Origin: Deltaproteobacteria bacterium
GTDB taxonomy: Bacteria > Desulfobacterota > Syntrophia > Syntrophales > UBA2210
Reading direction: 5' to 3'
DNA: 52,179 bases
Assembly: GCA_016933215.1 (NCBI GenBank)
Contig: JAFGBH010000040.1
Coordinates: 1-52,179, forward strand
Under the pieces are notes generated by a model. It had not been told where the DNA came from. It made no database searches and saw nothing but the letters and a program-made list of their open reading frames with translations. Shown one piece after another: positions 1 through 52,179 of the stretch (position 1 is the stretch's first letter; every line of letters begins with the position of its first letter). A program made the position numbers and the translations under genes.

Positions 1-32
1 CCGTCTCGGTTCGATTCCGAGCTCCGGCACCA
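1..32 (+). tRNA. 3' part of a tRNA, probably tRNA-Leu (cut by window edge)
   Basis: The first 32 bases hold a T arm (CTCGG, loop TTCGATT, CCGAG), then an acceptor 3' strand CTCCGGC, discriminator A and an encoded CCA. The anticodon lies outside the window. The matching 5' acceptor strand would be GCCGGAG, which is typical of bacterial tRNA-Leu; that identity is an inference. Confidence 0.8.
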
Positions 33-45
33 TAGAAAAAAATGA

Positions 46-82
46 GGGGCTGTCATTCATATAATGACAACCCCTTGTCTTT
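46..82. terminator. Bidirectional terminator hairpin
   Basis: A 12-bp stem (46-57 with 63-74, one C-A mismatch) with a 5-nt loop lies between the tRNA end and the stop of the minus-strand glycosyltransferase. Read on the minus strand it is followed by a run of seven T; on the plus strand by a T-rich stretch. It probably ends both transcripts. Confidence 0.7.
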
Positions 83-110
83 CAAGGCTTCCCCCTGAAT
101 GTATCTTTTC

Positions 111-1361
111 TCAATAGTTAAAAAGCTTGTGTCCCAGCTTTAGCTGATCCTCGTCCCAGCGCTGGATCAGATAATCTTTTTCATTCTCGAATATCCTGTT
201 GATGCTCTCAAAATACTCCTCACATTCCTTCGTACCCATATCGATCGTCTTGTTGACGAAGGAAAGTATCCTTGAGTGATAAAAGGGGATCATTGACTCG
301 ATGATATCCTCCCGGGGAATCGAGTTATTCCTATAAGCAATGGCAAAACCGAAGAGAATCCGCGCCCAGAGATCGCTCGTGTAATAGAATTTGTCTTTCG
401 GCGAATCCTTCGTTTTGCTCACCTCTGCCAACTCCGGCCCGGGGACAATCTTTTCCCAGAGCTCTCCATAGGTATCGAAGCCGGACACAAAACTCTCATA
501 CAGGGCATCGGTGTTGACATCGACAATGGGAGGTTTCTCGTCTACGCCGAGGCCAAAGCCGAAGATACTGCTTGGCCAGCTCTCCTTCGTATCCTTCCAG
601 AAATATTCGAAATCGATCATGAGATCAAAGAGGGTCATAATAACCTGGGTAAACATCGGGCCCAGGTCCTTTGCCGGGTCCTTTGCCCTGTGGCTCTTCG
701 GAGAACCCAAAAAAGTCTGGCATACATTGAAACGGCGCGCGATGGCAATCGATGTCATCCAGACATCGATACCGAAATTGGCAATCCGCTCGTTCCAGAG
801 CTTTTCCGATAAAAAGGCCCTGGCAATCCTGCCGGAAAATCCGAAATCACCGCCGATGGGCTGCCTGACCCTGAGACCAAAGAGGGTCCGCAGCATGGGA
901 TAGGCGATATGGTTGGTAATCGACCCGTCATACTTATGGCGCACATAGATCGGCGTGACATAATTGAAACCCCTGAAAAGGGGCTCCCCGAGATATTGAA
1001 TCCACTGGGGAGTGATGCTTTTGAGGTCCGCATCGACCACCACCACAGCCTTTGCCTGAAGTTCGACGGCCGCCTCGAAAAGATTCCTGATATTATTCCC
1101 CTTTCCCTTCACCCCCTCGGGCGTGGAGATATAAATCCTCGGCACCTCAGCGGGGGTATTCATAAAGGCATCTTTCGTATTGTCGGGGGAATTGTTGTCC
1201 ACATTGATAATCACGGCGTTTTTGTCGGGGAAATACCGACGCAGTCCCTCGGCGGCAATCGTGGTAGGATAGGAAATGGAATCTGCCTCATTGTACGAAG
1301 GAATGCCTACGATAATCTCTGCGCTTCGAACACGGTCGGGGTTTTCAACGTAAATGTCCAT
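111..1361 (-). CDS. GT81-like glycosyltransferase (glucosylglycerate / glucosyl-3-phosphoglycerate synthase type), paralogue 1
   Basis: This is a cytosolic GT-A fold glycosyltransferase of 416 aa. The nucleotide-sugar binding N-terminus contains GIPSYNEADSI (about residues 19-29), a KGKGNN loop near residue 86, and a DAD metal-binding motif at 110-112 in VVVDADLKSITP. Further on are RQPIGGDFGFS and FGIDVWM, followed by an LGPMFTQVIMTLFDL helix. This order of motifs matches GpgS-type GT81 enzymes, which transfer glucose to (phospho)glycerate to make compatible solutes or polysaccharide primers. A helical C-terminal extension of roughly 150 residues is not part of the standard GpgS core. The start is ATG after AGGAGGGAAACG. 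A clear paralogue lies at 2929-4158. The acceptor and sugar cannot be read from sequence; mannosyl transfer is possible. Confidence 0.7.
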   Translation of the reverse strand: MDIYVENPDRVRSAEIIVGIPSYNEADSISYPTTIAAEGLRRYFPDKNAVIINVDNNSPDNTKDAFMNTPAEVPRIYISTPEGVKGKGNNIRNLFEAAVELQAKAVVVVDADLKSITPQWIQYLGEPLFRGFNYVTPIYVRHKYDGSITNHIAYPMLRTLFGLRVRQPIGGDFGFSGRIARAFLSEKLWNERIANFGIDVWMTSIAIARRFNVCQTFLGSPKSHRAKDPAKDLGPMFTQVIMTLFDLMIDFEYFWKDTKESWPSSIFGFGLGVDEKPPIVDVNTDALYESFVSGFDTYGELWEKIVPGPELAEVSKTKDSPKDKFYYTSDLWARILFGFAIAYRNNSIPREDIIESMIPFYHSRILSFVNKTIDMGTKECEEYFESINRIFENEKDYLIQRWDEDQLKLGHKLFNY

Positions 1362-1579
1362 CGTTTCCCTCCTTTATTTTCAGGCGCTTTCTCCGGAGCA
1401 CTCTCTCCCACTATCGAAGAATTATGAAAAGAATACCACACATATACAATTTTTTCATTACAGGAATCGTTGAAGTAAATGCAATACAACGGTAACACCT
1501 TAAATTATGTTGACAAGGGGTTTTCAATATACGAAATTACCACCTCGAATCTTAAAAAGAGGAAAGGCAGAGTAATCGA

Positions 1580-2536
1580 ATGAACAGAGAGAACAATCCG
1601 GGTAATCTCAGGAATCTCGCCGACAGGTATTCAGAGGAAGGCAATTTCGACGAGGCGATCGAACTTTACCTGAAACTGATAGAGATGAATCCCGGTGATG
1701 AATCGCTCACCATGTCCCTTGCCTGGGCCTACAACGACAGTGGAAAAACAGAGAAGGCTATCGAGAGCCTTGAAGGACTTTTAGAAAAGGAACTGAGAAG
1801 AAAGGTCTTTACCGGTTTCGCCTTTGATGAGCTTGTGAAAATCTACAGGGAACAGGAAAATTACGGACGTCTCGTTGACATCTGCGAACGGGCAGCGAAA
1901 GCCCAGCCGGATGATGCGGCCCTCCTTAAAACGCTGGGGGATTCCTCCTTGAGGGGAGGAAAGATCGAGCGGGCCATCGAGGTCGTCGAGATGCTGACAG
2001 GGATGGAACCGGATTCACCTGTCCCCTTCTGTGATCTGGGAAATGCCCATATCATGGCGGGAAATTTCGACGAGGCCGAGGATGCCTACGAAAGGGCAGT
2101 GGTAATCGAACCTTCGGAGGCATGTTCTTTTTACAACAGGCTGGGTGCCGGTTACCACAGGGCCGGGCAGTATGAGCGGGCGGAGTTGATATTTAAAAAA
2201 TCGCTTGCCCAGTGTCCTGACCAGCCCCTCTGTCACTGCGAGCTGGGTGATGTTTTCATAAAAATGGGCAGGCTGGACGAAGCGAGGGACTCTTACAGCA
2301 ATGCCGCAGGAATCGACGGATCATCAGGAGGCGTCTATTGCAACAGGATGGGGAAGGCCCTTGCGAAAGAGGGGCTTCATCTCGTGGCCATTGCGGCATT
2401 TGAAGAAGCAATCGCAGAGGATCCCCTGAATCCCTTTTACTACCTGAGTCTGATAGAATTATGCGCGGCAGAGGGACTCGACGAAAAGGCACGGGAGTTT
2501 TATGCAAAGGCACAATCGCTGAATGTTTTTTCCTGA
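1580..2536 (+). CDS. TPR repeat protein
   Basis: The 318-residue product is almost wholly tetratricopeptide repeats, about eight 34-residue helix-turn-helix units (for example ALLKTLGDSSLRGGKIERAI and PLCHCELGDVFIKMGRLDEA). It has no signal peptide or membrane helix, so it is probably a cytosolic scaffold. It starts with ATG after an AGGAAAGG-type ribosome site and is transcribed divergently from the GT81-like gene upstream, with tRNA-Ala following. TPR proteins bind other proteins; the partner is unknown. Its position between two related glycosyltransferases makes a role with them conceivable, but nothing in the sequence proves it. Confidence 0.85.
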   Translation: MNRENNPGNLRNLADRYSEEGNFDEAIELYLKLIEMNPGDESLTMSLAWAYNDSGKTEKAIESLEGLLEKELRRKVFTGFAFDELVKIYREQENYGRLVDICERAAKAQPDDAALLKTLGDSSLRGGKIERAIEVVEMLTGMEPDSPVPFCDLGNAHIMAGNFDEAEDAYERAVVIEPSEACSFYNRLGAGYHRAGQYERAELIFKKSLAQCPDQPLCHCELGDVFIKMGRLDEARDSYSNAAGIDGSSGGVYCNRMGKALAKEGLHLVAIAAFEEAIAEDPLNPFYYLSLIELCAAEGLDEKAREFYAKAQSLNVFS

Positions 2537-2575
2537 ACGATTGCCCTTTCCTTTCGGCACTTTCGCAACAAGTGC

Positions 2576-2604
2576 TTGACAGAGGCGATAAGTTTGGGTA
2601 AAGC
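2576..2604 (+). promoter_or_regulatory. Likely sigma-70 promoter of tRNA-Ala
   Basis: A perfect TTGACA (2576-2581) is followed after 17 bases by TAAAGC (2599-2604), about 22 bases ahead of the mature tRNA 5' end. The -35 is strong and the -10 is weak. Confidence 0.5.
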
Positions 2605-2625
2605 ACACCTTCATATAACGAATGT

Positions 2626-2701
2626 GGGGATGTAGCTCAGCTGGGAGAGCGCGGCGTTCGCAATGCCGAGGTCAGGGGTTCGATCCCCCTCATCTCCACC
2701 A
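2626..2701 (+). tRNA. tRNA-Ala (anticodon CGC)
   Basis: This is a complete 76-nt cloverleaf. The acceptor pair is GGGGATG/CATCTCC (one G-U), with D arm GCTC-GAGC, anticodon stem CGGCG/TGCCG (one mismatch or wobble at its end) and anticodon loop TTCGCAA giving CGC, which reads GCG alanine codons. The T arm is AGGGG-TTCGATC-CCCCT and CCA is encoded. No clear terminator follows in the next 200 bases. Confidence 0.93.
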
Positions 2702-2928
2702 TTTATTATCTCAACACTTTTCAGACACGCTTCTCACTCTCACGATATCCGGCAGAAACCGAGACTAGTGTTCATACAATACCATCTGTTACCTCTTCCA
2801 CACGCTGCCACACACCTGTTTCGCATCCGACCTTCAGTAAAGAACGCACGAGATTGATTAACCGAGGAAGAATAAAAATATATACTTATTTCGGTAGCTA
2901 ACGATCGAAGAGGGACAGGTATCCATCC

Positions 2929-4158
2929 ATGGCGGAGAACTACGATGTCGTTGTCGGCATCCCTTCTTACAACGAAGTGGATACGATCGGATACGTCACA
3001 AAGATGGCGGCCGAGGGTCTCTACGATTACTTCGGCGACAGGCGCTGCATCATCGTCAATTGCGACAACAGGAGCCCCGACGGCACGAATGAGGCCTTTC
3101 TCGGTGCGCCTATCCCCGAAACCATAGAGAAGAAATATCTGCCCACTCCCGCGGGGGTGAAGGGGAAGGGAAACAACTTCCGTAACCTCTTTCAGTTCTG
3201 TCAGAAATCGGGCGCAAAGATAACCATCGTGGTCGATGCCGACCTCCGGTCAATTACCCCGAGGTGGATCAAATATCTGGGAAAACCGATCGAAGCGGGT
3301 CACGACCTGGTAACACCGCTCTACTCACGACACCAGTTTGACGGCACAATTACCAACCATCTCTGCTATCCTCTCGTCTTTTCCTTAACGGGCGTCGATA
3401 TCCGCCAGCCGATCGGCGGTGAATTTGCCTTTTCCCCAAAACTCTGCTCCTACTGGCTCGAGGAGGACTGGAACGACAAGGTCCTGCAATACGGGATCGA
3501 TGTATTTATGTCACTCTCGGCACTCTTCGGCAACTTCCGCATCTGCCAGACGGGACTGGGCAATAAAGTGCACAACGCGAGTGCGCCAAAGCTGGGGACC
3601 ATGTTCGAAGAGGTGGTCTACACCCTCTTTTCGCTCCTCATCGCCCACAGGTCACAATGGGTGAGCATCTGGCTCGAGAAGGGCGACACAACATCATGGC
3701 AGACAGGCGTCAGGGAAGTCGAACTCTGCGGTTTACAGAGAATGAATGAGGCCCAGAAACTTACCATCGATATTCTCGACCTCAAGAGAAAGTGCCGAAA
3801 AGAATACGAAACCTATCAAGACCTGGTGAAACGCTACCTGAGTCCCTACGGCTACGAGAGGATTCAGGATATGTACGAAATGGATTATTTCGATGTGGAT
3901 ATCATGCTCTGGTCTCAGATCGTGTACAACTTCCTCTTTATCTTCGACGGGGCGACGGAAGCGGTAAAGATGGATATCGTGAATGCCCTGAAACCGCTCT
4001 ATTTCGCCAGGAGTATTACCTTTGACTATCAGACCTGCCGGTACAGCATCGACTACGCCGAGGAGGAGGTCCGCAAACAGGCCATGGCCTTCATGTCCCA
4101 GAAACCCTATCTCCTCGGGCTCTATCTCGAAGAGAAGAAAAACGCCATCTTTTCGTAG
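2929..4158 (+). CDS. GT81-like glycosyltransferase, paralogue 2
   Basis: This 409-aa protein is the paralogue of the product at 111-1361 and shares the motif order throughout: GIPSYNEVDTIGY (10-22), KGKGNNFRNLF (78-88), DAD at 103-105 in VVDADLRSITPRW, LVTPLYSRHQFDGTITNH, RQPIGGEFAFS, YGIDVFMS and LGTMFEEVVYTLFSLL. The same non-standard helical C-terminus is present. It is a cytosolic GT-A fold, metal-dependent and probably retaining enzyme of the GpgS/GT81 type. The acceptor is probably glycerate or a phosphorylated relative, which is inference from family. The gene starts with ATG 227 bases after tRNA-Ala and converges on the hydratase/dehydrogenase gene. The ribosome site (GAGGGACAGG) is rather far from the ATG. 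Confidence 0.7.
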   Translation: MAENYDVVVGIPSYNEVDTIGYVTKMAAEGLYDYFGDRRCIIVNCDNRSPDGTNEAFLGAPIPETIEKKYLPTPAGVKGKGNNFRNLFQFCQKSGAKITIVVDADLRSITPRWIKYLGKPIEAGHDLVTPLYSRHQFDGTITNHLCYPLVFSLTGVDIRQPIGGEFAFSPKLCSYWLEEDWNDKVLQYGIDVFMSLSALFGNFRICQTGLGNKVHNASAPKLGTMFEEVVYTLFSLLIAHRSQWVSIWLEKGDTTSWQTGVREVELCGLQRMNEAQKLTIDILDLKRKCRKEYETYQDLVKRYLSPYGYERIQDMYEMDYFDVDIMLWSQIVYNFLFIFDGATEAVKMDIVNALKPLYFARSITFDYQTCRYSIDYAEEEVRKQAMAFMSQKPYLLGLYLEEKKNAIFS

Positions 4159-4165
4159 CAAAAAA

Positions 4166-4212
4166 GAAGGGACGGTATAATGACAGGGTTTCCGTCATCA
4201 CGCCATCCCTTC
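4166..4212. terminator. Bidirectional terminator between convergent genes
   Basis: A 7-bp outer stem (4166-4172 GAAGGGA with 4206-4212 TCCCTTC) encloses a smaller ATGAC/GTCAT pairing. Six A precede it, so the minus-strand transcript of the downstream gene leaves a T6 tract after the hairpin. The plus-strand side has only a short T run. Confidence 0.6.
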
Positions 4213-4243
4213 CCGTTTACGTCAGAAACTGACTTTTTTCGAT

Positions 4244-6244
4244 CTAATAAAATTTCTTCCCGAACATCTCCTCCGAGAGACCGGTAAGATCAGCCCACTT
4301 CATGGGACCGCCCTTATCGGGGGGAAATCCCGTGCCCCAGATCATCCCCACGTCGATCATCCGGGGATCGTCGACGATATGCCTGTCGAGGAGGTCTTTC
4401 CCCACCTCGAGCATGGCCTTAAAAAGACCGAGCTGGATTTCTTCCTCCGTTTTTTCCTTTACGCCTTTCGAGTCAATAAGGGGAAGGACATCGGGGTCGA
4501 CACTCCCGTCCTTCAGGAAGAATCCCTTTCCCGATTTCTTCAGGCCCCATCGCCCGTCGTTCACCACGGCCGAGAGCGTTTTCTGCTCCACATCCATTCC
4601 CACCAGAACTTTGTGGATAACATCGATGCCTACCTCGTCGGTGAGACGGATCGGCCCCAGTGGCATACCGAAGCTGGTCATGGCTCCATCCACCTTTTCG
4701 ATCGGATTTCCCTCTTCCACATAGGTTATCGCGTTGGTCAGATAGGGGAAGAGCAGCGCGTTCACCACGAATCCCGGATTGTCCCTGCAGACAATGGGGC
4801 GCTTCCTGATGGAGGCAACGAAGTTCAGGAGGTTGTCGACGGTTTCCTGACCCGTCTCGTCTCCCCGGATGACCTCGACCAGTTGCATCTTCCAGACGGG
4901 GGAGAAGAAATGGAGCCCGCCAAATCGCTCCGGTTTCGCTACGTATTGGGACATGCTGGTGATCGGAATCGAGGAGGTGTTGCTCGCGATGATACAATCA
5001 TCGGAAACGGCCGGACACAGTTCCTTATAGACCTGTTCCTTTATTTTGATGTCCTCGAAGACGGCTTCGATGACGATATCGACGTCCTTGAATTCATCGA
5101 CATACTCGGAGGTTGTGGTGATCAGGTTCATGAGATCGTCCACGGGAACCTTGAGGCGTTTTTTCTCGACCATACCCTCCAGGATTTTGCGGACGAATTC
5201 CTTCCCCGGCTCCAGTGCCTCGGGAATATCCTTCACAATAACGGGTACCTGCATTCTTCTCAGTATCTCGATGACGATGCCCCTCCCCATAGTGCCGAAT
5301 CCGAGGACAGCCGCCTTCTTGAGCGGTTTCGGTTCAAAGCCCTTCGTCATCATCGACTTCGCTTTGTCCGTCAGTGTCTTGATGAAAAAGGTATTAATAC
5401 TACCCTTCGCCTCATTCGAAAGGGCAACCTTTACAAAGTTTTCCTTCTCCAGTTCCAATCCTTCACTGAGCGGAAGTTTGACGCCTTCCTGAATCGATTT
5501 TATCGCCAGCATCGGCCCGGGAATCTCACGTCCCTTCGTTGCCTTGAGAACCCCCTGGCGGGCCATTTCCATTATCTCGTCGATCTGGGAGAAATCCTGT
5601 TTCGGTCTCTTCAGGTCGGCCGTTCCCTCGATTATCGCTGCGAGAAAGGATTTTGCCTCTGCGAGGAGATCCGCGTCTTGTGGCAGCAGCCGATCAATGA
5701 TGCCGTTTTCAAGGGCCTTGGGGGCCGGCAGCATCTTACCCCGTAAAATGAGTTCAATTGCACCATAGCCGATCAAGCGGGGAAGTCTTTGCGTACCTCC
5801 TCCGCCGGGGAAGAGGCCCACATTACATTCCGGAAGTCCTATCAATGTTGCGGCCGATTCCTTTGCTATTCGTGCCGTACAGGCAAGGGCAAATTCCAGC
5901 CCGCCGCCAAGACAGTGTCCGTGAATCGCTGCCAGAGAGGGGATTTTCAACTCACTCAGCCTGTTAAAGGGATCGTGCAGGTAATCAAGCGCTTTTCGTG
6001 CCTCCTCTTCCGATTCTATCTCGGCGATCATCTTGAGGTTGGCACCGGCAAAAAAATTGTTCGGTTTTCCGGAAATGAAGATCACGCCCGCCAACGATTC
6101 ATCCTTTTCCAGAAGCCCGACGAGTTCGTTAAATTCCATTATGGCTTTGTCGGTCCACGTATTCATCGCGTCACCGACCATGTCAAAGGTTACAATGCCT
6201 ATTCCATCATCTTTTGTAAGTTTGAAGATTTCTCCAACGCTCAT
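4244..6244 (-). CDS. Bifunctional enoyl-CoA hydratase / 3-hydroxyacyl-CoA dehydrogenase (FadJ/FadB alpha-like)
   Basis: The protein catalyses two successive beta-oxidation steps: hydration of enoyl-CoA and NAD-dependent oxidation of the 3-hydroxyacyl-CoA. The N-terminal crotonase domain (about 1-190) has the oxyanion segment FFAGANL, and both catalytic glutamates are present at E117 (GGGLEFALAC) and E139 (GLPECNVGLFPGGGG). The Rossmann domain begins at about 310 with GFGTMG. The dehydrogenase catalytic His is in HFFSPVWKMQLVEV, followed by the NPGFVVNALLFPYL dimer helix and a C-terminal repeat. The length of 666 aa is a little shorter than E. coli FadJ/FadB. I chose ATG at 6244, 10 nt after GGAGG, over an in-frame TTG at 6250 that sits too close to it. 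No thiolase is adjacent. Degradation or syntrophic oxidation of acyl-CoAs is the likely role; the chain length is unknown. Confidence 0.93.
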   Translation of the reverse strand: MSVGEIFKLTKDDGIGIVTFDMVGDAMNTWTDKAIMEFNELVGLLEKDESLAGVIFISGKPNNFFAGANLKMIAEIESEEEARKALDYLHDPFNRLSELKIPSLAAIHGHCLGGGLEFALACTARIAKESAATLIGLPECNVGLFPGGGGTQRLPRLIGYGAIELILRGKMLPAPKALENGIIDRLLPQDADLLAEAKSFLAAIIEGTADLKRPKQDFSQIDEIMEMARQGVLKATKGREIPGPMLAIKSIQEGVKLPLSEGLELEKENFVKVALSNEAKGSINTFFIKTLTDKAKSMMTKGFEPKPLKKAAVLGFGTMGRGIVIEILRRMQVPVIVKDIPEALEPGKEFVRKILEGMVEKKRLKVPVDDLMNLITTTSEYVDEFKDVDIVIEAVFEDIKIKEQVYKELCPAVSDDCIIASNTSSIPITSMSQYVAKPERFGGLHFFSPVWKMQLVEVIRGDETGQETVDNLLNFVASIRKRPIVCRDNPGFVVNALLFPYLTNAITYVEEGNPIEKVDGAMTSFGMPLGPIRLTDEVGIDVIHKVLVGMDVEQKTLSAVVNDGRWGLKKSGKGFFLKDGSVDPDVLPLIDSKGVKEKTEEEIQLGLFKAMLEVGKDLLDRHIVDDPRMIDVGMIWGTGFPPDKGGPMKWADLTGLSEEMFGKKFY

Positions 6245-6305
6245 AACCAAAAACCCTCCTTTTTCTGATATGGCTTGTTCTATTACAATGCATTAAGGGT
6301 ATTAA

Positions 6306-6335
6306 TTGACAGGGAAAGTGAAGTCAAGCAATAAT
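6306..6335 (+). promoter_or_regulatory. Possible upstream promoter of the ABC transporter operon
   Basis: TTGACA (6306-6311) is followed after 18 bases by AATAAT (6330-6335), a one-base variant of TATAAT. It lies upstream of a second, better-spaced promoter. Confidence 0.4.
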
Positions 6336-6381
6336 ACTCTCGTACACGTATTATATGTCATTCTAATCCCTTGCTTTACGC

Positions 6382-6410
6382 TTGACATAGAGAGGGATTT
6401 CTTCTATGCT
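6382..6410 (+). promoter_or_regulatory. Sigma-70 promoter of the amino acid ABC transporter operon
   Basis: TTGACA (6382-6387), a 17-base spacer and TATGCT (6405-6410) lie about 80 bases before the start of the binding-protein gene. This is the best promoter match in the region. Confidence 0.65.
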
Positions 6411-6491
6411 CCGTGACTGGTATTTTTCAGCGCGCTGTATTATACGGGATAGCTAAAAAAAACGGATTTAGCGAAAAAGGAGGTCTTTTTC

Positions 6492-7238
6492 ATGGGTAAA
6501 CGAATTCTTTGGGTTTTGATTTTGTTATTGTCTTTTACTCTTGTGACAGGAGTACAGGCAGCGGATAAGGTCTATGTGAACGGCATCGATGCAAATTTTC
6601 CACCCTTCGCGTATGTTGACAAGAACGGAAATCCCGATGGCTTTGACGTCAAGGCCTTGGACTGGATCGCCAATGAAATGGGGTTCAAGGTAACGCATAA
6701 ACCGATGGACTGGGACGGCATTATCCCCAGCCTCATGGCGAAAAAGATCGACATAATCGCCTCCGGGATGAGCATTACGGAAAAAAGGGCCGAACAGGTC
6801 AATTTCAGTATCCCCTACTGGAAAATTGCACAGGTACTGGTTGCCAAGAACGACTGCGGCCTGTCGGTGGACCAGATCCTCTCGAATGGCAACAAGATTG
6901 GTGTCCAGAGGGGAACATCCGAAGCCAAATGGATGAAGGATAATCTCATCAAAAAAGGCAAGGATTTCAGCCTGGTAGAATATGACTCAGCACCGCTCTC
7001 CGTTGAGGATGTGGTAAATGGCCGTATTGTGGCGGCCGCCATGGACGATGCCCCTGCAAAAGACGCCGCGAGAAAGAAACCGGTCAAAATAGTTGGTGGC
7101 TTCGGCATGGCAAGTGAGGATTTCGGATACGCCATCCGCAAGGAAGATACCGAACTGCTCAGCACAATCGATGAAGGACTGAAGCGCCTGATGGCATCTC
7201 CCTACTGGGAAGAATTGATAGAGAAATACGAGCCCTAA
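6492..7238 (+). CDS. Periplasmic amino acid-binding protein of an ABC transporter (SBP family 3)
   Basis: This 248-aa solute receptor has a classic signal peptide (MGKRILWV core ending near VQA at residue 23), so it is exported. The mature part has the family 3 fold: FPPFAYVDKNGNPDGFDVKA at the N-terminal lobe, DGIIPSLMAKKIDI, the SITEKRAEQVNFS signature, and the hinge region VGVQRGTSE-like IGVQRGTSEAKWM. It would deliver a polar amino acid to the two permeases encoded downstream. The ribosome site AAGGAGG is strong. It is separated from the permease gene by a 94-nt gap with a stable hairpin, the usual way of making more binding protein than membrane components. The ligand cannot be told from sequence. 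Confidence 0.93.
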   Translation: MGKRILWVLILLLSFTLVTGVQAADKVYVNGIDANFPPFAYVDKNGNPDGFDVKALDWIANEMGFKVTHKPMDWDGIIPSLMAKKIDIIASGMSITEKRAEQVNFSIPYWKIAQVLVAKNDCGLSVDQILSNGNKIGVQRGTSEAKWMKDNLIKKGKDFSLVEYDSAPLSVEDVVNGRIVAAAMDDAPAKDAARKKPVKIVGGFGMASEDFGYAIRKEDTELLSTIDEGLKRLMASPYWEELIEKYEP

Positions 7239-7273
7239 CAGAGAGTTGCCGGTAATTTATAGAATTATTTCAG

Positions 7274-7306
7274 AAAGGCATCGGATGTCGTATCCCCGAT
7301 GCCTTT
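7274..7306 (+). terminator. Intercistronic hairpin after the binding-protein gene
   Basis: A perfect 11-bp stem (7274-7284 with 7296-7306) and an 11-nt loop sit between the binding protein and the first permease, followed by a T-rich stretch. It probably acts as a partial terminator or as a 3' stabiliser of the binding-protein mRNA, as in the malE-malF and hisJ-hisQ gaps. Confidence 0.7.
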
Positions 7307-7332
7307 CAATATTTTATACCGTTGGAAGCTGA

Positions 7333-8001
7333 ATGATAGAAAGTCTTACCGTACTCTATGGAGCGCTCCCCTATCTTTTTCGGGGGACTCTCGTCACGAT
7401 TGCCTTAGTTGCAGGAGCAATGGGCCTCGGTCTTGTCGTCGGTGTCAACCTTGCCGTGGGTCAGGTCTATGGCAACAGGTGGTTGCGTAAGGCTATCGGA
7501 ATTTATATATGGTTTTTTCGAGGGGTGCCCCTTCTGGTACTCCTCTTCCTCTTCTATTTCGGCCTTTTTTCACTGCTCGGAATCAACCTCTCCGCCTTTA
7601 CGGTAGCCATAATCGTCTTGGGACTCATTACTGCCGCATACCAGTCCCAGATTTTCAGAGGAGCGATCCTGTCGCTGCCGGAAGGACAGCTCAAAGCAGC
7701 ACGGGCACTCGGCATGAGTGACAGGAAGGCCATCGTTTTGATCATTCTTCCTCAGGCACTCCGGCTCTCCATACCGGGATGGTCGAATGAGTATTCCATC
7801 GTTCTCAAAGATTCTGCCGTTGCCTATGCGCTCGGAGTTATGGAAATGATGGCGCGTGCTCATTTCGTCGCATCAAGGACATACGAACACCTGCCGCTCT
7901 ATTTTTCGGCCGGCCTTATTTTTCTTATACTTACATATCTGGGGACCAAGGGACTCCGAGTTCTGGAAGAAAAGGTACGGATTCCCGGATACTCCAGATA
8001 A
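7333..8001 (+). CDS. Amino acid ABC transporter permease 1 (HisM/GlnP family)
   Basis: This inner-membrane subunit of 222 aa has about five hydrophobic helices. The N-terminal segment YLFRGTLVTIALVAGAMGLG and FFRGVPLLVLLFLFYFG are typical of the polar amino acid permease family. The cytoplasmic EAA loop that docks on the ATPase is seen as AARALGMSDRKAIVLIILPQ (about 127-146). Starts with ATG after TGGAAG. It is the first of two permeases and probably forms a heterodimer with the product of 8780-9454. Confidence 0.93.
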   Translation: MIESLTVLYGALPYLFRGTLVTIALVAGAMGLGLVVGVNLAVGQVYGNRWLRKAIGIYIWFFRGVPLLVLLFLFYFGLFSLLGINLSAFTVAIIVLGLITAAYQSQIFRGAILSLPEGQLKAARALGMSDRKAIVLIILPQALRLSIPGWSNEYSIVLKDSAVAYALGVMEMMARAHFVASRTYEHLPLYFSAGLIFLILTYLGTKGLRVLEEKVRIPGYSR

Positions 8002-8013
8002 GGATTAGTTTAC

Positions 8014-8778
8014 ATGGCACATAGAAAAACAATTCTCAGAATCGAAGACATGACGAAACGATACGGGTCGAAAACGGTCCTGAAAAACGCCTCCCTTTCT
8101 CTCAAGGAGGGAGAGCTGAAGATATTGATCGGCCCTTCGGGCGGAGGCAAAAGTACGCTCCTTCAGTGTGTCAACTTTCTGGTCAAGCCGGACAAAGGAC
8201 GTATCTGGCTGGACGGGGAAGAGATCATACATTCCCGGAAAAAGGAGCTCTATGCCTACCGGCAGAAAGTCGGCATGATCTTCCAGGATTTCAACCTCTT
8301 CGATCACCTTACGGCGCTCCAGAATGTTCAGATCGCGCTCGTGAAGGTGAAAAAAAAGACCAAGGAGCAGGCCCGTACAAGAGCGATTAATGAACTGGAA
8401 CGGGTGGGACTGGGGGATCATATCAAAAAATATCCGGCGCAACTTTCCGGCGGCCAGAAACAGCGGGTTTCAATCGCACGGGCCCTGGCAATGGACCCCA
8501 AAGTAATGCTCCTCGACGAACCCACCTCCGCCCTCGATCCCGAGCTTATATCGGAGGTCCTGGACGTTATCATAAATCTGAGATTACACGGCATGACCAT
8601 GATCATGTCGACACACCAGATCGGATTTGCAAGCGAATTGGCCGATGAACTGGTGTTTCTCGAGGACGGGAACATTTTGGAGACGGGGCCACCCAAGAAA
8701 ATGCTCTCCGACGCGGACTGTGAAAGAACCAGGGAATTTTGTTCCAAGATAACCGAACTCTACGGAAATTCGTTCTAA
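8014..8778 (+). CDS. Amino acid ABC transporter ATP-binding protein (GlnQ/HisP family)
   Basis: This 254-aa cytoplasmic ATPase powers the transporter. The Walker A motif is GPSGGGKST (about 43-51), the Q-loop region is VGMIFQDFNLFDHLTA, the ABC signature is LSGGQKQRVSIARALAM, Walker B is VMLLDEPTSALDPE and the switch His is in MSTHQIGFA. The length and motifs fit the polar amino acid subfamily. It sits between the two permease genes, 12 bases after the first and 1 base before the second, so the genes are cotranscribed. Confidence 0.96.
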   Translation: MAHRKTILRIEDMTKRYGSKTVLKNASLSLKEGELKILIGPSGGGKSTLLQCVNFLVKPDKGRIWLDGEEIIHSRKKELYAYRQKVGMIFQDFNLFDHLTALQNVQIALVKVKKKTKEQARTRAINELERVGLGDHIKKYPAQLSGGQKQRVSIARALAMDPKVMLLDEPTSALDPELISEVLDVIINLRLHGMTMIMSTHQIGFASELADELVFLEDGNILETGPPKKMLSDADCERTREFCSKITELYGNSF

Positions 8779-8779
8779 T

Positions 8780-9454
8780 ATGGAAGAACTCCTTTTTATC
8801 AGATTCGAGGTCCTGCCTGCCCTTCTTAAGGGCCTCGTGGTGAGTATCAAGCTCATCGTACCATCCGCCTTTTTCGGCCTCTTTATAGGAATAATCATCG
8901 GGGCCCTCCGGGTCTACGGGAGCACCATTCTGAAAAAGGCTGCTGACACATATGTCTTGATTTTCAGAGGATTTCCCCTCGTCGTCCAGCTCTTTATCTG
9001 GTACTTCGGACTCCCCCACATAGGGATCTATCTTTCCCCCATGGTTGCCTCGATTGTCGGCTTTTCCCTCTGCAGCAGCGCCTATCACTCGGAATACGTC
9101 CGGGGTGCCTTTCTGTCGGTTAAAACGGGTCAGACCATGGGAGCGAAGGCTCTCGGTTTTTCAAAGCTTCAGATGATACGCTTCATAACCCTTCCCCAGG
9201 CATTCCGAAGGGCCCTCCCGGGCTGCGGAAACGAAATCATTTATCTTATCAAGTATTCATCCCTGGCCTATATGATTACCTGCATCGAGCTTACCGGTCA
9301 GGGAAAAATCATAGCATCCGAGACATTTAAGTACACCGAAATATTTATGATAATCGGAGCCATCTATCTCTTGCTAACAACAATAGCCAGCTGGATTCTG
9401 CACAGGGTGGAAAACAGCCTTCTCCTCCCCGGCTTCGAACACTACAAGGCCTGA
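8780..9454 (+). CDS. Amino acid ABC transporter permease 2 (HisQ/GlnP family)
   Basis: This is the second inner-membrane subunit, 224 aa, with about five hydrophobic helices. Family signs include FFGLFIGIIIGALRVYG and FRGFPLVVQLFIWYFGLP near the N-terminus. The ATPase-docking EAA loop is GAKALGFSKLQMIRFITLPQ (about 118-137). It starts one base after the stop of the ATPase gene, indicating translational coupling. The presence of two different permeases suggests a heterodimeric channel. Confidence 0.93.
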   Translation: MEELLFIRFEVLPALLKGLVVSIKLIVPSAFFGLFIGIIIGALRVYGSTILKKAADTYVLIFRGFPLVVQLFIWYFGLPHIGIYLSPMVASIVGFSLCSSAYHSEYVRGAFLSVKTGQTMGAKALGFSKLQMIRFITLPQAFRRALPGCGNEIIYLIKYSSLAYMITCIELTGQGKIIASETFKYTEIFMIIGAIYLLLTTIASWILHRVENSLLLPGFEHYKA

Positions 9455-9469
9455 TCATTTTTTGAGAAT

Positions 9470-10861
9470 ATGCCCGAATACACATCTCTCACCCCCGAAA
9501 TCATACAGGAAGTCCGAGAGAAACTCGGCAGCGGATGTCTGATTGAAGATCCCGAAAAAATAAGGGACTTTGAAAAAGACGCGAGCGACTTGCATCATGG
9601 AGCCGAGCTTGTCATTGAGGCGACCTCGGTGGAGCAGATAGCGGAGCTTTTGCGCCTGGCAAACAAATATCGCTTTCCCGTCACTCCCCGGGGATTGGGT
9701 ACCGGTGTTGCAGGCGGTGCCGTTCCACTTTTCGGTGGGGTGGTCCTGTCGCTGGCAAAGATGAACCGCATCATTTCCATCGAACGGGAAAACCTCACAG
9801 CCACGGTCGAACCGGGCCTTCTCAATCTGGATCTGAAAAATGCCGTTCAAAAAGAAGGGCTCTTCTATCCACCCGATCCCGCCAGCCTTGACACCTGTTC
9901 CATCGGCGGTAATGCGGCAACCAATGCAGGGGGTCCTTCCTGTGTAAAGTACGGAACGACGAAGGACTATGTGCTCGGTATCGAAGCCGTGCTTCCCTCA
10001 GGCAAAAAAATCAACGCGGGAGTCCAGACCAGAAAGGGAGTGGTGGGCTACGACCTCCTCCATCTCATTGTCGGATCCGAAGGAACACTGGGGGTTATTA
10101 CCAAACTTATCCTGAAACTCATCCCCAACCCCCCGGCAATAACGACAATGGTCGCCCTCTTTTCCCGCCTCACCTCGGCAATGGAAGGGGTTACCAACAT
10201 ACTGGTTCGCGGCCACATCCCCTGCGCCATAGAATATCTGGACCGACGATGCCTCGATCTGGTCGGTGACCTTCTCCCCTACGGTGAAAAAAAAGAGACG
10301 GGGGTCTTTCTCCTCGTCGAGGCGGACGGCGCGCCCGACGTCATAGGACGGGAGATAGAGGAGATGGGAACAATATGCATGGAGTCCGGGGCTCTCAACG
10401 TCATCATGGCACCCGATTCGATCAAGCGGTCCAGGATGTGGGAGATACGAAGGGAGGTGGCCCTCCGGGTAGAAGACCATTCCCCGGTCTACATACCCGA
10501 AGATGTGGTCGTTCCCATAGGAAAGATCGCGGAGTTTGTCGCCTGTTTTCCCGAATTCGAAAGGGATTTTGCCATGAAGATCTTTTCCTTCGGCCACGCC
10601 GGCGACGGGAATATCCATCTCAACATCACCGCCGAAAGCGAGAAGGAGAGGCAAAAGGTGGAAGAAGGGGTCCGGCTCCTCCTTCACAAGGTTATTGCCA
10701 TGGGCGGGACCATATCGGGCGAGCACGGCATCGGAATCGCGAAAAAACCCTTCCTTTCGATGGAGCTTTCCGGCGAGAGTATCCGCCTCCAGAAGGAGAT
10801 CAAACGAATCTTTGATCCACTCTCGATTCTGAATCCGGGAAAAATCTTTGATCTCGATTGA
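9470..10861 (+). CDS. FAD-linked oxidase, GlcD/D-lactate dehydrogenase type
   Basis: This 463-aa VAO/PCMH flavoenzyme probably oxidises a 2-hydroxy acid such as D-lactate, glycolate or 2-hydroxyglutarate. The FAD-binding half shows PRGLGTGVAGGAVPLFGGVV (about 72-91), a DP segment YPPDPASLDTCSIGGNAATN and VGSEGTLGVITKLILKL. The C-terminal FAD-oxidase domain has the metal/substrate segment FSFGHAGDGNIHLNI and the family ending ISGEHGIG...K, then DPLSILNPGKIF. It follows the transporter by 15 bases and looks like the last gene of that operon, so its substrate may derive from the imported compound; that is inference. No FeS partner (GlcF type) or ETF gene is adjacent, so the electron acceptor is unknown. 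Confidence 0.9.
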   Translation: MPEYTSLTPEIIQEVREKLGSGCLIEDPEKIRDFEKDASDLHHGAELVIEATSVEQIAELLRLANKYRFPVTPRGLGTGVAGGAVPLFGGVVLSLAKMNRIISIERENLTATVEPGLLNLDLKNAVQKEGLFYPPDPASLDTCSIGGNAATNAGGPSCVKYGTTKDYVLGIEAVLPSGKKINAGVQTRKGVVGYDLLHLIVGSEGTLGVITKLILKLIPNPPAITTMVALFSRLTSAMEGVTNILVRGHIPCAIEYLDRRCLDLVGDLLPYGEKKETGVFLLVEADGAPDVIGREIEEMGTICMESGALNVIMAPDSIKRSRMWEIRREVALRVEDHSPVYIPEDVVVPIGKIAEFVACFPEFERDFAMKIFSFGHAGDGNIHLNITAESEKERQKVEEGVRLLLHKVIAMGGTISGEHGIGIAKKPFLSMELSGESIRLQKEIKRIFDPLSILNPGKIFDLD

Positions 10862-11009
10862 TGCATGGGGAGGGTGTCTCCGCCACACCGTAACGGGAAG
10901 GTCCCTCGGAAAATAGTATCACCCATAAACGTGCCGAGTTTTCTTACTATTTTCAAACAAATTTAAGATTATATTGCTATTTAAATCAAAGTCTTGTAAT
11001 TGTCATCTC

Positions 11010-12425
11010 ATGAAGCGGGGAAACGAAAAAATCGCACATACCTACCGGGGGAAGGCACTGATCGCCGATCCGATATACCAGTATATCTGGTTTACCGTCC
11101 CCTTCAACGACACCCCTGAGAAGACCGAAAAGGATATCATCGATTCACCCTGGATGCAGAGGTTGAGGAGAATTCATCAACTCCAGAGCGCACGTTGGGT
11201 ATATCCCGCGGCGGAACACACCAGATTTCAGCATTCTCTGGGAACCATGCACATGGCCGGTGATTTCGGACGCTACCTCTATCCGAGTCTCAGGGAAGTC
11301 GTTCCCGATATCCCATCGATAAATTTCATAGAGGAACTCCTCAGGCTGACGGGACTCCTCCACGACGTTGGGCACGGTCCCTACGGTCATTTCCTCGATG
11401 ACAACTTCCTGGACCAGTACGATCTGACCCACGAAATACTCGGACAGGAGATTATCGTCAAGAAACTAGCGGGATCTCTACGAAAGATCAAACGGAGTCC
11501 CTCGGGAGCATTCGAAAAAGGCGAAACGATAGATCCACGGCACATCGCCTTTCTTATCAAAAAACCTGAAGAGGAAAGGGAAGTGTATCCCCCGTGGCTC
11601 ATCCTCTTACGGCAGCTCTTTTCAGGGATCTATACGGTGGATAATCTTGATTATGTCCAGAGGGACGCTTACATGACGGGCTTCTCCATCGATATCATCG
11701 ATATCAAGAGACTCTGTTTCTATACATTCTTTACGAAAGAGGGCCTTACGCTCCACCAGGCGGGAAATTCCGCCCTCGGCAGATTCCTGAACGCCAGGCT
11801 GAGCCTCTATGCGAATGTCTATTTTCATCGGACAACACGAGCTCTCGATCTCCACCTTCAGGAGATATTCAGGGATACGATGAACCTGATAATGCCCACA
11901 AATCCCCGTGAAAATCTGGAGGAATATCTGGGCCTGGATGAGTGGAGCCTCTACAATGGAGTAAAATCCTGGTTGAAAGAAACAGGAGGGATGAAAAAGA
12001 AACTGGCCGGGGAATGGGAAAAGCTTTTCCTGAGACAGGTCAAATGGAAGATGTCCTTTTCGGCGGAACTTTTCGTTGATCAGATCCAAAAGGGGGTCAA
12101 ATTCGCCCGGGCAGAGAATTATGAGGCTGAGATACGGGCCTGCCTTCCGCGGTCGCTGAGGGGAATAAAATTTCGCGTCGATCTCGCGACGCAGGACCCG
12201 CGACCGATAAACCCGATAACGGAGAGGGAAAAGAGAATTAACGTTTTCAATCCCTCGACCGAGACAACGTCTCCGGAACCCCTGCAAGATATCTACCGTT
12301 TTATTCCGGCACGGGTCGTACACTTCAGGGTTTTCTCCATAAATCACGAGCACGATGAAGAACTGACAGCGGCGGCGGAGAAGGCCCTCGGCTCCATAGG
12401 AGAAGTGGTAAAGACAAATATCTGA
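11010..12425 (+). CDS. HD-domain phosphohydrolase (dGTPase/SAMHD1-like, COG1078 type)
   Basis: The 471-residue cytosolic metal-dependent phosphohydrolase has its metal-binding HD pattern: H75 (TRFQHSLGTMHMA), H118-D119 (GLLHDVGHGPYGHF), and a later Asp in NLDYVQRDAYMTGF. The motifs and length fit the COG1078 group related to dNTP triphosphohydrolases. The neighbouring anaerobic ribonucleotide reductase makes a role in dNTP balance attractive, but that is inference. I used ATG at 11010. An in-frame TTG at 10974 would add 12 residues, and neither start has a convincing ribosome site. Confidence 0.82.
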   Translation: MKRGNEKIAHTYRGKALIADPIYQYIWFTVPFNDTPEKTEKDIIDSPWMQRLRRIHQLQSARWVYPAAEHTRFQHSLGTMHMAGDFGRYLYPSLREVVPDIPSINFIEELLRLTGLLHDVGHGPYGHFLDDNFLDQYDLTHEILGQEIIVKKLAGSLRKIKRSPSGAFEKGETIDPRHIAFLIKKPEEEREVYPPWLILLRQLFSGIYTVDNLDYVQRDAYMTGFSIDIIDIKRLCFYTFFTKEGLTLHQAGNSALGRFLNARLSLYANVYFHRTTRALDLHLQEIFRDTMNLIMPTNPRENLEEYLGLDEWSLYNGVKSWLKETGGMKKKLAGEWEKLFLRQVKWKMSFSAELFVDQIQKGVKFARAENYEAEIRACLPRSLRGIKFRVDLATQDPRPINPITEREKRINVFNPSTETTSPEPLQDIYRFIPARVVHFRVFSINHEHDEELTAAAEKALGSIGEVVKTNI

Positions 12426-12559
12426 TAGTATAGATTCCCGCCGTAATGAGCTGAGAATGCTCGTTTTGCAGTTCAGAAAAGATGCAAAAAGCCGGGCCGG
12501 GACCTTCAGTCCGGAATTCATGCATCATATTTCTGATTTTTTTTATCAGGAGTTTTCAT

Positions 12560-14635
12560 ATGGCTTACCATGAGACAACCGATCTTACGCTCTTCGTACG
12601 ATCATCGAAGGAAGATATCACGGGATGGAACAGACAGCGTATTGTCGATGCCTTGATTCGTGAAACCACTATCGATATCGAAACGGCCCAGGAGATAAGC
12701 AGAGAGGTTGAACGCCAGATATCGGCATCGGGGATCGACTTTCTCACGGCGCCCCTTATTCGCGAGATGGTTGATGCAAAGCTCATCGAGCGCGGGCTTG
12801 GAAAGGCATCAAAAATGCACGCACGCCTCGGTCTTCCCCTCTTCGACGTAGAACAGTTGATTTTCTACAGCAACAAGGAAAATGCCAATATACCACACAG
12901 TCCGGAGGGAACGAATCTCACGCTCGCCGAGGGGATAAAAAGGGAATATGCCCTCCTCAAGGTCTTCTCCGATGACGTCGGATTTGCCCATGCCGGGGGG
13001 GACATTCATATCCATAACCTGGGATATGTAGACAGGCCCTACTGCTCCTGTCAGTCAATCGAATTTATAAAAAAATTCGGACTTAACCTTCCCAATTCCA
13101 TTGCCGTGACGTCCCCGGCAAAGCATGCGGAAACGCTCCTGGCTCATATCATACGATTTGCCGCGGCCCTCCAGGGAAACTTCGCGGGTGCTGTTGGATG
13201 GGATGGCGTCAATATCTTTTTCGCCCCCTACCTTGTGAATCTCAGCGATGATGAGGTGAGACAGCTTGCACAGATGCTCGTCTATGAATTTGCCCAGCAG
13301 GCAGTCGGGAGAGGGGGGCAGACGATATTCACCGACATTCACCTTTACTGGGAGATGCCGGACCACTTCAAAAACACCCCCGCCATAGGACCGGGCGGCG
13401 ACTATACGGGCACAACCTATGGAGAATACGGAGACGATTCGAGGAGATTCGCCACGGCGCTCTTCGAGGTATACGAAAAGGGAGATGCCACGGGACGACC
13501 CTTCGTATTTCCCCGACCCATGGTACACATAACGGAACAATTCTTTCAGACACCGGGCCATGAGGATTTTCTCAATCAGATTTGCCGGGTGGCACTCGAG
13601 AAGGGAAATACCCATTTCGTCTTCGACAGGGGAAAGTGTGTCTTCCTCTCAGAGTGCGGTACTGTCTGTTTCGAAAACGAAACGGGCGGAATCCTCCCTG
13701 TCGAAAAGCCCTGGGAAATGAGACATGCGGCGATTCAGAATGTGTCGATAAATCTTCCAAGGCTCGGATACCGGGCGAAGAGAGAGGATAAGGATCTCTT
13801 TTCTCTCATATCCCGGACAATGGAAATAACGGCCCAGGCCCATATTGAAAAGAAGCGCTTTATCGAAGGCCTGCTTTCGCTGGGAAGTGAAGGTCCCCTT
13901 TCGCTTCTCGCCATGGACTGCGACGGAGCCCCCTATATCAGAGCGGACCTCTCATCATACCTGGTGGGAATGGTGGGATTGAACGAACTTGTCAAGATCC
14001 AGACGGGAGATGAGCTGCACGAATCGGCAGGGGCCCGTAAATTCGGTCTCAAAATCATTACACATATGAAGGAAATGGCCGATAAGTTGAGTACAAAGCA
14101 CGGCATAGGGATCATGCTCGAGCAGTCACCCGCGGAGACGACGGCATACCGGTTTGCCAGGCTGGACATGAAACACTTTTCACCGACGGCCGGCCACTTT
14201 GTGAAGGGAGACATCGCAAAGGGAGAGATATACTATACAAACTCGACACACTGTGCGGTCTCAGCATCGATAGACCCCATGGAAAGGGTAAAAGTTGAAG
14301 GGGCATTGCATCCCCTTATCGAGGGCGATGCCGTAACATATATCCGCATTGCCGAGGAGAACGCTTCGCCCGGAGCGTTGGCGGATTTTGTAACGCAAGC
14401 ACTGAGGGAAAGCGAAGGAAAGCACCTGGCATTTACACCGGAGTTTACCACCTGCCTCGACTGCAACAGAACGGTGAAGGGTCTGAGAAACCTCTGTCCT
14501 CACTGCGGATCCGATAACGTTGAGGAAATCACCCGAATTGCCGGTTATTTTTCGAGGGTATCTCACTGGAACCGGGGGAAAATAGGAGAGCTGAGGGATA
14601 GAAAAAAGGGGGGCGGTTTTTCGGACAGGGGATGA
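12560..14635 (+). CDS. nrdD: Anaerobic (class III) ribonucleoside-triphosphate reductase
   Basis: This oxygen-sensitive glycyl-radical enzyme of 691 aa reduces ribonucleoside triphosphates to dNTPs. The N-terminal 90 residues look like a divergent ATP-cone (WNRQRIVDALIRETTIDIE). The catalytic barrel includes GGDIHIHNLGYVDRPYCSCQ and FVFPRPMVHIT. Near the C-terminus are a four-Cys zinc site (CLDC...CPHCG) and the radical site RIAGYFS with Gly662. I chose ATG at 12560 because AGGAG lies 8 bases upstream; an earlier in-frame start would add a hydrophobic stretch not belonging to the family. A short CTGAT/ATCAG hairpin overlaps that ribosome site. The radical SAM activase NrdG is not encoded next to it or elsewhere in the window. 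Confidence 0.96.
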   Translation: MAYHETTDLTLFVRSSKEDITGWNRQRIVDALIRETTIDIETAQEISREVERQISASGIDFLTAPLIREMVDAKLIERGLGKASKMHARLGLPLFDVEQLIFYSNKENANIPHSPEGTNLTLAEGIKREYALLKVFSDDVGFAHAGGDIHIHNLGYVDRPYCSCQSIEFIKKFGLNLPNSIAVTSPAKHAETLLAHIIRFAAALQGNFAGAVGWDGVNIFFAPYLVNLSDDEVRQLAQMLVYEFAQQAVGRGGQTIFTDIHLYWEMPDHFKNTPAIGPGGDYTGTTYGEYGDDSRRFATALFEVYEKGDATGRPFVFPRPMVHITEQFFQTPGHEDFLNQICRVALEKGNTHFVFDRGKCVFLSECGTVCFENETGGILPVEKPWEMRHAAIQNVSINLPRLGYRAKREDKDLFSLISRTMEITAQAHIEKKRFIEGLLSLGSEGPLSLLAMDCDGAPYIRADLSSYLVGMVGLNELVKIQTGDELHESAGARKFGLKIITHMKEMADKLSTKHGIGIMLEQSPAETTAYRFARLDMKHFSPTAGHFVKGDIAKGEIYYTNSTHCAVSASIDPMERVKVEGALHPLIEGDAVTYIRIAEENASPGALADFVTQALRESEGKHLAFTPEFTTCLDCNRTVKGLRNLCPHCGSDNVEEITRIAGYFSRVSHWNRGKIGELRDRKKGGGFSDRG

Positions 14636-14662
14636 TCCTTCGTCCGCATCGGTCACTTCGTT

Positions 14663-15583
14663 ATGAGAAAGATTATCATGTTTACCGGAAAAGGCGGGGT
14701 TGGGAAGACGACCATGTCTGTTGCCACGGCCTTACATCTCGCGCGAGAAAGGAGTGTTCTCCTTCTTTCCACCGACCCCTCCGGTTCGCTCTCGAGCATC
14801 TTTAATAAGGCATTTCACGATACCGTCGTCAGTATTGAAAGAAATCTCGATGCAATCGAGCTTACCCGGCCAATCATCCTCAATCTGTGGAGGGAAAAGT
14901 TCGGTGAGGATGTCTACAGGGTGATCTCGTCGCTTCTCCCCGTCGATCGAGGCATTCTCGACTATATCGAGGGGGTACCCGCCCTGGATGAGGAATTTAT
15001 GCTCGACTATGTGCTCGAAGCGAAGCGATTGAAAAACTATGACCATATCATCTGGGATACGGCCCCCACGTCATCGACACTGAATCTTCTCAACATTCAG
15101 AACCTCTTTTATTCTCACCTCGGCGAGGCCCAGAAACTCTATCTCAAGATGAGGGGCGTACTGTCCCGGCTCAAGGGGGGCTCGGGAGAGGAACCCCTGG
15201 AACTTATTGCCAGATGGAGAAAGCTCACCGAGGACATACTCGGCATGCTCTCCCGGGACACCTCAACATGGATTGTTGCGAATCCCGAGAGGCTTCCCGT
15301 CGAACAGGCACTCTCCATAGGGAAGTCTCTCTCCGGCTTCGGTGTCGAGATAAAGGGCTACATACTGAACAGAATATTTTCCGAAGATGTATGCGCTGAG
15401 AGCGAATTTCTGAGAAAAAAGCGGGAACACCAGATCCAATGGAGGGACCGCCTTATTGCAGGCGCCGATCATAAGCTAAAAATCATTCACGAAATCCAAG
15501 AAGATGCAACGACACGTGACATGCTTGTAACGATCGCCCACATCCTTTATGGCCAACCTCAAAGAGACCTCAATTTTTCATAA
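14663..15583 (+). CDS. ArsA/GET3-family ATPase
   Basis: This 306-aa soluble P-loop ATPase has the deviant Walker A motif GKGGVGKTT (about 9-17). STDPSGSLSSIF corresponds to the switch/A-loop region and WDTAPTSSTLNLL to switch II. It contains one nucleotide-binding domain, so it would act as a dimer. There is no arsenic operon (arsB, arsC, arsR) nearby, and the Cys pattern of true arsenite pumps is not obvious. Arsenite efflux is therefore not supported. Similar lone proteins are often annotated anion-transporting ATPase without known role. It follows nrdD by 27 bases and may share its transcript. Confidence 0.85.
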   Translation: MRKIIMFTGKGGVGKTTMSVATALHLARERSVLLLSTDPSGSLSSIFNKAFHDTVVSIERNLDAIELTRPIILNLWREKFGEDVYRVISSLLPVDRGILDYIEGVPALDEEFMLDYVLEAKRLKNYDHIIWDTAPTSSTLNLLNIQNLFYSHLGEAQKLYLKMRGVLSRLKGGSGEEPLELIARWRKLTEDILGMLSRDTSTWIVANPERLPVEQALSIGKSLSGFGVEIKGYILNRIFSEDVCAESEFLRKKREHQIQWRDRLIAGADHKLKIIHEIQEDATTRDMLVTIAHILYGQPQRDLNFS

Positions 15584-15606
15584 TCAATTAATTATCCTCA
15601 CCTTCC

Positions 15607-15635
15607 TTGACATCTGAAAGATCGATAAATATATT
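15607..15635 (+). promoter_or_regulatory. Strong sigma-70 promoter of gmhA
   Basis: Perfect TTGACA (15607-15612), 17-base spacer and TATATT (15630-15635). The predicted transcript starts near 15642, leaving a leader of under 20 bases before the GTG start. Confidence 0.7.
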
Positions 15636-15659
15636 ATTTTCAAAATTGATCGGTCCTTT

Positions 15660-16256
15660 GTGAAGATGGAAGATATTGAAGACATCATAATACGTACCTT
15701 TAAGGAAAGCAGCCACGTCAAAGAGGTTTTTGTTAACGAAAATCTCGTAAGGATTGTCAGGATCGTCGAGGCAATCACCGAGGCACTGAAGGGCGAAAAG
15801 AAGATACTCATCTTCGGAAACGGCGGAAGCGCGGCGGACGCACAACATCTGGCAGCGGAATTTATCAACAGATTTACCATAGAGAGGCCACCCCTTCCGG
15901 CAATCGCGCTCAGCACCGACACCTCGGTATTAACGAGCATTGCCAACGATTACGATTTCTCCGATGTCTTCGAAAAACAGATACGTGCCTTAGGCCACGA
16001 GGGCGACATCGCGTGGGGAATAAGCACCAGCGGCTCGTCTCCAAACGTTGTAAAGGCCCTGGAAGTTGCCAAGAAGCGGGGCATGATTACCATCGCCCTT
16101 ACCGGGAGAGACGGGGGAAAGATGGCCAGCATCGCAGACTATCACCTCAATGTCGCTTCGAATAGTGTCCCCCGCATTCAGGAGGTTCATATTACCGTGG
16201 GGCACGTTATCTGCGAAATGATAGACTACAAGCTTTTCAAGAAACCGGAAGAATAG
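15660..16256 (+). CDS. gmhA: Phosphoheptose isomerase (SIS domain)
   Basis: GmhA converts sedoheptulose 7-phosphate to D-glycero-D-manno-heptose 7-phosphate, the first step toward the heptose of lipopolysaccharide core. The 198-aa product is a full-length SIS-domain protein. FGNGGSAADAQHLAAEF (about 55-71) carries the active-site loop with its His and Glu, DTSVLTSIANDYDF and STSGSSPNVVKAL bind phosphate, and EVHITVGHVICEMID holds the C-terminal catalytic His. The start used is GTG; an ATG two codons later is equally possible, and no strong ribosome site is seen in the short leader. It implies an outer membrane with LPS, consistent with a Gram-negative host. Confidence 0.93.
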   Translation: MKMEDIEDIIIRTFKESSHVKEVFVNENLVRIVRIVEAITEALKGEKKILIFGNGGSAADAQHLAAEFINRFTIERPPLPAIALSTDTSVLTSIANDYDFSDVFEKQIRALGHEGDIAWGISTSGSSPNVVKALEVAKKRGMITIALTGRDGGKMASIADYHLNVASNSVPRIQEVHITVGHVICEMIDYKLFKKPEE

Positions 16257-16320
16257 AGGCAGATTCGGTTTTGTCGTGGCAGTGGGATAAAAAGAATCGA
16301 GAAGGAGTTGATTATTCGTA

Positions 16321-16905
16321 ATGTTTGGAAAACCAGCCGAAGAGACAAAAGACAAGAGCGCTGAGGGCACACAGATATCAGGAGAGGAAACGGTAGAGAC
16401 GACGCCAGCAACCGAACCGGAGGAACCGCTCACTGAGTTGGAAGAGGCAAAAAAAGAGGCCCTCGAAAATTACGACAGGTACTTAAGGATAAGCGCTGAA
16501 TTCGATAACTACAAAAAACGGGTCCAGAAAGACCGTACAGACCTCTTAAATTATGGAAATGAGAGGCTTATAAAGGAATTATTACCGATTATTGACAGCA
16601 TGGAACGGGCATTGAGTCATCTCTCGAACGCGGAGGACATCGATGCCTTTGTGGAGGGATTGAAACTGATATACGAGCAACTCCTGGTCTCGTTAAAAAA
16701 ACATGGCGTTGAAAGCATAGCAGCGATCGGCCAGGAATTTGATCCCAACTTTCATGAGGCAATGATGAAGGTGGAAAGCGATGAGATCGCCGATAATAAA
16801 ATAGTGGAAGAATTCGAAAAGGGCTATCTCTTAAATGGACGACTCCTGAGGCCGTCAAAGGTATCAATCGCGCAGCATGTAAAAAAAGGAAAAAAGAAAA
16901 AATAG
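16321..16905 (+). CDS. grpE: Nucleotide exchange factor GrpE
   Basis: GrpE is the DnaK cochaperone that releases ADP. The 194-aa protein has an acidic, disordered N-terminus, the long coiled-coil helix with YLRISAEFDNYKKRVQKDR (about 57-75), and a beta-wing C-terminal domain (QEFDPNFHEAMMKVE, GYLLNGRLLRPSKVSIAQ). It is followed 32 bases later by dnaK. AAGGAG upstream is about 13 bases from the ATG, somewhat long. The heat-shock repressor gene hrcA, often next to grpE, is absent, and I see no CIRCE-like inverted repeat in front of the gene. Confidence 0.97.
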   Translation: MFGKPAEETKDKSAEGTQISGEETVETTPATEPEEPLTELEEAKKEALENYDRYLRISAEFDNYKKRVQKDRTDLLNYGNERLIKELLPIIDSMERALSHLSNAEDIDAFVEGLKLIYEQLLVSLKKHGVESIAAIGQEFDPNFHEAMMKVESDEIADNKIVEEFEKGYLLNGRLLRPSKVSIAQHVKKGKKKK

Positions 16906-16937
16906 AATATTTATACAGGTAAGGAGGTTTATATAAA

Positions 16938-18854
16938 ATGGGGAAAATCATAGGTATTGACTTGGGAACGACAAATTCCTGTGTTGCTGTTATGGAAGGC
17001 AGTGATCCGGTCGTCATAACAAATCAGGAGGGGAACAGGACGACACCGTCGGTGATTGCCTTTACTGACAGCAACGAACGGTTAGTCGGCCAGGTCGCCA
17101 AGCGGCAGGCCGTCACCAACCCCGAAAACACCGTATACGCAATAAAGAGGCTCATAGGGAGGAGGTTTTCATCAGCCGAGGTAAAGCACGATGTCACCAT
17201 CAGTCCCTTCAAGATAACCGAGGCCTCAAACGGCGATGCACAGATATCCATAAAGGGGAAAAATTACAGCCCTGCCGAGATATCGTCGATGGTACTCGCA
17301 AAGATGAAGCAGACGGCGGAGGACTACCTGGGCGAAAAGGTAACCGATGCGGTTATTACGGTGCCTGCCTACTTCAATGATTCGCAGCGACAGGCCACGA
17401 AAGACGCGGGAAAGATTGCAGGACTGAATGTCCTCCGGATTATCAACGAGCCCACGGCGGCATCGCTTGCCTATGGTCTTGATAAGAAGAAGGATGAGAA
17501 GATCGCCGTCTTTGACCTGGGCGGGGGAACCTTTGATATCTCCATACTTGAGCTCGGCGATGGTGTTTTTGAGGTAAAATCCACAAACGGCAACACCCAT
17601 CTTGGTGGTGAAGACTTCGATCAGAACCTGATAGGCTATATTGCCGATGAATTTAAAAAGGACCAGGGCATTGATCTTCGAAGCGACAAGATGGCCCTTC
17701 AGAGAATTAAGGAAGCGGCGGAAAAGGCGAAGATGGAGCTTTCCACATCGATGGAAACCGATATCAATCTGCCCTTTATCACGGCTGACGCCTCGGGACC
17801 AAAGCATCTGAACATGAAACTTACCAGGGCAAAACTCGAGATGCTCGTCGAGGACCTTATCGCAAAACTCGAAGCCCCGTGCAGAACCGCACTCAAGGAT
17901 GCAGGTCTTTCACAGAAAGATATCAATGAGGTCATTCTTGTTGGGGGCATGACCCGGATGCCGCGTGTGCAGGAAAAGGTAAAGGAAATCTTCGGAAAAG
18001 AACCTAACAGGGGCGTAAATCCCGACGAGGTGGTTGCGATCGGTGCGGCAATTCAGGCAGGTGTCCTAGCCGGTGACGTGAAAGACGTGCTCCTTCTGGA
18101 TGTAACCCCTCTTTCACTGGGCATCGAAACGCTGGGCGGCGTCATGACGACACTCATTGAGAAGAATACGACGATACCCACGAAGAAAAGCCAGATATTC
18201 TCGACGGCGGCGGACAATCAGCCGGCGGTCAGCATCCACGTGCTTCAGGGAGAGCGTCCCATGGCTGCGGATAACAGAACCCTCGGCAGGTTTGAACTCA
18301 CGGGAATTCCTCCGGCACCCCGAGGCCTTCCCCAGATCGAAGTCGCCTTTGATATCGACGCAAACGGTATTGTGCACGTTTCGGCCAAGGATCTCGGCAC
18401 GGGTAAGGAACAGAGTATCAAGATCACCTCTTCAAGCGGCCTTTCAGAGGAAGAGATAGACAAGCTTGTCAAGGATGCCGAGGCACACGCAGAGGAAGAC
18501 AAGAAGAAGAAGGCGTTGATCGAGGCACGAAATCAGGCCGATACCCTCGTTTACAGCGTCGAGAAGAACCTCAAAGAGATGGGCGATCAGATAGATGCCA
18601 CCGAGAAATCGAATATAGAAACATCACTCGAAAAGGTCAAAAAGGCCATGGAAGGTGACGATCTCGAGGCGATCAAGTCTGCCCAGGAGGAACTTACCAC
18701 AGCATCCCACAAACTGGCTGAGGCAATGTATGCGAAGGCAACAGCAAAAGAAGGGGGTGCCGGAGCAGAAGCGGGTGCAGCCGAAGGAGGACAGGCGGGG
18801 GCTCCCGATGATGATGTGGTAGACGCAGATTTCGAAGAGGTCAATAAAGAGTAA
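16938..18854 (+). CDS. dnaK: Chaperone DnaK (Hsp70)
   Basis: This is the ATP-dependent Hsp70 chaperone, full length at 638 aa. The nucleotide-binding domain begins [19 protein letters not shown], includes [15 protein letters not shown] and the [14 protein letters not shown] signature, and ends near [14 protein letters not shown]. The linker [13 protein letters not shown] follows, then the substrate-binding domain with helical lid, and the conserved tail [12 protein letters not shown]. It has an excellent ribosome site (AAGGAGG) and a strong terminator behind it, so grpE-dnaK end the transcript. dnaJ is not in this cluster. Confidence 0.98.
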
Positions 18855-18877
18855 AAACGAAACAATTTCAATTTTTT

Positions 18878-18918
18878 AAGGGGACAGCCAGCATAGATGG
18901 CATGTCCCCTTTTTTTTT
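18878..18918 (+). terminator. Rho-independent terminator of grpE-dnaK
   Basis: An 8-9 bp stem AGGGGACA (18879-18886) / TGTCCCCT (18903-18910) with a 16-nt loop is followed by a run of nine T. Confidence 0.9.
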
Positions 18919-18982
18919 GAATTGACGGTTCCCGAAGTAAGGCTCCGGGAAGATGTATTCAGCACTTACTCACTTCAGGACC

Positions 18983-20872
18983 CTACTTTTTCTTCTGTGG
19001 TAACGAACCTTCTTCCTCCGTAAAGGGCATGGTAAGCTCGTATACGCCTCTCTGGACAAATGCATGGGTGCGATAGGCCGATTTTTCAAAGATCCTAAGC
19101 ATCGGCTTGTTGTCGGCAATAATATCGGCCTTGAAACCTTCGATGCCCCGCTTTTTGGCTATCCTGATCAGCTTTTCAAAAAGATAGGTCCCGACTCCCG
19201 TTCCCTGAAGCGTTTCATCAACGACGAAGGCTACATCCGCATGAGGAGTATCCTTGTAACGCGTGTATCTCCCCTCGGCAATGACGCGCTCCGCCCCCGC
19301 TTCCTCAATAAGCCCCACGATCGACATGACCCTCTTGTAGTCGACATTCACATATTCCTGCATCTTCATGTGGGGCATCATCTTGATGGGACTGAAGTAT
19401 CGGTAATAGATACTCTTGTCCGAAAACCGGTAGAAAAGCCTTCGCATGTCATCTTCGTCGGAGGGTTTTATGGCACGGAATCGAATGGTAATGTTATTCC
19501 GAAATGTATGGGTGTTTGCCACATCATCGGGATAAAGATGTCCCGATTCCGCCATATAGATCTGATCTGGATAGAGGATATTGGATTTCTTTGCCCTCTG
19601 AACCAGATCGTTTCTGTCATCGGGATGCGCAATATCGATCAGGGCGAGGGCACGCTCACGCATGGTTCGCCCCCTGAGTGACGCGAGGCCGAATTCCGTC
19701 ACAATCAAGTCCAGGGACTCCATATTGGTTAACTGGCCGGGAAAATCCTTCACGGAAAGCACGATATTCGATTCACCCTTCAGGTTGCGGCTCGGAAGGG
19801 CAAAAATCGATCGTCCCCCCTTGGAAAGCTCCACTCCCGAATAGATCTCCTGCACCTCGTTAGGATCGAGGGTGACATTACCTTTTCCGAACTGCAGTGC
19901 GATGCCGCCACTCAGGTCCACCTTTCGCGCCGGGAGTATTTTTATAAACTTTTCGTTTTCCCCTATAACCCTCGGGTTGGTGACCACCTCTATCCCCTGA
20001 AACTCGATCAGGGGATTCCTGTCCAGCCATTCAAAGAGCTCCTGCGTCCCCTGTGCATAGGAGGTAACGCTCTTATTCCTGAATATCCGCTTGTTTTTGT
20101 TCGTCACGGCACCACTTTTTATCAGATCCATAAGGGCATCGGTCATCATAAGAGAGTGAACACCCAGATCTTTCTTGTGCGCAAGATACTTCAGAAGGGC
20201 CTCAAAGAGGGGTCCGATGGAAAAAGAGATACAACTGCCATCCTCAATCACCGACGCTATGTTCGACGCCAACCGCTCATGAACATCCGCCGCAGGCAAG
20301 CGGGGAAAGTAGATCGGTTTTTCCGTGGAGCGGACAAGATAGTCAAAATCGTTGACATGTAAAAAAGTGTCACCCATTGTAAAGGGGGTATCGTTGTTGA
20401 TTTCCCCCACCACAAGGGAGGCCCGTTCCATGGCGCGCCTCGCCATATCCACCGCCACACCGAGACTGCAGAATCCGTTTTTATCGGGGGGAGTAATCTG
20501 TACGAAGGCCACATCGACCTCTATGATACCGGCACTCACCAGTAAAGGAATCTTGGAAAAGTAACTCGGAATAAAATCTATTCTCCCTGCTTCGATGGCC
20601 TCGCTTGCCAGCCACCCGGAGAAGAAGGTCTTGAGCCTGTATTTATAGGAGTGCTCCTTGTCAACGGGGAGGGCGTCGCCGAGGCTCAGAAGTTGAATAA
20701 ATTCAAGATCCCTCAGATTTGTATCATCGGATTCAATGATATGTTTAATCAGCGTTCGAGGTTCCGCTGCACCGGTCCCCAGAAATATCTTCATTCCCGG
20801 TTTGAGCTTTTTGATTATCTTTTCAGGGGTAACAATCCTGCTTTCCCAACTTGCCACATTATAATCCTTCAT
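18983..20872 (-). CDS. Acetyl-CoA hydrolase/CoA-transferase-like domain fused to GNAT acetyltransferase
   Basis: This is a 629-aa two-part protein. Residues 1-450 follow the acetyl-CoA hydrolase/4-hydroxybutyrate CoA-transferase fold: KKLKPGMKIFLGTGAAEPRT, FVQITPPDKNGFCSLGVAVD, then LAHKKDLGVHSLMMTDALMD and the C-terminal lobe KGGRSIFALPS. Residues about 463-610 form a GNAT domain with the acetyl-CoA loop VDETLQGTGVGTYLFEKL. In family I CoA-transferases of this group the segment usually reads LGxHSEMFSDG, whose Glu forms the glutamyl-CoA thioester. Here that residue is Leu241, read from a CTT codon. The transferase part may therefore bind acyl-CoA without classical CoA transfer, while the GNAT part acetylates an unknown target. 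This domain fusion occurs as a named bifunctional family in anaerobic Proteobacteria. Confidence 0.88.
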   Translation of the reverse strand: MKDYNVASWESRIVTPEKIIKKLKPGMKIFLGTGAAEPRTLIKHIIESDDTNLRDLEFIQLLSLGDALPVDKEHSYKYRLKTFFSGWLASEAIEAGRIDFIPSYFSKIPLLVSAGIIEVDVAFVQITPPDKNGFCSLGVAVDMARRAMERASLVVGEINNDTPFTMGDTFLHVNDFDYLVRSTEKPIYFPRLPAADVHERLASNIASVIEDGSCISFSIGPLFEALLKYLAHKKDLGVHSLMMTDALMDLIKSGAVTNKNKRIFRNKSVTSYAQGTQELFEWLDRNPLIEFQGIEVVTNPRVIGENEKFIKILPARKVDLSGGIALQFGKGNVTLDPNEVQEIYSGVELSKGGRSIFALPSRNLKGESNIVLSVKDFPGQLTNMESLDLIVTEFGLASLRGRTMRERALALIDIAHPDDRNDLVQRAKKSNILYPDQIYMAESGHLYPDDVANTHTFRNNITIRFRAIKPSDEDDMRRLFYRFSDKSIYYRYFSPIKMMPHMKMQEYVNVDYKRVMSIVGLIEEAGAERVIAEGRYTRYKDTPHADVAFVVDETLQGTGVGTYLFEKLIRIAKKRGIEGFKADIIADNKPMLRIFEKSAYRTHAFVQRGVYELTMPFTEEEGSLPQKKK

Positions 20873-20914
20873 AATAAATTCAATTTCCTTTGAATATTAA
20901 ACTCGCGCCGAGTC

Positions 20915-20941
20915 ATTATTCCAAAAAAACCCTTTTGTCAA
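20915..20941 (-). promoter_or_regulatory. Possible promoter of the CoA-transferase/GNAT gene
   Basis: On the minus strand TTGACA (20941-20936) is followed after 15 bases by AATAAT (20920-20915). The rest of the 264-bp divergent gap to the PLD gene holds no gene and no clear hairpin. Confidence 0.45.
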
Positions 20942-21136
20942 CGAAAAGGGCTCGATCTGCAGAAGTTATCCCGCTGGCATGTCAAAGGGGACTACATCTA
21001 CTGATCTAATAAAATGGGTGCCGCGCTCGAAAGATCTTCTCACCTATGGTATGTAGTGGTACTCTAATTTTTTATATCGACTTCCTATTGCAAATTATGT
21101 AGCATGAGGCGCATATACTATTTCGGTTAGAAAATC

Positions 21137-21724
21137 ATGAATAGAGGCTTTGCCAAGACCTTCATTATATCGATTCTTTTCGTCTTCACCTCTCTTGGTA
21201 TCTCTTTTCCGCCTTCGACCGCCTCATCCTCATCACCCTCCCGGGAATTTGAGACGAATATCTGCCGAGGGCGCCTTCTCGCCGACGATGAGTATTTCAA
21301 GGTCATCAAAGAGGCTCTCGAGGGGGCACAAAGCGAGATCGTAATGTCCTGCTTTCTTTTCAAGACAAATGGATACACGAGCAGTTACCCCGACATACTA
21401 CTCAGTCGTCTGATTGCGGCAGTCAAAAGGGGTGTGAGGGTGAAAATAATACTCGAACGTGATACAAATCCGAACTCAATGATAAATAGGAATAACAGGG
21501 AAACGGCAGAGAGGTTGCGAAGGGGAGGTATCGAGGTGATCTTCGACTCCCCGAAGACCACAACCCATACCAAAGTGGCAGTAATAGACAGAAGATACGT
21601 GTTCCTCGGAAGTCATAACCTGACAAGTTCTGCCTTGAAATATAACCATGAGCTTTCATTCGTGATCGATTCGCATGAGATGGCCAGAGAGGCCCTGGAT
21701 TACGTTAATGAACTGGGCAGATAA
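21137..21724 (+). CDS. Secreted phospholipase D-like nuclease (single HKD motif)
   Basis: The 195-aa protein starts with a hydrophobic export segment (FIISILFVFTSLGISF) followed by a small-residue and serine-rich stretch, so it is exported or tethered to the membrane. The mature part is one PLD domain. The catalytic motif is H144, K146 and D151 in HTKVAVIDRRYVFLGSHN, followed by the conserved GSxN. A single HKD motif and small size match Nuc-type endonucleases and mitochondrial-PLD-like proteins that work as homodimers. DNA or phosphodiester hydrolysis in the periplasm is likely; the true substrate is unknown. It is probably cotranscribed with the lipoprotein and surE genes that follow. Confidence 0.85.
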   Translation: MNRGFAKTFIISILFVFTSLGISFPPSTASSSSPSREFETNICRGRLLADDEYFKVIKEALEGAQSEIVMSCFLFKTNGYTSSYPDILLSRLIAAVKRGVRVKIILERDTNPNSMINRNNRETAERLRRGGIEVIFDSPKTTTHTKVAVIDRRYVFLGSHNLTSSALKYNHELSFVIDSHEMAREALDYVNELGR

Positions 21725-21740
21725 GAGGACAAATGAGACC

Positions 21741-23651
21741 ATGATTCGATTGCAGAAGATAGTATTTACCGCCTTTATCGCCCTCGTCTTGATCTTGGAA
21801 GGCTGTGCCGGGATATACATGAAGAGGGAAGAAATCTTACAGATCCTGCCCGACGAGATACCCCGCGAAGTCAGTCTCACCTTCAGAAACGCAGAAGAGG
21901 CATTTAAGGGAGGCCAAAACGACCGGGCATTGACCCTCTTTGGAGAGATCCTGGAAAGAGTGCCCCAGGGAAAGGTGGCCTCCTGGGCACATCTGAGACG
22001 GGGAGAACTATTACTGAGAGATGAACGATACAGGGAGTCCTTGGAAGAACTTCACGCTGTCCCGGAGAGGTTCCGGGGAGATCCCCTTTATTACGAAGCA
22101 CAGTACACGATTGCCGCCTCCTATCACGGCCTCGTGATGTACGACAAATCGGAGGAGATCATCAAGAGACTCGCGAAGGAGGACATATCTTCACGTCTCA
22201 GGGCACAGATATTTTCTCTTTATGGTGACAATCTGGCAGTCAGGGGAAAGAATTATGACGCACTCCTTTTCTATCTAAAATCGCTCCGTGAGGGTCCCGG
22301 GAAAGATCGTGAATCATCGGTAAAAAAGCGGATAGAGACTATCATAGAGGACCGCCTCACCCTCGATGAGCTTGAGGATGCGGCAAAGATGTCCCGAATA
22401 CGATACCCCTCGGGATACATCCTCTACAGACTGGCACGAATCCAGTACGAAAGGGGAAACTTTGAAGAGTCCGCAAGCAGCCTCAATAAATTTCTCCTCT
22501 ATCACTTCGGACACCCCCTCGCCGAACGGGGGAGAGACCTTCGACAGAGAATATCGGAGATAGGAACAACCGACCGTTATGCCATCGGGTGCATCCTCCC
22601 TCTCACTGGAAGATATTCCGTTTACGGCGAGCGGGCACTGGATGCAATCATCCTTGCCGTCGGCGTTTTCGATTCCCGGGGCGAAATCCCTGTCAAGCTT
22701 ATAATCGAAGACTCCAAAAGTGATCCTATCGCTGCCCGGAAGGCAGTCGAAAAGCTCGCCAAGGAAGACAATGTGATAGGTATAGTAGGTCCCCTCGGGA
22801 GTACCACGTCCATTGAGGCTGCGAAAGAGGCACAGAGAATCGGCATCCCGATCCTCACGCTGACCCAGAAAGAGGGTATCACCGAAACAGGTGATTACGT
22901 GTTCCGCAATTTTCTGACCAGCACGATGCAGATAAAGTCGCTGGTCAAATACACCTTCGAAAACCTGGGGCTCACAAGCTTTGCTATTCTTTATCCCGAC
23001 GACAGTTACGGCACCGAAATGATGAATCTTTTCTGGGACGAGGTTGTAAACTACGGCGGAGAGATCAGGGGCGTCGAATTCTACGACACCGCACAGACAG
23101 ACTTTGGTAAGGAGATTAAGTCGATCGTGCATCTCGATTCCCAGGAAACTGAGGAGAATTCGGAAGAGGCGGAACCCTTTATCGACTTCGACGCTCTCTT
23201 TATTCCCGATTCAGCCTCACGAATTCTGATGATCGCACCCCAGCTGGCCTTCTATGACGTCACGAATATTCAGCTTCTCGGAACGAGCAGATGGAACTCT
23301 CCCGAGCTCCTTGACATCGACAGCAAGAACATCGAGGGGGCCATATTTACGGACGGTTTCTTTCTGGAAAGCGATTCACCATTGGTGAGGGAGTTTATCG
23401 ACCGTTTTTATACTGCCCTGGGGCGGGAGCCCGGCAACCTCGAGGCCCTTGCCTACGACGCCGCCCGCATTATTGTTACCGTAATGACTGAAATGCATAC
23501 CGAGGTCAGGGGTGATCTCAGGGACAACCTCCTCTTACTTGAGGATTATCCGGGCATAACGGGAATAACCTCCTTTTCCGAAACGGGTGATGCGGAAAAA
23601 ACTTTGTATATACTCATGGTGAGCGACAACGAAATTGAGCAGATACAATAA
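21741..23651 (+). CDS. LpoA-like lipoprotein: TPR region plus periplasmic-binding (LivJ-type) domain
   Basis: The 636-aa lipoprotein has a signal peptide ending in a lipobox-like LILEGC (Cys near residue 22), so it should be lipid-anchored facing the periplasm. Residues 40-280 are helical TPR-like repeats (RALTLFGEILERVPQGKV and similar). From about 290 on there is a leucine-binding-protein-like domain (IGCILPLTGRYSVYGERALD, IVGPLGSTTSIEAA, FAILYPDDSYGTEMMNLF). That order matches LpoA-type penicillin-binding-protein activators and the receptor-like proteins of many Desulfobacterota. I chose ATG at 21741, which follows GAGGAC and gives a proper lipoprotein signal; an upstream start would overlap the PLD gene. 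Whether it activates a PBP or senses a ligand cannot be told. Confidence 0.82.
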   Translation: MIRLQKIVFTAFIALVLILEGCAGIYMKREEILQILPDEIPREVSLTFRNAEEAFKGGQNDRALTLFGEILERVPQGKVASWAHLRRGELLLRDERYRESLEELHAVPERFRGDPLYYEAQYTIAASYHGLVMYDKSEEIIKRLAKEDISSRLRAQIFSLYGDNLAVRGKNYDALLFYLKSLREGPGKDRESSVKKRIETIIEDRLTLDELEDAAKMSRIRYPSGYILYRLARIQYERGNFEESASSLNKFLLYHFGHPLAERGRDLRQRISEIGTTDRYAIGCILPLTGRYSVYGERALDAIILAVGVFDSRGEIPVKLIIEDSKSDPIAARKAVEKLAKEDNVIGIVGPLGSTTSIEAAKEAQRIGIPILTLTQKEGITETGDYVFRNFLTSTMQIKSLVKYTFENLGLTSFAILYPDDSYGTEMMNLFWDEVVNYGGEIRGVEFYDTAQTDFGKEIKSIVHLDSQETEENSEEAEPFIDFDALFIPDSASRILMIAPQLAFYDVTNIQLLGTSRWNSPELLDIDSKNIEGAIFTDGFFLESDSPLVREFIDRFYTALGREPGNLEALAYDAARIIVTVMTEMHTEVRGDLRDNLLLLEDYPGITGITSFSETGDAEKTLYILMVSDNEIEQIQ

Positions 23652-23666
23652 GGGGGGGGAAGGCCG

Positions 23667-24437
23667 ATGAGATTTCTCCTTACCAACGATGACGGAATAT
23701 ATGCCGAGGGTCTGCGGGCGCTTCAAAGGGAGCTCTCACAGGTGGCGGAGTGTCTGATAGTGGCACCGGAGACTGAACAGAGCGCTGTTGGCCACGCCAT
23801 TACTCTTTCACAACCATTGATGGTTCGCAGGGTGAAACGGGAGGGGCATTTCTGGGGATACGGAGTCAAAGGAACCCCGGCAGACTGCGTCAAGCTCGGT
23901 GTCAAGGAGCTTTCGGAAAAACCCTTTGACCTTGTGGTATCGGGAATCAACCGGGGTGCCAACGTGGGTATCAACGTCATCTATTCCGGAACGGTATCGG
24001 CCGCCACAGAGGGAACCATACTCGGGATCCCCTCCATTGCGGTTTCGCTCGACGACCTGACGGAGGAAGCTGATTTTTCATTTGCGGCCCGCTTCGCGAA
24101 AAAGATCGCCCTTTTTATAGCGAAAAGTAACCACACCCGGGGAATGACCCTGAATGTTAACATCCCCGCCATTCCGGAAAAGGAGATACAGGGGATTGCC
24201 GTTACGGAGCAGGGAACTGCCCGTCTTATGGAAGATTTTGAAAAGAGGGTGGACCCGAGGGAAAATACTTACTACTGGCTTGCCGGAGAAACATTACTTC
24301 CCAATATGGAAAAGGAAAACTCCGATGCCACGGCCCTGAAGAAGGGCTTCATATCCGTCACACCGATTCACTACGACCTGACGCGATACGAATCGATGAC
24401 CTATCTGGAGACAACTGCGAAGAAATTATTTCCCTAA
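23667..24437 (+). CDS. surE: 5'/3'-nucleotidase SurE
   Basis: SurE dephosphorylates nucleoside monophosphates and supports survival in stationary phase. At 256 aa it is full length. Metal ligands D8 and D9 are seen in LLTNDDGIYAEGL; the serine and asparagine ligands are in EQSAVGHAITL and SGINRGANVG. VIYSGTVSAATEGTILGIPSIAVS is the usual family core. A poly-G/AAGG region gives the ribosome site. Its stop overlaps by 4 bases the stop of the minus-strand USP gene. Confidence 0.96.
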   Translation: MRFLLTNDDGIYAEGLRALQRELSQVAECLIVAPETEQSAVGHAITLSQPLMVRRVKREGHFWGYGVKGTPADCVKLGVKELSEKPFDLVVSGINRGANVGINVIYSGTVSAATEGTILGIPSIAVSLDDLTEEADFSFAARFAKKIALFIAKSNHTRGMTLNVNIPAIPEKEIQGIAVTEQGTARLMEDFEKRVDPRENTYYWLAGETLLPNMEKENSDATALKKGFISVTPIHYDLTRYESMTYLETTAKKLFP

Positions 24438-25276
24438 CGTATCAATAATACGGGTATCTCGCTTTTTCTTATCACGTATGACGTGGTGCTCCCGAGTATA
24501 AATTTCCGTATTCTGCTGTGCCCGTATGCACCCATCACAAGGAGATCCACCACACCTTCGCCGGAAAACCGGACGATTTCCTGCTCCTCCTTTCCGCTCC
24601 GTATCTCAAGGGACATTACAACATCATAGGGATCGAGAAATGTTTCGATTTTTTCGCCCAGGATTTGGGCCTGTTCATCATCACCGGTAATAATCAGAAC
24701 CGTGAGTGTCGATTCCAGGGTTACCGAGAGCTCCGCCGCAATTGTCAGCGCCCGTTCCGCATGAGGGCCTCCGTCATAGGCCAGCCCCACTTTTCTGATC
24801 TCCTTAAACTCAAGGGGGGTAACGAGGACGGGTTTCCCCGTCTTACGAACCACGGATTCCGATGTTGAGCCGAGAAGGCCCCCGTCGGTGAGGGAATAGT
24901 GCTCCCCCCTCTGGGCCAGGATAATGCAGTCGGCCTCCTCTCCCTCTTCAATGATCATCTCATCCACGATACCCCGCATCTTTTTCAGTTCCGGATCAAT
25001 TCCTTCCTTCTTGCAACGCTCATCAAAAGCTCCCAGGATCAAGTCTGCCCTCTCCTCCATACCCTTTTCTATAAAGGGGTAAATCTCCCTCGTCGATGAA
25101 AGACCCATGAATCCGGAGATATCGTCGAAGAGCGGGTCCTGAATTATCTTGAGATCCATGATAAAAAGGCCCGTAAGCTTGGCACCCAGCTTACGGGCGA
25201 GATAGATTCCATAGTCCTGCGCTGTTCTGCTGTAATCTGAACCGTCTGTGGGAATCAGAATGTTTTTAACTCTCAT
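24434..25276 (-). CDS. Tandem universal stress protein (two UspA domains)
   Basis: The 280-aa cytosolic protein contains two UspA folds. The first begins NILIPTDGSDYSRTAQDYG and contains LGSTSESVVRKTGKPVLVTP. The second begins near KVGLAYDGGPHAERAL and ends GAYGHSRIRKFILGSTTSYV, carrying the G-2x-G-9x-G-S/T nucleotide-binding signature. The first domain has a looser version of this loop, so only the second may bind ATP. I chose ATG at 25276; an in-frame GTG at 25285 adds three residues and neither has a good ribosome site. Role: stress or growth-arrest response, by family. Confidence 0.92.
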   Translation of the reverse strand: MRVKNILIPTDGSDYSRTAQDYGIYLARKLGAKLTGLFIMDLKIIQDPLFDDISGFMGLSSTREIYPFIEKGMEERADLILGAFDERCKKEGIDPELKKMRGIVDEMIIEEGEEADCIILAQRGEHYSLTDGGLLGSTSESVVRKTGKPVLVTPLEFKEIRKVGLAYDGGPHAERALTIAAELSVTLESTLTVLIITGDDEQAQILGEKIETFLDPYDVVMSLEIRSGKEEQEIVRFSGEGVVDLLVMGAYGHSRIRKFILGSTTSYVIRKSEIPVLLIR

Positions 25277-25356
25277 GGCTACCACACTTTAAAAACGAGC
25301 AAAGGAAAAGCGATTCGTCGTTCCGTTAAAGTGATGGATATGGAGTACGATCGAAA

Positions 25357-25386
25357 GTGAAGCTTCCCGCCGGCAGGGCGGGGCTT
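25357..25386. repeat. REP-like palindrome downstream of the cupin gene
   Basis: GTGAAGCTTCCCGCC ... GGCGGGGCTT forms a hairpin (AAGC/GCTT and CCCGCC/GGCGGG, 5-nt loop). The TGAAGCT-CCCGC start resembles the repeats at 25769 and 52041. On the minus strand it could also terminate the cupin transcript. Confidence 0.5.
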
Positions 25387-25416
25387 GCTGGTGCGCCCCC
25401 GGTCAATGTATCTTTT

Positions 25417-25752
25417 TTATTCAGCTCCCTTAGGGATGAGGCATATAAAACGAAAGGTGTCCTCTCCTTTGTTGGTCAGACAATGTTTTTCATGGGGAGG
25501 TATCAGGACAGCATCTCCTTCCCGAACCGGTGTTTCTTCCTCGGCAGCGTTTTTAACCATCGCCTTTCCCTTCAGGACAAATATCTCATGCTCCCAGTAA
25601 TGATCATGAAAGGGGCTCGATTTACCCGGATCAAGATCAAATATCCTCATAATAAAATTGGGAGCACCCTCCTTGTCTCCGATAATCACCCTCTTTTTAA
25701 CCCCTTCCATTAATTCCAGGGCTTCAACATCTTCATAATTTTGTATTATCAC
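25417..25752 (-). CDS. Small cupin-domain protein
   Basis: The 111-aa protein is one cupin beta-barrel. Motif 1 is PFHDHYWEHEIFVLKGKA (metal-ligand His residues and Glu) and motif 2 is PPHEKHCLTN with a further His, so a metal site is probably complete. Such single cupins serve as sugar or aromatic binding proteins, isomerases or dioxygenases; nothing here decides which. It starts with GTG, 9 bases after GGAGG. The gene is flanked on both sides by REP-like palindromes, which is unusual in this window. Confidence 0.88.
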   Translation of the reverse strand: MIIQNYEDVEALELMEGVKKRVIIGDKEGAPNFIMRIFDLDPGKSSPFHDHYWEHEIFVLKGKAMVKNAAEEETPVREGDAVLIPPHEKHCLTNKGEDTFRFICLIPKGAE

Positions 25753-25768
25753 TTCTCAACTCCTCCAT

Positions 25769-25840
25769 ATTGAAGCTCCCCGCACAATCCCCTATAAACG
25801 GGATCTCTTCTTTTGCTCCGAAAAGTTGCGGGAAATGCTC
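25769..25840. repeat. Degenerate REP-like element upstream of the cupin gene
   Basis: The left arm ATTGAAGCTCCCCGCACAA matches the start of the element at 52041 with one base missing, and the right arm AAGTTGCGGGAAAT matches its AAGTTGCGGGGAAT. About 35 extra bases, themselves able to form TCCC/GGGA, separate the arms. It looks like an old copy with an insertion in the loop. Confidence 0.55.
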
Positions 25841-25887
25841 GCTTCCCAGTAGAACGGCACGTGGCAAAAAGACCTGCTAAATACGGT

Positions 25888-26619
25888 CTATTTCTTTGAG
25901 GCCGCCTTTTTATCGGTACTTCGCCTCTCTTTCGGTTTCTTGAACTTTAACGAAGATTTCACCAGTTTAATAATCTTATCGACATCCATAAACTGTGTGT
26001 TTATCACAATATCATAATTGATGGGATCGTCGATATCGACCTTGAAGTGTTTCTTAATAAAGGCCTTTCGCTCGGCCTCTATACGTATTATTCTTTCTTC
26101 GGCCACTTCGGGAGATATATTGAGACCCTCGGACAGATTCTTAATCTTTACCGCCATGGGTGCGATAAGTCGTATCCTCAGGGTTTCCTCGGCCGGAAGA
26201 ATCAGATTTGCGCCCCTCCCAATAATCAACGCTCCACCATGTCTACCGGTGGCGCCGATAACCTTGGTAAGGTGCAGAAAGTATTTATCGGAAAAGAAAA
26301 ACCTGGTCGTCCTCAGAAACTGGATCCAATTGTCCAGAGTACTCCTCATTTTCTCATCCAGTGAGGAGACAACCTTTTCACTCATCTTGGCGCTTTCGGC
26401 TATCTCGTGAATGATTTTGTCATCAAAGATATCGAGATTCAGCTCCTCTGCAATCCGATGTGCAAATATGTGATCGCCACTCCCCGGTTGCCTGGAAATG
26501 GTAATGACCGGGGGGTGCGGCTCGCTCCTCTTTCTTCTCATACTCATTGCCAGCTGCCACTTGCGAGCCTGTTCCTCAATGAGATGTTCAAGTCTGGTGG
26601 AAGTAGGTTTAGTTGTCAT
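25888..26619 (-). CDS. Cytidylate kinase-like family protein
   Basis: The 243-aa protein belongs to the cytidylate-kinase-like P-loop group (Cytidylate_kin2). VITISRQPGSGDHIFAHRIA (about 37-56) is the P-loop region, in a GSG form rather than a classic Walker A. DIFDDKIIHEIAESAKMS and the later lid-like R-rich part (EERIIRIEAERKAFIKKHF) fit the family. The C-terminus is a lysine-rich tail. It may phosphorylate a nucleotide or other small molecule, but family members are mostly uncharacterised. It lies in a minus-strand series with the GATE protein upstream and the cupin and USP genes downstream. Confidence 0.85.
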   Translation of the reverse strand: MTTKPTSTRLEHLIEEQARKWQLAMSMRRKRSEPHPPVITISRQPGSGDHIFAHRIAEELNLDIFDDKIIHEIAESAKMSEKVVSSLDEKMRSTLDNWIQFLRTTRFFFSDKYFLHLTKVIGATGRHGGALIIGRGANLILPAEETLRIRLIAPMAVKIKNLSEGLNISPEVAEERIIRIEAERKAFIKKHFKVDIDDPINYDIVINTQFMDVDKIIKLVKSSLKFKKPKERRSTDKKAASKK

Positions 26620-26689
26620 GGCATCTCCTCATTTAGTATGGTTATGTAGCAGTTACATTAACAAGAAAAAAAACAACGCCGCAGCATGA

Positions 26690-26718
26690 ATTTATTATAA
26701 CCCTCAAGACTTTGTCAA
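26690..26718 (-). promoter_or_regulatory. Possible promoter of the cytidylate-kinase-like gene
   Basis: On the minus strand TTGACA (26718-26713) is followed by an AT-rich block. ATAAAT lies at 17-base spacing and a perfect TATAAT at only 13. The -35 is good and the -10 assignment uncertain. Confidence 0.4.
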
Positions 26719-26727
26719 CATTTTAGT

Positions 26728-27678
26728 TCAAAGAGGAGAAGAAGTGTGGCGGAGATTTTGCCAGACTGTAAGGAGGCGGACGGCGATAAGTGCCATTACA
26801 AGACGCGGAACCCAGAGCCAGAATGCGCCCACTCCGAGGGGAAGAAAAAGGACGGGATCTTCTATCATCGAGTGGTTGATCCCGATGGAGAGGTGGAGTG
26901 TCTCCAAATCTCTCTTTGTCAGGTGTTTCTCCTTGGCCTCTTCTACGATCACTGCACCACCGTAGGAAAGTCCGAACACAACTGCCGTCATCCAGAGTAT
27001 CCCCACCGTGCGGCTCAGTCCCATAAACCTGAGAAGGGGCGAAAGAAAATCAACCACGTGGGTGATCCACCCCAGGCTCTTAAAAATTTCGAGGGCAGTC
27101 AATATACCCATAATAATGAAAAAAATCTTGATGACAAGCATCAGAATCGTGCTGCCCCATTCTTGTAGCATGGCCGAAAATGGCTGAGACGCCCCCTGGA
27201 GGGCTCCTCCGGATGCGATATCGACGGTGCCGCTTACATCGATACAGTGCGCCACAACCAGTACCGTAATGATTGATGCCACGAGTCGAAAGAGTGTCGC
27301 CTTCAGGGGATTAATGCCGGAATTCCCCTGAATGATGCCTTCCTGAACCAGGTTATGGGAAATCAAAAGGAAGATAGCAATAATGGTCATCTGCTCCGTA
27401 CTGAAGGGGAGAACTGCCATAGCGGCGATACCGCCATATATCCCCGTCAGCATTCCGACAAGAAGGGGAACAGCCGCCATCGACGGAAGATTAAGCACGT
27501 CCATCGCGGGTGCAATCAGGACATCCACTTTGTCTATCCAGCCGGTCCACGCCACGAGTGCCGTTACGAAGGAAATGGGGATGATTATCTTCATCATCCA
27601 CACGAAGCCCTGCCAACCCTTCTTGATACCGGTTATGAATCCTTCTCTGATTGTATTCCCTGTGCGCATGAAGGGCAT
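26728..27678 (-). CDS. GATE/nucleoside-recognition domain membrane protein
   Basis: The 316-aa inner-membrane protein has about eight hydrophobic helices arranged as two copies of the GATE (nucleoside recognition) unit. The first spans roughly residues 18-130 (WMMKIIIPISFVTALVAW, MLTGIYGGIAAMAVL) and the second about 165-300 (FFIIMGILTALEIFKSLGW, FGLSYGGAVIVEEA). It resembles the SpmA/SpmB and FeoB-C-like helices, a family with suspected transport or gating roles, and is found in non-sporulating bacteria too. The substrate is unknown. ATG at 27678 is used; a second Met three codons later is possible. Confidence 0.82.
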   Translation of the reverse strand: MPFMRTGNTIREGFITGIKKGWQGFVWMMKIIIPISFVTALVAWTGWIDKVDVLIAPAMDVLNLPSMAAVPLLVGMLTGIYGGIAAMAVLPFSTEQMTIIAIFLLISHNLVQEGIIQGNSGINPLKATLFRLVASIITVLVVAHCIDVSGTVDIASGGALQGASQPFSAMLQEWGSTILMLVIKIFFIIMGILTALEIFKSLGWITHVVDFLSPLLRFMGLSRTVGILWMTAVVFGLSYGGAVIVEEAKEKHLTKRDLETLHLSIGINHSMIEDPVLFLPLGVGAFWLWVPRLVMALIAVRLLTVWQNLRHTSSPL

Positions 27679-27734
27679 GTATCCGGAAGCGAATAACCGC
27701 CCTCACTCTGACTGATAGAGGCGGGATGCCGCTG

Positions 27735-27848
27735 TTATTTCTTATTTTTTTCCAAAAGACCCCTCATCTTTTCCTTGAGTCTTTTTCTCCGCCTTCTTCT
27801 TTTCCTGTCCAGCTCTTTTTTTCTCTCGATTTTCTTGTGTTGTGCCAT
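27735..27848 (-). CDS. 37-residue highly basic microprotein
   Basis: A short gene encodes MAQHKKIERKKELDRKRRRR followed by 17 more residues and ends in EKNKK. Over half the residues are Lys or Arg, with a heptad-like helix and no membrane segment. A good ribosome site (GGTGAGGTG) precedes the ATG. The composition suggests RNA, DNA or ribosome binding, but no family function is known to me. It lies directly upstream of the GATE gene on the same strand. Its small size means coding status rests on ribosome site and composition alone. Confidence 0.6.
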   Translation of the reverse strand: MAQHKKIERKKELDRKRRRRRKRLKEKMRGLLEKNKK

Positions 27849-28064
27849 ACACACCTCACCTTCCTTGCCAAAAAGTGATCTGAGGTCGAGAATCCCTTTT
27901 CCCCTGTGCATATAAAACTGTTAATAAATTGTAACACTTCTAAATGCAAGCCAAAATGAACCTTTCACCCCAACATCCTCTTATGGTATCATAATCAGGA
28001 TTACCGAAGCGGTTTTGCCGACGGCCATCATGTCTATCATACTGATTACAAGGAATTAGATGAA

Positions 28065-29210
28065 ATGTATGATCTGATAATCATAGGTGGGGGTCCCTCA
28101 GGCTCCCAAGCAGGCAGATGTGCCGGAAAAGAGGGGTTGAAGACCCTCCTGATCGAAAAGGACCGATTTCCACGAAGCAAGCCCTGCGGGGGAGCTCTCT
28201 CGGAAAAGGCTCGCTCTTACCTCGACTTTGAGCTTCCCCCGGAAATTTGCGAAAAGGAGATATTCGGGGCACGGCTCCGTTTCAGAGACCAGATCATCGA
28301 GGGTTCCAGGGATTTTCGCCTGGCAACAATGATAACCAGGAGATCCTTTGATAATTATCTTCTCGAAAAGGCGGCGGAGACTGGAATCGAGATACAAACA
28401 GGGGAGAGGGTCACCGATTTTGAAGAGAGGGAGGATCATGTCGAGGTCCATACCAAGGCCGAAACATTCAGATCACGATTCCTTATCGTCTCGGAAGGGG
28501 CGCAGGGAAAACTGAAACACCGAATCAGGAAGCGCGACCGTTCGAAGGAATACGGGATCTGCCTTGTCGCCGACATCGAAGAGGATAACGAAAAAATCGA
28601 TGATTTTCTCCCGGGCATCCTGGAGATCCATTTCGGTCTCATCCATATGGGCTACGGGTGGATCTTTCCCCATGACGGATATTACTCGGTGGGAATTGGT
28701 TCCTTTGCCAGGAAGTGGCCGGAGACGAAACGGCTCATGTCCGATTTTCTGGAAAAAAACGGGTTCACAGGGAAATACCGGGTGAGGGGCCACCTCATTC
28801 CAGCGGGGGGAATACGAAGAAAGAATGTGGGCAGGCGTGTGATCCTCACCGGTGACGCTGCCGGATTCGTCGATCCCTTCTCGGGAGAGGGGATTGCCTA
28901 TGCTGTTCGATCGGGGCAGATCGCCGGAGCGGTAGTCGCTGAAATAGCGGCGAAGGGAAAAGCACTCTCGACGCTGAAAGACTATGAAAAGATCTGCGAA
29001 AACGAATTTGAAAGAAATCTGAGATACGCACTCGTGACGGCAAAACTCACCCACCGCTTTTCGAACCTGATCTACAGGGTAATGAGAAACAACACGGAAT
29101 CATTCGACAAATTCCTTGAAATCCAGACACTGAAGCGCCACTATCTCAGCTATCTCAGATGGTTGATCCCCCGGATACCAAAATATTTCCTCATCAACAA
29201 TAGAAGGTAA
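28065..29210 (+). CDS. Geranylgeranyl reductase family flavoprotein
   Basis: The 381-aa FAD-dependent protein starts with the dinucleotide-binding motif LIIIGGGPSGSQAGRCAG (about 4-21). A PCGGALS motif near residue 45 and the second FAD site ILTGDAAGFVDPFSGEGIAYA (about 263-283) are typical of geranylgeranyl reductases and related halogenase/monooxygenase-fold enzymes. It could saturate isoprenoid chains (quinone or lipid) or act on another hydrophobic substrate. ATG follows AAGGA. It is followed after 3 bases by a sodium symporter gene and then RNase D, a tight operon. Confidence 0.9.
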   Translation: MYDLIIIGGGPSGSQAGRCAGKEGLKTLLIEKDRFPRSKPCGGALSEKARSYLDFELPPEICEKEIFGARLRFRDQIIEGSRDFRLATMITRRSFDNYLLEKAAETGIEIQTGERVTDFEEREDHVEVHTKAETFRSRFLIVSEGAQGKLKHRIRKRDRSKEYGICLVADIEEDNEKIDDFLPGILEIHFGLIHMGYGWIFPHDGYYSVGIGSFARKWPETKRLMSDFLEKNGFTGKYRVRGHLIPAGGIRRKNVGRRVILTGDAAGFVDPFSGEGIAYAVRSGQIAGAVVAEIAAKGKALSTLKDYEKICENEFERNLRYALVTAKLTHRFSNLIYRVMRNNTESFDKFLEIQTLKRHYLSYLRWLIPRIPKYFLINNRR

Positions 29211-29213
29211 TGT

Positions 29214-30611
29214 ATGGATATAGCAATCGTAAGTATTTTTTTCTGGGTGATGATCCTCGTCGGCCTCTTCAGCCTCAAGGCAGTCAAAAACACGGCGGGT
29301 TTCTTTGTCGCGGACCGAAGGGGCACGACGACGGCGATAACGGGGTCCCTCCTTGCCACCATAATCGGCGGTTCGGGTACTATTGGCCTCGCGGGTCTCG
29401 GCTACTCGAAGGGCCTGGCGGGCGCCTGGTGGATGCTTGTGGGGGCCATCGGTCTCATGGTACTCTCCATTTTTTTTGCCTCCAAAGTGAGAGGATTTAA
29501 GGTCTTCACCCTTCCCGAAATCCTGGAGGCTCAGTACGGCGGAAGCACGGTTAAAATCGTTGCCTCCTTCCTTATCGCAACGGCATGGCTCGGTATAATC
29601 TCGGCACAGATTATTGCAGCAGGTAAAATCCTGTCGGTTCTATGGCCCGGACAGTTACCGCTTCTCATGATTATCTCTGCATCCGTTTTTATCATCTACA
29701 CCGTGCTGGGAGGACAGTATTCCATTTTGAGGACCGATCTCATCCAGTCGATCATCATCATTTCCGGCATCCTGGTCTGTCTGGTAGCAGGCATTTTCGC
29801 AACGAAAGGTCTCGCTGCGACTCCCGGTCAGTTACCGGAAGGTTTTTTTTCTTTTCCCACGAGTCCTGAATTTACCGTGAGAGAACTTTTACATTATTTT
29901 CTTTTCGTGGGCGCAACATTTCTCGTCGGCCCCGACATATACTCACGGATATTCAGCGCCAAAAATAAGGAAACGGCTCAAAAATCAACGATGATTGCGG
30001 CACTGGTCATGGTTCCTCTGGCCTTTGGAATAACCTTCATAGGGATAACGGCGAGGATGCTTCTCCCCGAAATTCCACCTGAAAGTGCCCTCCCCTCCCT
30101 TATCATGCAAATAATCCCTGCAGGGTTGAGCGGCCTCGTCATAGCAGCACTCCTCGCAGCAATGATGTCGTCGGCCGACACGTGCCTCCTGACGACAGGG
30201 ATCATTATCTCGGCTGACATCATACAACCCCTCTTCGGATCAAAGATGAGCGAAAAGAAACTTCTTATGATATCAAGACTGTGTGTGATGGTCGCCGGAA
30301 CCCTATCTCTTGTGATTGCCCTGGAAATTCAGAGCATTATCGCCGCACTCCTTGTGGGGTATACCATATATTCCTCGGGACTTGTGGTTCCCATTATTCT
30401 CGGATTTTACAGAAAAAGGTTGAAACTAAATACGCTTGGCGCAATAGTAGCCGTAATTGCAGGCGGCGGATTGGGTCTCTATCTGAAAACAGGTGGCTAT
30501 AATAACCTGTTGCTTGTGACCCTTCCCCTCTCGGCTATTTTCCTGATAGGGGGAAGCTACGCGGGGCGGTTTCTCTCGCTGAAGAAAAAAACCAACGTTA
30601 TCAAGGCCTAA
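29214..30611 (+). CDS. Sodium:solute symporter (SSS family)
   Basis: The 465-aa inner-membrane protein has about 13 hydrophobic helices. SSS traits include the N-terminal FFVADRRGTTTAITGSLLAT, the GLGYSKGLAGAWWMLVGAIG stretch, and the helix with AALLAAMMSSADTCLLTTG (about 316-334) whose serines form the Na2 sodium site. It would import a solute with Na+, consistent with a Na+ gradient made by the decarboxylase pump encoded at 31.6-33.5 kb (inference). The substrate is not evident. It begins 3 bases after the flavoprotein stop. Confidence 0.93.
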   Translation: MDIAIVSIFFWVMILVGLFSLKAVKNTAGFFVADRRGTTTAITGSLLATIIGGSGTIGLAGLGYSKGLAGAWWMLVGAIGLMVLSIFFASKVRGFKVFTLPEILEAQYGGSTVKIVASFLIATAWLGIISAQIIAAGKILSVLWPGQLPLLMIISASVFIIYTVLGGQYSILRTDLIQSIIIISGILVCLVAGIFATKGLAATPGQLPEGFFSFPTSPEFTVRELLHYFLFVGATFLVGPDIYSRIFSAKNKETAQKSTMIAALVMVPLAFGITFIGITARMLLPEIPPESALPSLIMQIIPAGLSGLVIAALLAAMMSSADTCLLTTGIIISADIIQPLFGSKMSEKKLLMISRLCVMVAGTLSLVIALEIQSIIAALLVGYTIYSSGLVVPIILGFYRKRLKLNTLGAIVAVIAGGGLGLYLKTGGYNNLLLVTLPLSAIFLIGGSYAGRFLSLKKKTNVIKA

Positions 30612-30615
30612 GCCG

Positions 30616-31485
30616 ATGAACATCAAATGGATCTGGATCGACACTGAGAAGAAACGTGAAAAGGCGCGCAACCACATAGGCACCCTCTCTCTCATAGGAA
30701 TGGATACAGAGTACGATTCCTTCAGATACTTCAGGGAAAAGCTGTGTCTGATACAGATAGCTGCGGGGCCTGTCACCTATCTTTTCGATCCACTCGACAC
30801 AACCGACATCACCTTTCTTGGAAAGGTTTTTGCTGATCAGAACGTCCTCAAGATAATGCACGCCTGCGATAACGACATTCGTCTTTTAAACCGGGATTAC
30901 GGTTTCAAATTCAAAAATATTTTCGACACGCACAGGGCTGCATCGATCCTCGGCAGCACTTCCCTCTCTCTGACCTCAGTTATCCTTGAATATCTGGGAG
31001 TGGAACTGGAAAAGTCCAAAAGTATCCAGCGGTCCCTGTGGGACAAACGACCCCTGACTGAAGAGCAGATAACCTATGCGGTCTATGACACTGACTACCT
31101 CATGGATCTCTATTTGAAGCTCAAGCAAGAACTTACAAGGCGCGGCCTGGAAGAGAAGGCGCGAGAAGCCTTTGATAAACTGCTGTCGGCGAGATGGACC
31201 GAAAAGACCCTGAATCCGGATGGATATCTCAAGGTCAAAGGATGTGAAACCCTAAACGGTTTTCAGAGGGTACGGCTGAAGGCCCTTTTCCGCTGGCGAT
31301 TCGAAAAGGCAAAAAAAACGAACAGGGCACGCTTTCTGGTTTTGTCTGACAAGAACCTGATAGACCTCTCGAAAATATCCACTATCAATACAGGATCGAT
31401 CGACGAGGCGGGAATACTTTCCCCTCAAAAAGTACGCGACTACGGAAAGGAAATTACCAGGATATTAAGCGACTACACTTTGTAG
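30616..31485 (+). CDS. rnd: Ribonuclease D-like 3'-5' exonuclease
   Basis: The 289-aa cytosolic exonuclease trims RNA 3' ends, classically tRNA. The DEDDy catalytic set is visible: D30 and E32 in IGMDTEYDS, D87 in CDNDIRLL, and Y154/D158 in YAVYDTDYL. A C-terminal HRDC-like segment (GFQRVRLKALFRWRFEKAKK) aids nucleic-acid binding. It is shorter than E. coli RNase D (375 aa), which has two HRDC units. Last gene of the three-gene operon starting at 28065. Confidence 0.9.
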   Translation: MNIKWIWIDTEKKREKARNHIGTLSLIGMDTEYDSFRYFREKLCLIQIAAGPVTYLFDPLDTTDITFLGKVFADQNVLKIMHACDNDIRLLNRDYGFKFKNIFDTHRAASILGSTSLSLTSVILEYLGVELEKSKSIQRSLWDKRPLTEEQITYAVYDTDYLMDLYLKLKQELTRRGLEEKAREAFDKLLSARWTEKTLNPDGYLKVKGCETLNGFQRVRLKALFRWRFEKAKKTNRARFLVLSDKNLIDLSKISTINTGSIDEAGILSPQKVRDYGKEITRILSDYTL

Positions 31486-31564
31486 GCTTTCACAATTGAT
31501 CTCCTGAAACAGACCAGCGGATCGATCGCTTCAATCTCCGGATTTCGCATTGAGAAGAACCAAT

Positions 31565-31606
31565 AAAAAACAGCGGCAGGCCCGGAAATAGGGACACCAG
31601 CTGTTT
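31565..31606 (-). terminator. Terminator of the biotin carrier gene
   Basis: Read on the minus strand, AAACAGC and GCTGTTT (31606-31600 and 31574-31568) pair and run into six T. It lies 24 bases past the stop of the biotin carrier gene. Confidence 0.6.
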
Positions 31607-31629
31607 CATTGACCGATAAGACCCCGGCA

Positions 31630-31845
31630 CTACTCCAAAATGACCAACACCTGATCGACCTCTACAACATCCTTCTCTTTGACTCTGATTTCCTTTACGA
31701 CACCCTCTGACGGAGCACAGATGGGATTTTCCATCTTCATCGCCTCGAGAATGAGAAGCTCATCATCTTCGCTGACTTCGTCTCCCACGTTCACCAATAT
31801 CTCAACAATACTCCCCGGCATCGGCGCCTGGATTTCTATGGCCAT
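31630..31845 (-). CDS. Stand-alone biotin carboxyl carrier protein of a decarboxylase/carboxylase
   Basis: The 71-aa protein is a single biotinyl domain. APMPGSIVEILVNVGDEV opens the flattened barrel and EAMKMEN (about 35-41) is the biotinylation motif with its target Lys. The length equals the minimal biotinyl domain; the Ala/Pro-rich linker of many gamma or alpha chains is missing. It would shuttle CO2 between an acyl-CoA or oxoacid carboxyltransferase and the membrane beta subunit. The genes for the small membrane subunit and the beta subunit are transcribed divergently 150 bases away. No carboxyltransferase gene is in the window. Confidence 0.93.
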   Translation of the reverse strand: MAIEIQAPMPGSIVEILVNVGDEVSEDDELLILEAMKMENPICAPSEGVVKEIRVKEKDVVEVDQVLVILE

Positions 31846-31999
31846 TCTCGCACCTCCTCTGCTTCTTTCAGATGTTATATATCATTTTGTCGCGGCAATT
31901 AAAACCTTTTATCTTTTCGGTTCTTTACTTAAGAATTAGTCTATGTTACAAGGTCTTACGGACGGCGCAATAAATCATGCCGGGAGGGACAGCACCATA

Positions 32000-32140
32000 A
32001 TGACGGACTGGGGATTAGCGATCACAATTGCCTGCGGCGGCTTTGGCCTCGTATTTATGCTCCTGACACTACTCTCTTTTTCGATATGGGTAACAAGGCT
32101 CATACTCGACCGCATTGGTAGTGATAACCCTGAGAAGTAA
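32000..32140 (+). CDS. Small OadG/gamma-type membrane subunit of Na+-translocating decarboxylase
   Basis: The 46-aa protein (MTDWGLAITIACGGFGLVFM...) has one N-terminal membrane helix and a short charged tail, like OadG, MmdD and the delta subunit of glutaconyl-CoA decarboxylase, which tether the carboxyltransferase to the beta subunit. I chose ATG at 32000 with GGGAGGG about 12 bases upstream. An in-frame ATG at 31943 would add 19 polar residues and has no ribosome site. The beta subunit gene follows by 38 bases. The assignment rests on topology and neighbours, since family sequence conservation is low. Confidence 0.75.
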   Translation: MTDWGLAITIACGGFGLVFMLLTLLSFSIWVTRLILDRIGSDNPEK

Positions 32141-32178
32141 CCCCCTTATTACTACATAGTATCGTCGGAGGAACGAAA

Positions 32179-33522
32179 TTGTTCGGATTGCTGGAAAGCG
32201 GTTTTCACTATTTCTGGTGGGGGAACGCCCTTATGATCGCCATCGGCCTCGGCCTCATCTACCTGGGGATTGCGAGGAAAATGGAACCCCTCCTCCTCGT
32301 CCCTATCGGATTCGGCATTATGCTGGTCAATCTCCCCCTGGGCGGCATGATGGATTATGAGCTTCTTGTGAGGGCACCCAAGGCCGGAATTGTAATGGAG
32401 ACCCACAAGCATGAAGGTGAGAGGCTTAAAAGGGGAGCTATCATTTGCACGCTCGACTCCGGAGAGGTGACCGTTCCGGTCTTCGGAAGAATAGATTCAA
32501 TGAGGGTATCAAAGGGAAGCTCCGTAAAGGCGGGAGATGTAATTGCATCGGTTATTACCATGGAACAGACAGATCAGTCTGAAATCCCCACGAGGCCCAG
32601 AGGACTTCTTTCCATCATATTCCAATTCGGCATCATGTGGCAGATTCTGCCGCCGCTTATGTTTCTCTGCCTCGGGGCACTGACCGACTTTGGTCCCATG
32701 CTGGCCAATCCCAAGACCCTGCTCCTCGGCGCTGCGGCGCAGTTTGGGGTTTATTTCGCATTTTTCCTGTCCCTTTTCTTTGGGTTTACACTTCCCGAGG
32801 CCTGTTCCATCGGAATCATCGGTGGCGCCGAGGGTCCGACGACTATTTACGTTACGTCGATACTCGCACCCCATATAATAGGAGCAACTGCCGTTGCATG
32901 TTACTCCTATATGGCCCTTGTCCCCATTATTCTGCCCCCGGTGATCAAACTCCTCACCACAAGGAAGGAGCGTTCCATATACATGAAGCCGCAGTTGAGA
33001 AAAGTCTCAAAGAGGGAGAAGATACTGTTCCCCCTGATTGCCACGATTATCATCATTCTGTTCGTTCCATCATCCGCCCCGCTCATCGGCTGTTTCATGA
33101 TCGGCAATCTCTTCAGAGAATCGGGTGTCACCGAGCGACTGAGCGCGACGTCGCAGACGGCATTCGTGGATATACTCACCATATTTCTGACCCTCTCAAT
33201 AGGGGCGACGATGTCGGCGGAAATCTTTCTTCAGTCCCGGACCCTCCTGATCTTGCTTCTCGGAGTAATAGCCTTTGCAAGCGCAGCGGCGGCAGGCATC
33301 ATTCTCGCCAAGATAATGAATCTCTTCCTTACAGAAAAGATTAATCCGATGATAGGCGCCGCAGGTGTTTCCGCCGTTCCTATGTCGGCCAGGGTAGTCC
33401 AGGTGATGGGGCAAAAGGAAAATCGCCAGAATTTTCTCCTTATGCACGCCATGGGACCGAATGTGGCCGGTGCCATCGGCGCCGCCATAGCAGGCGGCGT
33501 ATTTCTGGGTATCCTGGGATAA
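32179..33522 (+). CDS. Na+-translocating decarboxylase beta subunit with inserted biotinyl-like domain
   Basis: This membrane subunit (447 aa) decarboxylates carboxybiotin and pumps Na+ outward, as in oxaloacetate, methylmalonyl-CoA and glutaconyl-CoA decarboxylases. Conserved blocks include LARKMEPLLL-like IARKMEPLLLVPIGFGIMLV, GALTDFGPMLANPKTLLLGA, TVSKREKILFP-like VSKREKILFP, INPMIGAAGVSAVPMSARV and the end FLLMHAMGPNVAGAIG. Between the first helices and the core, residues about 58-132 form a barrel-sandwich (biotinyl/lipoyl-like) domain, APKAGIVMETHKHEGERLK onwards. The biotin lysine position is replaced by Ser-Gly in LDSGEV. The Na+-site motif GGADGPT of OadB (D203) reads GGAEGPT (E218). 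The start is TTG, 7 bases after GGAGG. Confidence 0.92.
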   Translation: MFGLLESGFHYFWWGNALMIAIGLGLIYLGIARKMEPLLLVPIGFGIMLVNLPLGGMMDYELLVRAPKAGIVMETHKHEGERLKRGAIICTLDSGEVTVPVFGRIDSMRVSKGSSVKAGDVIASVITMEQTDQSEIPTRPRGLLSIIFQFGIMWQILPPLMFLCLGALTDFGPMLANPKTLLLGAAAQFGVYFAFFLSLFFGFTLPEACSIGIIGGAEGPTTIYVTSILAPHIIGATAVACYSYMALVPIILPPVIKLLTTRKERSIYMKPQLRKVSKREKILFPLIATIIIILFVPSSAPLIGCFMIGNLFRESGVTERLSATSQTAFVDILTIFLTLSIGATMSAEIFLQSRTLLILLLGVIAFASAAAAGIILAKIMNLFLTEKINPMIGAAGVSAVPMSARVVQVMGQKENRQNFLLMHAMGPNVAGAIGAAIAGGVFLGILG

Positions 33523-33584
33523 ATCCCCTGCAGTTTATCCTTTGAGCAGAGATCCTTATTGCCTTTAATCAAAGATATCACGAT

Positions 33585-34772
33585 ATGAAAGAAGAACCGG
33601 AAAGTAAGAAAAACAAGAGGCCCCGGGGGGCAATTCTGGTCTTTATCCTTGCACTCTTTACCATCTACGGAGGCATCAATTGCTATATCTTCCTGAAGGC
33701 AGTCAATGCATTTGCTCTCGGTGCTCCATTTTCCGTATTCCTCGCACTTATCATGTTGCTAATGATCGGTGCGCCCATCATCGTTCGTTTTCTCGAAGGA
33801 TACGGGCACGAATCACCGGCATGTCTTCTGGCCATCGCAGGATATTCGTGGCTGGGCGTCGTCTTCCTGGTCTTTTCCCTCTCGCTTGCCGTCGATATTT
33901 ATCACCTTTTCGTCACCGCGGCGGGAATGCTCCTTCAGAGAGACCTCTCCTCGATCGTCCCCGAAGACAGGGTAACCCTTGCCTCATCATTCCTGATCGC
34001 CTGCATCGGGATGGTATACGGATACTTCAGGGCCATGCTAATCGACAAAGAAACACTTCATATCACGTCACCCAAGATACCGAGAGATATTGGGACACTC
34101 ACGATTGTCCAGATATCCGATATCCACCTTGGCCTCATCGTCAGGGAAAAGAGGCTCGCACGAATCCTTCGTAGAGTGACCGATGCGGCTCCCGATATTC
34201 TCATATCGACGGGGGATCTCGTTGACGGTCAGATCGATAAGCTTTCGGGTCTCGCCGAACCTTTTCAAACAATCAAACCCAGATACGGAAAATTTGCCAT
34301 AATGGGAAATCACGAATACTTTGCGGGCATCACGCCGGCACTCGAATTTACGGAAAAAGCGGGGTTCAGGATACTGCGGGGTGAGGCGTTCACCATTTCG
34401 AGTCTTATTAACATCGCGGGTATTGACGACCCGGCGGGAGAGTATTACGGACGGCGCAAACAAATCAAGGAAGAAGACCTTCTCGCAAACCTTCCCGCAC
34501 ATCTCTTCACACTTCTTTTAAAGCACGAACCGGATGTGACGAGAGAATCGCTCGGTCTCTTTGATCTTCAGCTTTCCGGTCATACACACAAGGGACAGAT
34601 ATTTCCCTTCAATCTCATAACCCGTATTCGATTTCCCTATATTTCAGGCTACTATCCCCTCGAAAAGTCTTCCTGCCTCTATGTCAGCAGGGGTTCGGGG
34701 ACCTGGGGACCACCCGTCCGCATCTTTGCCCCGCCCGAGGTTACCGTCATACGTCTCACCCGCGGCGAATAA
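33585..34772 (+). CDS. Membrane-anchored metallophosphoesterase (YkuE/YaeI-like)
   Basis: The 395-aa protein has about four N-terminal membrane helices (for example AILVFILALFTIYGGINCYI) and then a calcineurin-like phosphoesterase domain from residue 168. Metal-binding motifs are in order: SDIHLG, STGDLVDG, MGNHEYF, KHEPD and GHTHKGQ. This layout matches YaeI/YkuE-type phosphodiesterases, some of which process membrane lipids or lipid A precursors. The substrate is not evident. It stands alone between the beta subunit gene and glmM. Confidence 0.92.
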   Translation: MKEEPESKKNKRPRGAILVFILALFTIYGGINCYIFLKAVNAFALGAPFSVFLALIMLLMIGAPIIVRFLEGYGHESPACLLAIAGYSWLGVVFLVFSLSLAVDIYHLFVTAAGMLLQRDLSSIVPEDRVTLASSFLIACIGMVYGYFRAMLIDKETLHITSPKIPRDIGTLTIVQISDIHLGLIVREKRLARILRRVTDAAPDILISTGDLVDGQIDKLSGLAEPFQTIKPRYGKFAIMGNHEYFAGITPALEFTEKAGFRILRGEAFTISSLINIAGIDDPAGEYYGRRKQIKEEDLLANLPAHLFTLLLKHEPDVTRESLGLFDLQLSGHTHKGQIFPFNLITRIRFPYISGYYPLEKSSCLYVSRGSGTWGPPVRIFAPPEVTVIRLTRGE

Positions 34773-34905
34773 AAGGCTGAACTCGGTCAGAAGGACGGTG
34801 CACCTCTGCTATTATCTATTGTAAAACCATTTCAAATAATATATAAAAACACCTTTTTGAGGGGGAGGCTACCCACTATCAAAAAAGAACAGGGAGGGTA
34901 AAGAC

Positions 34906-36255
34906 ATGGGTAAACTATTTGGAACAGACGGGGTGCGAGGCGTTGCAAACGAATACCCGATGACATCGGAGATGGCACTGAAAATCGGTATGGCAACGGC
35001 ACATCTCTTCAAGAGGAGTGGACATCAGCCCAGAATCATCATAGGAAAGGACACCCGCATTTCGGGATATATGTTAGAGCATGCCCTCGTTTCGGGAATC
35101 TGTTCCATGGGTGTGGATGCATACCTGGTGGGGCCCATGCCGACACCGGGAGTCGCCTTTTTGACCAACAGCATGAGGGCCGATGCAGGCATCGTTATAT
35201 CAGCTTCCCACAATCCCTTTCAGGATAACGGAATCAAGATATTTTCAAGCGACGGGTATAAACTTCCCGATGAAAAGGAACTCGAAATAGAAGATATGGT
35301 GCTTTCGGACACCATGACAGAACTACATCCCTCCCCCAGGGAATTGGGTAAGGCATTTAATATCGAGGGCGCCAGGGGACGCTATATCGTTTTTCTGAAA
35401 AACACCTTCCCCAAGGAATACACCCTGGAGGGAATGAAAATCGTACTGGACACCTCCAACGGCGCTACATACCGTATAGGACCAAAGCCCTTCTTTGAAA
35501 TGGGTGCGGAGGTACACTCCATCTTTTCGGATCCCAACGGTGAAAACATCAATGATGAGTGCGGTTCCCAGCATCCGGAAAAACTGGCGGAGGAGGTCGT
35601 CAAACGGGGCGCCCATGTAGGGTTTGCCTTTGACGGCGACGGTGACCGTCTTATCGCCGTTGATGAAAAGGGGGGCGTCCTTACTGGGGACCAGGTTATC
35701 GCAATCTGTGCCAAGGTGATGAAGGAAGAAGGAACCCTCACGAACAACCTGGTAGTTGACACGGTGATGAGCAATATCGGTCTCGGTCTTGCCCTCAAGG
35801 ATCTGGGAATAGAAAAGGCAACGGCACCCGTCGGCGACAGGTATGTCCTCGAGATGATGAAAGAAAAGGGGTCATCTTTAGGTGGCGAAGATTCGGGACA
35901 CATTATCTTTCTCAACCATCATACTACGGGTGACGGCATTATCTCCGCACTGCAGGTACTGGCAGCCATGAAGCATGAGGGGAAACCCCTCTCCGAGCTT
36001 GCGGGGATCATGAGGGTTTTCCCCCAGAAACTGATAAATATCGATGTAAAATCAAAGCCTGACATATCGACAATTCCTGAAATCGCAAGCGTTATAGAAG
36101 GGGTGGAAGAAAAGCTTGGTGATAGGGGAAGGGTCCTGGTTCGCTACTCCGGCACCCAGAATATGTGCCGTGTTATGGTCGAGGGGCCGACGGACGAGGA
36201 AACGGCACGATTCTGCGAAACGATCGCGGACGTGGTAAAGGAAAAGCTGGCATAA
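34906..36255 (+). CDS. glmM: Phosphoglucosamine mutase
   Basis: GlmM interconverts glucosamine 6-phosphate and glucosamine 1-phosphate on the way to UDP-GlcNAc for peptidoglycan and LPS. The 449-aa product begins MGKLFGTDGVRGVAN, typical of the family. The phosphoserine is S101 in ISASHNPFQDNGIKIF, the Mg loop is FDGDGDRLIAVD, the sugar loop is GGEDSGHIIF, and the phosphate site is RYSGTQNMCRVMVEG. It has a strong ribosome site (GGGAGGGTAAAGAC). It is followed 25 bases later by a NagB-like gene acting on related amino-sugar phosphates. Confidence 0.97.
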   Translation: MGKLFGTDGVRGVANEYPMTSEMALKIGMATAHLFKRSGHQPRIIIGKDTRISGYMLEHALVSGICSMGVDAYLVGPMPTPGVAFLTNSMRADAGIVISASHNPFQDNGIKIFSSDGYKLPDEKELEIEDMVLSDTMTELHPSPRELGKAFNIEGARGRYIVFLKNTFPKEYTLEGMKIVLDTSNGATYRIGPKPFFEMGAEVHSIFSDPNGENINDECGSQHPEKLAEEVVKRGAHVGFAFDGDGDRLIAVDEKGGVLTGDQVIAICAKVMKEEGTLTNNLVVDTVMSNIGLGLALKDLGIEKATAPVGDRYVLEMMKEKGSSLGGEDSGHIIFLNHHTTGDGIISALQVLAAMKHEGKPLSELAGIMRVFPQKLINIDVKSKPDISTIPEIASVIEGVEEKLGDRGRVLVRYSGTQNMCRVMVEGPTDEETARFCETIADVVKEKLA

Positions 36256-36280
36256 ACCCTGTTTTACTAAAGGAGGCGCT

Positions 36281-37306
36281 ATGTTCACAGTAATAATTAC
36301 ACGTGATTTCGATCATATGAGCGAAGTGGCGGCACGGCTTGTCATCGACGACATAGGTAAAGCAGCGGGAAAAAAAGAGGGGTATATCCTCGGCCTTGCA
36401 ACGGGGAATTCGCCGACAGGTCTTTACAAACACCTCGCCAAGGCGGCGAACGCAGGACAGTATGATTGCTCAAAAATCGAGACCTTCAACCTCGACGAGT
36501 ATGTCGGCCTTCCGGGAGAGAACGCACAGCAGCGGGTACTGCACCCCGAAAGCTACAGCTATTTTATGGTGCAGGAATTTTTCGGTCTTCTGCAGAGGAA
36601 GTTCAGGGAGGCAAATGTCCCCTGGGGAACACTGATAGACCAGGAAAAACTGACGGCGGAACTGGCGGCACATCCGGAAGACTGGAATGAACAGGGGACT
36701 GATAAGGGAAAGGCAATCGTTATCAAAGCCGACGCACAATCTGAGTACCTTCGATGGATTCGAAGCGATATTCTCGATGCCTATGCCGCAAAGATACGGG
36801 AAAGGGGCGGGGTTGATTGCCATATCGTGGGAGTCGGAGGGAGGGGTCATGTGGCCTTTCACGAATCGGGCATCCCCTTCCAGGGGAACGAGATGCTGCT
36901 TGTCAAACTCGATGAAAATACTGTTGCAAATGCCGTGGAAGACGGCCATTTCGCGAAGAGGGAAGAAAGTCCGCAGTATGCCATCTCCATGGGGGCAGAA
37001 CTGGTCTACAGGGCACGGAAGGTTATACTTCTTGCAAACGGAGGCCGGAAGGCCGGACCCATCGCCGAATCGTTACTGAAAGACCCCTCACCTGTGGTAC
37101 CGATCTCATACGGACAGACATTTTCAGAAAATGGCGGGGATATGATATATGTTATCGACAGAGAGGCCGCGGCCCAGATAATCGATCATGTTGACGAACT
37201 CGAGCGGCGGAACATTCAGGTGGAGGATATTGGGGACAGCAAAGCCTCGCAACGGCTAGAAGATCTCCAGTTTTTCAGAAATCCAGAAACGTGCCTTCTG
37301 GGATAG
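36281..37306 (+). CDS. NagB-like (glucosamine-6-phosphate deaminase family) protein with altered active site
   Basis: The 341-aa protein has the NagB/6-phosphogluconolactonase Rossmann-like fold: GLATGNSPTGLYKHL (38-52), ETFNLDEYVGL (D72, the enolisation base in NagB), and VGVGGRGHVAFHESG (183-197). In NagB the last motif reads GVGNDGHIAFNEP, with catalytic D141, H143 and E148. Here the His (H190) and Glu (E195) remain but the Asp is Arg188. It is also about 75 residues longer than E. coli NagB (266 aa), mostly in an insertion at about 105-175 and a C-terminal tail. It may still deaminate GlcN6P slowly, act on another sugar phosphate, or be regulatory. glmM lies directly upstream and purL downstream. 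Confidence 0.75.
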   Translation: MFTVIITRDFDHMSEVAARLVIDDIGKAAGKKEGYILGLATGNSPTGLYKHLAKAANAGQYDCSKIETFNLDEYVGLPGENAQQRVLHPESYSYFMVQEFFGLLQRKFREANVPWGTLIDQEKLTAELAAHPEDWNEQGTDKGKAIVIKADAQSEYLRWIRSDILDAYAAKIRERGGVDCHIVGVGGRGHVAFHESGIPFQGNEMLLVKLDENTVANAVEDGHFAKREESPQYAISMGAELVYRARKVILLANGGRKAGPIAESLLKDPSPVVPISYGQTFSENGGDMIYVIDREAAAQIIDHVDELERRNIQVEDIGDSKASQRLEDLQFFRNPETCLLG

Positions 37307-37335
37307 AACAGCACACCAAATTAAAAAAAACAGCT

Positions 37336-40308
37336 ATGGTTCACAGAATAGAAATAGGATTCAAGAAGGATATACGGGACGCCCTCGGCGAGACGATGAG
37401 GAAAAAGATCGTCGAGCATTTCGGCATACATGTCGAAGAGGTAAAGACGGCGGAGGTTTATACGATAGAAGGTGATCTGACCTCAGACGATCTGGAAAGG
37501 ATCGCCTCCGGCCCCTTCTCGGACCCGGCCATACAGCGATACGTCATAGACAGGGGAATCGCCGAATCCTTCGACTGGCTTATCGAGGTGGGGTTCAAAC
37601 CCGGTGTGACCGACAACGTGGGAAGGACCGCGACGGAGGCGGTAAAACTTCTTCTCGAACGAAATGGCGGCATACGGGTCTTTACATCGAGGCAGTATCT
37701 CCTCACCGGTTCTCTTACGAGAGCCGATGCCGACAGAATCGCCTCGGGGCTTCTTGCCAACGAACTCATTCAGCGATTTGAAATAATAGAGGGTAAAGAC
37801 TGGGATCCTGGAAAAGGCATAAAGGCTTACGTCCCCAACGTCGTCATCGAAGACAACCCTGAAATAGAGGAAATAGACCTCAACATCGACGATGAAGGGC
37901 TCCAAAGCATAAGCAATGAGCGGGTGCTCGCCCTCACCGTTGACGAGATGAAGGTGATCCGCGACCATTTCAATGATGAATCGATAATTGAAGAGAGAAG
38001 AAAGGTCGGGCTGGGCTCAGGAATCACCGATGCGGAGATGGAATGCCTTGCCCAGACCTGGTCGGAACACTGCAAACACAAGATATTCAACAGCATCATC
38101 ACCTACAAGGATGAAGAGGGAAAGGCCGAGATCATCGATTCCCTCTTCGACAGCTGCATCAAGGCATCGACGAGAAGAATAAGGGAAGGCCTCGGCGAAG
38201 AGGACTGGTGCCTCTCCGTCTTTGTTGACAATGCGGGCGTCATTAAATTCAATGATGACTTCAACCTCGTCTTCAAGGTGGAAACCCACAACTCACCCTC
38301 GGCGCTCGATCCCTATGGCGGAGCCCTCACGGGAATCGTCGGTGTCAACCGCGACCCCTTCGGGACGGGAAAGGGATCAAAACTCATCTTCAATACCGAT
38401 ATCTTCTGCTTTGCCTCCCCCTTCCATTCGGAGGAGCTTCCAAAGCGGATACTCCACCCGAGGCGCATCTATGAGGGTGTGCGTGAAGGCGTGGAACACG
38501 GCGGAAACAAAAGCGGAATTCCCACGGTAAACGGCTGTATCGTCTTTGACGAGCGATATCTGGGAAAACCTCTCGTATACTGCGGAACGGGGGGAATCAT
38601 GCCCTCAGTTATCCATGGAAAACCCACCCAATCGAAGGAAATTCTTCCCGGTGACGTAATTATTATGACAGGGGGAAGGATTGGAAAAGACGGTATTCAC
38701 GGTGCAACCTTCTCTTCCGAGGAACTCCACGAGGGCTCGCCCGTGACGGCAGTCCAGATAGGAGATCCGATCACCCAGAAAAAGATGACCGACTTTCTCC
38801 TTCTCACGAGAGACAGCGATATGTACCGTGCTATCACCGATAACGGCGCCGGCGGCCTCTCCTCGTCAGTAGGAGAAATGGCCACCCTCTGCGGCGGCTG
38901 CGACATGGACCTGAAGAAGGCGCCCCTGAAGTATGCCGGCCTCAAACCCTGGGAAATTCTTATCTCGGAGGCCCAGGAGAGGATGAGCCTCGCCGTCCCC
39001 CCCGAAAAGGTCGATGAGTTTCTCGCCCTCGCCAGGGAAATGGGTGTGGAGGCAACGGTCCTGGGCACCTTTACGGACTCGGGTAAATTCCACATCAGAT
39101 ACGGGGACAGGACGGCAGCCTATCTCGCTATGGAATTCCTGCACGACGGGGTCCCAAAGATGCGTCTCGATGCCGAGTGGAAACCCCCAAAGTATGAGGA
39201 ACCTGATTTTCCCGAACCGGAAGATATGGGCACAGCCCTGACAGCTATGCTCTCACGGCTGAATATCTGCAGCAAGGAATCGGTGGTCAGACAGTATGAC
39301 CACGAAGTACAGGGCGGAAGTGTTGTAAAGCCACTCGTGGGAGCTGAAAATGACGGTCCCAGTGACGCCGCCGTACTACGGCCCATACTCGATTCCTTCG
39401 AGGGCGTGGTCGTTGCAAACGGAATCTGCCCCCGCTACGGAGACATCGACACCTATCATATGGCTGCCTGCGCGATTGACGAAGCGATACGAAATACCAT
39501 CGCCGTGGGAGGATCCCTGGAGAGAACAGCGGGCATTGACAATTTCTGCTGGTGCGATCCCGTGGAATCAGAAAAGACCCCCGACGGGCGGTACAAACTG
39601 GCCCAGCTCGTACGGGCAAACAGGGCCCTTTACGATTACACGACAATCTTCGGTGTCCCCTGTATTTCGGGCAAAGACAGCATGAAAAATGACTACATCA
39701 TTGGAGACACGAAGATATCGATCCCGCCGACCCTTCTTTTTTCCACTATGGGAAAAATAGAAGACGTGCGGAAAGCAGTCACCATGGATGCAAAGAAAGA
39801 GGGTGACCTCGTCTATATCCTCGGCATGACCCGTAATGAGCTTGGCGGGTCCGAGTGGTTCGACATGCACGGCTTTAGGGGTAACAGTGTTCCCACAGTC
39901 AACGGTCAAAGGGCAAAGAAGATGTATGATGCGCTGAGCCTCTCGATACGGAAAGGAATCGTTTCATCCTGCCATGACTGCTCCGATGGAGGCCTCGGTG
40001 TGGCCCTCGCGGAAACTGCTTTCGCCGGTGGTTTCGGAATGGATATTGATCTCTCCCTCATTCCGTCAGAGGGGATAGAAAGGGATGATTACCTCCTCTT
40101 TTCCGAATCGCAGAGCAGGTTCGTCGTCACCCTGTCACCGGAGAAGAGGGAAGCATTCGAGACAATAATGGAGGGAACGATCCTGGCCGAGGTGGGAAGT
40201 GTCACGTCAGACACAACCTTTCGTATACTGGGTACGAAAGGTATTGAAATAATACGCAAAGATATCGACGATCTCAAGAAGGCCTGGCAGGAACCGCTGA
40301 ATTTCTGA
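37336..40308 (+). CDS. purL: Phosphoribosylformylglycinamidine synthase with two fused PurS domains (PurS-PurS-PurL)
   Basis: The protein catalyses the ATP-dependent conversion of FGAR to FGAM in purine synthesis, using ammonia from PurQ. Of 990 aa, residues 3-73 and 81-151 are two homologous PurS-like units (IEIGFKKDIRDALGETM versus IEVGFKPGVTDNVGRTA, each followed by an RIASG block). The synthetase then begins near 230 with SEHCKHKIF and KVETHNSPSALDPYGG. Later parts are the ATP-site GAGGLSSSVGEMATL, the second-half GKDSMKNDY and SCHDCSDGGLGVALAE. ATG at 37336 is used; an earlier GTG overlapping nagB-like is less likely. There is no good ribosome site. It makes a complex with the separate PurQ encoded 19 bases later, and no separate purS is needed. 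Confidence 0.96.
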   Translation: MVHRIEIGFKKDIRDALGETMRKKIVEHFGIHVEEVKTAEVYTIEGDLTSDDLERIASGPFSDPAIQRYVIDRGIAESFDWLIEVGFKPGVTDNVGRTATEAVKLLLERNGGIRVFTSRQYLLTGSLTRADADRIASGLLANELIQRFEIIEGKDWDPGKGIKAYVPNVVIEDNPEIEEIDLNIDDEGLQSISNERVLALTVDEMKVIRDHFNDESIIEERRKVGLGSGITDAEMECLAQTWSEHCKHKIFNSIITYKDEEGKAEIIDSLFDSCIKASTRRIREGLGEEDWCLSVFVDNAGVIKFNDDFNLVFKVETHNSPSALDPYGGALTGIVGVNRDPFGTGKGSKLIFNTDIFCFASPFHSEELPKRILHPRRIYEGVREGVEHGGNKSGIPTVNGCIVFDERYLGKPLVYCGTGGIMPSVIHGKPTQSKEILPGDVIIMTGGRIGKDGIHGATFSSEELHEGSPVTAVQIGDPITQKKMTDFLLLTRDSDMYRAITDNGAGGLSSSVGEMATLCGGCDMDLKKAPLKYAGLKPWEILISEAQERMSLAVPPEKVDEFLALAREMGVEATVLGTFTDSGKFHIRYGDRTAAYLAMEFLHDGVPKMRLDAEWKPPKYEEPDFPEPEDMGTALTAMLSRLNICSKESVVRQYDHEVQGGSVVKPLVGAENDGPSDAAVLRPILDSFEGVVVANGICPRYGDIDTYHMAACAIDEAIRNTIAVGGSLERTAGIDNFCWCDPVESEKTPDGRYKLAQLVRANRALYDYTTIFGVPCISGKDSMKNDYIIGDTKISIPPTLLFSTMGKIEDVRKAVTMDAKKEGDLVYILGMTRNELGGSEWFDMHGFRGNSVPTVNGQRAKKMYDALSLSIRKGIVSSCHDCSDGGLGVALAETAFAGGFGMDIDLSLIPSEGIERDDYLLFSESQSRFVVTLSPEKREAFETIMEGTILAEVGSVTSDTTFRILGTKGIEIIRKDIDDLKKAWQEPLNF

Positions 40309-40327
40309 GACGGTGAGATAAGGTGAG

Positions 40328-41152
40328 ATGACAAAAAAAGTTCGATCGATTGTGATTACAGGAAACGGAACCAACTGTGAAATGGAGATGGCGCACGCCT
40401 GCAGGCTCGCCGGTTCCGACGATGTCGATATCGTTTTCATCAGTGAACTCCTCTACGGGAAGAAGCGTCTTGACGACTATCACTTCCTCAATCTGCCCGG
40501 GGGATTCCTCGACGGCGACGATCTCGGCTCAGCCAAGGCGGGTGCAAACAGGATTATCAACGCCGGCATTGAAGGAAAGGAAGAAAAACTCTACGATCAG
40601 CTTCTCCGCTTTATAAAAGATGGGAAGTTGATCCTCGGTGTCTGCAACGGTTTCCAGCTCATGGTGAAACTGGGACTTCTCCCCGCATTCGGTAACGACT
40701 ATGCCGACCAGACGGTTACCCTGACCTTCAACGATTCGGGCAGGTTTGAAGACCGGTGGGTCTATCTGAAAACAAACAGCGATTCGCCCTGCGTCTTCAC
40801 CAGGGGAATCGATGGTCTTTACTTTCCCGTCCGACACGGTGAGGGCAAATTCGTCACAAAAGACCCGAAGGTTCTGGAAGAGCTCCACAGGGGAAATCAC
40901 ATTGTTCTCCAGTATTCTGACAGAGACTGCACAAAGGCCGTCATGGACTATCCCGAGAATCCGAACGGTTCGGTTGATGCAATCGCCGGCATCTGCAATG
41001 AAACGGGACGGCTCTTCGGATTGATGCCGCATCCCGAGGCATACCTTCACTATACGAACCATCCCCGATGGACGAGGGAAAAACTTCCCGAAGAGGGAAT
41101 GGGTCTTTCGATCTTCAGAAATGCCGTCGATTTCATACGAAAATCCCTGTGA
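40328..41152 (+). CDS. purQ: Phosphoribosylformylglycinamidine synthase glutaminase subunit
   Basis: PurQ hydrolyses glutamine and channels ammonia to PurL. The 274-aa class I amidotransferase has the nucleophile Cys in LGVCNGFQLMVKLGLLP and the His-Glu pair in LMPHPEAYLHY. It is longer than the ~230-aa PurQ of Bacillus and ends in GMGLSIFRNAVDFI, close to the C-terminal amidotransferase domain of large PurL. It is cotranscribed with purL, with GGTGAGATA serving as ribosome site. Confidence 0.95.
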   Translation: MTKKVRSIVITGNGTNCEMEMAHACRLAGSDDVDIVFISELLYGKKRLDDYHFLNLPGGFLDGDDLGSAKAGANRIINAGIEGKEEKLYDQLLRFIKDGKLILGVCNGFQLMVKLGLLPAFGNDYADQTVTLTFNDSGRFEDRWVYLKTNSDSPCVFTRGIDGLYFPVRHGEGKFVTKDPKVLEELHRGNHIVLQYSDRDCTKAVMDYPENPNGSVDAIAGICNETGRLFGLMPHPEAYLHYTNHPRWTREKLPEEGMGLSIFRNAVDFIRKSL

Positions 41153-41278
41153 TAGTTGACGACGATACCGTTTTGTTGTCCAGCCCTTAATGATAGTTCA
41201 CATCCCCCATCGATTCGCTGGAGGGATTTACCTTGCATGCATAAAGTCAGGGTCGAGATAGGACTCCCGATTGAAAAC

Positions 41279-41295
41279 AGCTCCCAGAGGGAGCT
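41279..41295. other. Short perfect hairpin downstream of purQ
   Basis: AGCTCCC-AGA-GGGAGCT is a perfect 7-bp stem with a 3-nt loop, about 125 bases after purQ. It lacks a T run, so it may be an mRNA 3' stabiliser rather than a terminator. Confidence 0.4.
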
Positions 41296-41381
41296 ATAAC
41301 AACACGGAAAGAGAACTCTCCCGATGCGGAAAAGACGGGTGTTCCATAACATCGGCGCAACGGGTATATGACAATATCTCC

Positions 41382-41876
41382 ATGAACGGTATCATCATCG
41401 GCATAGTGGTCGCTTTCATTGTCTGGCTCTCCCTAAGGGGCGGCAGGCGAATGAAGGAGAAGAAGGCTCGCTTCAAAAGCGAGGCGGAAAAGAAAGTGAT
41501 ACCCCGCATCGGCACAGCGGGAACGATAACGGAGGAACAGGCTGAAGAGTTAAGGAAAAACAACTTTGAGCCGTTGAAGGACTGGAGCTTTGAAGAAGCT
41601 GCGCTTATGCTCGATACAACAACCTATCTGCGCGCGGTTTTTTCGGAGGCGGCGGACCTGAAGGCTTCCCTCGTTGAAATGCAGAATGAACTCCTCGTCT
41701 TCATACTCAACGACGAGCAGCTTCGTGACTATGTCAGAAGATGGGGAGAAGAGCGGCGCAATCGGGAAAGTAATGGCGAAGTGGCTGAGCTTCCGCATGA
41801 CGCAGAGTTCGAGCGTATTGCCGCCGAAGCACTGAGAATCGCCGGAAAAAAACGATCCTCTACCTCCCCGGCATAA
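41382..41876 (+). CDS. Hypothetical protein with one N-terminal membrane helix
   Basis: The 164-aa product starts with a single hydrophobic helix (GIIIGIVVAFIVWLSLRGG), followed by a basic stretch and a mostly helical, charged cytoplasmic region (EEQAEELRKNNFEPLKDWSF, EMQNELLVFILNDEQLRDYV). I do not recognise a family. ATG at 41382 is chosen because the membrane helix then sits at the N-terminus; the ribosome site is poor. Its 3' end overlaps by 17 bases the convergent hydrolase gene. Confidence 0.6.
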   Translation: MNGIIIGIVVAFIVWLSLRGGRRMKEKKARFKSEAEKKVIPRIGTAGTITEEQAEELRKNNFEPLKDWSFEEAALMLDTTTYLRAVFSEAADLKASLVEMQNELLVFILNDEQLRDYVRRWGEERRNRESNGEVAELPHDAEFERIAAEALRIAGKKRSSTSPA

Positions 41877-42930
41877 TCGTCTCCCCGTGCCGGAGAATCA
41901 TAAACTCGCCGGGATCTATATTCCGCTCCTTCCGTGCTTCGATTAACTGCTCCGGGGGCTCATCGAGCGGTTCGTCGGTGAGCACAAAGGTTCCCCAGTG
42001 TATGGCCACCGATTTTTTGGAATCCAGATCGAGATGGACCTGGAGTGCCTCTTCGGGATTCACATGATGATCTTTCATAAACCAGCGCGGCTCGTAGGCC
42101 CCGATCGGAATCGCTGCAAGATCGAAGGGGCCGAGTTTCTCACCGATGTCTTTGTAAATGGGCGAATAGCCGCAGTCTCCAAGAAAGATGAACCGAAAAT
42201 CATCGGCAGCCACCACCCATCCCGCCCATAACACGTCATTGTGTGTGAGAAGATTTCGCTTACTCCAGTGATGCATCGGTACGGCTATGATTTTAAGATC
42301 TGCGAGATTATGGCTCTCCCACCAGTCAAGCTCGACGACACGATTGATACCGATATCCTCAAACCACTGTTTCATCCTCAGGGGTACGAAAAAGATTGTT
42401 TTGTCTCCCCCCTCGCGCCGGAAGAGATCTTCGATGGTTTTTCTGTCCAGATGATCGTAATGATTGTGCGAGATAATGACCGCATCGATGGGCGGAAGAG
42501 TTTCCATGGTGAGGCCGGGCGGCGTCATCCTCCGCGGGCCCGCCCATTCGAACGGTGATGCACGTTCGGAAAGATGGGGGTCCGTAAGGATGTTTGTCCC
42601 TTTTAACTGAAAAAGAAGTGTCGAATGGCCGACCCAGGTAAGCGTCGTATCGTTGCGATTCGATCTCAAAAAGGCGGGATCGTTCTCCGCCATCGGAAAA
42701 TCGTAATTCTTTTCAGCGGGATCCTCCCTCCCGATACGATTCAGGCGCCACTTGATGAAATCAAAGAATTTCTTACTCTTCGATGCGTAGACATTCTCAA
42801 ACCCTTTCCCCCTGTGATGCGTATCATCGGCAAAGGAATCGAGTGGAACCATGCCGACCAGGAGAAAGCAGATCAGAGCCCCGACAACGATAGCACTTTT
42901 TATGTATAATCCGGCCCGGGATTGCGACAT
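41860..42930 (-). CDS. Exported metallo-beta-lactamase-fold hydrolase (NAPE-PLD/UlaG-like)
   Basis: The 356-aa protein has an N-terminal signal or anchor segment (SAIVVGALICFLLVGMVPL, then SFADD, a likely cleavage region) and a metallo-beta-lactamase fold. Metal ligands are in ISHNHYDHLD (HxHxDH) and later in FLGDCGYSP and AIHWGTF. LTWVGHSTLLFQLKGTNILT and DPHLSERASPFEWAGP are typical of the group that includes N-acyl-phosphatidylethanolamine phospholipase D. A periplasmic phosphodiesterase or lipid hydrolase is likely; the substrate is uncertain. I used ATG at 42930 preceded by GAGGAT. Confidence 0.88.
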   Translation of the reverse strand: MSQSRAGLYIKSAIVVGALICFLLVGMVPLDSFADDTHHRGKGFENVYASKSKKFFDFIKWRLNRIGREDPAEKNYDFPMAENDPAFLRSNRNDTTLTWVGHSTLLFQLKGTNILTDPHLSERASPFEWAGPRRMTPPGLTMETLPPIDAVIISHNHYDHLDRKTIEDLFRREGGDKTIFFVPLRMKQWFEDIGINRVVELDWWESHNLADLKIIAVPMHHWSKRNLLTHNDVLWAGWVVAADDFRFIFLGDCGYSPIYKDIGEKLGPFDLAAIPIGAYEPRWFMKDHHVNPEEALQVHLDLDSKKSVAIHWGTFVLTDEPLDEPPEQLIEARKERNIDPGEFMILRHGETIMPGR

Positions 42931-43053
42931 TTGAATCCTCACACAGCAATATTGCACGAACGCTCATTTGCCTATAATGTGTTCATCAAATCGGATGAGT
43001 CAAGGTCATGCGGAGGTAGCGGATTTCCTGATATCTGCCGGCAGGCACCCTTT

Positions 43054-44892
43054 CTACCTGTAGAGATCCTCCGCTTCGGTAGTGAGTCCGAGTTCGACAA
43101 GTTTCTCCTTTGAGGGTTTTCCAGTCTCCCAGTCCCACCGGCGGAATTCGTAATACTCCCTCAGCATAAGGTCCATATCAGGCACCGACCCGGCAGTACT
43201 CCCCTCGTCGTGCGGATCGAGACATATCTTCGGCAGCTTGTCCTCCTTGCGCGTGAGACCGAGCTTGTTGCTGATGACACGCTTGATATTGATGGATCGC
43301 TCCCCGATGGTCAATAAATCGTCGGGCGTTATCTCCCACCCTGTCAGGGCATTCAAAATCTGGCAGATCTGTGTCGGGCTGAATCTCGCATATTTGCAGA
43401 GCGTCAGGGCATCGAAGAGGTCTTTCAGGTTCTGGTATTTGGCCGCATTCTCGGCTTTTCCGACGGAAGTCATCCTGTCCGTCTGCATGATGTTATACTC
43501 CATCACCGGGAGCGCACCCCCGATATCGACATTGTAGTAATCCCCCTTCAGATGGCACGCACCCCGGGGACCGGTGGCGTAGGAAATTGCCAGGCCGTGC
43601 CAGGCCCTTCCTTCATGCATCGGCACCTCCATCCCTTTGACCTGGGCCGCTTCATCCTCGTCACGTCCGAGTTCTCTCGCCATCCTGAGCGTTCCCTGAG
43701 AGAGGAGTGTGCCGATTCCCTCCTGATTCACGATCATCTCCACCAGTTTTACCACGGTCTCACCGTCGCCCCAGGCTATCTCCATTCCGGCATTTTCCTT
43801 TGTCAGGACACCTCTTTCATAAAGATACATGGCATAGGCGATGGAGACCCCTGCCGATATGGTATCCAGACCGTGAGAATTACAGAGGTGATTCGCGCGA
43901 ATGATGGAATCCATGTCAAAATTCATGCAGAGCGGCCCGAAGGCCGCAACGGTTTCGTACTCGGGACCGTCAATGGATTCGATCTCTTCACTGAAGTCCT
44001 TGATTTCTCGTCCGCAGCCGATGGGACAGCCGGTACAGGCATAGTTTTCCACCACGTAGTTCTGGCGGAGGGCCTCCCCGGTAATATTCTTCACGGGAAA
44101 GACGCTCTTCTGAAAATATTTGGCCGGTACATCCCCCAGAGTCATGCCCATATCCATATACATGAGGGTGCCGTATTCCTTGAAGGCTATCGATACGATA
44201 TCCCCCCTGATAAGGTCCTTGCACTCCCCGGAAAGTTCTTTTACCCTGTTTCCGTCAGAGAGGTCTGTTTTCATACTCCCCGTAACGACGACCGCTTTCA
44301 GGTTCTTCGAACCCATGAGTGCTCCCAGACCGCATCGCCCCGCGGCACGGCCATTGTCGTTCATAACGCAGGAGTATCTGATCAGTTCTTCACCGGCCTT
44401 TCCGATGCAGGCAATACCGAGCCTTTTGCTTTCGAGTTCCTCTTGTATCAGTTTCTGGGTCTCGTAGATGTCTTTTCCCCAGAGGTGTGAAGCGTCTCGT
44501 ATTTCGGCACTACCGTTATTAACGAAAAGATAGACGGGTCTTTTCGCCCTCCCCGTAATGAAGATCCCGTCGTAACCCGACCCTTTCAGACGAAAGGGGA
44601 ATTCCCCTCCGCTCGTTGCCTCCCCCCAGTGTCCCGTGAGCGGTGATATCCCGCTTATGGCATAGCGGCTCACCATCGGAATTGCGGTGCCCGTGAAGGG
44701 TCCCGTGGAAAAGACGAAGGGACTTTCCGGATCGAGGGGGTCCATTCCCTCCCGTACATGGTCATAGATCAATTTTGCTGCCAGGGTGGCGCCGCCTACA
44801 AAGTCCTTCAGAATATCCTCGGAAAGGGGCATTTCACCCGTATTATTGTCATTCAGATCCACCGTGAGAAAACGTCCCTGATATCCCTTCAT
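43054..44892 (-). CDS. aor: Tungsten-type aldehyde:ferredoxin oxidoreductase
   Basis: AOR oxidises aldehydes to acids (or reduces acids) with ferredoxin, using a bis-pterin tungsten cofactor and one 4Fe-4S cluster. The 612-aa product has the N-terminal tungstopterin domain (GYQGRFLTVDL, MVSRYAISGISPLTGHWGEA). Cluster ligands are C286, C289 and C293 (ACTGCPIGCGREIKDF) plus a distal C499 (DALTLCKYARFS). The second cofactor region is GPEYETVAAFGPLC. It lies 14 bases downstream of the Fe-alcohol dehydrogenase gene on the same strand, a pair that can interconvert alcohol, aldehyde and acid. The start is ATG after GGAGG. Confidence 0.95.
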   Translation of the reverse strand: MKGYQGRFLTVDLNDNNTGEMPLSEDILKDFVGGATLAAKLIYDHVREGMDPLDPESPFVFSTGPFTGTAIPMVSRYAISGISPLTGHWGEATSGGEFPFRLKGSGYDGIFITGRAKRPVYLFVNNGSAEIRDASHLWGKDIYETQKLIQEELESKRLGIACIGKAGEELIRYSCVMNDNGRAAGRCGLGALMGSKNLKAVVVTGSMKTDLSDGNRVKELSGECKDLIRGDIVSIAFKEYGTLMYMDMGMTLGDVPAKYFQKSVFPVKNITGEALRQNYVVENYACTGCPIGCGREIKDFSEEIESIDGPEYETVAAFGPLCMNFDMDSIIRANHLCNSHGLDTISAGVSIAYAMYLYERGVLTKENAGMEIAWGDGETVVKLVEMIVNQEGIGTLLSQGTLRMARELGRDEDEAAQVKGMEVPMHEGRAWHGLAISYATGPRGACHLKGDYYNVDIGGALPVMEYNIMQTDRMTSVGKAENAAKYQNLKDLFDALTLCKYARFSPTQICQILNALTGWEITPDDLLTIGERSINIKRVISNKLGLTRKEDKLPKICLDPHDEGSTAGSVPDMDLMLREYYEFRRWDWETGKPSKEKLVELGLTTEAEDLYR

Positions 44893-44906
44893 GGTTTCAT
44901 CCTCCG

Positions 44907-46175
44907 TTAAAAGTTCACATCCGTGCCTTCATAGGCATACCTGAAGATTGTTTCGCACTGCTTGCTGGTTATCGGCCTTGGGCTGAATATGGTATCGATA
45001 TCCTCATAGGTATAAACCACCATTTTCTCCATATTTGCTTCGAATTCTTCTTTTTTTATACCCAGGTCTTTCAGACAGAGAGGGACGTTCATGCCCTCGA
45101 AGAGATTTTTTACCCTCTCCATGAGGCCGTCAAAGCGTTCTTCCGGGGTTTCGCCCCCCACTTCGAGTGTATTGCATATAGCCAGATATTTATCCGAAAC
45201 AGTGCGGTAGAACTGAAAGACATAGGGGATGAACATACCCACGGCGAGGCCATGATGGACACTGAAGATGGAACCCACCGTATGCCCGAAGCTGTGGGTC
45301 AGGGCAGTTCCGGCATTTCCAAAACCGATGCCGGCGAGGCTCGCCGCGAGAAGCATCCTGGTCCGCGCCTCCCTGTCCTTTCCGTTCCGGTAGGCCCTGG
45401 GCAGATATCTGAATGCTATTTTGATGGCAGTGAGGCTCATGGCGTCGGTCACCTCAGAAGCGGCGGCAGACATAACGGCATCCATGGAATGGGCGAGGAC
45501 ATCAAGTCCGGTGCCGGCCGTGAGGGCCGGCGGCATCGACATGGTAAACTCGGGGGACAGGATGGCGAAATCGGGCATCAGATCATCGTTGGCAATGGGT
45601 ATTTTCCGGTTGTTTTCGACATCGTGAATCACGGCGGCGGTGGTACATTCCGAGCCCGTCCCGCTTGTGGTGGGAACACCGGCGAAAAGGGCCTTCTTTC
45701 GAAGTCCCAGAAGCGCCAGCGGTGTGACAAGGGTCAGATCGGTGATATCGGGCCGCTCGTAAAAAACCCATGCGCCCTTGGCGGTGTCGATGACCGATCC
45801 CCCTCCCACTGCTACAATAAGATCGGGCTCAAATCCCGTCATGGCCTCGCCGCAGGCCCGCACACTCTCAAGCGGGGCCTCGGGGAGCGCCTTTCCCCAT
45901 ACTTCCGTTTTGAAACCACCTGCCTCAAGGGCCTTGACAACCTTTGGCGTAAAGCGTTCGCTGAATTCATCGGTGACAATAAAGGCCCGTTTCCTTTCGC
46001 ACCGTGCTCCCAGAAAATCCACCGTGGAGGGCCCTATCACCAGCCCCTCGGGAAACACGTTGGCCCCCATAATCATCTTCGGTGTATTGAAAAGTGTCGT
46101 CAGTCCCCGGATGGAGCTGGAAAGACCGAGGGGAATGATACTTCTGAGGTACGGATCATTAAACCAGAGGCTCAT
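44907..46175 (-). CDS. Iron-containing alcohol dehydrogenase
   Basis: The 422-aa NAD(P)-dependent group III alcohol dehydrogenase interconverts alcohols and aldehydes. The nucleotide site GGGSVIDTAKG and the segment TTSGTGSECTTAAVI are present. The iron-binding region shows GTGLDVLAHSMDAVMSA, LTHSFGHTVGSIF and SVHHGLAVGMFIP, giving the expected His ligands. I chose ATG at 46175, which follows AAGGAGGG at good distance; the open frame continues further upstream without a better start. It leads an operon with aor. Confidence 0.94.
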   Translation of the reverse strand: MSLWFNDPYLRSIIPLGLSSSIRGLTTLFNTPKMIMGANVFPEGLVIGPSTVDFLGARCERKRAFIVTDEFSERFTPKVVKALEAGGFKTEVWGKALPEAPLESVRACGEAMTGFEPDLIVAVGGGSVIDTAKGAWVFYERPDITDLTLVTPLALLGLRKKALFAGVPTTSGTGSECTTAAVIHDVENNRKIPIANDDLMPDFAILSPEFTMSMPPALTAGTGLDVLAHSMDAVMSAAASEVTDAMSLTAIKIAFRYLPRAYRNGKDREARTRMLLAASLAGIGFGNAGTALTHSFGHTVGSIFSVHHGLAVGMFIPYVFQFYRTVSDKYLAICNTLEVGGETPEERFDGLMERVKNLFEGMNVPLCLKDLGIKKEEFEANMEKMVVYTYEDIDTIFSPRPITSKQCETIFRYAYEGTDVNF

Positions 46176-46495
46176 ATACTGTCCCTCCTTCGCGCAGATC
46201 GGGCCCGGTCTCGCCGGGCCTTCAGATAAAAACTCTGAGAAGTTTCGCTCTTGTATTGTTATTGCTGATTTCACATCCCCCCGATCGGGGAATAGTTACA
46301 ACAAAGACGCCGAAAGATACTATACACATATTCGGCGACTCGTCACCTGTTTTTTTTTGTTATATTGAAGGGGACCTAAGTAACACTCGCCACCTTTACC
46401 TTCAATGAACAGTGTGAGAGCGTCACAGGCGTTTCGTTACAAGGCCTCAACGGTAGATAGTATATTTTAAGCCGATAATATTCTTACTCTGCCAT
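46176..46495. other. 320-bp non-coding gap between the Fe-ADH and antiporter genes
   Basis: No convincing gene is seen here. The gap holds a perfect 12-bp palindrome CCCCGATCGGGG (46279-46290) and a 7-bp hairpin CGCCGAA/TTCGGCG (46308-46314 with 46331-46337). A T-rich run lies near 46350. On the minus strand TATAGT within the hairpin loop could be the -10 of the ADH-aor promoter. The palindrome, between that site and the gene, is a plausible operator; this is inference. Confidence 0.4.
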
Positions 46496-48472
46496 TTACA
46501 GGAGTTCGGCGGCACCTTCTGATATGGCTTTTGGCGTCCCCAAGACAAAGAGAATATCGCCGGGTTCGATCCTATCGTCCGCCGAAGGATTGTAGATGAT
46601 TTCCGACCGACGGCGGATTGCGAGCACCGAGATGCCATATTTCTTCCGCAGTTGGACCCGGCCAAGGGTTTCCTCTGCCAGGGATGAATCCTCCGTGATG
46701 CGGAAGGTGCTAATCTCCACCTCGGACAGGTCGAGCTTCAATGATGAGAGAGACGTGGAGTCTCTTGAGAGTCCCCGAAACATTTCGTATCCATCGGAAC
46801 GGATATCGGCGACGAAACGTTCGATGTCGTCCCTCGGTATGAGGTAGTGTGCGAGTACCCGGGAAAAGATTTCCACCGACGTTTCAAATTCTTCAGGGAT
46901 AACCTCGTCGGCACCGAGATCAAAAAGGGGTTTCATTTCACTCAGAAAGCGGGTACGGACGATGAGACGAACTTTCGGTCCCTGTTGTCTCACGACTTCC
47001 GCGATCCTCCTCGTCGCCGCCGGATCATTGATGGCAACAACGGCAATTCTCGCCTCCCTGATATTCGCCATCGTGACTACCGCTTCCTGGGTCGCATCGC
47101 CGTAGTAAATGGGTAATCCCTGCGCCTGTTCCTCGCGTACCGTTTCCGGATTCATTTCAATTATTACGTATGGTATGCCCGCCATTTCTGCCGCCCTGGC
47201 GACATTCCTGCCGTTTACACCGAACCCGATGATCACAAGGTGTTCCTTTTTGACCGGCTCCGCCTGGTCCGAAAGGGGATAGAAGCCGGAAACGAGACGC
47301 TCCGGCAGAGGCATTCGGAGGATTGCTCCAGTCATGCGGGGAGCAAATGCCATTATAAAAGGTGTTGCCGCCATGCTGATGACGGTGCAGGCAAGAAAAA
47401 GCTGATATATGTTTTCTGGAATCAGGCCCGCTTCAAGCCCAGTTTCGGAAAGAATGAAGGAAAATTCTCCAATCTGGCAAAGGGTAAATCCCGTTAGCAG
47501 GGCAATCCTGAGGGGAATGCCCAAGATGATCGAAGCCAGCGTGCCCGTAGCCGTCTTCAGAACCAACAGCCCCAGAGTGACGAGAATAATCAGTACTGGC
47601 TCATGCAAGAGAAATCCCACATCCAGTAGCATCCCAATGGAAACGAAGAAAAAGCTCGTGAAGACATCGCGGAAGGGTATAATGTTTCCCACTGCCTGGT
47701 GACTGTATTCGGACTCGGAAATGATCAGTCCGGCGAGAAATGCCCCCAGGGCAAGGGAAAGCCCGGCACCGGAGGTAAGCCAAGCGACAGCCAGACAGAT
47801 GGCAATGATGGTAAGAAGAAATATCTCCCGATTCCGTGTGCGGGCCACGCGGTACAGGATATTTGGGACGATCCACTTCGCTCCTGCAACGACGAGAATG
47901 ATAATACCCATGATTTTCAGAGCCAGAACAATAAGCGATTGGGTCGTAAAGTATCCCTCACCAGCAAGGAAGGGCGTCATGAGCATCATGGGAACGATGG
48001 CAATATCCTGATAAATCAGTATTCCCAGCGCCGTTTTGCCATGAGGACTTTCCACCTCGGCTTTCTCCTGCAGGAGCTTCAGCACGATGGCTGTGCTGCT
48101 GAGCGATATGAGAAATCCCAGGAAGAATGCTTCGTTGAGAGGCCGTCCCACCAGACTGGCGAAAAGGGAAACGGCCAGTATGGTCAGGACTACCTGGAGC
48201 GATCCCCCCACGAGGACAATCTTCTCGATTGAAAGGAGCCTTTTTATCGAAAATTCCATACCGATGGTGAACAGCAGGATGACAATACCTATCTCGGCAA
48301 GGAGTTTGACTTCATGCACCGCTCCCACGATTCCCAGTCCATGAGGGCCGGCAAGAATACCCGTTATGAGGAACCCGACGATGGAAGGTATTTTGAGACG
48401 ATGGCAGACGAGAATGACTGTTATTGAGAGGATAAAAATAATGATAATGTCTTTCAGAAGGGGTATTTCCAT
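46496..48472 (-). CDS. CPA2-family cation:proton antiporter with TrkA-N/TrkA-C domains (Kef-like)
   Basis: The 658-aa inner-membrane protein has 12-13 helices of the Na+/H+ exchanger fold (about residues 1-380; VGFLITGILAGPHGLG, SLSSTAIVLKLLQ, ALGAFLAGLIISES). A TrkA-N/RCK nucleotide-binding domain follows (VIIGFGVNGRNVARAAEMAG, then the Asp of YYGDATQE), then a TrkA-C domain (near 570-658). The fold is that of KefB/KefC/YbaL, which export K+ in exchange for H+ under NAD(H) or glutathione control. I used ATG at 48472 (MEIPLLKD) so that the first helix starts the protein. Upstream in-frame codons would add a further hydrophobic stretch. Confidence 0.93.
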   Translation of the reverse strand: MEIPLLKDIIIIFILSITVILVCHRLKIPSIVGFLITGILAGPHGLGIVGAVHEVKLLAEIGIVILLFTIGMEFSIKRLLSIEKIVLVGGSLQVVLTILAVSLFASLVGRPLNEAFFLGFLISLSSTAIVLKLLQEKAEVESPHGKTALGILIYQDIAIVPMMLMTPFLAGEGYFTTQSLIVLALKIMGIIILVVAGAKWIVPNILYRVARTRNREIFLLTIIAICLAVAWLTSGAGLSLALGAFLAGLIISESEYSHQAVGNIIPFRDVFTSFFFVSIGMLLDVGFLLHEPVLIILVTLGLLVLKTATGTLASIILGIPLRIALLTGFTLCQIGEFSFILSETGLEAGLIPENIYQLFLACTVISMAATPFIMAFAPRMTGAILRMPLPERLVSGFYPLSDQAEPVKKEHLVIIGFGVNGRNVARAAEMAGIPYVIIEMNPETVREEQAQGLPIYYGDATQEAVVTMANIREARIAVVAINDPAATRRIAEVVRQQGPKVRLIVRTRFLSEMKPLFDLGADEVIPEEFETSVEIFSRVLAHYLIPRDDIERFVADIRSDGYEMFRGLSRDSTSLSSLKLDLSEVEISTFRITEDSSLAEETLGRVQLRKKYGISVLAIRRRSEIIYNPSADDRIEPGDILFVLGTPKAISEGAAELL

Positions 48473-48637
48473 ATGGCGTCCCGTCAAATAATGTACGAAG
48501 AAAGTGAGTTGTATCAGGATCGTTCCGTCCCAGAGGACAAAAGATGGCAGACCTACCAGCAAGTGTCCAAGGACTTAATATTTCTAATATATTAGTGCCT
48601 CGTTCTACTCAATTACTTTTTTTAAATGCCTCTGTCT

Positions 48638-49534
48638 TCAGAACCCCCGTTTCCTCATTTCGGTAAGTGTTGGTATCCCTGCCCTGCCGCCCATCTTCAT
48701 ACTTACCATGGCGGCGGCCCAGGCCGCATAATCGAGGCACTTTTCATAATCCCACTTCTTGAGAAGACCATAGACAAAACCCGCGTGAAAGACATCGCCG
48801 CATCCGGTGGTATCGATCGCATCGACGGGATAGGGAGGTCTTCTGATGATTGTTCCGTCGACAACCGCCAGATATCCTTCATGACCTAGCGTAACTCCGG
48901 CTAGACGGGGACCCAGCTTCGATAGTTTTCTCAGGACATCCTCAGGATCATCACTTTCGGAAAACTGCCGGGCAAAGGTCCTGGATGCGATAAAATAATC
49001 GCTAAGACCCGCGAGTTCCAGCATTCCTTCCCGGAGCGTTCCCGCATCGACGACGACGGGGACTCCCCTTTTCTTTGCTTCCTTTGCCGCTCGTATTGAG
49101 GCTGCGGCAAAGAGACCGTCGGTATGGAAAACACACGATTTCCCCAGCCTCACGATATCGACTTCCTCCGGCCCTATCGGCGGTCCCGTCGGTCTCTGCC
49201 AGAAAATCGTCCGTCTTCCGTCACCCGCCTCGGCGGCAATAAAGGCAAATTGGGATGAGAAGCCAGCTCTTTTGACAATGCCGGTTGTATCAATACCCTC
49301 ATTTCTGAGAGAATCTTCTATCATTTCACCGAAGAGGTCATCCCCGATCGTCCCTGCAAAAGTGCAGGAAAGTCCCCATCGGGCGAGCGCGACCAGCGCC
49401 GTCGCCACCGGTCCCCCGCCCTGAATGACCATATCGGAAAATTCACACTTCACATCGGGGGGAGGATATGCCTCAATCCTCCCAATACAATCGAGGGAGC
49501 ACTGACCGAGACCAAAGACATCAAAGCCGGACAT
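48638..49534 (-). CDS. PfkB-family carbohydrate kinase
   Basis: The 298-aa ribokinase-fold kinase phosphorylates a sugar or nucleoside with ATP. The N-terminal Gly motif is QGGGPVATALVALARWG (about 38-54) and the C-terminal PfkB signature with the catalytic Asp is DTTGCGDVFHAGFVYGL (about 240-256). The exact substrate (ribose, fructose, adenosine or similar) cannot be told from sequence. It lies 165 bases upstream of the antiporter gene on the same strand and has a divergent neighbour, so a promoter should lie in 49535-49734, where I see no clear match. Confidence 0.9.
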   Translation of the reverse strand: MSGFDVFGLGQCSLDCIGRIEAYPPPDVKCEFSDMVIQGGGPVATALVALARWGLSCTFAGTIGDDLFGEMIEDSLRNEGIDTTGIVKRAGFSSQFAFIAAEAGDGRRTIFWQRPTGPPIGPEEVDIVRLGKSCVFHTDGLFAAASIRAAKEAKKRGVPVVVDAGTLREGMLELAGLSDYFIASRTFARQFSESDDPEDVLRKLSKLGPRLAGVTLGHEGYLAVVDGTIIRRPPYPVDAIDTTGCGDVFHAGFVYGLLKKWDYEKCLDYAAWAAAMVSMKMGGRAGIPTLTEMRKRGF

Positions 49535-49734
49535 GGCCTCAGATTAACAGAGAGATTCGTCAATAGCAACAGATAGATATCGCTCATCGAGGTCAGGTAA
49601 AATTTTGAATATATTTTTCGGTCGCGTCATGATAAAGGGCATGGCAGTATTACACCATTTCATCAGGCAAAGGGAAAAGCGGCAACCCCGCGGTCGCCTG
49701 TTATGGATGATTTTCAGCGAATAAGGGAGATAAC

Positions 49735-50805
49735 ATGACAGAAAATATTTTTCGGAGTTTGCAGAAACGGCTGGACAAATATTCACTCGGATTTCCTGCC
49801 ACATCATCCGGCGTGGAACTTACCATTCTTGAGAAACTCTTTTCAGAGGAAGATGCCGCGATGTTCCTTGCGCTCACACCCATTCTTGAGACACCGGAAT
49901 CGGTGGCCACGCGTTTGTATAGTCCCGTTGGCGATATTGCGGCCCAGCTGGAAGATATGGCACAGCGGGGACTCCTTTTCCGCCTGCAAAAAGGCGATTC
50001 CATTAAATACGGTGCCATCCCCTTCGTCCATGGCCTCCTGGAGTTTCAGGTCAAAAGGATTGACCGGGACATGGCAAAACTTTTCGAAGACTATTATGAG
50101 GCAGGTTTTAATAACGCCTTTATCGAGAGTTCGGATACCTTCCTGCGCACAATTCCGGTGAACGAATCCATCGACGTGTTACAAAGTATAGCATCCTATG
50201 ACGACGCATGCGAGATCCTCAGAAACGTCAAAACGATTGTCGTTACCGACTGCATATGCAGAAAGCTGAACGGACTCATCGACAAAGGGTGCGGCAAACC
50301 GCTGGAGGCCTGTTTCATGTTTGGAAGCATGGCGCACTACTATCTTGATCACGACATGGGCCGCCAGGTCGACTATGACGAAGCGATTCAGATTTTAACA
50401 AATGCCCGCGAAGCAGGGCTGGTGACACAACCTGCAACATCTCAGAATCCTTCAGGAATGTGCAACTGCTGCGGCGACTGCTGCGCAATCCTGAGTACTC
50501 TCAACAAGCTCCCAAATCCTGCAGATTTTATCTTTTCCAATCACTTTGCCGTCGTTGACCAGGAAGATTGCACGGGCTGCGAAACCTGCATAGACCGTTG
50601 CCAGATGGGAGCCCTCTCTATGAATGACGACGATTGTGCTGAGATCAATCTGGATCGCTGCATAGGGTGTGGTCTCTGTGTCACTTCCTGCCCCACCGAG
50701 GCGATACGGCTTGTTCCCAAAAGCGAAGAAAAACACCGTGTCCCACCAGCAAGCGGTGTGGATCAAATGATAGCCATGGCCAAAAAGAGGGGAATCCAAT
50801 TTTAG
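49735..50805 (+). CDS. 4Fe-4S protein with N-terminal winged-helix-like region
   Basis: This 356-aa protein has three parts. Residues about 25-95 look like a winged helix (TPESVATRLYSPVGDIAAQLEDM style; TPILETPESVATRLYSPVGD). The middle has clusters of cysteines: CICRKLNG with CGKPLEAC (173-193), then MCNCCGDCC (243-250). The C-terminal ferredoxin domain carries two CxxCxxC-type sites (CTGCETCIDRC and CIGCGLCVTSC). It lacks a signal peptide and a membrane helix. Similar proteins occur in sulfate reducers and methanogens as 4Fe-4S binding proteins of unknown role. A redox-sensing regulator or an electron carrier is possible. The start is ATG after GGGAGATA. Confidence 0.85.
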   Translation: MTENIFRSLQKRLDKYSLGFPATSSGVELTILEKLFSEEDAAMFLALTPILETPESVATRLYSPVGDIAAQLEDMAQRGLLFRLQKGDSIKYGAIPFVHGLLEFQVKRIDRDMAKLFEDYYEAGFNNAFIESSDTFLRTIPVNESIDVLQSIASYDDACEILRNVKTIVVTDCICRKLNGLIDKGCGKPLEACFMFGSMAHYYLDHDMGRQVDYDEAIQILTNAREAGLVTQPATSQNPSGMCNCCGDCCAILSTLNKLPNPADFIFSNHFAVVDQEDCTGCETCIDRCQMGALSMNDDDCAEINLDRCIGCGLCVTSCPTEAIRLVPKSEEKHRVPPASGVDQMIAMAKKRGIQF

Positions 50806-50820
50806 GGACGGTATAACGAA

Positions 50821-50846
50821 ATGCCCCGCTGATTGCAGCGGGGCAT
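50821..50846. terminator. Stable hairpin between convergent genes
   Basis: A perfect 11-bp stem (50821-50831 with 50836-50846) and a 4-nt loop lie between the stops of the 4Fe-4S and RRM genes. There is no T run on either side, so termination would need Rho or the hairpin serves as mRNA end protection. Confidence 0.55.
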
Positions 50847-50954
50847 CGAAATATCATTCCGGAATAGATCCGAGCCGGATATTGCACGATACGCGGTGAG
50901 AATCGGCAATAACGTGGTTCTCCGACCCCACAGTATTTTAGGGCAATTGCTTTG

Positions 50955-51221
50955 TTAATTTCTCCTGCCGCCCCGGCCGCGACGGGCCTTGGGGGGCTGG
51001 GCCGGATTGATTTTGAGATTGCGTCCCTTTAATGGGGATCCGTCGAGAGCCTTTCTTACCGCCTCGGCTTCCGCCTGTGTTTCCATCTCAATAAAGCCAA
51101 AGCCCTTACCTTCAATGATCTTTACCTCCAGAACCTCCCCGTGTTCAGAAAAAAGTTCCTTCAGGTCTTCAGGGGTAACGTTATAGCTGAGATTACCGAC
51201 ATATAATTTGTTTGCTTGCAT
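50955..51221 (-). CDS. Small RRM-type RNA-binding protein
   Basis: The 88-aa protein is a single RNA recognition motif: RNP2 is KLYVGNLSYNV (5-15) and RNP1 is KGFGFIEME (about 39-47). A basic Arg/Gly tail (RRGRGGRR) follows. Such bacterial RRM proteins resemble cyanobacterial Rbp cold-inducible proteins. The start ATG directly abuts the stop of the upstream 88-aa gene, so they are coupled. A cold-shock gene lies just beyond. Confidence 0.94.
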   Translation of the reverse strand: MQANKLYVGNLSYNVTPEDLKELFSEHGEVLEVKIIEGKGFGFIEMETQAEAEAVRKALDGSPLKGRNLKINPAQPPKARRGRGGRRN

Positions 51222-51488
51222 TTATTCTCCTTCTTTCAGTGGATCGGTTGTCTGCGTTATCGACTCTTCCTCTTTCGGAGAAATACTTTTCTCGTTATTC
51301 CACTGCTCCGGCAACGGCTGAGGACCGGGGACAATACCGGCGATATCCGGGTCAGATTCGATGGCGGACGACTCCATTTCGGTTTTTCGTTTACGGGCCT
51401 CCTGCTTGCGTGCGAGCTTGTCCTGTTGTTTTTTCTGCCGTGACAACTCTCTGTTGCGTTTTTCAAAGGAATATGGTTTTCTTGCCAT
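51222..51488 (-). CDS. Small charged protein coupled to the RRM gene
   Basis: The 88-aa product begins MARKPYSFEKRNRELSRQKK and has a basic helical N-terminal half followed by an acidic, proline-containing C-terminal half. It has no membrane helix. An AGGAGGG ribosome site is well placed. I recall similar short basic N-termini in small Desulfobacterota proteins but know no function. Linkage to the RRM protein and proximity to the cold-shock gene suggest a role with RNA or ribosomes; that is inference. Confidence 0.75.
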   Translation of the reverse strand: MARKPYSFEKRNRELSRQKKQQDKLARKQEARKRKTEMESSAIESDPDIAGIVPGPQPLPEQWNNEKSISPKEEESITQTTDPLKEGE

Positions 51489-51534
51489 GACAGCCCTCCT
51501 GATCTTTAATGTGCTGATAAATCCAGCCTTACAG

Positions 51535-51567
51535 AAAAAAAAGAGGTACCCTGGATTTGAGTACCTC
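51535..51567 (-). terminator. Terminator of the cold-shock gene
   Basis: On the minus strand GAGGTAC (51567-51561) pairs with GTACCTC (51549-51543) and is followed by eight T. It separates the cold-shock gene from the 88-aa/RRM pair. Confidence 0.8.
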
Positions 51568-51585
51568 CCAGATCACAGCTGTCTT

Positions 51586-51786
51586 TTACAGGGGTGTAAC
51601 GTTTGCAGCAGCGGGTCCCTTGCGTCCTTCTTCAACTTCAAAGCTTACGCGCTGACCCTCATGTAGTGTTTTGAAACCTTCCACTTGAATGGCACTGTGG
51701 TGAACAAAGATATCTCCACCTTCATCTTTTTCAATAAAGCCGTAGCCCTTTCGTTCACTGAACCATTTGACTGTTCCTTCTGCCAT
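51586..51786 (-). CDS. csp: Cold-shock protein (CspA family)
   Basis: The 66-aa cold-shock domain protein is a single-stranded RNA/DNA-binding RNA chaperone. RNP1 is [10 protein letters not shown] and RNP2 is [20 protein letters not shown] opens the domain and [10 protein letters not shown] ends it. The family length is matched only by ATG at 51786, which has AAGGAGGG in front; an upstream in-frame start would add 22 residues. A leader of some 60 bases precedes it. Confidence 0.96.
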
Positions 51787-51870
51787 CGGTGTTCCCCTCC
51801 TTTCTTGAAATTTTCTCAGCCGGATCGCACTTTGACAGAAAGAAAAAACCACTATAGTATTACCAAAGCA
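51787..51870 (-). promoter_or_regulatory. Leader and likely promoter region of the cold-shock gene
   Basis: On the minus strand TATAGT (about 51857-51852) with a weak CTGCCC 16 bases further upstream could be the promoter, giving a 5' leader of about 60 bases. Leaders of csp genes are often regulatory RNAs; I see no specific structure here. Confidence 0.35.
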
Positions 51871-52040
51871 GTGGGCAGCCTCAATGCTTCAAAATGTCGA
51901 TTTCCAAACTGCATATTGCAACGGATAAGGATAGTCCCCTCCAATGCTTGCTGTTGAAGTTCTTTAAAATAATTTACCGTCAATGTCAATATTTATTGGG
52001 ATGCGCTTTTTTATCTTCCCTTTCACCATCATCGGAAAAA

Positions 52041-52155
52041 TTGAAGCTCCCCGCAACAAGTTGCGGGGAATCTCCGACTGTTAAGGAAAATGTTATTTAT
52101 TATTCGCTCGCTAACCCCGCTGCAAGCAACGGGGAATGCGCTCGCTGTTCAGTTC
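52041..52155. repeat. Two-hairpin REP/BIME-like repeat element
   Basis: The element starts TTGAAGCTCCCCGCAAC and contains a 9-bp perfect stem CCCCGCAAC/GTTGCGGGG (52049-52057 with 52060-52068). About 45 bases of linker follow, then a second imperfect stem CCCCG-C-TGC/GCA-A-CGGGG (52115-52134). The octamer CGCTCGCT brackets the second hairpin as a direct repeat. The rest of 51871-52179 has no gene. A decayed copy lies at 25769. Confidence 0.7.
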
Positions 52156-52179
52156 AAAAAGGCAAAGCAAAAACTGACC

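Follow-up and report, generated by a model that had tools for sequence, protein, structure and literature searches.

Loss of the catalytic glutamate in a clade of CoA-transferase/GNAT fusion proteins, candidate lysine acyltransferases with a putative regulatory domain of CoA-transferase type

Canonical CoA-transferase catalysis appears to have been lost in the N-terminal part of a CoA-transferase/GNAT fusion protein encoded in the 52,179-nucleotide stretch of DNA analysed here (the window), a conclusion strongly supported by the absence of the nucleophile and of both oxyanion holes across a conserved clade of such fusions. The broader reading, in which we place slightly less than even confidence, is that these proteins form a class of lysine acyltransferases that sense through a class I CoA-transferase domain devoid of nucleophile and oxyanion holes, that other fusion lineages lost the nucleophile separately, and that the class fills the place of PatZ in the Syntrophales-like order.

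Gene, domain layout and locus

The fusion gene (18983..20872, minus strand) is an open reading frame of 629 amino acids with an ATG start. An N-terminal CoA-transferase domain (residues 9-187; 20312..20848, minus strand; PF02550, E 4e-22) is followed by a C-terminal CoA-transferase domain (residues 275-426; 19595..20050, minus strand; PF13336, E 1e-38) and by a GNAT domain (residues 463-615; 19028..19486, minus strand) whose nearest relatives are the protein acetyltransferases Pat/PatZ and within which the Pfam model PF00583 matched residues 524-597, over its cut-off. The two-domain CoA-transferase homology was found by sequence comparison (PF02550, PF13336 and the solved structure 3eh7, E 1e-85); an AlphaFold2 model computed from five input sequences had a mean pLDDT of 42.6 and did not confirm the fold. 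The combination of domains as such already has a place in annotation, since NCBI product names call CoA-transferase/GNAT fusions bifunctional.

The neighbouring genes are a convergent dnaK (16938-18854, plus strand) and a divergent gene (21137-21724, plus strand), and the fusion gene therefore most likely forms its own transcript. No conserved operon partner that would link the gene to a target was found across the 25 neighbourhoods examined, neighbours being common to small groups only. Three genomes (L220, L225 and L232) have the same two genes 3' of the fusion gene and on the same strand, the first of which resembles trigger factor by its start, as judged by eye; the window copy adjoins dnaK. 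A paralogue in the host genome (68%, Thr241) adjoins genes that look by eye like phosphate-regulation genes. Two genomes carry pairs of fusion genes on one contig, with two copies within 14 kb at L224 and copies at 99876-101711 and 114178-116013 on contig C40 of genome G291, which suggests local duplication.

Loss of the catalytic glutamate

The sequence around residue 241 of the 629-amino-acid protein is KKDLGVHSLMMTDALMDL. The preliminary description had placed a leucine, encoded by CTT within positions 20145-20160, at the position of the catalytic glutamate, and this was borne out: Leu241 (20150..20152, minus strand, the codon reading from 20152 to 20150) aligns with AarC Glu294. In a phmmer search it aligned without gaps with the Glu of solved 4-hydroxybutyrate CoA-transferases (LGIHTEMFSDG in 3eh7, E 1e-85). 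The IPDAVL and DFxRGA-type motifs, which had been called diverged, are indeed so, GIGAIPDAV having become SIGPLFEAL and GGQ.DF.RGA having become NEVQEIYSGV.

Relatives were searched for in 297 genomes phylum-wide and in 155 genomes order-wide, the sampling in depth covering one phylum. Close relatives (E at most 1e-200) were found in 107 of the 155 genomes of the host order, and in 71 of the 92 good-quality ones; a scan of viral contigs added one further relative. In the clade sample of 63 close fusion relatives, window copy included, the residue-241 column contains Pro (34), Leu, Phe and Tyr (7 each), Ile (4), Val (2), Thr (1) and Gly (1), and Glu, Asp and Gln each 0/63. The nearest relative has Ile and the paralogue of the same genome Thr. 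Since the non-Glu state is thus clade-wide, a sequencing error, chance or a private mutation at residue 241 is ruled out. An alignment of such fusions scored at this column had been suggested beforehand; it gave loss of the Glu in 63/63 members of one clade, but many other fusions keep it.

Other catalytic elements

AarC numbering was transferred through an AarC-like relative; counted along the AarC sequence itself, Val270, Glu294, Asn347 and Gly388 fall exactly at the numbers given in PMC4876117. In the resulting alignment, the external oxyanion-hole Gly (AarC Gly388) is replaced by Glu339 (19856..19858, minus strand) and the internal oxyanion-hole Asn (AarC Asn347) by Thr298 (19979..19981, minus strand), while the gating loop Ser218-Ile219-Gly220 (20213..20221, minus strand; AarC Gly269-Val270-Gly271) has lost its first Gly and kept the hydrophobic gate. 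Compared to AarC, the clade has lost Glu294, Gly388 and Asn347 in 63/63 members each and Gly269 in 56/63.

The external oxyanion-hole Gly is reported to be strictly conserved across the superfamily (PMC4876117). All Glu-bearing sequences of the main table (48 fused, 27 unfused) have Gly at this position, and columns 241 and 339 taken jointly read E/G in 48/48 Glu-bearing fusions, Q/D in 18/18, D/G in 8/8 and H/S in 2/2. In a small group beyond the main table (L173, L210-L213), four members have Gln and keep the second Gly, the preceding Gly being changed to Ser or Asn, and one has Pro with Asp. The Asn347 position is more tolerant, being also non-Asn in 13 of the 48 Glu-bearing fusions. Glu339 is not conserved in the clade, where its column contains E (38), N (9), Q (7), A (5), H (3) and V (1), and no convincing acid that could substitute for the lost nucleophile was found in the clade alignment. 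It is thus very likely, on these alignments, that the N-terminal domain of the fusion is without CoA-transferase turnover. The earlier view that it is no longer a normal CoA-transferase is strongly supported by the loss of the nucleophile and of both oxyanion holes with no convincing replacement acid, but it applies to one clade, as many fusions keep the Glu.

Conservation and clade-specific residues

Mean pairwise identity in the clade was 0.62 for residues 8-190, 0.63 for residues 191-430 and 0.64 for the GNAT domain; in the Glu-bearing fusions the GNAT domain was less conserved (0.43) than the CoA-transferase part (0.51-0.57). NG86 estimates for 25 close pairs gave dN of 0.03-0.09 against dS of 0.3-2.1 in the CoA-transferase domain, the larger dS values being near saturation, and similar values in the GNAT domain. 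Decay of a useless domain is ruled out by this conservation and by dN/dS; on sequence evidence, the Glu-less CoA-transferase domain is a conserved pseudoenzyme.

Residues R39, W87, C214, E224, Q292, R316, K317, R362 and N369, among others, hardly vary across the clade and are seldom or never found in Glu-bearing fusions, and these invariants, E224 apart, point to a re-purposed domain. Glu224 (20201..20203, minus strand), after the gating loop, is acidic throughout the clade (E in 60 and D in 3 of 63). The basic pair Arg316-Lys317 (19922..19927, minus strand) is present in 63/63 members and is mostly Leu-Glu in Glu-bearing relatives, and the clade-invariant Arg362 (19787..19789, minus strand) is Thr in those relatives. 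A clade-specific loop, Gly-Lys-Gly-Asn-Val (residues 329-333; 19874..19888, minus strand), lies just ahead of the lost GxGGQ.DF motif. The net basic gain in the clade fits an anionic ligand, and placing these residues in the cleft needs a structure.

Other fusions and unfused relatives

Remoter fusions of the same phylum, 33-42% identical to the window protein, have the same domain order and group with it on the tree, and carry E, Q, D or H at column 241; as they were drawn from the top of the match list, the proportions of these residues are not population frequencies. Unlike the window protein, many of them keep both the Glu and Gly388, and these fusions are probably bifunctional. As an unfused control, PF13336 was searched in 59 genomes and the unfused genes were fetched. 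The 45 unfused rows, a few of which are fragments, had Glu at column 241 in 30 cases, Gly in 9 and Ala in 4, with no residue aligned in 2; the newly scored fused rows, which are partly genes already fetched, contained E (18), Q (8) and P (1). Loss of the Glu as a hallmark of all fusions is ruled out, as most other sampled fusions keep it. One unfused lineage (L180, L181, L183, L184, L187-L191 and L214) has Gly or Ala for the catalytic Glu (HSGMLSDG) and keeps the oxyanion Gly. This lineage likewise rules out a Glu loss confined to fusions, and the loss alone is therefore no proof of a GNAT-linked role.

In a FastTree phylogeny of the CoA-transferase region of 194 sequences, the Glu-less clade of 63 members was monophyletic (support 1.0) and adjoined a pair of His-type fusions (0.994). 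The node that unites all fusions, which is weakly supported (0.53), includes a single row scored as unfused (L209). The open frame of this gene is 682 amino acids long, and its GNAT domain is probably encoded beyond the short stretch that was retrieved. Read by eye, the tree indicates separate losses of the Glu in the group formed by the His-type fusions and the clade, in a Gln group of 19, in a Gln/Pro group of 5, in two or three Asp groups and in the unfused Gly/Ala group. The 18 rows of the main Gln type (L045, L052, L060, L065, L068 and others) combine Gln at the nucleophile with Asp at the external oxyanion Gly without exception, a second independent coupled change. The Asp-type fusions (L041, L046, L064, L070, L079, L083, L103 and L104) keep the oxyanion Gly. 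By comparison with the behaviour of Glu-to-Asp mutants, they are possibly thioesterases rather than transferases.

The GNAT domain

The comparison with Pat/PatZ made in the preliminary description is apt, as the closest solved relatives of the GNAT domain are protein acetyltransferases (9it0, 9isq, 4nxy, 4u5y and 4ava, SlPatA and MtPat included). The best NCBIfam match is also an acetyltransferase Pat model, although at 75.7 bits against a cut-off of 460 it is far under the equivalog threshold, and small-molecule enzymes are among the relatives as well (1vhs and an ArsN1-like NCBIfam match). The acetyl-CoA P-loop QGTGVG (residues 556-561; 19190..19207, minus strand) retains the Q/R-x-x-G-x-G/A pattern, with Gly559 in 63/63 clade members. 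Asp546 (19235..19237, minus strand; D in 59 and E in 4 clade members) aligns with the Glu of AE(F/V)A in PatZ/SlPatA and occupies what we take to be the general-base position. The Glu is thus replaced at this position and an acid is kept; since the supposed base of mycobacterial Pat is not the sole contributor to activity (PMC8556138), Asp546 is not decisive for function. From these alignments, the GNAT domain probably acts on proteins.

Proposed function and alternative explanations

The fusion protein would be an acyltransferase built of two domains. Its C-terminal GNAT domain would acylate protein lysines with acyl-CoA as the donor, and the most likely targets would be metabolic enzymes, for example the AMP-forming acyl-CoA synthetases, of which the host genome encodes roughly 40. 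The N-terminal class I CoA-transferase fold, unable to form the glutamyl-CoA intermediate, would have been retained as a ligand-binding regulatory domain, and binding of an anionic metabolite, with acyl-CoA or CoA as first choice, would close the two lobes and change GNAT activity. The AarC-E294A variant adopts a fully closed form with CoA or an acetyl-CoA analogue, and contact between the ligand and Glu294 has been proposed to prop the AarC site open (PMC4876117). Loss of the Glu thus need not abolish ligand binding, and a Glu-less domain could be a binding clamp. That the N-terminal domain senses acyl-CoA specifically and controls the GNAT domain is what we infer from the parallel with PatZ, whose acyl-CoA synthetase domain is inactive. 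The ligand may be something other than acyl-CoA, since the clade has changes in the loops that fold over CoA in active enzymes. Sensing of some metabolite with regulation of the GNAT domain has, in our estimation, about an even chance of being correct, and the full explanation, a dead CoA-transferase domain as ligand-binding regulator of a protein-acylating GNAT domain, appears to us similarly balanced.

Retention of the domain at full length though its catalytic residues are gone would also suit a structural scaffold that binds no metabolite and serves the oligomeric state or target docking of the GNAT domain. CoA-transferase family members with solved structures form oligomers, which likewise favours a scaffold. 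However, several clade-specific conserved positions lie in the AarC active-site loops (218-224 and 329-339), where a pure scaffold would not need them, and we regard this explanation as unlikely. The same loops contain the acids on which continued catalysis could depend, whether Glu224 or, in the window copy, Glu339 as a relocated nucleophile, unless the domain is a thioesterase that works without a glutamyl intermediate. The position of Glu224, after the gating loop, is Glu or Asp in 63/63 clade members, and the oxyanion Gly is kept in the 8/8 fusions with an Asp nucleophile, so that catalysis may persist in some Glu-less fusions. Yet an acid also occurs at 224 in unfused enzymes with the normal Glu (of 27, eight have Asp and four have Glu), and there it is therefore no nucleophile replacement; within the clade the position is Asp in three members, and Glu339 is not conserved. 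The relocated nucleophile is weakened by these observations, and with both oxyanion holes lost a domain that remains an enzyme is quite improbable.

The GNAT domain might instead modify a small molecule, the dead CoA-transferase domain binding the acceptor or the acyl donor, as the small-molecule enzymes among its relatives and the Asp in place of the general-base Glu would allow. The best solved relatives, however, are all protein acetyltransferases and the best NCBIfam match, for all its low score, is the Pat model, which makes this reading improbable. The preferred reading remains a regulated protein acyltransferase.

Relation to known systems

The fusion is homologous over residues 6-429, with the same domain order, to class I (family I) CoA-transferases (4-hydroxybutyrate CoA-transferase 3eh7, 3gk7, RipA 3qli and AarC), from which it differs by replacement of the nucleophile Glu, the external oxyanion Gly, the internal oxyanion Asn and the GxGGQ.DF.RGA loop and by the added C-terminal GNAT domain. 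It shares with E. coli PatZ/YfiQ, S. enterica Pat and S. lividans PatA (Type I/II) the combination of an inactive CoA-metabolism domain with a homologous GNAT domain (9it0, 9isq, 4nxy), but it has a class I CoA-transferase as putative regulatory domain where they have an NDP-forming acyl-CoA synthetase. Like the Type III (class I-beta) enzymes MtPat (cAMP domain), AAPatA (ACT domain) and MxKat (NADP domain), it has an N-terminal putative regulatory domain and a C-terminal GNAT domain, the latter homologous to that of MtPat (4ava). No regulatory domain of CoA-transferase type is described among the lysine acetyltransferase types in the relevant parts of two reviews (PMC8556138 and PMC6456759). 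Open-licence papers contained nothing on point about CoA-transferase/GNAT fusions, which is weak evidence of novelty. If the proposed function is correct, one more regulatory domain would join the known lysine acetyltransferase types, and the fusions would be a case of an enzyme turned sensor in which Glu, Asp, Gln, His and hydrophobic states are all present in living relatives for comparison.

Acylation setting of the host genome

In syntrophic anaerobes, which live on acyl-CoA chemistry close to what thermodynamics allows, acyl-lysine marks are abundant, and the clade provides a conserved candidate writer of these marks with a built-in CoA-type domain. Abundant acyl-lysine and sirtuins are documented in Syntrophomonas wolfei (PMC9676460) and, in work as cited there, in Syntrophus aciditrophicus; no acyltransferase assigned as the writer of these marks was found in the literature examined. 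The host genome contains three SIR2-family (sirtuin) genes and 42 AMP-binding matches, of which 40 are over the cut-off (AMP-forming acyl-CoA synthetases); the NDP-forming synthetase family is represented by 13 matches. No GNAT domain fused to an NDP-forming synthetase was found in this genome, in which two CoA-transferase fusions are the sole long-frame GNATs. On contig C1 of genome G000, a SIR2-family gene and an AMP-forming acyl-CoA synthetase gene (5193-5732 and 7309-8397) lie ~1.6 kb apart and are a possible eraser/target pair.
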